Source: a virus | Strand: one strand, 5' to 3' | DNA length: 27,579 nt | IMG/VR virus record: IMGVR_UViG_3300033146_001838 | Location: 1 to 27,579 of that record | Shown here: one piece after another, positions 1 through 27,579 of the stretch | Numbering within the stretch: the stretch's first letter is position 1 | Layout of the letters: each line of letters opens with the position of its first letter | Position numbers and translations under genes: made by a program | Notes under the pieces: model-generated | The model's input: only the letters and a program-made list of their open reading frames with translations | Told to the model about the DNA's origin: nothing | Database searches by the model: none

Positions 1-112
1 ACATCTCATTGAACGCTCACGGAGTACTCACTGAGTACTCTCTCTTAATTAAGTTAAGTTAAGTTTAATTAAGATTAGTTAAGAACTACATGGGCGAAGT
101 TGTTTTGTTTTG
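1..112. repeat. 112-bp direct repeat, copy 1, with TTAAG iterations
   Basis: This block recurs base for base at 24044-24155. It contains two copies of the 8-bp palindrome GAGTACTC (about 22-29 and 33-40, 11 bp apart, one helical turn), followed by an AT-rich run of TTAAG/TTAATTAAG units (about 45-84). Iterated sites beside an AT-rich stretch resemble a replication origin or a multi-site operator, but the role is inferred. The window begins exactly inside this repeat, so its true left edge is unknown. Confidence 0.9.
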
Positions 113-114
113 CT

Positions 115-330
115 TATCTCTTTGCTCAAATTACCCCCGTCATGGTGTCACAAGCAGTCACAAGTTGGTTCCCAGTGAAACCTATACAATCTACCCTATC
201 CCCTAAGAAAGTTCCTCACAGGCTTTCTCAGGGGATTTTGTTTTAATCCTGAAACTCCCCCTTGACACTATATATACCATGTGCTAGAATAGGGTACATT
301 CAAAAACAAACCAAGTTATAGGAGACGACA
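115..330 (+). promoter_or_regulatory. Terminator-promoter module A
   Basis: This is a regulatory block of about 216 bp, repeated almost identically at 2846-3063 (B) and with changes at 10271-10496 (C), with its promoter half also at 20865-20964 (D). In order it holds a tandem GTCACAAG site (147-154 and 157-164, 10-bp period), the string AACCTATACAATCTACCCT, a terminator hairpin (200-244) and a promoter. The promoter has TTGACA at 262-267, a 17-bp spacer, TG at the extended -10 position and TAGAAT at 285-290. A conserved leader with the Shine-Dalgarno sequence AGGAG leads into the gene at 331. The layout stops upstream transcription and restarts it. Confidence 0.88.
200..244 (+). terminator. 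Terminator in module A
   Basis: CCCCTAAGAAAG (200-211) pairs with CTTTCTCAGGGG (223-234) with one A-C mismatch, around an 11-nt loop, and is followed by ATTTTGTTTT. In module C the stem bases differ but still pair (G-T wobble), which supports selection on the structure. Confidence 0.85.
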
Positions 331-732
331 ATGGAGATGTGCAAAGAACTTTCAGAGGCAGTTGAAGAAAAGAGTATTGGTGTAGATAAAGATGGCGAAT
401 TTTATACTATTACACTATCAAAACAAGCCCAATCCTACAACGATGAAGATGAATACGTTTGCCTTACACTGAAATTTTGCCCGTTTTGTGGAAGCGATCT
501 AACCCCGCGAAAAGCTGATTACAAAACACAATTAAGCACATTGCTTTTGATGCTTATTCGAAAGCAAGATCAGATTACTCATATCAACGAAAAAGGAACA
601 GCATTTAAGTGTGCAACTAGCAAACATATTTTAGAGAGAAATCAAATTATGGACGAGATAGAAAAGTTGTTTGCAAAGGTCTCTCCCCCTCATCTAGTGT
701 GTAACGATCAAGCTGATTTCAGAGAGAAATAA
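331..732 (+). CDS. Small phage protein with CPFCG zinc-binding motif
   Basis: This is a 133-residue protein of unknown function, the first gene behind promoter module A. Two cysteine pairs are visible: a lone Cys near the N-terminus and a CPFCG knuckle around residues 50-54, suggesting a single zinc ribbon. The C-terminal half is helical and charged, which fits a small regulatory or adaptor protein. The start is set by the conserved leader (AGGAG about 9 nt upstream of ATG 331). An internal ATG two codons later is possible. No family was recognised. Confidence 0.72.
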   Translation: MEMCKELSEAVEEKSIGVDKDGEFYTITLSKQAQSYNDEDEYVCLTLKFCPFCGSDLTPRKADYKTQLSTLLLMLIRKQDQITHINEKGTAFKCATSKHILERNQIMDEIEKLFAKVSPPHLVCNDQADFREK

Positions 733-736
733 AATT

Positions 737-1030
737 ATGAAAATGTCAAGAGCATTAGCCGCAAAAACCGTAGACAGGTATGTTTGCTCCAATTGTTGGG
801 GGCATTTAGTCGAAACTTTTGGTAAAGACCCAAGTGTGTCGGACGTGACTTGTCCTGTTTGTGGCGATGATTTAAAAGGGTTTGTATCAAAGTATTATGC
901 AGAACGCCGGCGCGAGGAAAGTGTTGGCGAACTGATGGATGTAAAACACATGCTCAGACAATTGGGTATTGTGAAGAATCCGCATGAAGGTAAATCATCC
1001 GGCGATATTTTGTCGGAACTTGGGTTTTAG
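737..1030 (+). CDS. Zinc-ribbon protein
   Basis: This 97-residue protein has a four-cysteine zinc ribbon: CSNC near residues 17-20 and CPVC near 39-42, followed by a basic helix (ERRREE). It starts 4 nt after the preceding stop, so the two are probably co-translated; the ribosome site is weak and ATG 743 is an alternative start. The ribbon could bind DNA, RNA or protein. Nothing visible identifies a specific role. Confidence 0.75.
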   Translation: MKMSRALAAKTVDRYVCSNCWGHLVETFGKDPSVSDVTCPVCGDDLKGFVSKYYAERRREESVGELMDVKHMLRQLGIVKNPHEGKSSGDILSELGF

Positions 1031-1045
1031 TGAAAAGGAGTAAAA

Positions 1046-2047
1046 ATGCCCATCAAAGGAATGACCAACAGAGACCTTGCTTTTCCAACTATCGGACAGA
1101 TTAGAAAGGGGAGCAAAAAGACAAGCAACGCGCCCGGCCGCGACCTGACGTATTTTCGGGTTGTGTTTGACGAACTTGAAAAAGAATCCGAGCGCGTGTT
1201 TAACCTGTATTACGATAATGAACCGCGCAGTATTCGGATTATTCTTCCGTTCAACGATATTGATAGAGTTTGGGACGCGTGGCTTGAAGCCTATACTGCC
1301 GGAAGGATGGTAGCCCGTTCAGACGGTGAATTTGTTCAATTTGCCACGGACGGAATAACAGGTGAGATCATCGTCAAGAATGGCGTTAGTATTGCTACGG
1401 GGCAACCCGTTCCTCATCCCGCCGATAATATCGCCGGATATGATTATAAAGACCGACCTATTGAATACAAGCACCACGGTCGATTGAAGGTGATTATTCC
1501 AGAACTTGAACGTGCCGCTTATTTGACCGTCATCACTACTGGTAAATGGGACGTTGCAAACATGGACGCTGAACTGCGCGGGTTTCATGCCTTGAATAAC
1601 GGTCAGATTGCAGGTATCCCCCTTATTATTCTCCGGAAGCCGGAAGAGAAACCGGTTACTATCAATGGGAAGAGGGTTCGTAAGATTTTTTGGAACATCC
1701 ACATTGAAGCCGCTTCTGATTGGATGCGCGGTAAATTCAACGATCTGATGCGTCAAGCCCTTCCCGACGTTGTTGATGGCGAAGCACTTGCTCTACCCGA
1801 ACACGCAACTTTGGTTGATGAAGCCGAGAATATCGGTGGTGTCGTAGTAGAAACATCTGATTTACCGCCAGTTGTTGCTGAAAATGTTAAGCAAGAATTT
1901 GGCAAAGATATGAACGCAAATGATTTTTGGGATGTTGTCTATAATGAATTAAATCTTACGCCGAGTGCTGGAAAGAAGGCGTTGCAAGATAGTGGTGGTT
2001 GCTTTGATGTTGCTCTTGAAACGCTAAAAAAACAGGTGAAGAAATGA
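1046..2047 (+). CDS. Putative phage recombination/DNA-binding protein (Gp3-like RDF type)
   Basis: This 333-residue protein opens with MPIKGMTNRDLAFPTIGQIRKG. That opening resembles the Gp3-like family often annotated as recombination directionality factor or 'hydrolase or metal-binding protein'. A large alpha/beta core spans residues 1-235. The last ~45 residues (FWDVVYNEL...ALETLKKQ) look like a small three-helix UBA-type domain. AAGGAG sits 6 nt before the start, and the gene overlaps the next one by ATGA. Position early in the genome, before the replication genes, fits a single-strand-binding or recombination accessory role. The family match rests on recall, so the function is tentative. 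Confidence 0.6.
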   Translation: MPIKGMTNRDLAFPTIGQIRKGSKKTSNAPGRDLTYFRVVFDELEKESERVFNLYYDNEPRSIRIILPFNDIDRVWDAWLEAYTAGRMVARSDGEFVQFATDGITGEIIVKNGVSIATGQPVPHPADNIAGYDYKDRPIEYKHHGRLKVIIPELERAAYLTVITTGKWDVANMDAELRGFHALNNGQIAGIPLIILRKPEEKPVTINGKRVRKIFWNIHIEAASDWMRGKFNDLMRQALPDVVDGEALALPEHATLVDEAENIGGVVVETSDLPPVVAENVKQEFGKDMNANDFWDVVYNELNLTPSAGKKALQDSGGCFDVALETLKKQVKK

Positions 2048-2535
2048 CTCATAGGAACATTGTCAATATCGATAAGCACGAGTATCTCAATCCGTTCAAT
2101 CTCGGTGCGGATGGTGACGATATTCGAGCATTCAGTTCAGGCGAAGAAGGTTTTGTGTCATCTGCTTTGATGATGTTACTCACAACTGCGAACGATCTTT
2201 CCGATGGAGATTTCTTGTCTGATTCGAGTGTTGTTGGCTCTTGGGCTGGTGATCGTATTGTTATCACTAGCGAAGAGATGGAACCCAATAAGTTTATGGG
2301 CGATCTTGATGTTCGTGATATTGACGCGGTAAAAGCACTTGGAACATTCGATATGGTGAATTTGCATATCTTTGCAGATCAGATGTTTGCTGAAATATCT
2401 GTGCCGGTTATTACTCAGTTAATAAAAGATGACTGTGTACGCAGAAAAATGGTAAGGTTAGCATCAAAATATCATAGCGAGTTTACAGTTGCACTTGAGC
2501 AAGCTGTTTACAAAGATCTCTATGTGGTAAAATAG
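2044..2535 (+). CDS. Hypothetical protein translationally coupled to the Gp3-like gene
   Basis: This 163-residue acidic protein has no recognised family. It starts at the ATGA overlap with the preceding stop codon, so it is probably translated together with the Gp3-like protein and may act with it. No signal peptide, membrane segment or cysteine motif is seen. The C-terminal third is predicted helical. A strong hairpin follows 34 nt after its stop codon. Confidence 0.7.
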   Translation: MTHRNIVNIDKHEYLNPFNLGADGDDIRAFSSGEEGFVSSALMMLLTTANDLSDGDFLSDSSVVGSWAGDRIVITSEEMEPNKFMGDLDVRDIDAVKALGTFDMVNLHIFADQMFAEISVPVITQLIKDDCVRRKMVRLASKYHSEFTVALEQAVYKDLYVVK

Positions 2536-2568
2536 TTTCTGTCACCCAGTTTTCCCTCCCCACTTCCT

Positions 2569-2606
2569 CCCCCGTAGGTTGACCGCTCCGAAATAACCTA
2601 CGGGGG
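2569..2606. terminator. Strong 12-bp hairpin after the first operon
   Basis: CCCCCGTAGGTT (2569-2580) pairs perfectly with AACCTACGGGGG (2595-2606) around a 14-nt loop. It lies just after the stop of the preceding gene. No clean T-run follows (the next tract is A-rich on this strand), so it may act as a 3'-end stabiliser, as a terminator for the opposite strand, or as a weak terminator here. Confidence 0.6.
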
Positions 2607-2845
2607 TTGGGTTGGAGATTTAAAAAAAATTATATTTGTGAGTTCCTCAGCCGTAGAGAACGTGGTTACTCGAAAAACAGGCAGATGGTTCGATGAGGAT
2701 AGAACGGACTGCCCGCGCTATTATTTTGGATTTATTTAGGTGGGTAAAAATAGAATTAGGTATCATTGTCTCCGAGGGGGTAGTCATAGATACATTTTTT
2801 GAATGTAGAAAATCGGCGGGTGGTTCTGCCGATTTTCGTTTTAAG
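2607..2845. other. Non-coding gap with a second terminator
   Basis: I see no convincing gene here. A 72-codon open frame (2693-2911) runs through the terminator at 2809-2843 and into repeat module B and has no ribosome site, so I do not accept it. The only clear element is the hairpin AAAATCGGC/GCCGATTTT near the right end. Confidence 0.5.
2809..2843 (+). terminator. Terminator upstream of module B
   Basis: AAAATCGGC (2809-2817) pairs perfectly with GCCGATTTT (2828-2836), followed by CGTTTTAA. It sits directly before module B, which carries its own terminator, so two terminators in tandem precede the promoter. Confidence 0.75.
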
Positions 2846-3063
2846 TATCTCTTTGTTCCAAAATTACCCCCGTCATGGTGTCAAAAGCAGTCACAAGTTG
2901 GTTCCCAGTGAAACCTATACAATCTATCCTATCCCCTAAGAAAGTTCCTCACAGGCTTTCTCAGGGGATTTTGTTTTAATCCTGAAACTCCCTCTTGACA
3001 CTATATATACCATGTGCTAGAATAGGGTACATTCAAAAACAAACCAAGTTATAGGAGACGACA
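2846..3063 (+). promoter_or_regulatory. Terminator-promoter module B
   Basis: This is a near-identical copy of module A. The tandem site is GTCAAAAG (2880-2887) plus GTCACAAG (2890-2897). The terminator stem is 2933-2944/2956-2967 with a T-rich tail to 2977. The promoter has TTGACA at 2995-3000, a 17-bp spacer and TAGAAT at 3018-3023, with the same 5' leader and AGGAGACGACA before the ATG at 3064. One half of the tandem site carries a C-to-A change relative to copy A. Confidence 0.88.
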
Positions 3064-3330
3064 ATGGATAAAGAAATTCAAGAAGAAATCAAGAAAGAAT
3101 ATGACGAGAAATTAGAAATGTGCGCTACTATGAAGCGATTTGGTGGGTCATTTGTTCAAAGTTTAGCCGAGTGTTTTATCAGAGCGGATCAAGAAAATCT
3201 AAAAAAACTCTATGTTGCGTTCCCTAATGAGGTTGCGCTTTATAGTAATTGGCATTGCCAAAATGATAAATTTCATGATGCCCCCGCCAAAATTCGACAC
3301 GATAGAATAGTTGATAAACGTTTCGGATAA
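3064..3330 (+). CDS. Small phage protein of unknown function
   Basis: This 88-residue charged protein is expressed from module B. The N-terminal 20 residues form an EK-rich helix. The middle (FGGSFVQSLAECF.RADQENLKKLYVAFP) resembles small phage proteins I recall from Gram-positive phages, without an assigned role. The start is fixed by the conserved leader. It is followed by a large structured inverted-repeat element rather than a close neighbour. Confidence 0.75.
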   Translation: MDKEIQEEIKKEYDEKLEMCATMKRFGGSFVQSLAECFIRADQENLKKLYVAFPNEVALYSNWHCQNDKFHDAPAKIRHDRIVDKRFG

Positions 3331-3344
3331 TAGAATCATTGCTC

Positions 3345-3438
3345 CCTTCCACTTGACCGCGTACCGTATAGGGTTAGGCTACCCTGCCGGCGGCGAAGAA
3401 AGAGAATCCCTAGGTCTCTTACGCGGTCAAGTGGAAGG
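3345..3438. repeat. 94-nt Y-shaped inverted-repeat element
   Basis: A perfect 19-bp inverted repeat (CCTTCCACTTGACCGCGTA at 3345-3363; complement at 3420-3438) encloses 56 nt that can fold into two further hairpins (AGGGT/ACCCT at 3370-3385 and AGAGA/TCTCT at 3401-3419). A three-way junction results. TTTTCTT follows the right arm at 3442. It fills nearly the whole gap between two genes. It could be a structured RNA, a terminator or a miniature mobile element. Confidence 0.8.
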
Positions 3439-3458
3439 AAGTTTTCTTGGAGAATAAA

Positions 3459-3632
3459 ATGGATAAGTACAAGAAGTTGCGCTTACTTGTTGAAGCGCAA
3501 ATTGAAGAAGCAAAATCTAATATCAAGTTTGAAAATGAGGAGCGCGTTACAGATAAAGCGTATCTCAGAGAACAGCATATTATTGTTTTCTATTTTGAGA
3601 AGGTGCTTCGGGAGTTTGATGATAAAGCATAA
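3459..3632 (+). CDS. Small charged helical protein
   Basis: This 57-residue, EK-rich protein is probably all helical. ATG 3459 is preferred over an upstream in-frame TTG because GGAG lies 6 nt before it. It starts 20 nt after the Y-shaped element, so that structure would lie in its 5' leader. It overlaps the next gene by 14 nt. Function unknown. Confidence 0.65.
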   Translation: MDKYKKLRLLVEAQIEEAKSNIKFENEERVTDKAYLREQHIIVFYFEKVLREFDDKA

Positions 3633-3870
3633 AAAAAGAAATCTGGAAAGAGAAAAGCGTGAGCGGTCAAGATATAAAAAGTGGATACCGCTTTTGGACC
3701 TCCCCCCGATAGATAGTGTAGTCTTTTTGGATAAAAGACCATTTAAGATTGTTGGAATTAATACCACGCAAACCAAGATTTTTGTTGAGAATCCTTTTGA
3801 TGTTTTCTTTGAGGTTAAGCGTGAAGTTGTCCAGTGTGCTTTTGATGATATTCAAAGCATCGTTGGGTAA
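3619..3870 (+). CDS. Hypothetical basic protein
   Basis: This 83-residue protein has a strongly basic N-terminus (KHKKRNLEREKRERSRYKK) followed by a beta-rich segment (PLLDLPPIDSVVFLDKRPFKIVGINTTQTKIFVENP). ATG 3619 with GGGAG 4 nt upstream is chosen; the open frame extends further upstream only as a shadow of the preceding gene. The basic tail suggests nucleic-acid contact. Family not recognised. Confidence 0.62.
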   Translation: MIKHKKRNLEREKRERSRYKKWIPLLDLPPIDSVVFLDKRPFKIVGINTTQTKIFVENPFDVFFEVKREVVQCAFDDIQSIVG

Positions 3871-3888
3871 GAAGGAAAGAGGTGAGTT

Positions 3889-4791
3889 ATGTACACAGTT
3901 TTTATTGACGAGATGGTAAAGAAGATTTCGTCAAACCACGGTGGTTTATTAAGCCGCCAAGAACTAACAGATATTCTTGTAGAATACTGGCAGGATTACG
4001 CTGTGCATATTTGGAGCATCCCAGATATTTTCGATGTTGCAAACAGAAACGCGATCCCTACCAGTATTGAAATGGCTCGCGAGAGTCTTAGAAATATGGA
4101 GAGTTATGTTGATTCTGAGTACGGAATGACTTGGGACTCGGTTGAGCTCGCTGTTGAAAAGTGGCACAGTGACGTTTCGTTTGATGAGATGTCAGATGAA
4201 AAACTAGCCGAGTATAAAGGTCGGTTTGCGTTCAAATATATTGATGGTGAAGAAGAGCGTACTCTTTTTCGAGATATAGTCGGTGGTGTTTTTTCTGATG
4301 GTTTGTTATCTGCTAAACGAGCCGCTCAAGTTGTTGCTAACACAAGAATGATAGATATTGATATTTATTCTGTTGATGAAGAAAGCAGTTCTATCATAGC
4401 GGATGATTTTTCTGGTCATACAAAATTTTGCTTAACAATCGAACCAGAAAAAGTCCCGTGCATTGATTTCCACTATATGTATCGTGATGGTGCAAATTGG
4501 AAAAACCATGGCTCCATATCTTTTGCGAATCCGACCGGTGAAGATAGCGATTTTCTTTATGAAAAGTTTTTGGCTTTATTGGAAGATGGTTATTTTGTAG
4601 CCGAGCAAGTAAGCCTACTTACGTTATTCAATGATAACTATGACGCTAATTATGATCATGGTTTTCACGAAATCCATCACCTAAAAGAGCTTGTAACAAA
4701 ACCAGAAGATGATCGTGAAATTCTCGAATTTCTCGCAGAGTTTGAAGAAGCATCTAAAAGCGGTTGGACTCCTGTTCGCACAGGCGAATAG
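3889..4791 (+). CDS. Hypothetical 300-residue acidic protein
   Basis: This is a long soluble acidic protein without a recognised family. AAGGAAAGAGGTG precedes the ATG. No cysteine cluster, Walker motif, signal peptide or membrane segment is visible. Asp/Glu are abundant, especially in the C-terminal half (NDNYDANYDHGFHEIHHL, then EDDREILEFLAEFEE). It ends directly before a new promoter, so it closes the module B transcription unit. Confidence 0.75.
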   Translation: MYTVFIDEMVKKISSNHGGLLSRQELTDILVEYWQDYAVHIWSIPDIFDVANRNAIPTSIEMARESLRNMESYVDSEYGMTWDSVELAVEKWHSDVSFDEMSDEKLAEYKGRFAFKYIDGEEERTLFRDIVGGVFSDGLLSAKRAAQVVANTRMIDIDIYSVDEESSSIIADDFSGHTKFCLTIEPEKVPCIDFHYMYRDGANWKNHGSISFANPTGEDSDFLYEKFLALLEDGYFVAEQVSLLTLFNDNYDANYDHGFHEIHHLKELVTKPEDDREILEFLAEFEEASKSGWTPVRTGE

Positions 4792-4793
4792 TT

Positions 4794-4833
4794 TTGACTG
4801 TAGAAAAGTAATGTGCTATCATATTGTATATAC
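4794..4833 (+). promoter_or_regulatory. Promoter of the ParB-like operon
   Basis: TTGACT (4794-4799), a 17-bp spacer, TGTGC before the -10, and TATCAT (4817-4822) make a good extended -10 sigma70-type promoter. The palindrome GTATATAC lies just downstream at 4826-4833, where a repressor could block initiation. The Shine-Dalgarno AAGGAG of the next gene follows. Confidence 0.75.
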
Positions 4834-4849
4834 CCACAAGGAGTAAGAC

Positions 4850-5569
4850 ATGACTGATTATGCAAATGCAAGTATTAAGAGGGGGTGCGGCAAGCGCAAA
4901 GAGGGAGGTGTTTATGCGGAATCCGGTAATAGCAAAAAGGGATCCCCGCTTGAGTCCTTTGTTTTATGTCCCCCTATTCCCTTTGATCCAGATGAGTTTG
5001 GTATCTCGCCGATAGGTGTTCAGTTACGCCAGTTTCAAGGTGAGACTTGGCACATCGTGGATTGGGTTGGCTCGAAGTATTATCCGAATGTGACCGATTT
5101 TCTCGAAGAAGTACGCCGGTTTGGGCTTTCTCGCCGGCTACCTCGCTCATTGGATTTCAGTAAGTTGACTAATGAAAGTCGGCTTTATCTTGTCCATAGT
5201 CAGGCGTGGATAGAAAAACCCTCACCGTATCTTAGCAATCGTCTAGGCGGTAATAGAGTTGGCATGGTGTGGGACAGTTGCCCCCGAGGAATAGAACATG
5301 CTGATGGTGAAATTTGCTCAGGTCTTTGGTGGGAGGATGTAGTTGGAATGAAAACGAGCGCAACGCGCGTTGGCAATCGTGTTATGCCTGCGTTTCAGTA
5401 TTCAGCGGCAAAACCCCCGAACAGTTCGGATGGTGAACATGGGGTAGCCTTCTTTGCCAAGTTCCCTATTCATCGTCTGGCACTTATTCGTGCGGAAGAT
5501 GGATCACATAACGATACAGCTAAGTTGGTTTCAAAGTCGGAAATCCGCTTGGATATTTTAGACGAGTAA
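4850..5569 (+). CDS. Hypothetical protein, first gene of the ParB-like operon
   Basis: This is a 239-residue protein of unknown function. The opening (IKRGCGKRKEGGVYAE) and the core segment YYPNVTDFLEEVRRFGLSRR are distinctive, and I recall similar unnamed proteins in other phages. The remainder is tryptophan- and proline-rich and globular. AAGGAG lies 7 nt before the ATG, and it sits 13 nt ahead of the ParB-like gene, so the two are co-transcribed. No catalytic signature identified. Confidence 0.72.
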   Translation: MTDYANASIKRGCGKRKEGGVYAESGNSKKGSPLESFVLCPPIPFDPDEFGISPIGVQLRQFQGETWHIVDWVGSKYYPNVTDFLEEVRRFGLSRRLPRSLDFSKLTNESRLYLVHSQAWIEKPSPYLSNRLGGNRVGMVWDSCPRGIEHADGEICSGLWWEDVVGMKTSATRVGNRVMPAFQYSAAKPPNSSDGEHGVAFFAKFPIHRLALIRAEDGSHNDTAKLVSKSEIRLDILDE

Positions 5570-5582
5570 AAGGAGTAGTAGC

Positions 5583-6389
5583 ATGACAAAACAAAAAAGT
5601 TTATTTGATGATCTCAAGGCTGAGGAGGTTGAAAAGGATTTGATTTATGTTGATCCTACGTATATCGAGGTTTCTGATCTAATCCAGCCCACCGATGAGT
5701 TTATTAAAAGCGTGCGAGAACATGGCGTTCTACAGCCTGTTCTTTTACGTAAACTCCCAGATAATGCTCTTGTTGAAGGTAGGTACCGAGTAATTGCCGG
5801 TCGGCGGCGTGTGACAGCGGCTAAGATTGTTGGTCTTGAAAAAGTCCCTGCTTTAATCCATAACACACAATCGGTTATTTATGATGCGGCGATGTCGCTG
5901 GAGGCACAAGCCTTACACAGTGACAACCCGATTGCGGATTTTCGGGCTATTGTTCTCCTGATTGATGAGGGGTACACGAAAGAATCAATCACCTCCGCAC
6001 TCGGGGTTTCTACGGACAGGATTGATAAATTGCTCCGGCTTGGAATGGTGAGCAACTCAATTCTTGATGCTATTGAAGATGAAACGGTTGCTCTTGGTAC
6101 TGCCTTGAGCATGGCTAAGTTAGGTGATGTTTACCGAGAGCGACTCGAAGAGAAATTTAAGAGAGAAGGCAAATTGACCGGCAAAGATGTGCGACAAGTC
6201 AAGCAAGTGAAAGCTAAGAAGGCTTCGGGCGCTGTATTCGAGGCAATTGCAGATCAAGAGAAGAATACCTATCAGTCCCCATTAGAAAAGATTGAAGAAC
6301 TTTTGTGTTCGTCTGCCAGCCTTGGCAATAGCGAATATGAAAAAGGCTGGAATGAAGCACTTGAAAAAGTATTAGAAGTTCTCTCATAG
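5583..6389 (+). CDS. ParB/Spo0J-like nuclease-fold DNA-binding protein
   Basis: This 268-residue protein has a ParB N-terminal domain: IEVSDLIQPTDEFIKSVREHG around residues 28-48 and the phosphate-binding box GRYRVIAGRRR at 66-76. A helix-turn-helix follows (YTKESITSALGVSTDRIDKL, 131-150), then a lysine-rich linker and an acidic C-terminal helix. In plasmids and phages such proteins act in partition, as CTP-dependent DNA clamps, or as nicking nucleases. No parA partner is next to it, so a regulatory or replication role is as likely as segregation. AAGGAG 9 nt before the ATG. Confidence 0.9.
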   Translation: MTKQKSLFDDLKAEEVEKDLIYVDPTYIEVSDLIQPTDEFIKSVREHGVLQPVLLRKLPDNALVEGRYRVIAGRRRVTAAKIVGLEKVPALIHNTQSVIYDAAMSLEAQALHSDNPIADFRAIVLLIDEGYTKESITSALGVSTDRIDKLLRLGMVSNSILDAIEDETVALGTALSMAKLGDVYRERLEEKFKREGKLTGKDVRQVKQVKAKKASGAVFEAIADQEKNTYQSPLEKIEELLCSSASLGNSEYEKGWNEALEKVLEVLS

Positions 6390-6399
6390 GAGATATGCC

Positions 6400-6873
6400 G
6401 TGAAGATTATGTATAGGTCTGATTTGTTTGGGATTCACTTTATAGAAGTAGTCTCAGAGAATGAAGAAAGTATTACAGTCAAAGAAGGTACTGGAACAAT
6501 GGTTTTCAAAAAACCAGTTTCGTTTTTATTTAATGATATTGAAGATGCGCGCTTGCATCGTTTAAATATGCTTCAATCTGCTGAGATTGATGCTATAAAA
6601 CGGGTACGTAAAATTCAGGGTTTGCGAAATGAGTTTCAAAAGGAATTAGATCAACCGATTGTTTTTAAGAGATCGTTTCATGCGAAGGATTTTCCAAAAG
6701 GCTCGCGTGAACGTGCGAAGCTGAATTTAACTCCGATTACAAGCGAATATATGAGTTCCTATAAATGGACTGTTCGCTCAATAGATGCTAGTCGTAGGTT
6801 TGTTTATAAATCCTTCCGCACGGAAGAAGAGGCTACAACCTACGCCACAAAGGATATTGAATATGTCAAATAA
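6400..6873 (+). CDS. Hypothetical protein with GTG start
   Basis: This 157-residue protein is of unknown function. TAGGAG ends 8 nt before GTG 6400, which is better placed than the internal ATG at 6409. The N-terminal third is beta-rich, the middle a basic coiled helix (residues ~50-85), and the C-terminus resembles a small 'DASRRFVYKSFRTEEEATTYA' module. It overlaps the following gene by 11 nt. Confidence 0.65.
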   Translation: MKIMYRSDLFGIHFIEVVSENEESITVKEGTGTMVFKKPVSFLFNDIEDARLHRLNMLQSAEIDAIKRVRKIQGLRNEFQKELDQPIVFKRSFHAKDFPKGSRERAKLNLTPITSEYMSSYKWTVRSIDASRRFVYKSFRTEEEATTYATKDIEYVK

Positions 6874-7183
6874 CGCTCCCTTATCTTTCGATGAGTTGAT
6901 TGATAAAGAAGGCTACGATATTGCTAGTTCTCATAAGCCCGTAAACGCTAAAATCAAAGGTACAACCATTCGTAAGAATCCAGTTGATATACTAAAAGTG
7001 GTTTCTCTCTACGAGGCTCTTGTAAACGTTGGTGCAAATAAAAAGCGCATTTTGCTCGCCTTTATGAAAACCTATCAAATCTCTACCCGCGAGGCGCGTG
7101 AGTTGTTCAATCAAGTGTTTGTTTATAAAAAGAAAAAAAAGAAACATGCTTTGCAAAATGAAGAAAAGAGAGCCAAACAATGA
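6863..7183 (+). CDS. Small lysine-rich hypothetical protein
   Basis: This 106-residue basic protein ends in a YKKKKKKH tail. Helices around residues 40-85 (ILKVVSLYEALVNVGANKKRILLAFMKTYQISTREARELFN) look like a compact helical domain that could bind nucleic acid. The start at ATG 6863 overlaps the previous gene. The 3' end carries an A8 run (slippage-prone) and overlaps the next gene by ATGA. Confidence 0.62.
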   Translation: MSNNAPLSFDELIDKEGYDIASSHKPVNAKIKGTTIRKNPVDILKVVSLYEALVNVGANKKRILLAFMKTYQISTREARELFNQVFVYKKKKKKHALQNEEKRAKQ

Positions 7184-7860
7184 AAATAGTTTCTGACAAT
7201 CCTCTTGTTTTATTGTCTGGTTTTCGAATTAGTGCAGACAAAGTTAATCAGCTTTTAAATTTTTCAGAACGTGAAGGGAAAATGAGAAGAGTGTCTACAG
7301 AACAAATGTGCAATCGCCTTGTTGATGCTATAGATAAGTTGAGTCCTATGCTTTTGGATAATATGGACTATCTCATTGTTAAATCTACAGTGTATGAAAA
7401 TCACGCAAAGAATCTAGGTATAGCGGTCGAGGACCTTACGCAAGGTAACAAAAAAGATGCTTTTCTCGAGGCTGTTTTAGAGTTTGGAAAGGAAAATATA
7501 GTAATGTCAGAGAAAATGGATATGTCAGATATTGCGGCTTTGATGCTAGAGTATGAAAGAATGCAGAAAAAAGCCGATGCTCTTCGTCAAGACATTGAGA
7601 GGGCAGTTTTGGCCCACGGCAAGACGATTGTAGTTGGAAATGTTCGTGCCTCCTACTTATCGCCTAAGAAATTCTACGATCATCGTTCTGCTGTTTTGGA
7701 TAAATTTCCAGATGCTTCGTTCAATAAAATTTCTGGTCCTGTTATCTCAAAATATACGTCTGAACCAAAAGTGTCGTGGGCAAAAGTTACAAAGTCTCTT
7801 GGCATAAATGTTGTTGGTAAGGTAATTTTTCCTGCCTCCTGTAAAGTAAAGATACTGTGA
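7180..7860 (+). CDS. Hypothetical coiled-coil phage protein
   Basis: This 226-residue protein starts at an ATGA overlap. A predicted coiled coil (LEYERMQKKADALRQDIERAVLA, ~residues 128-150) precedes a small beta segment, KTIVVGNVRASYLSPKKFYDH. That arrangement recalls phage nuclease-inhibitor or Gp157-type accessory proteins, but I cannot assign it. It is the last gene of the ParB-like operon, just ahead of a new promoter. Confidence 0.65.
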   Translation: MKIVSDNPLVLLSGFRISADKVNQLLNFSEREGKMRRVSTEQMCNRLVDAIDKLSPMLLDNMDYLIVKSTVYENHAKNLGIAVEDLTQGNKKDAFLEAVLEFGKENIVMSEKMDMSDIAALMLEYERMQKKADALRQDIERAVLAHGKTIVVGNVRASYLSPKKFYDHRSAVLDKFPDASFNKISGPVISKYTSEPKVSWAKVTKSLGINVVGKVIFPASCKVKIL

Positions 7861-7874
7861 TATACTGTATATAC
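7858..7874 (+). promoter_or_regulatory. Candidate extended -10 promoter with GTATATAC
   Basis: TG-A-TATACT (7858-7866) is an extended -10 with no good -35, in the same form as the site at 24499-24507. The palindrome GTATATAC (7867-7874) abuts it. It would drive the short gene at 7898. Confidence 0.5.
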
Positions 7875-7897
7875 TATTATGTAAAGGAAGGTTATTT

Positions 7898-8125
7898 ATG
7901 GCACGTTATCCCTTATTTCCGATTAGGCTCCGACCAGATGATCGCAGTGCAATGGAAGAAGTAAAAGCGCGGTTGGGTTTGCTAACTCTTGCAGACTCAA
8001 TTCGTTTCGCTGTTAGGTTTTTGAAGATGCAACTTAAAACTCTTTCTATGAAAGAAATCAAGAAATCGGTTCTCGATTACGAAGAAGAAAACCCGACTTG
8101 TTGGAAAATTACCACGGGTGATTAA
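7898..8125 (+). CDS. Small putative DNA-binding protein
   Basis: This 75-residue protein has a short strand (RYPLFPIRLRPDD) followed by two helices (MEEVKARLGLLTLADSIRFAVRFLKMQL), an arrangement compatible with a ribbon-helix-helix repressor. AAGGAAGG lies 8 nt upstream. It has its own promoter with a nearby palindrome and its own strong terminator, as expected for a self-regulated repressor, although this is inference. Confidence 0.65.
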   Translation: MARYPLFPIRLRPDDRSAMEEVKARLGLLTLADSIRFAVRFLKMQLKTLSMKEIKKSVLDYEEENPTCWKITTGD

Positions 8126-8126
8126 A

Positions 8127-8160
8127 AAACATAACCCGCACTGGATGGCGGGTTATGTTT
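8127..8160 (+). terminator. Strong terminator
   Basis: AAACATAACCCGC (8127-8139) and GCGGGTTATGTTT (8148-8160) form a perfect 13-bp stem with an 8-nt loop. The right arm ends in GTTT, then CTT. It separates the small regulator from the replication module. Confidence 0.85.
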
Positions 8161-8215
8161 CTTCCGTGAAGGAAAGAGGTAAACAGATTGTATCATAATT
8201 TTGTGAAGGAAGATT

Positions 8216-8938
8216 ATGGCGAGGAAAAGAATGATTGATCCTAGTTTTTGGGAAGATCCAGATATTGGTTCCTTGTCTGTTCAAGAACGGTTGCTTTTTA
8301 TTGGATTGTTCTCAAATGCAGACGATGAAGGTCGAGGAGAGGCAGATCCGCGCTATCTCCGCAAGGCTATATTCGGTTTTGACAATGATGTCTCTTTTGA
8401 TAATGTCGGTGAAATGTTGGAAAATATCGTCAAGGGGGTTAGAGGTGTTACCGTTTATGAGAAAGATGATAGAAAGTATTATGCTCTTCTGCATTGGAAG
8501 AGATACCAGAAAGTTTCTCATCCTACGGTATCTTCTATTCCCGCACCCGATGGCGTTTACGCTAATGGTGAAGGCAATAATGTCGGGGAAATCTTTCGCT
8601 ATTGGGAGAAAGCAAATGGTTCGATAACCGGTGCAGTTGCTCAAGAAATTGGCGCAATGATTGATGAGTGGGACGAGTATGTTGCCGGATTGGATGAAGT
8701 TAATTCAGATAAGAAAATCTCTGGTGTTGATGCTACGCTGGAAGCCCTGAAAATTGGCGTGCGTGCTAAGACACGTCCGCATATAAATTATATCTGGGGG
8801 ATATTAAAGAATTGGATGACTAACGGGTATAAAGCTAATGCTCCAAAATCTGGTGAAACAAAACTGGAGGTCAGTGAGGGTTTATCTATTGAAGATATAG
8901 CCAAAGCCAAAGCCAAAAAGAAAGGTGGTAAGAAATGA
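8216..8938 (+). CDS. DnaD-like phage replication organiser
   Basis: This 240-residue protein has an N-terminal replisome-organiser domain (ARKRMIDPSFWEDPDIGSLSVQERLLFIGLFSNADDEGRG), typical of phage initiators. It is followed by a DnaD/DnaB_2 domain: GEIFRYWEKANGSITGAVAQEI at ~124-145 and GVRAKTRPHINYIWGILKNW at ~181-200. Such proteins bind the phage origin and recruit the helicase loader. It overlaps the DnaC-like gene by ATGA, the usual initiator-loader pair. The 3' end has three AAAGCC repeats encoding an AK-rich tail. Confidence 0.88.
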   Translation: MARKRMIDPSFWEDPDIGSLSVQERLLFIGLFSNADDEGRGEADPRYLRKAIFGFDNDVSFDNVGEMLENIVKGVRGVTVYEKDDRKYYALLHWKRYQKVSHPTVSSIPAPDGVYANGEGNNVGEIFRYWEKANGSITGAVAQEIGAMIDEWDEYVAGLDEVNSDKKISGVDATLEALKIGVRAKTRPHINYIWGILKNWMTNGYKANAPKSGETKLEVSEGLSIEDIAKAKAKKKGGKK

Positions 8939-9636
8939 ACGGATGCCCTGATGATTGCCCTGTATGTGGAGGGTACGGAGTGGTTAGAGGTGATTTCCCT
9001 GTTGGTCATAAGAATTTCGGGAAGTTGCTTCCGTGTCCCAAAAAGAGTCCGTATTCGCAAGATCGTTATCTTAGATGTGGACTTGATAACACGGATTACG
9101 AAAAAACTTTCGCGGATTTGCTTGATGTAGGAAACACCGAAGAGGTAGTTCGAGTCTTCCGCAAGGTGATGAATAGGGGTTATGGATTGATTTACCTGTG
9201 GGGGACTTGGGGCAACGGAAAAAGCAATCTGCTTATGATCGCTGTTGCTGAGTGGTTGCGTAAGAAACAAGACGAAACTGCCGCGTATGTCAATACATCC
9301 GATGTGATTTCTGCTTTGCGGAAAGCTGAGTTTTCTTCGGATGGTGACGATGAGAAGCGCAGTCTTGAACGTTGGGCAAAGTGTACTCTTTTATGTTTTG
9401 ATGAGTTCGAGAAGGTACGCAGTACTCCGTATGGTGATGAGAAGCGTTTCCGGTTGCTAGATGAACGGTATTTGCTCGCTACTCGTAAGAAGGCGATTAC
9501 AGTCTTTGCCTCTAATATACCTCCGAAAGACTATGCTGGAGAGATATTCGATAGGCTTCGAGATAGGCGAGTAGATGCTATTGAGATGACCGGAGAAAGC
9601 GTCAGAACCGGTATGATGTGGGATGATGATGAGTAA
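8935..9636 (+). CDS. DnaC-like helicase loader ATPase
   Basis: This 233-residue AAA+ protein has an N-terminal cysteine ribbon (CPVCGGYG at 8-15, Cys34), Walker A GTWGNGKS at 90-97 and Walker B LLCFDE at 152-157. It has sensor-like ASNIPP, and arginines near the C-terminus (RLRDRR). It loads the replicative helicase on origin DNA opened by the DnaD-like partner encoded immediately upstream. Length and domain order match phage DnaC/IstB-type loaders. No replicative helicase is in the window, so the host's is probably used. Confidence 0.92.
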   Translation: MNGCPDDCPVCGGYGVVRGDFPVGHKNFGKLLPCPKKSPYSQDRYLRCGLDNTDYEKTFADLLDVGNTEEVVRVFRKVMNRGYGLIYLWGTWGNGKSNLLMIAVAEWLRKKQDETAAYVNTSDVISALRKAEFSSDGDDEKRSLERWAKCTLLCFDEFEKVRSTPYGDEKRFRLLDERYLLATRKKAITVFASNIPPKDYAGEIFDRLRDRRVDAIEMTGESVRTGMMWDDDE

Positions 9637-10036
9637 ATATATTGACCCATTTCGCTCAGAGGAAGAGCGCATCTTTTGGGGGTTTGCGAATGTTTTCCCC
9701 CAATTGGTTCCTGAATTGGAAGGTTTGAGGGTTGACGCATGTTCATACGAGGCGATTCGTTTTGATCTCGGAGGTACGAGCTACACGCCTGATTTTTATT
9801 TTCGACTCTTGAACGATGATGGATATACCGTCCTCGCCTTTATTGAAGTCAAGGGATCAAAGTTCCAGAAAGGATATAGGGACACGCGCACTAAGTTATT
9901 GAACGTGTCTTCCCTCTTCCCCGAATACGCTTTCTTCGAGGTGATGGTTAACAGCCGGTTGCGAAGAATTGAAAGTGTGAAACGGGTCTCGAAAAAACCA
10001 TTTGTTTTTATGTCGTTTCTTGGAGGTAAGAAATAA
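9623..10036 (+). CDS. PD-(D/E)XK phage endonuclease (DUF1064/VRR-like)
   Basis: This 137-residue protein has an active-site layout of the restriction-like fold: Glu14/15 in the first helix, PD at 56-57 (YTPDFYF), ExK at 75-77 (FIEVKG) and a basic Q-K-G-Y-R-D-T-R-T-K helix. This is the minimal nuclease found beside phage replication genes, likely acting in Holliday-junction or branched-DNA processing. Three consecutive ATG codons (9623, 9626, 9629) could start it. It overlaps the loader gene by 14 nt. Confidence 0.82.
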   Translation: MMMSKYIDPFRSEEERIFWGFANVFPQLVPELEGLRVDACSYEAIRFDLGGTSYTPDFYFRLLNDDGYTVLAFIEVKGSKFQKGYRDTRTKLLNVSSLFPEYAFFEVMVNSRLRRIESVKRVSKKPFVFMSFLGGKK

Positions 10037-10037
10037 T

Positions 10038-10259
10038 ATGAGTAGTTACGATGAACATATTAGCCCTCGCGATCTTTTACAAAGTGGCAAAGCTAAAAAT
10101 ATAAAAGGCTTCGGTAGAATAATTACTAAAGCGTGCTACCACTGCAAGTATGAAAGCTATCGCTTGGCAAAAGGTTTTGTTTGTGTGAAGCACAATCTAT
10201 TTTTAGGTGATGTTGGGAATACGGCAGAGTTTGGGTGTGATGATTTTAAATCAGATTGA
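10038..10259 (+). CDS. Small cysteine-rich protein
   Basis: This 73-residue protein has a CYHC...CVKH zinc-knuckle (CxxC-x10-CxxH) and a further Cys near the C-terminus. ATG 10038 follows GGAGG with a 13-nt gap, a rather long spacing. It ends the replication operon just before module C. Function unknown. Confidence 0.65.
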   Translation: MSSYDEHISPRDLLQSGKAKNIKGFGRIITKACYHCKYESYRLAKGFVCVKHNLFLGDVGNTAEFGCDDFKSD

Positions 10260-10270
10260 TCCTATTACTC

Positions 10271-10496
10271 CAAAATCACCCCCGTCACGGTGTCACAAGC
10301 AGTCACAAGTTGACCACCGGCAAAACCTATACAATCTACCCTATCCCCTGAGAAAGCCCCTTACAGGCTTTTTCAGGGGATTTTATTTTAATCTCCGGTA
10401 CCTGAAAATTCCTCAAAATTCCCCCTTGACACTGTATATACCATGTGCTAGAATGGGGTACATTCAAAAACAAACCAAGTTACGAGGAGGCATAGC
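10271..10496 (+). promoter_or_regulatory. Terminator-promoter module C
   Basis: This is a diverged copy of modules A and B. The tandem GTCACAAG sites are at 10292-10299 and 10302-10309, with AACCTATACAATCTACCCT following. The terminator stem is CCCCTGAGAAAG (10345-10356)/CTTTTTCAGGGG (10368-10379) with tail ATTTTATTTTA. The promoter has TTGACA 10426-10431, a 17-bp spacer and TAGAAT 10449-10454. GTATATAC (10434-10441) lies between -35 and -10. The leader ends in GAGGAGG ahead of radC. Confidence 0.88.
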
Positions 10497-11123
10497 ATGT
10501 TGAGAAGTTTTACGAACAGTTCAGACGTTGAATTATTAGGGGCGGTGATTGGGGGAAATGAGCAGATACAGATTGCCACAAGTTTGATTGAAACATTCGG
10601 GGGAAATCTGAAAGGGGTTTATCATGCAAGTATAAGCGAATTGAAAGCACAATATGGTTTAGGACAAGTAGGTGCCAATAGAATTAAGGCGGCGTTATTT
10701 CTTGCACCTCATCTTTATAGTCCCAGTGAAGATGATACGTATATTGTAGATAGTCCAGATTCTGTTGTTCGATATATTGAGAGAGAAATGTCTCTCTTTG
10801 AACAAGAACACCTTTACGTTCTTTTATTAAATACAAGAAATAAAATTATTGGTAAGGTGGACTTGTATACAGGAACGCTTAACTCCTCCCGTGTACGAAT
10901 TGCGGAGATTTTCAGACCTGCGATAAAAGCCAATGCAGCGGCGATTATTGTTGCTCATAATCATCCTTCTGGAAATGCTAGCCCAAGTCCAGATGATCTT
11001 TCTTTGACGAGGGATATTGTTACATTAGGAAAGATGTTAGAAATTGAGTTGTTAGATCATTTGGTAATTGGTGGTGTTGGAAATTATGTTTCGATAAAAT
11101 CACAACGAAGGATTACGTTCTAA
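10497..11123 (+). CDS. radC: RadC-family JAMM metalloprotein
   Basis: This 208-residue protein has the full RadC layout: an N-terminal helix-hairpin-helix (VYHASISELKAQYGLGQVGANRIKAA, ~41-66) and a JAMM/MPN domain with Glu104, HNHPSG at 154-159 and Asp167 (HxHx10D zinc site). RadC-like proteins are common on phages, plasmids and islands; despite the name a repair function is not established. It is the first gene under module C, with strong GAGGAGG spacing, so it should be well expressed. Confidence 0.93.
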   Translation: MLRSFTNSSDVELLGAVIGGNEQIQIATSLIETFGGNLKGVYHASISELKAQYGLGQVGANRIKAALFLAPHLYSPSEDDTYIVDSPDSVVRYIEREMSLFEQEHLYVLLLNTRNKIIGKVDLYTGTLNSSRVRIAEIFRPAIKANAAAIIVAHNHPSGNASPSPDDLSLTRDIVTLGKMLEIELLDHLVIGGVGNYVSIKSQRRITF

Positions 11124-11132
11124 GGAGAAGTA

Positions 11133-11579
11133 ATGAACATCCAAAAGAAGTGGAAGTTAGATGAACGTGAGTTAGAAGAAGAAGGTTTACCCGTTGGTTG
11201 GTTTCCTACCACAGAAAAGGAATGTTTAGACCACACGGAGGAATCTGGTTACTGGAAGGAAGGTACTGTACTTAATTCGCTTATGGGTGGGGCAATTATT
11301 TGGACACCTTTCGCTGAATATCGTCTTGCGCCAGTCTTGACAATTGACGAAATACCTAGCAAAGATTCGGATACTTTGGCTCAGTCAAACTTGCCGAAAG
11401 ATGAGTTTCACATTGCTATAAAGTATGCGGCAAAGTTTCTCAAGTCAAAATTTTTGAAAGTTGACTTTATTTCTCAATCGTCATCTGGTGATACGCTCTG
11501 GAAAATGTCTGGTGGAGATATTATCACTGTTGACCGTATTGATGCTCTTCGATTTATGGCAGATGCCAGAGGAATGTAA
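11133..11579 (+). CDS. Hypothetical protein downstream of radC
   Basis: This is a 148-residue soluble protein with AAGGAG 6 nt before the ATG and a 9-nt gap after radC. It has tryptophans in the N-terminal half (KKWKLDE..VGWFPTTEKE..GYWKEG) and an alpha/beta C-terminus. Family not recognised. Confidence 0.68.
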   Translation: MNIQKKWKLDERELEEEGLPVGWFPTTEKECLDHTEESGYWKEGTVLNSLMGGAIIWTPFAEYRLAPVLTIDEIPSKDSDTLAQSNLPKDEFHIAIKYAAKFLKSKFLKVDFISQSSSGDTLWKMSGGDIITVDRIDALRFMADARGM

Positions 11580-11583
11580 TGTA

Positions 11584-11982
11584 ATGAAGAATATTAAGAA
11601 TTGCTTTTGTAAAACAGAACTCTTTGATGATGTAGATTGTCCGGTACATGGTTTTACTCTTGTTCCACCTAGTCGGTTAGACAAAGTTACGTTTCGTGTT
11701 GAAGCGAGATTTTGGATCAAGTATACCGGTCCCACAGGCGTAATTATTCGCGATGGTTTTTATTTTGTAAGTCATGCAGTTAAGCATTTCGATACTCTTT
11801 TGTCTCTCGGTTATAGTCCAGTGATTGATCGAGAAAGTGAAAGAGAGTCTCTTATTAAAATAGCAAAGGAGTATATTGAAAATAATTTTGTGTTCAATGC
11901 GTTTGTTGCTGGTCAAATTCGCGGAGGGTGGTTCTCCGTGCAAGCTAGAACGATTTGGAATGAAGCAGAAAAAGGAGCGTAG
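11584..11982 (+). CDS. Hypothetical protein with N-terminal cysteine knuckle
   Basis: This 132-residue protein has CFC near the N-terminus and CPVHG about ten residues later, an apparent zinc knuckle (CxC-x9-CxxH), followed by an alpha/beta domain. ATG 11584 lies 4 nt after the previous stop; the longer open frame upstream only shadows that gene. Family not recognised. Confidence 0.65.
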   Translation: MKNIKNCFCKTELFDDVDCPVHGFTLVPPSRLDKVTFRVEARFWIKYTGPTGVIIRDGFYFVSHAVKHFDTLLSLGYSPVIDRESERESLIKIAKEYIENNFVFNAFVAGQIRGGWFSVQARTIWNEAEKGA

Positions 11983-11984
11983 CA

Positions 11985-12260
11985 ATGGATTTGTATTGTC
12001 AAGTGTGTGGTGAGCCGTATGATATTCTTTCTGTAGAGTCTTATGGCTTTTCACAAGAAGAGCGCGAAAAGTTTCACAATGGCGTTGGGTGTCCCGCGTG
12101 TGATTTTGGAAAGAAGGTGAAAGATAGCGTTCCATTTCGGGCGCAACTATCAGCGGCTCTTAGTGATGTTCTTGGTGATGTTCTTGGTGATGACATTGAT
12201 GGAGTCGCATCTATGATGGATGATGCGGAGTGTCTGTTTGGAGAAGCATTTTATGACTAA
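11985..12260 (+). CDS. Zinc-ribbon protein with 12-bp tandem repeat
   Basis: This 91-residue protein has CQVC at the N-terminus and CPAC near residues 36-39, a layout (CxVCGEPYD...GxGCPAC) I associate with small phage zinc-ribbon proteins. The C-terminus is acidic. Two 12-bp units GATGTTCTTGGT (12165-12188) encode DVLGDVLG. It begins 2 nt after the preceding stop and overlaps the following gene by 8 nt. Confidence 0.72.
   Translation: MDLYCQVCGEPYDILSVESYGFSQEEREKFHNGVGCPACDFGKKVKDSVPFRAQLSAALSDVLGDVLGDDIDGVASMMDDAECLFGEAFYD
12165..12188 (+). repeat. 12-bp tandem duplication in coding sequence
   Basis: Two copies of GATGTTCTTGGT in frame, encoding DVLG twice, followed by a partial third GATG. 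Copy number could vary without breaking the frame. Confidence 0.8.
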
Positions 12261-12597
12261 TCAAGATTATGTTTCGTCAGGAATTTATTCGTGTTTGACG
12301 TGTAAAAGAGAATGGAATGGCGAGGATGTTGTTGATGGTTCAAATAATACATGTCCCGATCCTGAGTGTGGTGGTATATGTAAGCGAAGTCGAGATAAGA
12401 AAGGTGTACTTGACCTTCCTCCTCGTATTTATGTAGTTGTAGAGAGTGGGTCAATTCATGAGATTCTTTACGCCGGTTTAAAAGATGGACCGGATATAAT
12501 TATTTTAGATAATGATCCGCCGGATAGCATTGGTGAACGAGCCAGCAAAATGGCAGAACGCTTGAAGAGTTCAGGTGAAGCCGTTGTTATATATTGA
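12253..12597 (+). CDS. Cysteine-rich hypothetical protein
   Basis: This 114-residue protein has an N-terminal CLTC...CPDPEC..C ribbon (about residues 14-40) and a C-terminal alpha/beta segment (IYVVVESGSIHEILYAG...DIIILDNDPPD...AVVIY). The C-terminal half resembles a small nucleotide-fold domain. Start ATG 12253 lies inside the previous gene's end. Function unknown. Confidence 0.66.
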   Translation: MTNQDYVSSGIYSCLTCKREWNGEDVVDGSNNTCPDPECGGICKRSRDKKGVLDLPPRIYVVVESGSIHEILYAGLKDGPDIIILDNDPPDSIGERASKMAERLKSSGEAVVIY

Positions 12598-12607
12598 GAG
12601 GTGAATT

Positions 12608-12928
12608 ATGGGAATAACAGATCACGATGACAATATCCATAGAGACTGGGGCGTATTGTCTCCCAATGTTTATGCAGGAGACGGGCAAGGTTGCGCTACT
12701 ATTTGGTTCCACTCTATACCGGAAGCAAGGGAAGCTATTGTAAATAATGGCAATGTGATCCCCACCGGAAAAGATGCCGGTTTATGCGAGCAATGTCGTG
12801 GAAGCTGTTCGTTTTCTGATATAGAAGAATGGAAGAGGCGCGACGACTTTCTTTGTTCTGTTTACAAGGCGCATTGGTCAAGAGAATTGAAGGCACCTGA
12901 GGAGGTCCTTAAAAATGTCCCAATTTAA
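12608..12928 (+). CDS. Hypothetical protein with CxxC motif
   Basis: This 106-residue protein has cysteines in CEQCRGSC plus a downstream Cys in FLCSV that could bind a metal. GAGGTG precedes the ATG at 6 nt. It overlaps the DUF4942 gene by 14 nt. No family recognised. Confidence 0.6.
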   Translation: MGITDHDDNIHRDWGVLSPNVYAGDGQGCATIWFHSIPEAREAIVNNGNVIPTGKDAGLCEQCRGSCSFSDIEEWKRRDDFLCSVYKAHWSRELKAPEEVLKNVPI

Positions 12929-13699
12929 TCATGATGTTGTAGTTCCTCCAACTGTTGACTCTTTGACATCTGAGTTCAAGATTGGCTTGGACTTAATAGT
13001 AGCCGGCTATAATAACATTAGAAAAGGACTGGTAACTTTGACTAGAGCCTTTGGAAAAGAATCGTATTTCTATGCCTTGCTTAATGATGTCAGACTTGGA
13101 GGTGGTGAAAGTCCTTACGATATTAAGAGTTTTGCTACTGATGTAGATGGTCTCAAGAAAGGTTTTACACAAAAGGCTTGGATGCGCGTTCTTGATATAT
13201 TGAAAATCCAGCAAGCGGTATCAAGTAAGCGGTACGAAGAAATCATGTCAGCTATCCGTAGCAAGGATGTTGAAGATTTTACTATTGAAAATATCGCTGA
13301 GATGCTCGCTCTTTTTGTGGAGAACTCAGATAAGTTTGTAAAAGAAATTTACCTAGAGGCGTTTGATGTTCTTAGACCATATAGAAAGATAAATGTTCGC
13401 GATCATAAAACGAATCAAAAGTATGGTCAGTTTGACGTTGGTATGGATTGCCAAAACTGCTCAAGATAGATAGAGCCTTTCATGCACTTGATGGTAACTT
13501 GTCTCGCTTTGATCGTGCGAATGTTTCCCCCCTTGCTGATGCTATTAGGACAACTACGAACGGACAATATGAAACCGAGTATTTTCGTGGGCGAGTATAT
13601 GGTAAAGTTGGAACTGTGCATATCACTTTTAAGCGTCAAGACCTTGTTTCTAAATTGAACGTTATCGGCGGATCAGGTAGTTTTACAGTGAAGGAGTAG
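12915..13699 (+). pseudogene. DUF4942-like gene split by a frameshift
   Basis: Two consecutive frames together match a DUF4942-type protein. The first, 12915-13469, contains LIVAGYNNIRKG and the helical core QKAWMRVLDILKIQQAV...FTIENIAEMLALF. Its 3' end goes out of frame and stops at 13469. The second, from about 13448 in another frame to 13699, carries the expected C-terminal half: DRAFHALDGNLSRFD, YETEYFRGRVY and GTVHITFKRQDLVSKLN. The second part has only a TTG and no ribosome site, so a lost or gained base near 13440-13465, a read error, or recoding is likelier than two genes. Intact DUF4942 proteins are found on plasmids and phages, with unknown function. Confidence 0.7.
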
Positions 13700-13702
13700 A
13701 AA

Positions 13703-14848
13703 ATGAACAGAGTAGTTAATTCAGAAAGAATTCCGATAAAAATGTGGCTTGACTATATTGAAAATGGTGCTTTGTCTCAGGCTCGTGATCTTGCAAATCT
13801 GTTTTTTGCTTGGAAGTGGATTGCGATTATGCCGGATAGTCACCAAGGTTATGGGATGCCAATCGGTGGTGTAATGGCTACTAAAGGTGTCATTGTGCCT
13901 AATGCCGTTGGGGTTGATATTGGTTGTGGAATGATGGCGTGCAAATTGTCTATATCAGATATAGATAGAAACGTACTTTCTGCGATAATGGATAAAATAA
14001 GAAGCGTTGTTCCTGTTGGTTTCAATCACCAAGAAGAGCCTCAGATATGGAGCGGATTTGATGATGCGCCTGATATAGAAGTTATTCAGCGAGAGTTGAT
14101 GTCAGCAAAAAAACAACTTGGAACACTCGGAGGCGGGAATCATTTTATTGAAATTCAAAAAGGTGACGATGGTCATATTTGGGTAATGCTTCACTCAGGT
14201 TCTCGCAACCTTGGATACAAAACAGCAAAAGACTATCACGACAAAGCTAAGAAGTTGTGTGAACGCTGGCGATCAGATATTCCAAATGCTGAGTTATCGT
14301 TTTTACCTATGGATACCGGTATCGGTCAAGAGTATTTTGAGGCAATGAATTTCTGCTTGAGATTTGCCGAGGAAAACAGATCTTTGATGATGAACAGAGC
14401 CATATCATCTATAAAAAGTTTTGTTGATGTAGATGTTATCAGGACTGTTAATATCCATCATAATTACGTTGCGTTTGAACACCACTTCGGGAAAAATGTA
14501 CTTGTACATAGAAAAGGAGCTACCAAAGCAACGGAAGGTTTATCAGGAATTATTCCGGGGTCTATGGGTACAAGTAGTTATATTGTTAAAGGTTTAGGAA
14601 ATGAGCAAAGTTTCATGTCTTGCTCTCATGGTGCAGGTCGGATTATGGGAAGAAAGCAAGCAAAGAGAACACTTGATTTAGCAACTGAACAAAAACGCAT
14701 GAGGGGCATTTTACACAGACTAAATTCTAATAATGATTTGGACGAAGCACCAAGCGCGTACAAAGACATTGATCTTGTTATGAGAAATCAGAAAGATCTC
14801 GTTGAGATCGATGTAAAACTCAGACCTCTTGCTGTTATAAAAGGATAG
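13703..14848 (+). CDS. rtcB: RtcB-type RNA ligase
   Basis: This 381-residue protein carries all RtcB landmarks: PDSHQGYGMPIGGV (44-57), DIGCGM with metal ligands Asp72 and Cys75, GGGNHF (143-148), HSGSRNLG with His164, IHHNY (251-255), HRKGAT (269-274), GSMGT (286-290) and SCSHGAGR (306-313), whose His309 is the expected guanylylated residue. It joins RNA 2',3'-cyclic-phosphate or 3'-phosphate ends to 5'-OH using GTP and Mn2+. Phage copies are thought to mend RNA, such as tRNA cut by host defences. AAGGAG lies 7 nt before the ATG. It looks intact. Confidence 0.96.
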   Translation: MNRVVNSERIPIKMWLDYIENGALSQARDLANLFFAWKWIAIMPDSHQGYGMPIGGVMATKGVIVPNAVGVDIGCGMMACKLSISDIDRNVLSAIMDKIRSVVPVGFNHQEEPQIWSGFDDAPDIEVIQRELMSAKKQLGTLGGGNHFIEIQKGDDGHIWVMLHSGSRNLGYKTAKDYHDKAKKLCERWRSDIPNAELSFLPMDTGIGQEYFEAMNFCLRFAEENRSLMMNRAISSIKSFVDVDVIRTVNIHHNYVAFEHHFGKNVLVHRKGATKATEGLSGIIPGSMGTSSYIVKGLGNEQSFMSCSHGAGRIMGRKQAKRTLDLATEQKRMRGILHRLNSNNDLDEAPSAYKDIDLVMRNQKDLVEIDVKLRPLAVIKG

Positions 14849-14851
14849 ATT

Positions 14852-15328
14852 ATGTTAAGAAAATCGTGGCGTTTTGTCAAAAAAATGTTTGCAAAAAAAC
14901 AGCCCAAGAATACTGGATTTAGTGGCTATATTGCAACCGATATGTGGCTTGATGAGTTAAACGATGCCAGAAACGCAAGATACCCCACAGAGTTGGAATA
15001 TCGTAAGGCTTATTTTTGCGAGCCTCAGCCGAATAATAAATGTCGTAAGTTGGCTCATCTTGAATTCTTAGGTGGTGTTCTTCCGGTCATCGACTCTGAC
15101 GGTTTGCGTTCTTCTATTCAGGCATACGCGGATGCACTTAAAGAAAGCGTAGAAGAACTCTCTCCTTTTGAAAAGCGTGATGCTATTTTAGATCATGTCC
15201 TTAGTGGAGCGTGTTGCCATCCAGATACTGATCTCCTCGCAGATTTAGGTATTCAGATTCAAGACGACATAAAAGATATTACTGAAATGTTAAGTCTGTC
15301 AATTGATAAGAAAGGCGGTGCTAAATGA
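14852..15328 (+). CDS. Hypothetical protein with basic N-terminus
   Basis: This 158-residue protein has a very basic first 20 residues (RKSWRFVKKMFAKKQPK) followed by an acidic, helical remainder with a CC pair (GACCHPD). The first 15 residues are not a clear membrane anchor. It starts 3 nt after rtcB with AAGGA from the rtcB end as ribosome site. It overlaps the next gene by ATGA. Not recognised. Confidence 0.65.
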   Translation: MLRKSWRFVKKMFAKKQPKNTGFSGYIATDMWLDELNDARNARYPTELEYRKAYFCEPQPNNKCRKLAHLEFLGGVLPVIDSDGLRSSIQAYADALKESVEELSPFEKRDAILDHVLSGACCHPDTDLLADLGIQIQDDIKDITEMLSLSIDKKGGAK

Positions 15329-15495
15329 AAGTTTATGTTTGTAATAAGTGCAAAGATACCGGTGTAGTTGGGTGGCTAAAGAAACCATGTCCTGTTTGCG
15401 GTGGAAAAACAGAAGAGTACCGAAAAAAAAGGCATCCTATGCCTCGTGTACCAACCCCTCCCCCCCCTCCATCTAAGGAATGTGATAATGGATGA
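15325..15495 (+). CDS. Short zinc-ribbon protein with homopolymer runs
   Basis: This 56-residue protein has a classic CNKC...CPVC ribbon (MKVYVCNKCKDTG and KKPCPVCGG), a basic segment and a proline tail. It starts at an ATGA overlap. The gene contains A8 (15423-15430) and C8 (15470-15477), so single-base slippage could switch it off or change its tail. It overlaps the following gene by 8 nt. Function unknown. Confidence 0.7.
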   Translation: MKVYVCNKCKDTGVVGWLKKPCPVCGGKTEEYRKKRHPMPRVPTPPPPPSKECDNG

Positions 15496-15664
15496 TGATA
15501 TTTTGTATCTTTATTTTGTAAAGATCACGGATGGTAATACATTGGTTGCTCAGTTCTATGTTGTTGATATAGACCGTGCAAAGGCTAATGTGAGAGCAAG
15601 GTGTTTTTGTGATGGTATTGGATGCGTTGGTCTCATGTCGGTTGTATTCGTTGAGGCGTTGTAA
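15488..15664 (+). CDS. Short hypothetical protein
   Basis: This 58-residue, probably beta-rich protein (ILYLYFVKITDGNTLVAQFYVVDIDRAKANVRARCFCDGIG) starts at ATG 15488 with AAGGAA 8 nt upstream. Family not recognised. Its stop codon overlaps the -35 of a candidate promoter for the packaging module. Confidence 0.6.
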   Translation: MDDDILYLYFVKITDGNTLVAQFYVVDIDRAKANVRARCFCDGIGCVGLMSVVFVEAL

Positions 15665-15687
15665 TCAATTGTCCAAAAATATATAAT
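15659..15687 (+). promoter_or_regulatory. Candidate promoter of the packaging module
   Basis: TTGTAA (15659-15664), a 17-bp spacer and TATAAT (15682-15687). It is the best candidate in the 171-nt AT-rich gap before the terminase genes. No hairpin terminator is evident in that gap. Confidence 0.5.
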
Positions 15688-15835
15688 AGGGGTGATTTTA
15701 TTTATTTGAATAAACCAGCGTTTTTATGATTTATATTGCGTAAAGACGTTTTTTGTTGTGTTTAGGCGCATTATTATGATAATATGGTGACAAAAATAAG
15801 AAAAAGTTTGTATACAGTGAATTTACAGAGAAAAA

Positions 15836-16258
15836 ATGTCTAATCCAAAACCAAAGCTAAGTAATCTAAAGCCGTTCGTAAAAGGCGATGTGAGAATCAA
15901 TCGCAAGGGAAGACCGAAGTCTTTTGACGCGTGGAGAAAGTTAAATAAATCTATTCTTTCAGAAATCGCAACTGATTCTAAAACAGGGAAACCTGTGGTT
16001 ATAAAAACAACTCGTATTACTAAGGGGAGAGAGATAGAAGAAAGCCATTACGCAACAAACGCAGAAATGATTGTTAGGACGGCTATGAAAGATAAACGAT
16101 ACTCAAAAAATGTTGTTGAAGCTGCTTTTGGTAAATTGCCTCAGCAAGTCGATGTTACAAGTGGAGGAGAAATAATTAAGCAAACTGGGAACGATTTGAA
16201 TAGAAGTATGACCGCCCTTGCTGACGCATTGACACATTTAACGGAAGATAAGAAATAG
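15836..16258 (+). CDS. DUF5681-like protein, probable small terminase subunit
   Basis: This 140-residue protein opens with the motif KPFVKGDVRINRKGRPKSFDAWRKLN, which matches the DUF5681 signature (KPFxxGxxxNxxGRPKS). It ends with FGKLPQQVDVTSGGEI, typical of small-subunit-like proteins encoded just before large terminase genes. It lies 5 nt before the large terminase. By analogy it recognises phage DNA and directs packaging; this role is inferred from position and motif. The ATG has no strong ribosome site. Confidence 0.75.
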   Translation: MSNPKPKLSNLKPFVKGDVRINRKGRPKSFDAWRKLNKSILSEIATDSKTGKPVVIKTTRITKGREIEESHYATNAEMIVRTAMKDKRYSKNVVEAAFGKLPQQVDVTSGGEIIKQTGNDLNRSMTALADALTHLTEDKK

Positions 16259-16263
16259 TCAAT

Positions 16264-17739
16264 ATGGACATAGGAGAGTATCTTGATACTTTGTACCCCA
16301 GTGAAAAAGAATATCTTCGTCGCGTGCAAAAAGGTACTGCTAACTGGTATCCACAAAGTCGCCCTCAGTGGGAGGCTTTTTTGTCAAGAGCAGACGAAGT
16401 GTTTTACGGTGGGGCAGCCGGCGGAGGGAAGACCGATCTTCTTCTTGGAATGGCTTCTGAATGTCATAAAAGTTCTGTTCTGTTTCGGAGGGTTTATCCA
16501 AACCTGAAAGGGATGATGCGCCGTGCTAGAGAAATTATCGGAACACATGGTAAAGAAAATAAATCGGATAAGTCTTGGTCAATTGGAGACAGAACCATAG
16601 AATTTGGTTCTGTTCAGTATGAAAATGATAAAACAAACTGGCAAGGACGTCCTCATGATCTAAAAGGATTTGATGAGTTAGCAGAATATACAGAAAGCCA
16701 ATATGTATTTATTTGTGGATGGACGCGTACTGCTATCAAAGGTCAAAGAGTTAGGATTATCTCGACTGGCAATCCGCCTACATCAGAAAGTGGCAGTTGG
16801 ATAATCAAAAGGTGGTCGGCTTGGTTGGATCCTAATAATTCAAACCCTGCAAAAAGTGGAGAGATTCGCTGGTATGCGATGGTTGACGGCGAGGAAATAG
16901 AACAAGATAATGGTGATGCGTTCGAGTATAACGGTGAAACAATTGTACCGCGTAGCAGAACTTTTATTAGAGCATTACTTGAAGATAATCCTTATTTGGC
17001 AGACAATGGCGCGTATAAAGCTGTTCTACAGGCTCTTCCTGAGCCATTGCGGTCACAAATGTTGTTTGGAGATTTCTCGAAAACGTCAGAGGCACACCCG
17101 TTTCAGGTTATTCCTACGGATTGGGTAAAACTAGCACAACAAAGATGGATTGACAGAGAAAAACCAGACACACCACTTACATCAGTTGGTGTTGATCCAA
17201 ATAGGGGTGGTACAGATAATATGGGAATCGCGAAATTATATGATAATTATTTTGATGAAATAGAAAAATATAGCGGGGAAATAGTGAAAGATGGTGCTAT
17301 TGCGGCTGAATTGATAAGGCAGTCTTTAGGAAATACAAATGCTTTGATCGGCATTGACGTAATTGGAATAGGTTCGTCTGCATTTGATCATGCCAAAATA
17401 ATGTATACTAATAACATTGTTCCTATCAACGCATCAGCATCTTCTAGTTACAGAGATAGAAGTGGGCTATTGAAAATGAGGAATGTAAGGGCAGAATACT
17501 ATTGGCGTTTGAGAGATTCACTTGACCCTGAACTTGGTGATGATATTGCTCTTCCTCCGGGGAATGAAGTGATTGCGGATTTATGTGCCGCGAGGTATAA
17601 AGTAAGTGCCGCCGGTATTTTGATAGAAGAAAAATCTGAAATAAAAAAACGTCTTGGAAGAAGTCCAGACGTAGGAGATGCAATTATGCTTGCGTTACAA
17701 GCACAGTTTTCAGGTGATAGCGGACTTCAAATATATTAG
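16264..17739 (+). CDS. terL: Phage terminase large subunit
   Basis: This 491-residue protein has an N-terminal packaging ATPase with Walker A GGAAGGGKTD (49-58), Walker B-like KGFDELAE (134-141) and coupling motif STGNPP (167-172). The C-terminal nuclease has acidic residues Asp311 (GVDPNRGG), Asp365 (IGIDVIG) and the Asp pair in GRSPDVGDAIMLAL. It cuts concatemeric DNA and pumps it into the prohead. Length is normal and the gene is intact. Confidence 0.96.
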   Translation: MDIGEYLDTLYPSEKEYLRRVQKGTANWYPQSRPQWEAFLSRADEVFYGGAAGGGKTDLLLGMASECHKSSVLFRRVYPNLKGMMRRAREIIGTHGKENKSDKSWSIGDRTIEFGSVQYENDKTNWQGRPHDLKGFDELAEYTESQYVFICGWTRTAIKGQRVRIISTGNPPTSESGSWIIKRWSAWLDPNNSNPAKSGEIRWYAMVDGEEIEQDNGDAFEYNGETIVPRSRTFIRALLEDNPYLADNGAYKAVLQALPEPLRSQMLFGDFSKTSEAHPFQVIPTDWVKLAQQRWIDREKPDTPLTSVGVDPNRGGTDNMGIAKLYDNYFDEIEKYSGEIVKDGAIAAELIRQSLGNTNALIGIDVIGIGSSAFDHAKIMYTNNIVPINASASSSYRDRSGLLKMRNVRAEYYWRLRDSLDPELGDDIALPPGNEVIADLCAARYKVSAAGILIEEKSEIKKRLGRSPDVGDAIMLALQAQFSGDSGLQIY

Positions 17740-17748
17740 GAGTTACCT

Positions 17749-19167
17749 ATGAATTGGTTATCAAAAATCAGAGTACGGTTGGGTGTAGGAATCCTCCCGC
17801 CTGATGTAAAGGGTGTTGCTGTTAGATCATCGTCTGGTTCTTGGGGAGGTAGTGACACTCCAAAGGTGAAAACAAATTACACCGCGTTGGTAAAAGATGG
17901 ATGGCGGCGAAACGAACTAATCTATGCGTGTTCGTCAAAGAAAGCAAGGACGGCTAGTCAAGTTGCTTTGAAGGTTTATGACAAAAAGAATAACAAAGAA
18001 TTGCCTGATCACGATCTTAGGAAATTGATTAAGAATCCTAACCCTAAGATGACAGAATTTGATTTCTGGTCGAGTGTCTTTATCTTTCAGGATTTTGCTG
18101 GTAAAGCTGTTTACGAGAAGGTACGCTCTCGCTCCGGTAAAGTTGTGCAGTTGTGGCCAATGCGTCCAGATTGGGTAACAGAGAAAAAAGACGGTAACTA
18201 TACATACGGGGAAGGACAATATAATGCTATCTCGTTTAAGAGAGAAGATGTCTTAGTCTTTTCGTTGTGGGATCCTCTAGGACAATACAATGGATACCCC
18301 CCTGTTGCGGTTGCCGCAAGGGTAGGAGATATTGATAATTCGGTCACGGATTATATTCGCTTGCTTTTCAAAGAGGGTGGTGTTCCGCCCGGAATACTCA
18401 AGACCACTCAAGGAATCAATGAAGCAATAGCAACTAGAGCAAGAGAAATTTGGAAACAACAGTATGGGGGGTTTAATAACTGGCTCACACCAGCAGTTTT
18501 GGGTCATGATATGGAATATCAAAAAACCGGTCTTGGGTTGGATGATATGCAAATTGAATTACTGGACGAGAGAAACGAAACGCGTATTTGTATGGCGATG
18601 ATGGTTCCTCCAACAGTTGTTAGCGCAAGTATTGGATTAAAGCGGGCGATAATGTCAAACGCTCAAGAATTTCGCCGTGACTGGTGGCTGGATGATTTGA
18701 TCCCAATGTATAAGAACTTGAATGATACATTGTTGAATCAACTTGTCCCCGATTTTGGCGATACCATAGAAACACGGTGGGACTTTCATAACGTCCCTGC
18801 ACTTGCTATTTTAATTGAATCAAAGAGAAAATGGGCGTTGGAAGCCTTTTCGTCCGGTGCGATTACGCGAAACCAGTTCTACGCTGAGATTGGCATGGAT
18901 GAATTAGGTCCGGTCGGCGATGTGTATCTTGTCTCTGCACTGGCGGTTGAAGTACCAGCGGGGAAAGCGGGCATGGTCCAAAGCGTGTCGCTGTCCAAGT
19001 CTTTGCCCTCACCTGTTAGCGCAAAAGCAGAAGATCCGGAAGATATGGACGAGCGTCTTGAACACGAGGGAATTATTGCTGACGCAATGGGTAAATATCT
19101 TGATGGTCAATTAGAGCGTATTAAGTCACTTGTGGAAGCACAGGTGTCTCATAGACCGAAGGAGTAA
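17749..19167 (+). CDS. Phage portal protein (HK97-type)
   Basis: This 472-residue protein has portal hallmarks: NELIYACSSKKARTASQVALKVYD, LIKNPNPKMTEFDFW, PMRPDWV and LFKEGGVPPGILKT. These correspond to the wing and stem of HK97-type portals. It forms the dodecameric ring at the prohead vertex through which terminase packages DNA. TAGGAG precedes the ATG. The C-terminal ~60 residues are acidic, as is usual. Confidence 0.93.
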   Translation: MNWLSKIRVRLGVGILPPDVKGVAVRSSSGSWGGSDTPKVKTNYTALVKDGWRRNELIYACSSKKARTASQVALKVYDKKNNKELPDHDLRKLIKNPNPKMTEFDFWSSVFIFQDFAGKAVYEKVRSRSGKVVQLWPMRPDWVTEKKDGNYTYGEGQYNAISFKREDVLVFSLWDPLGQYNGYPPVAVAARVGDIDNSVTDYIRLLFKEGGVPPGILKTTQGINEAIATRAREIWKQQYGGFNNWLTPAVLGHDMEYQKTGLGLDDMQIELLDERNETRICMAMMVPPTVVSASIGLKRAIMSNAQEFRRDWWLDDLIPMYKNLNDTLLNQLVPDFGDTIETRWDFHNVPALAILIESKRKWALEAFSSGAITRNQFYAEIGMDELGPVGDVYLVSALAVEVPAGKAGMVQSVSLSKSLPSPVSAKAEDPEDMDERLEHEGIIADAMGKYLDGQLERIKSLVEAQVSHRPKE

Positions 19168-19169
19168 TT

Positions 19170-19721
19170 ATGCCTGTTGACGATATATTTTGGAATGAAG
19201 AAAGTCAAAAACTCTACGAAATACTGTTTCCGCTTATTTCCTCCGCGTCTTTAAGCGGGGCGAGAAATGCTTACGATGCTCTTGGCGGTGTTGCTGAATT
19301 AGGTGTAGCTTGGGATGTAGTAAATGACGATGTGATAAAGTGGGCAACCGCTCATACAATTGAGGTTGTTGCACAAGTTACAAAAACTAGCATGGCGGCG
19401 TTTGTGGAACACTTTGATAGTTGGCTTTTGTCCGGTGAGACAATGGATTCGTTGATCGAATTGCTCACTCCGTATTATGGTGTTGTACGCGCGGAAATGA
19501 TAGCGGTTACTGAAACAACTCGCGCTTTTGCGTTGGGCAATTTAGAGGCGTGGAAAAGTTCTGGTGTGGTATCTGGATGGAAATGGCGCACAGCGATGGA
19601 TGATATAGTATGTCCGATTTGTACAGAGAAAGAAAGAAATAATCCGTATGAATTTGGTGATGAAACCCCGCCTGCTCATGTCCGTTGCAGATGTAGTATG
19701 TCTCCGGTAATGAAAAAGTAA
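19170..19721 (+). CDS. MuF-like minor head protein
   Basis: This 183-residue protein has the Mu F/SPP1 gp7 C-terminal signature TETTRAFALGNLEAWKSSGVVSGWKWRTAMDD followed by CPICTEK...PPAHVRCRCSM. It is shorter than typical full MuF proteins (about 250-400 residues) but includes the conserved domain, and starts 3 nt after portal. Minor head proteins of this class enter with the portal and help head assembly. AAGGAG 5 nt before the ATG. Confidence 0.88.
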   Translation: MPVDDIFWNEESQKLYEILFPLISSASLSGARNAYDALGGVAELGVAWDVVNDDVIKWATAHTIEVVAQVTKTSMAAFVEHFDSWLLSGETMDSLIELLTPYYGVVRAEMIAVTETTRAFALGNLEAWKSSGVVSGWKWRTAMDDIVCPICTEKERNNPYEFGDETPPAHVRCRCSMSPVMKK

Positions 19722-19742
19722 TCAAATAACGCTCAAAATACA

Positions 19743-19806
19743 GTCGTCATCGTGTCACAAGTAGTCACAACGATTATACGAGCGTAACCTATACAATCTA
19801 CCCTAT
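19743..19806. repeat. Truncated module element E (GTCACAAG tandem)
   Basis: Right after the minor head gene is a copy of only the upstream part of the repeat modules: CGTCATCGTGTCACAAG, tandem sites GTCACAAG (19754-19761) and GTCACAAC (19764-19771), and ACCTATACAATCTACCCTAT (19787-19806). The terminator and promoter halves are absent; an open frame begins instead. Confidence 0.85.
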
Positions 19807-19836
19807 TTGTTCTATACAAAGCCCTACGGCGTTCTT

Positions 19837-20202
19837 ATGCTCAAAAAGTTTCTTAATTTCCCGTCCATCAGCGAAGTGGAAGGCGTTACACCCTCTGCTT
19901 CTCTTGGCGTTGGTTATCAAGCGCAGATTGTCGCAGTCAACAAGCGAACAGATCGAGAAATTACAAGACTTGTCCGGCGTGCCTTGCCCTTGGATAGAGA
20001 AGTCCCCGCAGGAACATTCAAACTCCGTTATATTCTTGGTGAGGGATATCCTCATGTGTCTATTGACGATGAGAGTGTGCTTCGGTTATTTGCGTCTCCG
20101 TTTCTGAATATGCGGGATCTCATCGCCTTGGAATGGGCTAAAGAATTGGACTTAAACAAGTTGCCTAAGTATCGCGTGGTGTTGGAGAAAATAACAGAAT
20201 GA
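19837..20202 (+). CDS. Hypothetical protein in the head region
   Basis: This 121-residue basic protein (ISEVEGVTPSASLGVG...RLVRRALPLDREVPAGTFKLRYILGEGYPHVSIDDESVLRLFASPF) has no recognised family. Neither ATG 19837 nor the in-frame TTG at 19807 has a Shine-Dalgarno sequence, and the frame begins right at truncated element E. It may therefore be a displaced gene without its normal start. It overlaps the next gene by ATGA, as expected for a head-neck operon member. Confidence 0.6.
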   Translation: MLKKFLNFPSISEVEGVTPSASLGVGYQAQIVAVNKRTDREITRLVRRALPLDREVPAGTFKLRYILGEGYPHVSIDDESVLRLFASPFLNMRDLIALEWAKELDLNKLPKYRVVLEKITE

Positions 20203-20630
20203 TAAAAATGGTTATCCTTGGCGTGAAAAAGGTTGCTAATGGTTTTGGTAAGGCTTCGATAGAAATGCCAAAGCAGATTGAGGCTTCGACTCTCGAATCT
20301 GTTTTGTACGTTCTCAGCGAGATGCCTCCGTATCCAGCACCTCCACCAAACTCCACCTACCAAAGAACTCTTTTGCTAGGAAGGTCCGTCTCTGGTTTAA
20401 TGGGTAAGGCACCATCAGCTTTGTCTCGTGTTGAAAACGCCTTCGGGTCTATACGCGGTATTGTTGGTACAAGAGTTAAACATGCGCCCTATGTAATAGA
20501 TGAAGATCGGCAAACTGGCATTCACAAGGGACGTTGGTTCACCCTGCAAGGCGTTGTTCGTGGATTACAGTCCGGTATTCGTGATATTTACGCCAAAGGT
20601 ATTAGTGCATTGTTAAAGAGAAGTTTTTGA
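20199..20630 (+). CDS. HK97 gp10-like head-tail neck protein
   Basis: This 143-residue protein has the segment MPPYPAPPPNSTYQRT, RVKHAPYVID and a C-terminal GIHKGRWFTLQGVV. I recall this layout in phage neck proteins of the HK97 gp10 type, which connect head and tail. It starts at an ATGA overlap (alternative ATG 20208). Its presence implies a tailed virion although no tail gene follows. Confidence 0.7.
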   Translation: MIKMVILGVKKVANGFGKASIEMPKQIEASTLESVLYVLSEMPPYPAPPPNSTYQRTLLLGRSVSGLMGKAPSALSRVENAFGSIRGIVGTRVKHAPYVIDEDRQTGIHKGRWFTLQGVVRGLQSGIRDIYAKGISALLKRSF

Positions 20631-20818
20631 TGTCAGAACCCAAGCCAGTGTATTTTGTTCGTGACAAGAATCCTTCTCCCTATGCAGAGGTCAGGTGCGC
20701 TTCTTGCAATAGGCTCCTGTTTAAGTTGAAAGGAACAGCATCTATTGAAATTGTTTGTCCGAGGTGCAAGATTGTAAATAAAATCTCTCTTGTAGTTACA
20801 GCAACGGACAAGAATTGA
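20630..20818 (+). CDS. Com-like zinc finger protein
   Basis: This 62-residue protein contains VRCASCNRLLFKLKGTASIEIVCPRCKIVNKI, the CxxC-x(n)-CPRCK.N arrangement of Mu Com family zinc fingers. Mu Com binds mom mRNA to open its translation start, but most family members lie in phage head/tail regions without a known target. ATG 20630 overlaps the preceding TGA. No mom gene is visible in the window. Confidence 0.75.
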   Translation: MSEPKPVYFVRDKNPSPYAEVRCASCNRLLFKLKGTASIEIVCPRCKIVNKISLVVTATDKN

Positions 20819-20837
20819 ATTGTTTGTTGAGTTTACG

Positions 20838-20870
20838 AAATCGCTGGTTTATACTGGCGATTTTGTTTTA
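20838..20870 (+). terminator. Terminator upstream of module D promoter
   Basis: AAATCGC (20838-20844) pairs with GCGATTT (20857-20863) and is followed by TGTTTTA. This hairpin replaces the CCCCT...AGGGG one of modules A-C while the flanking GTTTTAATC is kept, suggesting interchangeable terminator parts. Confidence 0.7.
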
Positions 20871-20964
20871 ATCTCCGATCCCTGAAACTCCCTCTTGACA
20901 CTATATATACCATGTGCTAGAATAGGGTACATTCAAAAACAAACCAAGTTACGAGGAGACAGTA
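20865..20964 (+). promoter_or_regulatory. Promoter half-module D
   Basis: The promoter and leader part is as in modules A and B: TTGACA 20895-20900, 17-bp spacer, TAGAAT 20918-20923, then AGGGTACATTCAAAAACAAA and GAGGAG before the ATG at 20965. The GTCACAAG tandem is not here; a lone copy of it (element E) sits about 1.1 kb upstream. Confidence 0.85.
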
Positions 20965-21195
20965 ATGGATAACCAACAGGTAGAAAAAGAATTAGAAACC
21001 GCGAAAAAAAATCTTGTAGAATTAAAAAAATCACTTGCTCTTTATGCTTCTCGGGTTTCTGTTACTCAAAGTAACAGAGATTATGATGCGTATAAAGTAG
21101 CGTTAGCGTATAAGCAGATAGCATCGGCAAAGGTTGATGCTGTTTCGTTAGAAATTGAATTGCTTGAAGACCTTATTTCGCATTTCGGAAAGTAA
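20965..21195 (+). CDS. Small coiled-coil protein
   Basis: This 76-residue protein is almost entirely helical (VEKELETAKKNLVELKKSLALYASRV...SAKVDAVSLEIELLEDLISHFGK) with heptad-like leucines, consistent with an antiparallel coiled coil. Expressed from half-module D with a strong ribosome site. It is the last gene before the cassette array. Function unknown. Confidence 0.72.
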   Translation: MDNQQVEKELETAKKNLVELKKSLALYASRVSVTQSNRDYDAYKVALAYKQIASAKVDAVSLEIELLEDLISHFGK

Positions 21196-21335
21196 TCATT
21201 GCAAAAATGTTTTTTGGAAAGTGGATTATCTTAATAACCAGTTGATGCAGAAAATGCACCAACTGGAAAGAATGCCGCAATATATTGAAAATTGGATATT
21301 ATGCGGCTTAAAAGTAGCTTAAAAACGAGTTAGGT
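21196..21335. other. Left junction of cassette array: hairpins and R'-like GTTAGGT
   Basis: The gap holds two hairpins, CCAGTTG...CAACTGG (about 21239-21268) and GCCGCA...TGCGGC (about 21275-21308), then GTTAGGT (21329-21335). GTTAGGT continues as GTCTAAATT, like the cassette boundary at 21599. It fits an R' box where a first cassette begins. A matching R'' and symmetrical stem could not be found, so it may be a degraded attC or a secondary insertion site. Confidence 0.45.
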
Positions 21336-21599
21336 GTCTAAATTGGAGAAGAAATTATGAGTAAAGAAGAAACTTTCAACCAGTGGCTAAAAACGGAAAT
21401 GCCAAATTTGCGTTCTGCAATGATGACAGAAAATGAAATGTTTGCATCGGCATTTAATGCAGGCTATCGGGCGCAACACCTAACCCCTGTTGTAGCTGAT
21501 TCGGCTAATGCTCCGCGTTTACATCGGTCAGAAGTAACTGAAATTTTCGAATGTCCAACGTGCGGTTCTATACTCACGCCGAACAGCTAAACTAATTCG
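21330..21599 (+). mobile_element. Integron-type gene cassette 1
   Basis: Bounded by R' boxes GTTAGGT (21329) and GTTAGGC (21599), with cleavage expected after each G. It holds one short gene (21357-21590) followed by attC at 21478-21605. The two boundaries share the sequence GTTAGGYRTCTAAATT, as expected from a common site family. Confidence 0.6.
21357..21590 (+). CDS. Cassette 1 protein, small, with CPTCG
   Basis: This 77-residue protein of unknown function has a helical N-terminus (FNQWLKTEMPNLRSAMMTENEMFASAFNAGYRAQ) and a single CPTCG near the C-terminus. TTGGAG lies 9 nt before the ATG. Its last third is encoded inside the attC site, so the cysteine tail may be partly a by-product of the recombination site. 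Confidence 0.6.
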   Translation: MSKEETFNQWLKTEMPNLRSAMMTENEMFASAFNAGYRAQHLTPVVADSANAPRLHRSEVTEIFECPTCGSILTPNS

Positions 21600-21605
21600 T
21601 TAGGC
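21478..21605 (+). other. attC site 2 (128 bp)
   Basis: R'' ACCTAAC (21478-21484) and R' GTTAGGC (21599-21605) are complementary at six bases. Between them AGCTG-A-TTCGGC (21494-21505) pairs with GCCGAACAGCT (21578-21588), leaving one extrahelical A in the left arm. Spacers are 9 and 10 nt, as in attC at 22083. The long variable loop lies within the coding region of cassette 1. Confidence 0.75.
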
Positions 21606-22170
21606 ATCTAAATTTAGTTCGAAGGAGAAAATATGTACGATAGCACAAAAGATACAAGCGACCACAAGAAAGCGGTTAAACACTTTATGTCCGTCGCAAT
21701 TCTCGAGCTGACACAAAGAGCAATCGTCCACGATGCAAGCAAATTAGAGTCACCAGAAAAAGAAATGTTTGATAAATACACTCCGTTGCTAAAAGACACA
21801 ACTTACGGCAGCGATGAGTATAAAAAATATCTCTCTGAAATGGGCGTTGCGCTGAAACATCACTACGAAAACAATACTCACCATCCAGAACATTTTGAAA
21901 ATGGTATTGCTGGCATGTCGCTATTAGATTTACTAGAAATGTTTTGCGATTGGCAAGCAGCATCTTTGCGCCACGCAGACGGCGACATTGTAGAGAGCAT
22001 AGAAATAAACCGCAAAAGATTCGGCATGTCTGACCAACTCCATCGTATCTTTTTGAATACATTAAAAGAGTTGTGGGGCAATGCCTAACATTAAATGCAC
22101 TTGACCTATGGCGGGCGCAGGCGTTTTTAGTCCGTAAATTATAACCGCCATAGGCAAGTGATTATCACCG
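21600..22170 (+). mobile_element. Integron-type gene cassette 2
   Basis: Runs from TTAGGC after the G at 21599 to the G at 22170. It holds the DUF5662 gene and the attC site 22083-22176. The gene's stop codon overlaps the R'' box (GCCTAAC), a compact layout usual in cassettes. Confidence 0.75.
21633..22088 (+). CDS. DUF5662-like protein
   Basis: This 151-residue protein has the DUF5662 signature: IVHDASKLESPEKEMFDKYTP, ALKHHYENNTHHPEHFENGI and MSLLDLLEMFCDWQAASLRH. The conserved His/Asp residues suggest an HD-like metal-dependent fold. The family is found in phages and integron cassettes; its substrate is not known to me. GAAGGAG sits 6 nt before the ATG. The reading frame ends in GGCAATGCCTAA, merging into attC. 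Confidence 0.82.
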   Translation: MYDSTKDTSDHKKAVKHFMSVAILELTQRAIVHDASKLESPEKEMFDKYTPLLKDTTYGSDEYKKYLSEMGVALKHHYENNTHHPEHFENGIAGMSLLDLLEMFCDWQAASLRHADGDIVESIEINRKRFGMSDQLHRIFLNTLKELWGNA

Positions 22171-22176
22171 TTAGGC
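22083..22176 (+). other. attC site 3 (94 bp)
   Basis: R'' GCCTAAC (22083-22089) is perfectly complementary to R' GTTAGGC (22170-22176). The stem is CACTTG-A-CCTATGGCGG with CCGCCATAGGCAAGTG, 16 pairs with one extrahelical A in the left arm, and an asymmetric ~30-nt terminal loop. These are the hallmarks of an integron attC site folded as a single-stranded hairpin. Spacers between R boxes and stem are 8-9 nt. Confidence 0.92.
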
Positions 22177-22202
22177 ATCTTCTTTCTCGGACGAGTTCTG
22201 AA

Positions 22203-22278
22203 ATTGGTCTACCAATCCCTTGACTTTGTGCGTACAATCTGCTATAATGTAGGTAGATGAGTGAGACAAACTCACTCA
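22203..22278 (+). promoter_or_regulatory. Cassette 3 promoter with operator-like site and 5' hairpin
   Basis: TTGACT (22220-22225), 17-bp spacer, TG-C then TATAAT (22243-22248): a near-consensus extended -10 promoter. The inverted repeat ATTGGT-CT-ACCAAT (22203-22216) abuts the -35, a possible operator. The transcript would start with the hairpin TGAGTGAG-ACAAA-CTCACTCA (22258-22278), which could protect its 5' end. CAGGAG follows before ATG 22298. Confidence 0.8.
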
Positions 22279-22297
22279 CGAAATCAGGAGAAACAAA

Positions 22298-22624
22298 ATG
22301 AACGCAAAAATCGAAGCCAGAATAAACGAACTAGAAAAAATGACAGAACTCCCCGCAGACGAAAACGCAAAAGTTTACGATGGCATAAAACACGCGGTCA
22401 CGGTAATTGAAGACGCGCTGCTAAAAATGAAATCCGCAGGTGTTCCCGCATCAAAAGCAATGTTCGAAGCACCTGAATTTTTTCGCTCAATCGTAAGAAA
22501 GCAATGGGGAGGCGACACCGTAAGTTTTGTAAACGAGAAAGGTCACGGACAAGTTACTCTTAATGCTACCTTTGGCGATTTACCAAGTATGGTACGCGAT
22601 TTAGCCGAAGAAACATTGAGCTAA
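22298..22624 (+). CDS. Cassette 3 first gene, hypothetical
   Basis: This 108-residue helical protein (ARINELEKMTELPADENAKVYDGIKHAVTVIEDALLKMK...FFRSIVRKQWGGDTVSFVNEKGHG) has no recognised family. It has its own strong promoter and ribosome site (CAGGAG). Pairing with a small downstream gene 4 nt later invites comparison with toxin-antitoxin cassettes, but no known family was identified, so this stays a hypothesis. Confidence 0.72.
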   Translation: MNAKIEARINELEKMTELPADENAKVYDGIKHAVTVIEDALLKMKSAGVPASKAMFEAPEFFRSIVRKQWGGDTVSFVNEKGHGQVTLNATFGDLPSMVRDLAEETLS

Positions 22625-22628
22625 TAAA

Positions 22629-22859
22629 ATGACTAAACCATATTGCACCCAAAACGATGGAGACTGCTCTAGTTGCAGTCTCTCATCTTACGGCAGAGAT
22701 TGCCATAATGTTAGGATTATCACATCGCACAAGGGGGGGCGCACAGAGCGCATCTCGCTAAGAGCCACGCTAGAGTGTAAAGCAGAATTCGAGAAAATTG
22801 GAATTAGCGCAGGTGATTTGTTTGAGTGGGCAGTTGCTAATTATCTGGGCAATGCCTAA
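22629..22859 (+). CDS. Cassette 3 second gene, cysteine-rich
   Basis: This 76-residue protein has an N-terminal cysteine cluster (CTQNDGDCSSCSLSSYGRDC, residues ~5-24). The C-terminal part is RISLRATLECKAEFEKIGISAGDLFEWAVANYL. It ends LGNA-stop where TAA lies in the R'' box, exactly like the cassette 2 gene, so the site has shaped the C-terminus. No strong ribosome site, so coupling to the gene 4 nt upstream is likely. Confidence 0.7.
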   Translation: MTKPYCTQNDGDCSSCSLSSYGRDCHNVRIITSHKGGRTERISLRATLECKAEFEKIGISAGDLFEWAVANYLGNA

Positions 22860-22872
22860 CCCCGCGTTAAGC
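22854..22872 (+). other. Truncated attC half-site at right end of array
   Basis: GCCTAAC (22854-22860), 5 nt, then GTTAAGC (22866-22872) matches the left half of an attC (RYYYAAC-N5-GTTRRRY). No right half follows; phage-type coding sequence begins at 22893. The array therefore ends in a broken site. Confidence 0.6.
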
Positions 22873-22892
22873 TGATTTTGGGTACGAGAAAG

Positions 22893-23135
22893 ATGTCTTA
22901 TTCGATTAAGAGTTTACAAAGTTATCAAGAGACTTACATGCTTGGTGCTATAAGGAGTTACCATGAATCAATAAAAGATAAAAACTCGGTGATATTGATA
23001 GTTCTCTCTGCTATAGATGGAGGAAATCTTGGTAAAGCTAAGATGCTCCTCTCTCAACTTGACGATATTCCATCAAGTTTTGTAATTAGTCAGCATAGAG
23101 ATTATTTGAAAGGTGTAATTAGTCGTAGACTTTGA
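22893..23135 (+). CDS. Hypothetical protein after the cassette array
   Basis: This 80-residue helical protein (SYSIKSLQSYQETYMLGAIRSYHESIK...VILIVLSAIDGGNLGKAKMLLSQLDD) has no recognised family. ATG 22893 follows GAGAAAG at very short spacing; a TTG at 22878 is an alternative. It opens a block of four genes with overlapping or near-touching ends. Its natural upstream region was probably replaced when the array landed. Confidence 0.58.
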   Translation: MSYSIKSLQSYQETYMLGAIRSYHESIKDKNSVILIVLSAIDGGNLGKAKMLLSQLDDIPSSFVISQHRDYLKGVISRRL

Positions 23136-23566
23136 TAAACTTCTTGCGGTTATATACCGAGAATGGTATACTTGTATTTGCTCATCCTCCTTTTGAGAGC
23201 GCAGTACAGATAGTGGCTAGGGATATGGTGAAGTCCCTAGCCACTATCGTACAGGAAAGAGGTTTCCCCGTGAAAAACGATAGAGAAAGAAGAGAAGAGA
23301 TCATTCCTGATTTATTCGGGTATCTCTCTGCTTGGATTGAAATAAATTCCAAATGGGAATTTGTACTGAAACGCAATACTTACAATGCGGCTATGTCCCT
23401 AGAATTTCGCAAAGACCGCCGGAGAACAAAATGGTTTGAGCATGAATGTTTGGACCAAGTTGACAATATAGTTTCTCTTGCTTGCCGTAAGTTTCGGATG
23501 GTTGAAAAACGTTGGATTATTGACGGTATTATCACCTACACGTTGGTTCCAAAAAGACTGCCATGA
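23132..23566 (+). CDS. Hypothetical protein with hairpin in its 5' region
   Basis: This 144-residue frame opens at a TTG that overlaps the previous stop (TTGA). A GTG at 23270 with AGGAAAGAGG 9 nt upstream is a better-looking start and would give 98 residues. The upstream 46 codons still read like protein (VFAHPPFESAVQIVARDMVKSLATIVQERGF). A perfect 15-bp inverted repeat lies between the two starts. The C-terminal half is basic with FRKDRRRTKWFEHECLDQVDNIV. Function unknown. Confidence 0.58.
   Translation: MINFLRLYTENGILVFAHPPFESAVQIVARDMVKSLATIVQERGFPVKNDRERREEIIPDLFGYLSAWIEINSKWEFVLKRNTYNAAMSLEFRKDRRRTKWFEHECLDQVDNIVSLACRKFRMVEKRWIIDGIITYTLVPKRLP
23204..23252. repeat. 15-bp perfect inverted repeat, 10-nt loop, extended to 19 bp
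   Basis: GATAGTGGCTAGGGA (23209-23223) pairs perfectly with TCCCTAGCCACTATC (23234-23248); outside it GTAC (23204-23207) pairs with GTAC (23249-23252), leaving one bulged A. No T-run follows. It lies just before the GTG and ribosome site at 23253-23272, so it may be an RNA control element or operator. Confidence 0.8.
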
Positions 23567-23853
23567 CTTTTGATAAACAAATAATCAATTTGCTCGGATA
23601 TTTGGCTCTGATTGATCTTGTGCATCACACAACGATAAAGTTAAACGGAATTGGACTTGATGATTTGATCATGTTAGAAATCCGGTACAGAAAAGCCCTT
23701 GAAATGCTAGGAAAACCTAAGCCATGGCAAATTGGTCGGCGTTGGATTTATAAAACAGCAATAGAAGAACACAACTCTGCTGTTCGCTTAATTGCTTTGA
23801 CAAAAGGGTATCCGGAAATACCGGATACAAACATTGTCATAGTATTAGAGTAA
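23563..23853 (+). CDS. Hypothetical protein
   Basis: This 96-residue protein starts at an ATGA overlap. Helical N-terminus (INLLGYLALIDLVHHTTIKLNGIGLDDLIMLEIRYRKALEMLGKPKP), then GRRWIYKTAIEEHNSAVRLIALTKGYPEIPDTNIVIVLE. Not recognised. It is followed 2 nt later by a small membrane protein. Confidence 0.62.
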   Translation: MTFDKQIINLLGYLALIDLVHHTTIKLNGIGLDDLIMLEIRYRKALEMLGKPKPWQIGRRWIYKTAIEEHNSAVRLIALTKGYPEIPDTNIVIVLE

Positions 23854-23855
23854 TC

Positions 23856-24014
23856 ATGTATACAAAATTTCTGGTGAAAGAACTAAGCAAAAGATACGCA
23901 TTGAGGCTTATTGATCTCTTCGTATATTCTATATTTTTAGCCGTTGCTATTCTCTGGATTCTTCTTGGTGCTTTTGAGATATTTCTACAAGGATACTATG
24001 GAGATATAGGTTGA
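23856..24014 (+). CDS. Small single-pass membrane protein
   Basis: This 52-residue protein has a basic N-terminus (YTKFLVKELSKRYALR) followed by one hydrophobic helix of about 24 residues (LIDLFVYSIFLAVAILWILLGAFEIFL) and a short polar tail, so it is probably an inner-membrane protein with N-in topology. It ends the four-gene block. Small phage membrane proteins include holins and accessory proteins, but no endolysin is beside it, so the role is open. Confidence 0.6.
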   Translation: MYTKFLVKELSKRYALRLIDLFVYSIFLAVAILWILLGAFEIFLQGYYGDIG

Positions 24015-24043
24015 AATGTTTAAAGAAATACTTCGATTACCGT

Positions 24044-24176
24044 ACATCTCATTGAACGCTCACGGAGTACTCACTGAGTACTCTCTCTTAATTAAGTTAA
24101 GTTAAGTTTAATTAAGATTAGTTAAGAACTACATGGGCGAAGTTGTTTTGTTTTGTAAGAAAGTTCCTCACAGGCT
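24044..24176. repeat. 112-bp direct repeat, copy 2, with fused module fragment
   Basis: 24044-24155 is identical to 1-112. It is then joined directly to TAAGAAAGTTCCTCACAGGCT, which at the window start lies at 204-224. So bases 113-203 of the copy-1 arrangement are missing here, and the promoter half is gone too. This looks like a deletion derivative of the whole leader. Confidence 0.9.
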
Positions 24177-24194
24177 CGCTAAAAAGGATTTGCA

Positions 24195-24470
24195 ATGTCA
24201 AGATTAAGCTATTTTGATAACAGAAGATTTAGAAACCCGCTTTGTGTATTTATGCCAACTGGAGACGAAGAACTGGATCGTCTTTTTACTGGTCCTATGA
24301 GCATGTATGAGCTTAAACTTTCTGTGAGGCTAGGCAGTGTTCCGGACGGTATGATTATTAAGCAGGGAGAAGATAGGTACTTGTATATTTACAAGTGCAG
24401 GGCTTATCGTTGTAAAGAGGATGGCGAGTTGATTCTGACTGTTTCAGGCAAAGAAAAGGTGGTGATTTAA
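24195..24470 (+). CDS. Hypothetical protein
   Basis: This 91-residue protein (SRLSYFDNRRFRNPLCVFMPTGDEELDRLFTGPMSMYELKLSVRLGSVPDGMIIKQGEDRYLYIYKCRAYRC) has no recognised family. AAGGA lies 9 nt upstream. It starts 18 nt after the deleted module copy, so it has lost, or never had, a module promoter. Confidence 0.65.
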   Translation: MSRLSYFDNRRFRNPLCVFMPTGDEELDRLFTGPMSMYELKLSVRLGSVPDGMIIKQGEDRYLYIYKCRAYRCKEDGELILTVSGKEKVVI

Positions 24471-24484
24471 TTTTCCTCTATCCA

Positions 24485-24507
24485 GTATATACATTCTGTG
24501 ATATAAT
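24485..24507 (+). promoter_or_regulatory. Candidate promoter with GTATATAC upstream
   Basis: TG-A-TATAAT (24499-24507) is an extended -10 with a poor -35. GTATATAC (24485-24492) lies between the -35 and -10 positions, as in module C. A leader of about 70 nt with a small hairpin (GGGCAAAGTCCC) and GAAGGAG leads to ATG 24582. Confidence 0.65.
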
Positions 24508-24581
24508 GCTTTTGTATTAAACAACTCGCATAGTCGAGACATCACTTACTTATAGGGCAAAGTCCCGAAGGAGAAGTACCA

Positions 24582-24887
24582 ATGAAACCCCCAGAAAATT
24601 TCAGTAAGATAATCAAACGTAAGTTATATGATACCGCTACTGCTACATTGCTCGCAGGAAATGACCATTGGGATGGTCACAACTTCGAGAGAGGTGGGCG
24701 AAACACGTTTCTATATCGCACACCAAAAGGTGCGTATTTTGAGGTCAATCTCTCACAATGGCAAGGCGAGGGCGATTCTCTCATCCCTCTTTCAGAGGGT
24801 GATGCAATTGAAGTATTTGAAAACATGAGCGAACAACGCGTAAAGTTTTCAGAAGCGTTTCCTGATGTTGAGGTAACTGCGGCTTAA
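24582..24887 (+). CDS. Conserved phage/mobile-element hypothetical protein
   Basis: This 101-residue protein (KRKLYDTATATLLAGNDHWDGHNFERGGRNTFLYRTPKGAYFEVNLSQWQGEGDSLIPLSEGDAIEVFENM) matches a compact family I recall from phages and mobile elements (HNFERxGRNTFLYRTPKGxYF...QWQGE), with unknown function. It has its own promoter, a strong ribosome site and a terminator, so it is a single-gene accessory unit of the 'moron' kind. Confidence 0.8.
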   Translation: MKPPENFSKIIKRKLYDTATATLLAGNDHWDGHNFERGGRNTFLYRTPKGAYFEVNLSQWQGEGDSLIPLSEGDAIEVFENMSEQRVKFSEAFPDVEVTAA

Positions 24888-24888
24888 C

Positions 24889-24925
24889 AAATAGCCTCCG
24901 TGCTTTATAAGTGCGGAGGCTATTT
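24889..24925. terminator. Terminator hairpin after the single-gene unit
   Basis: AAATAGCCTCCG (24889-24900) and CGGAGGCTATTT (24914-24925) form a perfect 12-bp stem with a 13-nt loop. T's at the 3' end of the right arm and A's at the 5' end of the left arm make it possibly bidirectional. Confidence 0.8.
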
Positions 24926-24955
24926 GAAATAAGCACATTACACGAGAACTAGCTT

Positions 24956-25069
24956 ATGGAAAATGTAGATTTGAGACTTGGCGATTGCTTGGAAATTATG
25001 CGAACATTGCAGGATGACAGTATTGATCTTGTCCTTACCGATCCAGCTTACGAAACGATGATGAAGTAG
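24956..25069 (+). pseudogene. Truncated DNA methyltransferase remnant
   Basis: A 37-codon frame reads VDLRLGDCLEIMRTLQDDSIDLVLTDPAYE, then stops. This is the start of an N6-adenine/N4-cytosine methyltransferase of the beta class: GDC motif I-like region and catalytic (D/N)PPY-type box, here DPAY. Only the first ~35 of an expected 200 or more residues remain. After ~25057 another frame reads DEVDSLSEMLIDLIKDLLEDENE-stop, apparently the tail of a different protein or of the same gene after a deletion. The methylation activity is certainly lost. Confidence 0.7.
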
Positions 25070-25123
25070 ATAGCCTAAGTGAGATGTTGATTGACCTTAT
25101 TAAAGATCTGTTGGAGGATGAAA

Positions 25124-25816
25124 ATGAGTAAAGTTTGCGCTTTGTGTGGCTTCGCGATTAAGGATGACGAAGAAGTATATAATTCTCACGATGATGATTG
25201 TCCTAAGAAGATCGACCCTATTGCCGATTGCGATTGTGACAATCCCGCTCACCAGTATTGTGATGAAATGGTTAGCGAGCAAATTGGCGACTTTTTCTTT
25301 TTGAAAGAAGGTTGGGAAGAAATCATCGGTTTGACAAATTCAAACCCGATGACTGTTGTTGAGTGGAACAAAAAGTATCCGGTTGGTACACCAGTTAGAT
25401 ACCGTCCTGTTTTTGGTGGTTTACATTATGTAGATACAAAAACAGTTGGCAAGGCTATGATTGATGATGGAATCGCTATTGTAAAGATTGAATATGCAAA
25501 TATGTCCGTTTCTCTGTCTGCTGTTTTTCCACATGTAGCCCCTATCGTTCAATCTTTGAATGATTTGCCCAATACGGAAACGATTAACTCCATTCCCAAA
25601 GACGTGATGCTTGATATTTTCGTAATACGTAACCAGAAAGGAAAAGACGATGTTCTTTACCGATTTTATAAAGCGGTTGGTACGATTTTAGATGATGATA
25701 TGTCCGCTGATTACAAGGTGCGTTTTATAAATGTGGCGTGGGCGGTTGCATGTAGGGGAATTTCCCTTATCGAAGAGAATAATGCTCAAGTCAAGGCTCC
25801 CACATTGGTTTTATAA
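25124..25816 (+). CDS. Hypothetical protein with N-terminal zinc finger
   Basis: This 230-residue protein starts at ATG 25124 (TTGGAGGAT 5 nt upstream; upstream in-frame ATGs lie in remnant sequence). CALCGF...SHDDDC near residues 5-24 looks like a CxxC zinc module, followed by a DCDCDNPAHQYC stretch. The middle (WNKKYPVGTPVRYRPVFGGLHYVDTKTVGKA) is a small beta barrel-like domain. Family not recognised. Confidence 0.68.
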   Translation: MSKVCALCGFAIKDDEEVYNSHDDDCPKKIDPIADCDCDNPAHQYCDEMVSEQIGDFFFLKEGWEEIIGLTNSNPMTVVEWNKKYPVGTPVRYRPVFGGLHYVDTKTVGKAMIDDGIAIVKIEYANMSVSLSAVFPHVAPIVQSLNDLPNTETINSIPKDVMLDIFVIRNQKGKDDVLYRFYKAVGTILDDDMSADYKVRFINVAWAVACRGISLIEENNAQVKAPTLVL

Positions 25817-25825
25817 GGATTCCCC

Positions 25826-26293
25826 ATGAAACCTATACAATCTACTCTGAAATTGATTTACGATGCGCTACGCCCGTCCTACGAAGGACAGCCGAAGAAA
25901 ATTGTTTATGAAGAAATAGCGCGGCGTGTTAACGATCTTGCCGGAAAGACTTGGACGTGGAGATATATACAGAGCGTTTTGTCCGGTACAGTTTCTCCAA
26001 AGGAGGAGTTTGTTCGTGTCGTTACGGTGATAGCTGAAAGTTTACATGGCGAGGGGGTAATGGTTGGTACTGAGGATGTTGTTGTTCGTGCAAAGTTTGG
26101 TACCTTGCACAGTGGGGCTGTTGTTTTAGCCTCCAGTAAACCCTGTAAGAATCCATCGTGTACGGTTTATTTTGTCCCAAAGCAGAGCGGTCAAAAGTAT
26201 TGCTCGCAGGCTTGCCGTAAACATAATTGGTGGCTTCGTAAGCAAGTAAAGATGTCTAATATATTATTAGAGGAGAGTAAAGAAAATGTGTGA
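25826..26293 (+). CDS. Putative DNA-binding protein with C-terminal zinc ribbon
   Basis: This 155-residue protein has a helical N-terminus resembling a helix-turn-helix (KIVYEEIARRVNDLAGKTWTWRYIQSVLSGTVSPKEEFVRVV, ~24-64) and a C-terminal zinc ribbon (CKNPSCTVYFVP...QKYCSQACRKHNWW, ~117-146). Its first 20 nt (ATGAAACCTATACAATCTAC) reproduce the string found in repeat modules A, B, C and E. AAGGAT upstream. It may be a regulator that reads that string, though this is only suggested by the match. Confidence 0.72.
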   Translation: MKPIQSTLKLIYDALRPSYEGQPKKIVYEEIARRVNDLAGKTWTWRYIQSVLSGTVSPKEEFVRVVTVIAESLHGEGVMVGTEDVVVRAKFGTLHSGAVVLASSKPCKNPSCTVYFVPKQSGQKYCSQACRKHNWWLRKQVKMSNILLEESKENV

Positions 26294-26564
26294 AGAAAAT
26301 GATGATAGTTTTGCTAAGAAAATATGTGGTCTTTTTGATAGCATGATCAAAGCTCGTCCGGTGCCTGTTGAGGTAGTTTTCAACCCGCCGCATACGATTA
26401 TTAACTGGAGCGATGGAGACAAGACTATCGTCAAGGTACGCGAAGGCGAGAAATTTGACGAGCATGTTGGTTTCTTGGCTTGTGTTGCTAAAAAGTATTT
26501 TGGCGGTCACAATGCCTACAAGAAACTTATTGAAAATGCTGTTAGGCAAAATAAGGTCAAATAA
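26286..26564 (+). CDS. Small phage protein of a widespread family
   Basis: This 92-residue protein contains VEVVFNPPHTIINWSDGDKTIVKVREGEKFDEHVGFLACVAKKYFG. I recall this signature (NxPxTIxxWxDGxKTxVK...G..FD...G...AxAKK) from many Gram-positive phage genomes; no function is established. GAGGAGAG precedes the ATG, and it overlaps the preceding gene by 8 nt. Confidence 0.78.
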   Translation: MCEENDDSFAKKICGLFDSMIKARPVPVEVVFNPPHTIINWSDGDKTIVKVREGEKFDEHVGFLACVAKKYFGGHNAYKKLIENAVRQNKVK

Positions 26565-26565
26565 C

Positions 26566-27483
26566 ATGTCGACAACGATTGAGTGGGCTAGTAACCCGGA
26601 TGGAACACGAGGTGAGTCTTTGAACATGGTTTTTGGTTGTACAAAGAAATCAGCCGGATGTACAAACTGCTACGCTGAACTTATGGCAAAGCGTTTGAGG
26701 CATATTGGTAATAAGAATTATCAAACAGCAACCGATGATAAAGGTTGGACCGGAAAGGTAAGTTTTGACCCTAGTGTAGCCGAAAAAGTTTCTAAGTGGC
26801 GAAAGCCTCGGACAGTGTTTCTCAATTCAATGAGTGACACCTTCCACGAAGATTTAGACGATAGAGCTATTTTCAATATGCTTGGAATGATAGCAAAACA
26901 CCCAAAGCATACGTTCATTTTGGTAACGAAACGCGCAGAACGAATGAAAATTATGGTGAATCGCTATGTGAATGTTTATTGTCATGGGGATCCTCTTCAA
27001 AATATGTGGTTGTTAGTATCGGCTGAAAACCAAAAAACAGCCGATGAGCGCGTGTTGTTTTTGATAGCAACTAAAGCTATTGTCCGTGGGATCAGTGCAG
27101 AACCATTATTAGGGTTTATTAACTTTGGTTTTGATGGAATAGTGCCAAGTACAATATCAAGAGCATACAGACCCGTCTCTGATTTTATTGACTTTGTGAT
27201 CGCCGGCGGAGAAAGTGGCAACAACGCAAGATCGGTTAATCCAAACGCGTTTCGTAACATCAGGGACCAGTGCGTAGCAAGCGAAGTAAAGTTTTTCTTT
27301 AAACAGTGGGGAGCGTATGCCCCGCTTGGAGAAATCAGTGGTCTTGGAGAAAAAAACTTCAACTCTAGGCGCTATCATATTTTTGATAGTAATGAGAAAG
27401 TTTTTTACAACGGAAAGAAAAAGAACGGTCGCCTTCTTGATGGTAGAGAGTGGAACGAGAGACCAGAATTCGGATGTAGATAG
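26566..27483 (+). CDS. Phage Gp37/Gp68 family protein (DUF5131)
   Basis: This 305-residue protein has the DUF5131 signature: TIEWASN near the N-terminus, FGCTKKSAGCTNCYAE with Cys25, Cys32 and Cys35, VFLNSMSDTFHEDL, TFILVTKRAERM, SAENQKTADER, SAEPLLG, VIAGGESGNNARSVNP and VKFFFKQWGAY. These form a TIM-barrel with a radical-SAM-like cysteine cluster. The family is frequent in phages and integrative elements; its reaction is unknown to me. It starts 1 nt after the preceding stop. The longer upstream frame is a shadow. Confidence 0.92.
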   Translation: MSTTIEWASNPDGTRGESLNMVFGCTKKSAGCTNCYAELMAKRLRHIGNKNYQTATDDKGWTGKVSFDPSVAEKVSKWRKPRTVFLNSMSDTFHEDLDDRAIFNMLGMIAKHPKHTFILVTKRAERMKIMVNRYVNVYCHGDPLQNMWLLVSAENQKTADERVLFLIATKAIVRGISAEPLLGFINFGFDGIVPSTISRAYRPVSDFIDFVIAGGESGNNARSVNPNAFRNIRDQCVASEVKFFFKQWGAYAPLGEISGLGEKNFNSRRYHIFDSNEKVFYNGKKKNGRLLDGREWNERPEFGCR

Positions 27484-27579
27484 CACACTGAAAAAGAAAA
27501 GAGATCCTGTTCTCTCAAGTGCTTATTTTAGAGAACGTGAAAACGCCATAACTGCCTGAATGGTTTTCATGAAAACGAC
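27484..27579. other. Right edge, non-coding or partial
   Basis: No firm gene is visible. A 39-codon frame (ATG 27440 to stop 27559) reads partly protein-like but overlaps the end of DUF5131 without a ribosome site. A perfect 14-bp palindrome GTTTTCATGAAAAC lies at 27563-27576 and could be an operator for whatever lies beyond. Confidence 0.4.

Follow-up and report, generated by a model that had tools for sequence, protein, structure and literature searches.

Repeated intergenic cassettes

The repeats scattered over a 27,579-nt phage record are best read as duplicated intergenic stop-restart cassettes of the phage, accompanied by a separate two-part box as a cis-element, and a probability of about two in three is given to this reading. 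The stretch analysed (the window), an entire IMG/VR virus record, comes from an uncultured phage. Self-comparison of the window showed that an intergenic cassette of about 200 nt recurs before several unrelated genes. The parts, their order, the copy number, the divergence pattern and the kept pairing are direct observations on the DNA. The stop-restart reading is preferred since the parts that were kept are the parts that would be needed, and copy D has changed its stem yet kept a terminator.

Three full copies (A, B and C) share the same order of two-part box, intrinsic-terminator hairpin, sigma-70 promoter with an extended -10 and leader with a Shine-Dalgarno site (Table 1). The order terminator, promoter, leader claimed for them in a preliminary description was confirmed by sequence, and its coordinates for the repeats were right to within about 15 nt. 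A and B are 96-97% identical over 219-235 nt, and A and C 81-82%, the terminator and promoter of C being set further apart by additional bases. The partial copies that had been proposed at 20865-20964, 19743-19806 and 24156-24176 are also real. The first, D (20856-20969), holds promoter and leader, with 87% identity over tail, promoter and leader (self-comparison match 20856-20972, 83-88%); its hairpin is unrelated to that of A and the box is absent. The second, E (19731-19806, 79% identity), is box only, and the third is an exact 21-nt match to a hairpin arm and nothing else. A search of the rest of the genome returned these listed copies and a seventh, partial one that had been missed, F (25820-25848, 90% identity, E-value = 5e-6), which corresponds to the right half of the box only. 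No single cassette definition covers all copies, D being without the box and E being the box alone.

The modules are co-directional, lie between stop and start codons and nearly fill the intergenic gaps: A and B reach as far as the start codon of the following gene, and C begins 10 nt past a stop codon and finishes at the next start. The copies are not open in one shared frame and are non-coding.

Table 1. Coordinates of the repeat copies and related features in the window (dG in kcal/mol)
Feature	Position	Strand	Description
Module A, full	103-335	+	
Module B, full	2834-3068	+	
Module C, full	10269-10496	+	self-comparison match 10269-10482
A box	136-199	+	CGTCATGGTGTCACAAGCAGTCACAA, 15-nt spacer, AACCTATACAATCTACCCTAT
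B box	2869-2932	+	first repeat GTCAAAAG
C box	10281-10344	+	
E box	19743-19806	+	between head gene 19170-19721 and ORF 19807-20202; terminator and promoter absent
F, box right block	25820-25848	+	over start codon of gene 25826-26293
A terminator	198-246	+	hairpin and T-run, dG -18.8
B terminator	2931-2979	+	hairpin identical to A, dG -18.8
C terminator	10343-10391	+	16-bp stem, dG -27.1
D terminator	20835-20871	+	unrelated 13-bp stem, same TTTTGTTTTAAT tail, dG -15.8
Extra terminator-like hairpin	2808-2837	+	unrelated, directly upstream of B, dG -19.5
Hairpin-arm fragment	24156-24176	+	TAAGAAAGTTCCTCACAGGCT, directly 3' of 112-nt repeat
A promoter	262-290	+	TTGACA-N17-TAGAAT, TG before -10, 11/12
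A leader (predicted)	297-330	+	AGGAG; gene 331-732 next
B promoter and leader	2995-3063	+	promoter 2995-3023; gene 3064-3330 next
C promoter and leader	10426-10496	+	promoter 10426-10454; radC-like gene 10497-11123 next
D promoter and leader	20895-20964	+	promoter 20895-20923; gene 20965-21195 next
Gene 25826	25826-26293	+	predicted HTH-like N-terminus; CGNR/NinG-like zinc finger in C-terminal half, sub-threshold

Conservation is seen here among paralogues only and comes partly from recent duplication (A-B, B-D). It is very improbable that the copies are just recent duplications or assembly artefacts without regulatory importance. An exact 112-nt repeat opens the contig (1-112) and recurs at 24044-24155, the exact stretches shared between modules (75 nt for A-B, 71 nt for B-D) are of lengths where short-k assembly can misjoin, and a capsid or tail gene was not recognised among the scanned proteins. 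Against these points, A, B, C, D and E are mutually different, their conservation is block-wise and selective, and their flanks differ. Since the copies differ, are non-coding and almost fill the intergenic gaps, the modules are not assembly duplicates, a possibility that the preliminary description had raised against itself. The 112-nt repeat, which holds a perfect 9+1+9 palindrome, GAGTACTCAcTGAGTACTC, may be an assembly-graph branch overlap or a real duplication.

The exact A-B and B-D stretches are also long enough for recombination, in agreement with the proposal that the modules offer homology. Gene swapping by homology at these sites would therefore be possible, and D, E and the fragment at 24156-24176 look like products of rearrangement.

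Predicted terminators

Each of the hairpins of A-D folds better than 200 of 200 shuffled sequences, and the tail that follows the hairpin in the modules is TTTTGTTTT. Relative to A, the stem of C carries A->G, T->C, T->C and C->T changes, plus one change in the loop. It had been claimed that this stem changed with pairing kept; pairing is indeed kept or improved, but no two-sided compensatory change is present. Judged from sequence, D is better evidence than C for a kept terminator, having a wholly different stem with the same kind of T-run. Transcripts from the upstream gene would end at the hairpin and T-run, and insulation of gene blocks would follow if the hairpins terminate.

A strong unrelated hairpin (22098-22160, -29.7 kcal/mol) is followed by a promoter at 22220-22248 (TTGACT-N17-TATAAT with TG), with no homology to the modules. 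Since the terminator-promoter order also occurs there without homology, it is a general habit of this genome, and the special feature is the repeated cassette, not the order itself. Between genes 3064 and 3459, a 22-nt inverted repeat encloses a branched fold (3342-3441; -54.8 kcal/mol, z -5.2). This fold has no Rfam match and is possibly a structured RNA or a terminator.

Predicted promoters and leaders

The pattern TTGACA-N14-TGnTAnAAT occurs exactly four times in the window, always in a module. Across A-D, 28-29 of the 29 promoter positions are kept, and all four promoters score 11/12 against the sigma-70 consensus, with sigma-70 rules assumed that may not be those of the host. The start of the leader is equally well kept (27-28/28). 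Measured from the predicted start to the ATG, the leaders are 34-36 nt long, unstructured and nearly invariant in their first part, and contain AGGAG. They had been described as near-identical up to the start codon, which holds for A and B, identical to the ATG, but not for C and D, which diverge from AAGTTA onward. That unrelated genes are preceded by the same expression signal is supported by the 11/12 promoter, the kept start region and the AGGAG leader in three to four diverged copies.

In the stop-restart reading, host RNA polymerase would restart about 60 nt downstream of the stop, from a strong sigma-70 promoter that has an extended -10, and the resulting leader would be short, unstructured and equipped with a Shine-Dalgarno site. 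Genes 331, 3064, 10497 (RadC) and 20965 would then share one signal, presumably constitutive or early in timing.

The upstream box

The box consists of CGTCATnGTGTCACAAGnAGTCACAA, 15 nt and AACCTATACAATCTACCCTAT. It is 64 nt long, bipartite and asymmetric, with four intergenic copies, all on the + strand. AACCTATACAATCTA is present in five exact copies, against a shuffled expectation of 0.07 at up to 2 mismatches, and the tandem GTCACAA in four, against 0.64 at up to 3 mismatches. The tandem repeat had been reported as such and is present, but it is not identical in B, where the first repeat differs (Table 1).

Conservation within the box is uneven. Between E and A, 45/47 block bases are kept versus 5/15 spacer bases (p = 1.5e-6, Fisher), and between C and A, 46/47 versus 8/15 (p = 9e-5). 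Since the blocks are kept while the spacer drifts in C and E, a constraint separate from that on the other parts acts on the blocks and on the distance between them. The box is a cis-element in its own right, separable from the terminator-promoter pair, since E has the box without the pair and D the pair without the box. The single cassette of the preliminary description consequently stands as to the order in A-C, but not as to the box being a part of it.

Several candidate features of the box were discarded. A leader peptide was rejected, as the 34-codon frame shared by A and B is broken by early stops in C and E. The 8 nt over which the end of the box (TACCCTAT) can pair with the promoter start region (ATAGGGTA) were put down to chance. 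Outside this record, AACCTATACAATCTACC was found in 25 viral contigs, in unrelated contexts and with the remainder of the box missing, and these matches were also taken as chance.

Placed upstream of a terminator, the box would most likely be where a phage regulator that acts at the stop points binds. It is quite doubtful that such a regulator, perhaps the 25826 protein under autocontrol via F, switches the stop points between termination and read-through; if it did, a regulator at the box would provide one distributed stop/go control over several phage operons.

Alternatively, the box itself could be an activator-dependent promoter, with the tandem GTCACAA at about -47 and -37, TACAAT as the -10 and a start near 197, which in E would drive ORF 19807 and in A-C would be attenuated by the hairpin immediately after. 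The 10-bp direct repeats are in phase, TACAAT lies about 21 bp downstream, and spacing and orientation are the same in all four box copies. This is somewhat unlikely, however, given that a usable -35 is absent, the transcript in A-C would start at the terminator hairpin, and ORF 19807 in E is not preceded by a clear Shine-Dalgarno sequence.

The box may also be the target of a phage DNA-binding protein which blocks elongation or modulates termination, as stoperators do, with the product of gene 25826, self-controlled through copy F, as the candidate binder. The asymmetric box sits in intergenic gaps, always co-directional with transcription, and F lies on the start of 25826. The N-terminal 75 residues of the 25826 protein are a confident helical bundle in structure prediction, and a weak zf-CGNR match falls below the cut-off. 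A fold search with the model gave no significant match: the best PDB hits were XRE-type regulators, and all matches had E above 1. Moreover, F is the right block only and differs from A mostly by synonymous changes, so it is perhaps merely a coding fragment, and four box sites are few compared with the more than twenty of L5-type phages (PMC9283540). This possibility is considered unlikely, although the structure model leaves the 25826 protein, which has a distant homologue in the relative L053 (5748-6182, 25%), as a possible self-controlling regulator of the box.

An antitermination signal in the nascent RNA (nut/put-like), with a modified polymerase passing the terminator, would agree with the location of the box just upstream of the terminators in A-C and within the head-gene run in E. 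It is decidedly improbable, since a conserved RNA structure is missing from the box (z values of +0.3 to -1.7 for A, C and E), Rfam gave no match anywhere in the window, and an antiterminator gene was not recognised.

Comparison with known systems

Judged from sequence, the closest known kind to these modules is that of the promoter-early stem-loops (PeSLs) of T4-type phages, whose original accounts are reportedly those of Arbiol (2010) and Comeau (2014). According to the cited sections, PeSLs are repeated intergenic cassettes of a strong host-type promoter and a stem-loop, and gene shuffling has been suggested to use them as regions of homology (PMC4503421, PMC3950731). The likeness includes several homologous intergenic copies in one genome, a strong sigma-70-like promoter per copy (by sequence, 11/12 plus TG in A-D) and a stem-loop, which in A-D has the predicted structure of a hairpin with T-run. 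Compared with PeSLs as described there, the present genome is not T4-type (its terminase is near those of AP1 and DC33 and its portal is PF04860), a conserved two-part upstream box is additional, and the density is low, with 4 promoters in 27.6 kb. The haloarchaeal virus HGTV-1 has a promoter and inverted-repeat motif before many genes, and its TATA-like plus inverted-repeat motifs were likened to PeSLs by the authors; its promoter is archaeal, however, and an upstream box is not described in the cited section (PMC3950731).

Other systems share single features only, as far as the cited texts describe them. The SAS/ESAS of cluster K mycobacteriophages are conserved and sit immediately upstream of many unrelated genes, half of the sites having an extra upstream element, but they are a 13-bp translation-start sequence with 17-bp inverted repeats, and a terminator-promoter pair is not described in the cited section (PMC3203893). 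The stoperators of cluster A mycobacteriophages, which by analogy could serve as a model for the box, are also asymmetric and lie in short gaps between genes, in the orientation of transcription; in contrast to the 64-nt bipartite box with four intergenic sites, they are 13-mers present more than twenty times, and a known repressor binds them (PMC9283540). In Campylobacter group II phages, homologous intergenic repeats split the genome into modules and are tied to rearrangement, but these are 1-2.9 kb arrays of 72-86-bp units, and the word "promoter" is never mentioned (PMC4546147).

Should the stop-restart reading hold, units of the PeSL type would not be confined to T4-type phages and haloviruses, and another phage lineage would have ready-made natural junctions at which genes could be exchanged; the box, conserved on its own, would then represent a novel type of terminator-linked regulatory site. 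Such repeats would also call for caution with metagenomic phage assemblies, which they can break or misjoin.

Distribution and genome setting

The related contigs, where the module had been suggested to be sought, gave no orthologous copy, and neither did viral contigs, named phages or bacterial genomes, all scanned with exact or near-exact patterns. Plasmids gave only weak 28-nt matches, and the module was absent from the relatives found via the terminase or the RDF-like protein. Absence elsewhere is weak evidence, since the scans used such patterns and the nearest records were perhaps omitted. The relatives L053 and L045 have repeated promoter-leader pairs of their own, at 16887-16921/19019-19048 and 4800-4862/8070-8131 in L053 and at 3.15/3.45 kb in L045. 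In the 16.9/19.0 kb pair, ACGATATATCGT-like palindromes lie between -35 and -10 and may be operators.

All genes taken as real in the window are on the + strand. The named products are an RDF-like Gp3 family protein, ParB, a replication initiator, a DnaC-like loader, RadC, RtcB, the large terminase, the portal (PF04860 family), a head morphogenesis protein, a Com-like zinc ribbon and DUF5131. The nearest named phages by terminase are Acidovorax phage AP1 (46%) and Limnohabitans phage DC33 (43%), and a terminase search of bacterial genomes for the host gave no match. Genes for a major capsid or tail protein were not recognised in the subset of ORFs scanned, and the record is probably a fragment of a phage genome.

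In L053 (8507-10711), the DUF5131 gene is directly upstream of the homologues of gene 737 and of the RDF-like gene, so that the homologues of DUF5131, gene 737 and gene 1046 adjoin, whereas in the window the DUF5131 region (26413-27483) and 737-2047 sit at opposite ends. This arrangement suggests that in the real genome the two ends of the contig may lie close together.

What the first reader, a model, noticed from the sequence alone, without database searches (positions are those of the whole stretch)
3345..3438. 94-nt three-way-junction element with 19-bp perfect arms
It nearly fills an intergenic gap and folds into a Y. AGGGT can pair with local ACCCT or with the distant CCCTA, so two exclusive folds exist. 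The loop contains GTTAGGC and the arm shares CACTTGACC with the attC at 22083, but no R boxes lie at its ends. It may be a regulatory RNA, a hairpin mobile element or a terminator (TTTTCTT follows).
Basis: partly seen in the sequence, partly recalled or inferred. Interest (0 to 1): 0.6.

Follow-up and report, generated by a model that had tools for sequence, protein, structure and literature searches.

The report
Intercistronic RNA hairpin in phage operon
A phage carries one unusually long, perfectly matched hairpin between the first two genes of an early operon, most likely an ordinary RNA punctuation mark that separates how much of each gene is made; no copies, relatives or special Y-shaped fold were found.

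Summary
The hairpin is real. Its 19-bp perfect arms (3345-3363/3420-3438; 22 positions with one mismatch over 3342-3441) form the longest inverted repeat in the window. The longest in any of 100 shuffles was 15 bp, and fold z-scores are about -5.5 to -6. It fills most of the 128 nt between an 88-aa and a 57-aa gene of an early phage operon and ends 7 nt before the Shine-Dalgarno.

The more interesting claims fail. The interior folds no better than its shuffles (48% do as well), so the three-way junction is not evidence of selection. The 'two exclusive folds' are 98.5% versus 0.02%. CACTTGACC also occurs in the terminase gene, and attC boxes are absent from the ends. No credible Rfam match. No copy or homologue was found, so covariation cannot be tested.

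Best explanation (inferred): an intercistronic mRNA hairpin acting as processing site or decay barrier, possibly also a leaky terminator (TTTTCTT abuts the stem). It lies in an accessory operon and is GC-rich for this genome (57% v 41%), so a recently acquired palindromic insert remains possible.

The parts
3345..3363 (+). 5' arm, CCTTCCACTTGACCGCGTA
   Evidence: perfect complement of 3420-3438; no other site in the window with up to 3 mismatches
3420..3438 (+). 3' arm, TACGCGGTCAAGTGGAAGG
3342..3441 (+). extended stem-loop: 22 positions per arm with one mismatch (C3344/A3439)
   Evidence: (I6)
3364..3419 (+). 56-nt interior; predicted to fold into two small hairpins, no better than shuffled sequence
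   Evidence: -15.7 kcal/mol, 47.9% of 2000 shuffles as good
3442..3448 (+). TTTTCTT directly after the stem; a possible weak terminator U-tract
   Evidence: read from sequence
3449..3452 (+). GGAG, Shine-Dalgarno-like, 7 nt after the stem; predicted mostly unpaired (mean 0.65 over 3448-3453)
3064..3330 (+). upstream 88-aa gene of the operon (weak match to phrog_15317, unknown function)
3459..3632 (+). downstream 57-aa gene, no relatives found
2995..3023 (+). sigma-70-like early promoter TTGACA-17-TAGAAT (11 of 12), inside a 219-nt segment 96% identical to 117-335
   Evidence: (D2)

Best explanation
The element is an intercistronic stem-loop of a polycistronic early phage mRNA. The transcript starts at the 2995-3023 promoter. 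When RNA polymerase has passed the 3' arm, the transcript zips into a stem of 19 perfect pairs (22 positions with one mismatch) between the stop codon of the 88-aa gene and the Shine-Dalgarno of the 57-aa gene. The stem then serves as RNA punctuation: it blocks 3'-5' decay into the upstream cistron and/or is cut as a long duplex (RNase III type) or shields the 5' end of the downstream part after a cut, so that the two parts of the operon decay, and are expressed, differently. The stem, its position and the free downstream Shine-Dalgarno are shown or predicted here; transcription, cleavage and the effect on expression are inferred.
For: Stem far beyond chance. Placed wholly between two co-directional genes downstream of an 11/12 promoter that recurs in four near-identical copies in this genome. 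No consensus promoter lies between the stem and the downstream start, the nearest weak one (9 of 12) being at 3311-3339, so downstream genes appear to depend on read-through. In a 530-nt transcript fold the arms pair with probability 0.97 while the start codon is 98% unpaired and the SD stretch 65% unpaired. Step-wise folding of the growing transcript shows the arms zipping up only once the 3' arm is made. Intercistronic hairpins with this role are established: PMC5927463 (section 8 read) describes papBA, where a hairpin protects the downstream part after RNase E cleavage, and its reference list cites the puf intercistronic stem-loop (passage seen).
Against: No transcript data and no homologue, so no covariation. 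In the 23 related viral loci scanned no comparable long-armed hairpin was found between early genes, so it is not a conserved part of this phage group. A perfect 19-bp stem is longer than decay control needs. The same place and shape would also suit a leaky terminator. The papBA-like protective structures detected in PMC5927463 lay inside the upstream coding region, unlike here.
Confidence: 0.45

Rival explanations
1. A leaky intrinsic terminator or attenuator that lets part of the transcripts through to the downstream genes.
For: TTTTCTT directly follows the extended stem. The zipping stem completes just as the T-run is transcribed. The genome uses terminator-like hairpins elsewhere, e.g. 198-236 followed by TTTGTTTT and 2808-2837 followed by GTTTTAAG.
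Against: The interior is 56 nt, whereas the other hairpins of this genome listed have loops of 4-23 nt. The T-run is interrupted and short. There is no strong promoter after it for the four-gene remainder of the operon, and a terminator-like hairpin already stands at the operon end, 4772-4791.
Confidence: 0.27
2. A palindromic (MITE- or REP-like) insert, or a piece acquired with the accessory operon from a more GC-rich replicon, with no present role.
For: 57% GC in a 41% GC genome; only 0.15% of 94-nt stretches are as GC-rich, and the interior is as GC-rich as the arms. The whole region between the RDF gene (1046-2047) and the replication gene (8216) looks inserted: in L132 and L133 the relatives of these two genes are 185 and 420 bp apart, against about 6.2 kb here. 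Perfect arms fit a recent origin.
Against: Single copy in the window. No copy in phages or plasmids, viral contigs, genome contigs, or 400 Chloroflexota genomes by BLAST and by covariance model, nor in 147 and 150 genomes of two families. No target-site duplication; the best flanking match is 5 nt, not in register.
Confidence: 0.17
3. A structured regulatory RNA that switches between two folds of a three-way junction.
For: The predicted minimum-energy fold is a Y, and TAGGG can in principle pair with CCCTA.
Against: The interior folds no better than shuffles; local pairing 98.5%, distant 0.02%, with the distant fold 5.4 kcal/mol weaker. No Rfam match at gathering scores; the only matches at E up to 10 were plant and viral microRNA precursors far below their cut-offs.
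Confidence: 0.05
4. A degenerate integron attC site related to the one at 22083.
For: GTTAGGC at 3373 and CACTTGACC shared with the attC at 22098.
Against: No R box at either end, GTTAGGC has no complementary partner in the element, no unpaired extrahelical base in the perfect stem, and CACTTGACC is also in the terminase gene.
Confidence: 0.02
5. A fold-back assembly or amplification artefact of the metagenome.
For: Only one record of this phage is available, and the arms are perfect.
Against: The arms stop at 22 positions; fold-back chimaeras usually duplicate far longer stretches (recalled). The interior is unrelated sequence.
Confidence: 0.04

Closest known systems
Intercistronic stem-loops for differential mRNA decay (papBA, puf; PMC5927463 section 8 read, puf seen only as a cited title)
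   Same: Stable hairpin between or near two cistrons of one operon; downstream translation start left free.
   Different: Perfect 19-bp stem here; the papBA-like protective structures detected in that paper lay inside the upstream coding region; no transcript data here.
RNase III processing hairpins of T7 early mRNA (recalled; two searches gave no paper that I read on it)
   Same: Intercistronic hairpins of about two helical turns in an early polycistronic phage mRNA, upstream of the next gene's ribosome site.
   Different: Known from memory to recur at several gene junctions; here a single copy, without known sequence or structure determinants.
Intrinsic terminator
   Same: Stem followed at once by a T-rich tract (TTTTCTT).
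   Different: 56-nt interior, interrupted T-tract, inside an operon.
Integron attC site
   Same: Long inverted repeat; contains one GTTAGGC.
   Different: Lacks R boxes at the ends, extrahelical bases and a partner box.
Palindromic repeats found by the arm pattern (e.g. repeated TTGTAGGCGCGGGCTTGACCGCGC hairpins of Betaproteobacteria bin28, L021, L028, L059, L081; rickettsial hairpins L055, L070)
   Same: Long perfect arms that contain CTTGACCGCG.
   Different: Arms differ outside the 10-nt core and interiors are unrelated; multi-copy there, single here.

Membership tests
Intercistronic mRNA stability/processing hairpin | stable stem-loop between two genes of one transcript | tested here: met
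   for the stem and its place; co-transcription itself inferred from promoter and gene order
Intercistronic mRNA stability/processing hairpin | mRNA ends or differential half-life at the stem | not testable with these tools
   no RNA data
Intrinsic terminator | GC-rich stem of short loop followed by a run of T | tested here: inconclusive
   scan (loops of 3-8 only) does not list it; by eye TTTTCTT follows the extended stem but the interior is 56 nt
Integron attC | R'' and R' core boxes (RYYYAAC / GTTRRRY) at the two ends | tested here: not met
   ends are CCTTCC/GGAAGG; GCCTAAC absent from the element
Integron attC | extrahelical bases in the folded strand | tested here: not met
   arms pair without any bulge
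MITE/REP-like palindromic mobile element | more than one copy | tested here: not met
MITE/REP-like palindromic mobile element | target-site duplication or empty site | tested here: inconclusive
   no duplication; no relative with the empty site was found
Known structured RNA family (Rfam 15) | score at or above the family's gathering cut-off | tested here: not met
Functional three-way-junction RNA | interior helices beyond chance or covarying | tested here: not met
   (47.9% of 2000 shuffles as stable); covariation untestable, no homologues

The most novel reading that the evidence does not exclude
A new class of phage-borne palindromic cassette: a GC-rich perfect hairpin brought in with an accessory early operon and kept as its RNA punctuation, so that newly captured genes get their own processing site when they are joined to a duplicated early promoter.
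Probability: 0.06. Interest if true: 0.5.

Novelty: new member of a known kind. Interest (0 to 1): 0.2.

Why it matters
If the hairpin is RNA punctuation, it shows how a newly captured early operon of a phage can be given unequal expression by a single stem. It would matter more only if the stem recurred as a movable processing cassette, for which there is no evidence now.

Tried and rejected
Rfam: no gathering-level match; at E up to 10 only microRNA precursor models far below their cut-offs, rejected. Copies: strict arm pattern in viral contigs, 0; looser 10-nt arm cores in genome contigs, 67 stretches, and 9-nt cores in viral contigs, 43 stretches. Reading all 110 of them showed chance matches in genes or unrelated repeat hairpins; CCACTTGACCGCG occurs in 4 of 138 loci then held, three of them pieces of the window and one (L019) inside a stretch without the second arm. 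BLAST in 400 Chloroflexota genomes gave 6 genomes at E<=0.01 with 19-29-nt pieces, about what 400 searches give by chance, none in a like hairpin. A covariance model made of the element alone gave 1 of 400 (G239), a stretch inside a response-regulator-like gene (258-aa ORF on the other strand), rejected, and 0 of 147 and 0 of 150 in two families.

Relatives: no locus by the 300-aa neighbour, the DnaC-like protein or the early-promoter motif. 14 loci by terminase and 9 by the RDF-like protein, none with the hairpin. Three prophage-like stretches of Chloroflexota genomes had no inverted repeat with arms of 14 or more.

A link between the element and the attC at 22083 was rejected: 23 nine-mers are shared between the element (both strands) and the rest of the window, against a shuffle mean of 14.1, sd 5.0, with 5 of 100 shuffles reaching 23. 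This is a slight, not convincing, excess.

Full report
What is there. The window is a linear virus record of 27,579 bases with terminase, portal, RtcB ligase, ParB-like and replication genes. Between an 88-aa gene (3064-3330) and a 57-aa gene (3459-3632) lie 128 bases, most of them filled by an inverted repeat: 19 perfect base pairs (3345-3363 with 3420-3438), or 22 positions with one mismatch (3342-3441). It is the longest inverted repeat with a loop up to 100 nt in the window; 100 shuffled windows gave 9-15 bp at most. It folds far better than shuffles as DNA and as RNA of either strand.

What is not there. The 56-nt interior, which makes the 'Y', folds exactly as well as shuffled sequence (-15.7 against -15.8 kcal/mol, 47.9% of 2000 shuffles as good), and the proposed alternative pairing has a probability of 0.0002 against 0.985 for the local one. 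The three-way junction and the switch are therefore not supported; the unusual thing is the outer stem alone. The shared nine-mer CACTTGACC also stands in the terminase gene, and the attC-defining boxes are missing from the ends.

Setting. The upstream promoter (TTGACA-17-TAGAAT, 2995-3023) lies in a 219-nt segment 96% identical to 117-335, and its core recurs at 10416 and 20885. Two of the relatives found through the RDF-like protein keep the relative of the replication gene close behind it (L132: RDF to 4166, Rep from 4351; L133: 6729 and 7149), whereas here about 6.2 kb separate the two (2047 to 8216). The element thus lies in what looks like an accessory region headed by a duplicated early promoter (inference from two of the nine viral RDF loci; the others showed no such neighbour match at E<=1e-3 or only a partial one). 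The element has 57% GC in a 41% genome, with arms and interior alike; 0.15% of 94-nt stretches are as rich.

Search for copies and relatives. None was found in the window, phage and plasmid records, viral contigs, one genome for each of 84,980 species by an arm pattern, 400 Chloroflexota genomes by BLAST and by covariance model, 297 further family searches (147 and 150 genomes), or the loci of 23 viral relatives. These searches need near-identical arms or a fair match to a model made of one sequence, so diverged copies could be missed, and metagenome contigs could not be scanned. Records very near the window may be left out of the collections, as the tools say.

How it most likely works. The stem lies between stop codon and the next Shine-Dalgarno, with the start codon predicted free; it zips up only when the 3' arm has been made. 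This is the layout of intercistronic hairpins that separate decay rates of neighbouring genes, as described for papBA in PMC5927463 (section 8 read), and it resembles RNase III processing sites of T7 early mRNA (recalled). A leaky terminator is the closest rival, because TTTTCTT follows the stem directly. Shown: the stem, its place, its predicted dominance. Inferred: transcription, processing and effect.

Verdict. A real but single hairpin with an ordinary likely role. No homologues, so its function cannot be tested by covariation. Interest is low.

Noticed in passing
21330-22860: Integron-like gene cassettes inside the phage: attC-like site 22083-22176 (GCCTAAC ... GTTAGGC, inner arms 22105-22114/22145-22154), another about 21478-21606, and a truncated one from 22854; the cassette at 21633-22088 encodes a DUF5662 protein.
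   Followed up: partly
1-112 and 24044-24155: Exact 112-bp direct repeat; the second copy continues into a piece of the early-promoter region (24156-24176 = 204-224), which points to a rearrangement or assembly junction.
   Followed up: no
117-335, 2850-3068, 10269-10492, 19731-19806, 20885-20961: A terminator-plus-early-promoter block repeated up to 96% identical ahead of several operons.
   Followed up: partly
2048-8215: About 6 kb between the RDF-like and replication genes that relatives L132 and L133 lack at this place; looks like an accessory region.
   Followed up: partly
23209-23248: A second long perfect hairpin, 15-bp arms and 10-nt loop, inside or at the start of ORF 23132-23566.
   Followed up: no
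1046-2047: Recombination-directionality-factor-like protein (Pfam PF18897), with relatives at 39-42% identity in Chloroflexota genomes; hints at the host group.
   Followed up: partly
L021, L028, L048, L051, L054, L056, L059, L081: Repeated palindromes with arms like TTGTAGGCGCGGGCTTGACCGCGC in one Betaproteobacteria MAG, with unrelated interiors: an interspersed palindromic repeat family.
   Followed up: no

Follow-up and report, generated by a model that had tools for sequence, protein, structure and literature searches.

A probable three-cassette integron array without an integrase in the genome of an uncultured tailed phage

Positions 21330-22872 of the DNA analysed here, an entire IMG/VR virus record of 27,579 bases (the window), most probably constitute an integron cassette array without an integrase (CALIN), comprising three cassettes of which the third is truncated, and carried within the genome of a tailed phage that has not been cultured; we place the probability of this reading at about 0.85. 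An integrase-less cassette array at a phage location is the reading that best fits all the evidence. Two full attC sites lie 478 bp apart and are accompanied by a half-site, which places the array in the CALIN class within a record that is possibly incomplete. All four cassette ORFs are on the + strand, and gene orientation agrees with the orientation of the attC sites. An earlier note on this DNA had described such an array and taken its arrangement to be non-standard. The latter view has to be given up, since Qi et al. (2023, PMC9892861) reported 17 CALINs in a set of 10,705 phage genomes, and IntI1 recombined five of the six phage attC sites assayed in that study. As phage-borne arrays recombinable by IntI1 are known, the array in the window is a further example of a kind already described.

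The attC sites were sought with a structural scan of both strands that required complementary RYYYAAC and GTTRRRY boxes and a stem of 10 bp or more containing one extrahelical base. Over the 27.6 kb, the scan returns only attC1 (21478-21605, + strand, 128 nt, 12-bp stem) and attC2 (22083-22176, + strand, 94 nt, 16-bp stem with an extrahelical A), at the very positions that the earlier note had given for its two sites, and the same scan of 100 dinucleotide shuffles yields zero sites. attC1 combines the R'' of cassette 1 with an R' contributed by cassette 2, and there is one mismatch between its R boxes; those of attC2 are perfectly paired. The R' boxes (GTTAGG) are located at 21329, 21599, and 22170, and the R'' boxes (CCTAAC) at 21479, 22084, and 22855; the latter hexamer occurs four times in the whole window, three times within the array. 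In known attC sites the bottom strand is the one that recombines, and in the bottom-strand folds both sites adopt the canonical form, with the R boxes paired and the central spacer unpaired. The '' arm of each fold carries two extrahelical bases, a G and, six pairs further, an A, at a spacing equal to that of the aadA1 attC of plasmid R100. This A is the extrahelical base described previously. The orientation derived from these bases is consistent with that of the genes. The fold energy of attC2 stands out (z -4.95), and attC1, owing to its large loop, has a fold energy that is not unusual (z -1.4). The array closes, as had been proposed, with a broken site: truncated attC3 (22854-22872, + strand) is a 19-bp half-site made up of the R'' box GCCTAAC, the spacer CCCGC, and the L'' box GTTAAGC, its ' half being absent. 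It has 22 of 29 bases in common with the '' arm of attC1 (repeat family D3).

The window was also searched with a covariance model (R2) of our own construction, distinct from the IntegronFinder model and trained on seven attC sites, all of them bacterial: six taken from Pseudomonas-family integron loci, and that of aadA1 of R100. Runs of N in three of the training sequences let the loop length vary, and this long-loop model could reach the long sites of the window, which a short-loop version could not. Applied to bacterial integron loci, the model detects many attC sites, and it also detects the published phage attC clusters of PH101 and TJE1 (20.0-24.6 bits). In the window, attC1 ranks first (29.8 bits, E 1e-5), attC2 second (20.3 bits, E 0.0038), and the half-site third (15.2 bits, E 0.09). 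The earlier note had allowed that both sites might score at background for such a model, and they do not, with the qualification that the score of attC2, taken alone, is borderline, a lone site in an unrelated contig reaching 20.0 bits. Since lone background sites attain about 20 bits, the structural scan is the stronger support for attC2, compared with its covariance score. A lone attC-like site, which may be due to chance, is present at 3533-3662 of L005 (20.0 bits, 8-bp stem, R boxes fully paired); this phage contig encodes a terminase with 62% identity to that of the window.

The ends of the cassettes agree with these sites. The first bases of a cassette are expected to complement its own R'', because both derive from one circular molecule. 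Cassette 1 (21330-21599, + strand, 270 bp) has the first bases TTAGGTGT (start sequence GTTAGGTGT) and the R'' ACACCTAAC, and cassette 2 (21600-22170, + strand, 571 bp) the first bases TTAGGCAT and the R'' ATGCCTAAC, each pair matching over 9 bp. Cassette 3 (22171-22872, + strand), whose 3' end is lost, likewise opens with TTAGGCAT and has its own R'', ATGCCTAAC, at 22852-22860, so that cassettes 2 and 3 share both the start GTTAGGCAT and the R''. The match extends over 9 bp to the own R'' and over 6 bp to the R'' of a cassette of the other type, which identifies attC1 as a hybrid of two cassettes; such hybrids are normal in arrays. The three cassettes in one orientation that were initially proposed are thus recovered from their ends as well as from the four + strand ORFs. 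It is extremely improbable that the sites are instead fortuitous inverted repeats, terminators, or mRNA folds: hairpins abound in phage genomes, and two strong ones lie directly to the left of the array, but here the sequence of the R boxes, the extrahelical bases, the match at the cassette ends, and the orientation of the genes are all concordant, and none of the 100 shuffles produced a match.

The cargo consists of small genes, all on the + strand. The ORF of cassette 1 (21357-21590, 77 aa) spans the entire attC1 hairpin, so that the loop of the site encodes its zinc-ribbon-like C-terminal end, a CPTCG half-ribbon; family searches with this ORF gave nothing above cut-off. The ORF of cassette 2 (21633-22088, 151 aa), with its stop codon within R'', encodes a DUF5662 protein (PF18907, 122.9 bits against a cut-off of 27), and the collections searched contain relatives in 16 phage records and in one plasmid; its structure prediction is poor (mean pLDDT 56), and a fold search gave no significant match. 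Cassette 3 contains a candidate promoter-like site (22220-22248, + strand, TTGACT-17-TATAAT with TG, 11 of 12 consensus bases) and two ORFs. The first (22298-22624, 108 aa) has no reliable family match, and its fold model (pLDDT 77) no significant match in the fold search; the second (22629-22859, 76 aa), whose stop codon is again within R'', has a weak PHROG match only. PADLOC detected no defence gene among the cassette ORFs.

At the left edge, cassette 1 begins at a simple site (21317-21335, + strand) consisting of the L box GCTTAAA, a 5-bp spacer, and the R box GTTAGGT. The R box of this site contains the R' GTTAGG at 21329 and is the R'-like GTTAGGT with which the array had been said to open. 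The pattern RYYYAAM-N5-GTTRRRY has four matches in the window, compared with 0.17 expected; one of them is this site, and two represent both strands of the half-site at 22854-22872. Read from the sequence, the L' of the left edge and the L'' of the right edge are complementary at six of seven bases, as is expected between two attC sites of one family. The site at the left edge may represent an attI-like core, what is left of a lost attC (its ' half), or a chance occurrence. A search for a full attC ahead of cassette 1 gave none. Our tentative view is that the array was once part of a longer one and was cut within attC sites, or that it is an insertion trimmed afterwards. Immediately to the left, at 21238-21307, are two strong hairpins (CCAGTTG..CAACTGG and GCCGCA..TGCGGC, fold z -5.7) without the T-run of a usual terminator; considered as attC candidates, they were rejected, since on folding they do not fit attC.

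Were 21317-21335 a working attI, the phage would own a capture site and act as an integrase-less integron, borrowing the IntI of successive hosts to collect, express, and pass on cassettes. The 19 bp do show the layout of an attI core, with L and R boxes 5 bp apart (compared with the attI1 boxes in PMC12901181), and a candidate promoter-like site (20895-20923, + strand, TTGACA-17-TAGAAT with TG, 11 of 12 consensus bases) is located upstream of the ORF at 20965-21195 and of the array. However, this ORF and the two hairpins separate the promoter from the array, the same 19 bp could also be a remnant attC (the ' half) or a product of chance, direct repeats of the attI type are not demonstrated, and no second phage with a different array at the locus was found. 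We therefore consider a phage-owned attI unlikely.

Phage-type genes lie on both sides of the array. The structural genes on its left (16264-20818, + strand) encode a terminase large subunit, a portal, a Mu F-like head protein, two ORFs, and a Com-like zinc protein, in agreement with the terminase, portal, and minor head genes named at the outset. Such an ordered series of terminase, portal, and head morphogenesis genes is that of a tailed phage; major capsid and tail genes were not recognised in the record, and the contig may be partial. Further left, the record encodes a replication initiator, a DnaC-like loader, ParB, RtcB, and RadC. The right flank (22893-27483, + strand) contains small ORFs, an HNH-like protein, and a DUF5131 (phrog_2045) protein. 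Within an ORF downstream of the array, a perfect 15-bp inverted repeat with a 10-nt loop is found at 23209-23248 (GATAGTGGCTAGGGA).

The composition of the array is foreign to the surrounding phage. Its 4-mer distance is 0.460, compared with a mean of 0.332 elsewhere (sd 0.022, maximum 0.393), a deviation of about six sd, and the flanks resemble each other (0.185 for the right flank, a mean of 0.207 for the left subwindows). Three of the four cassette ORFs have a coding-strand GC skew of about zero; the skew of the other genes is positive. An array unlike both of its flanks would also be compatible with an assembler having fused bacterial integron DNA to phage DNA, but phage-like flanks of matching composition are present on either side, so that a chimera would need two false joins, and attC arrays occur in many other viral-labelled records; we regard such a fusion as very unlikely. 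The nearest relative found, contig L021, keeps the order of terminase, portal, Mu F-like protein, the ORF at 20199-20630, and Com-like protein at 48-62% identity. Past the Com-like gene, it carries different genes, including a XerC/D-like recombinase far under the NCBIfam integron-integrase cut-off. The best isolate matches of the terminase are from phages of several proteobacteria and cyanobacteria, at less than 46% identity. Neither an empty site nor a second array was seen among the terminase and portal relatives, which do not cover the locus, and an exact search of viral contigs with the '' half of attC1/attC3 gave no match. A looser version of this pattern had three matches in genome contigs, all without stems and judged to be due to chance.

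As the earlier note had it, no integron integrase is visible: the record, which may be incomplete, encodes no PF00589 protein (tyrosine recombinase/integron integrase), and intI, the hallmark of a complete integron, is not present in it. Recombination of the array would therefore require the IntI of a host. Under the CALIN reading, an integron integrase in some bacterium would have joined the cassettes into a row, and the array may then have reached the phage by one of two routes: insertion by an integrase at a single GTT-type site, or illegitimate recombination that also cost the third attC its end. IntI insertion at non-classical genomic sites, termed attG, is described (Loot et al. 2024, as cited in PMC12901181), and attG-type insertion is a conceivable entry route. 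In a host making IntI, the bottom strand of attC1 or attC2 could fold and recombine in trans, which would shift cassettes between the phage and the host integron. The cargo would be expressed either from an upstream phage promoter, a source that we infer together with the spread of cassettes by the phage, or from the promoter-like site in cassette 3.

Alternatively, the array may be a fossil, brought in with bacterial DNA by one illegitimate event, its sites disused and its cargo neutral. The truncation of the third attC, the hybrid nature of attC1 with its one R-box mismatch, and the lack of an integrase in the record point in this direction; in contrast, attC2 is intact, the ORFs are open, and hybrid attC sites are normal in arrays. 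Moreover, comparable phage attC sites recombined with IntI1 (PMC9892861). We hold a disused array to be possible but somewhat doubtful.

In a side survey of IMG/VR, two narrow attC patterns matched 80 stretches (L062-L140 and L019), more than 50 of which have two or more attC sites by count of covariance matches. Among 39 larger records tested, a phrog_2 terminase is found in 17 and an integron integrase over the cut-off in three; 16 of the 17 terminase records have attC sites without intI, one of them (G341) with two distant attC sites on opposite strands. In several cases the array lies well inside the record (11.7-15.4 of 59 kb in G332, 20.6-21.9 of 33 kb in G314, and 21.0-22.6 of 55 kb in G312), and some of the surveyed arrays may be host DNA adjoining a prophage. 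In L019, the strict scan misses sites, and the covariance model finds a real array. The 34.5-kb G305 has attC clusters at 153-1177 and 8415-8747 of L060 (six sites by the covariance model), and an ORF for a Lar-like zinc ribbon overlaps one attC.

Judging from these counts, viral-labelled contigs may contain attC arrays more often than the published figure of 17 CALINs per 10,705 phage genomes would indicate; if so, the frequency of cassette movement by phages becomes directly addressable. Phage-borne cassettes would provide integrons with a route between bacterial lineages without a plasmid or transposon, and the example in the window, with its intact canonical attC sites, is readily assayed.

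Among known systems, the virulent phages TJE1, PH101, and P12002L (PMC9892861) resemble the window in having few attC sites, small cassettes, and no integrase, but they are unrelated phages with other cargo. By the strict stem scan, the window sites have longer perfect stems than those of these three phages, with no TJE1 site returned, and a looser scan of the three gave weak candidates only. G305 (L060/L061), a P22-like phage contig, similarly combines attC arrays and small ORFs with the lack of an integron integrase, yet differs in phage type and attC family; as far as the literature shows, its attC clusters apparently have no earlier description. Sedentary chromosomal integrons, e.g., the L055 array with an adjoining integrase-like gene, share the cassette and attC anatomy of the window, which in contrast has no intI, no proven attI, and three cassettes only. 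Compared with the class 1 integron cassette aadA1 (R100), the window has a different stem sequence, longer loops, no resistance gene, and no IntI1 or attI1, but in both cases two extrahelical bases are carried six pairs apart on the '' arm.
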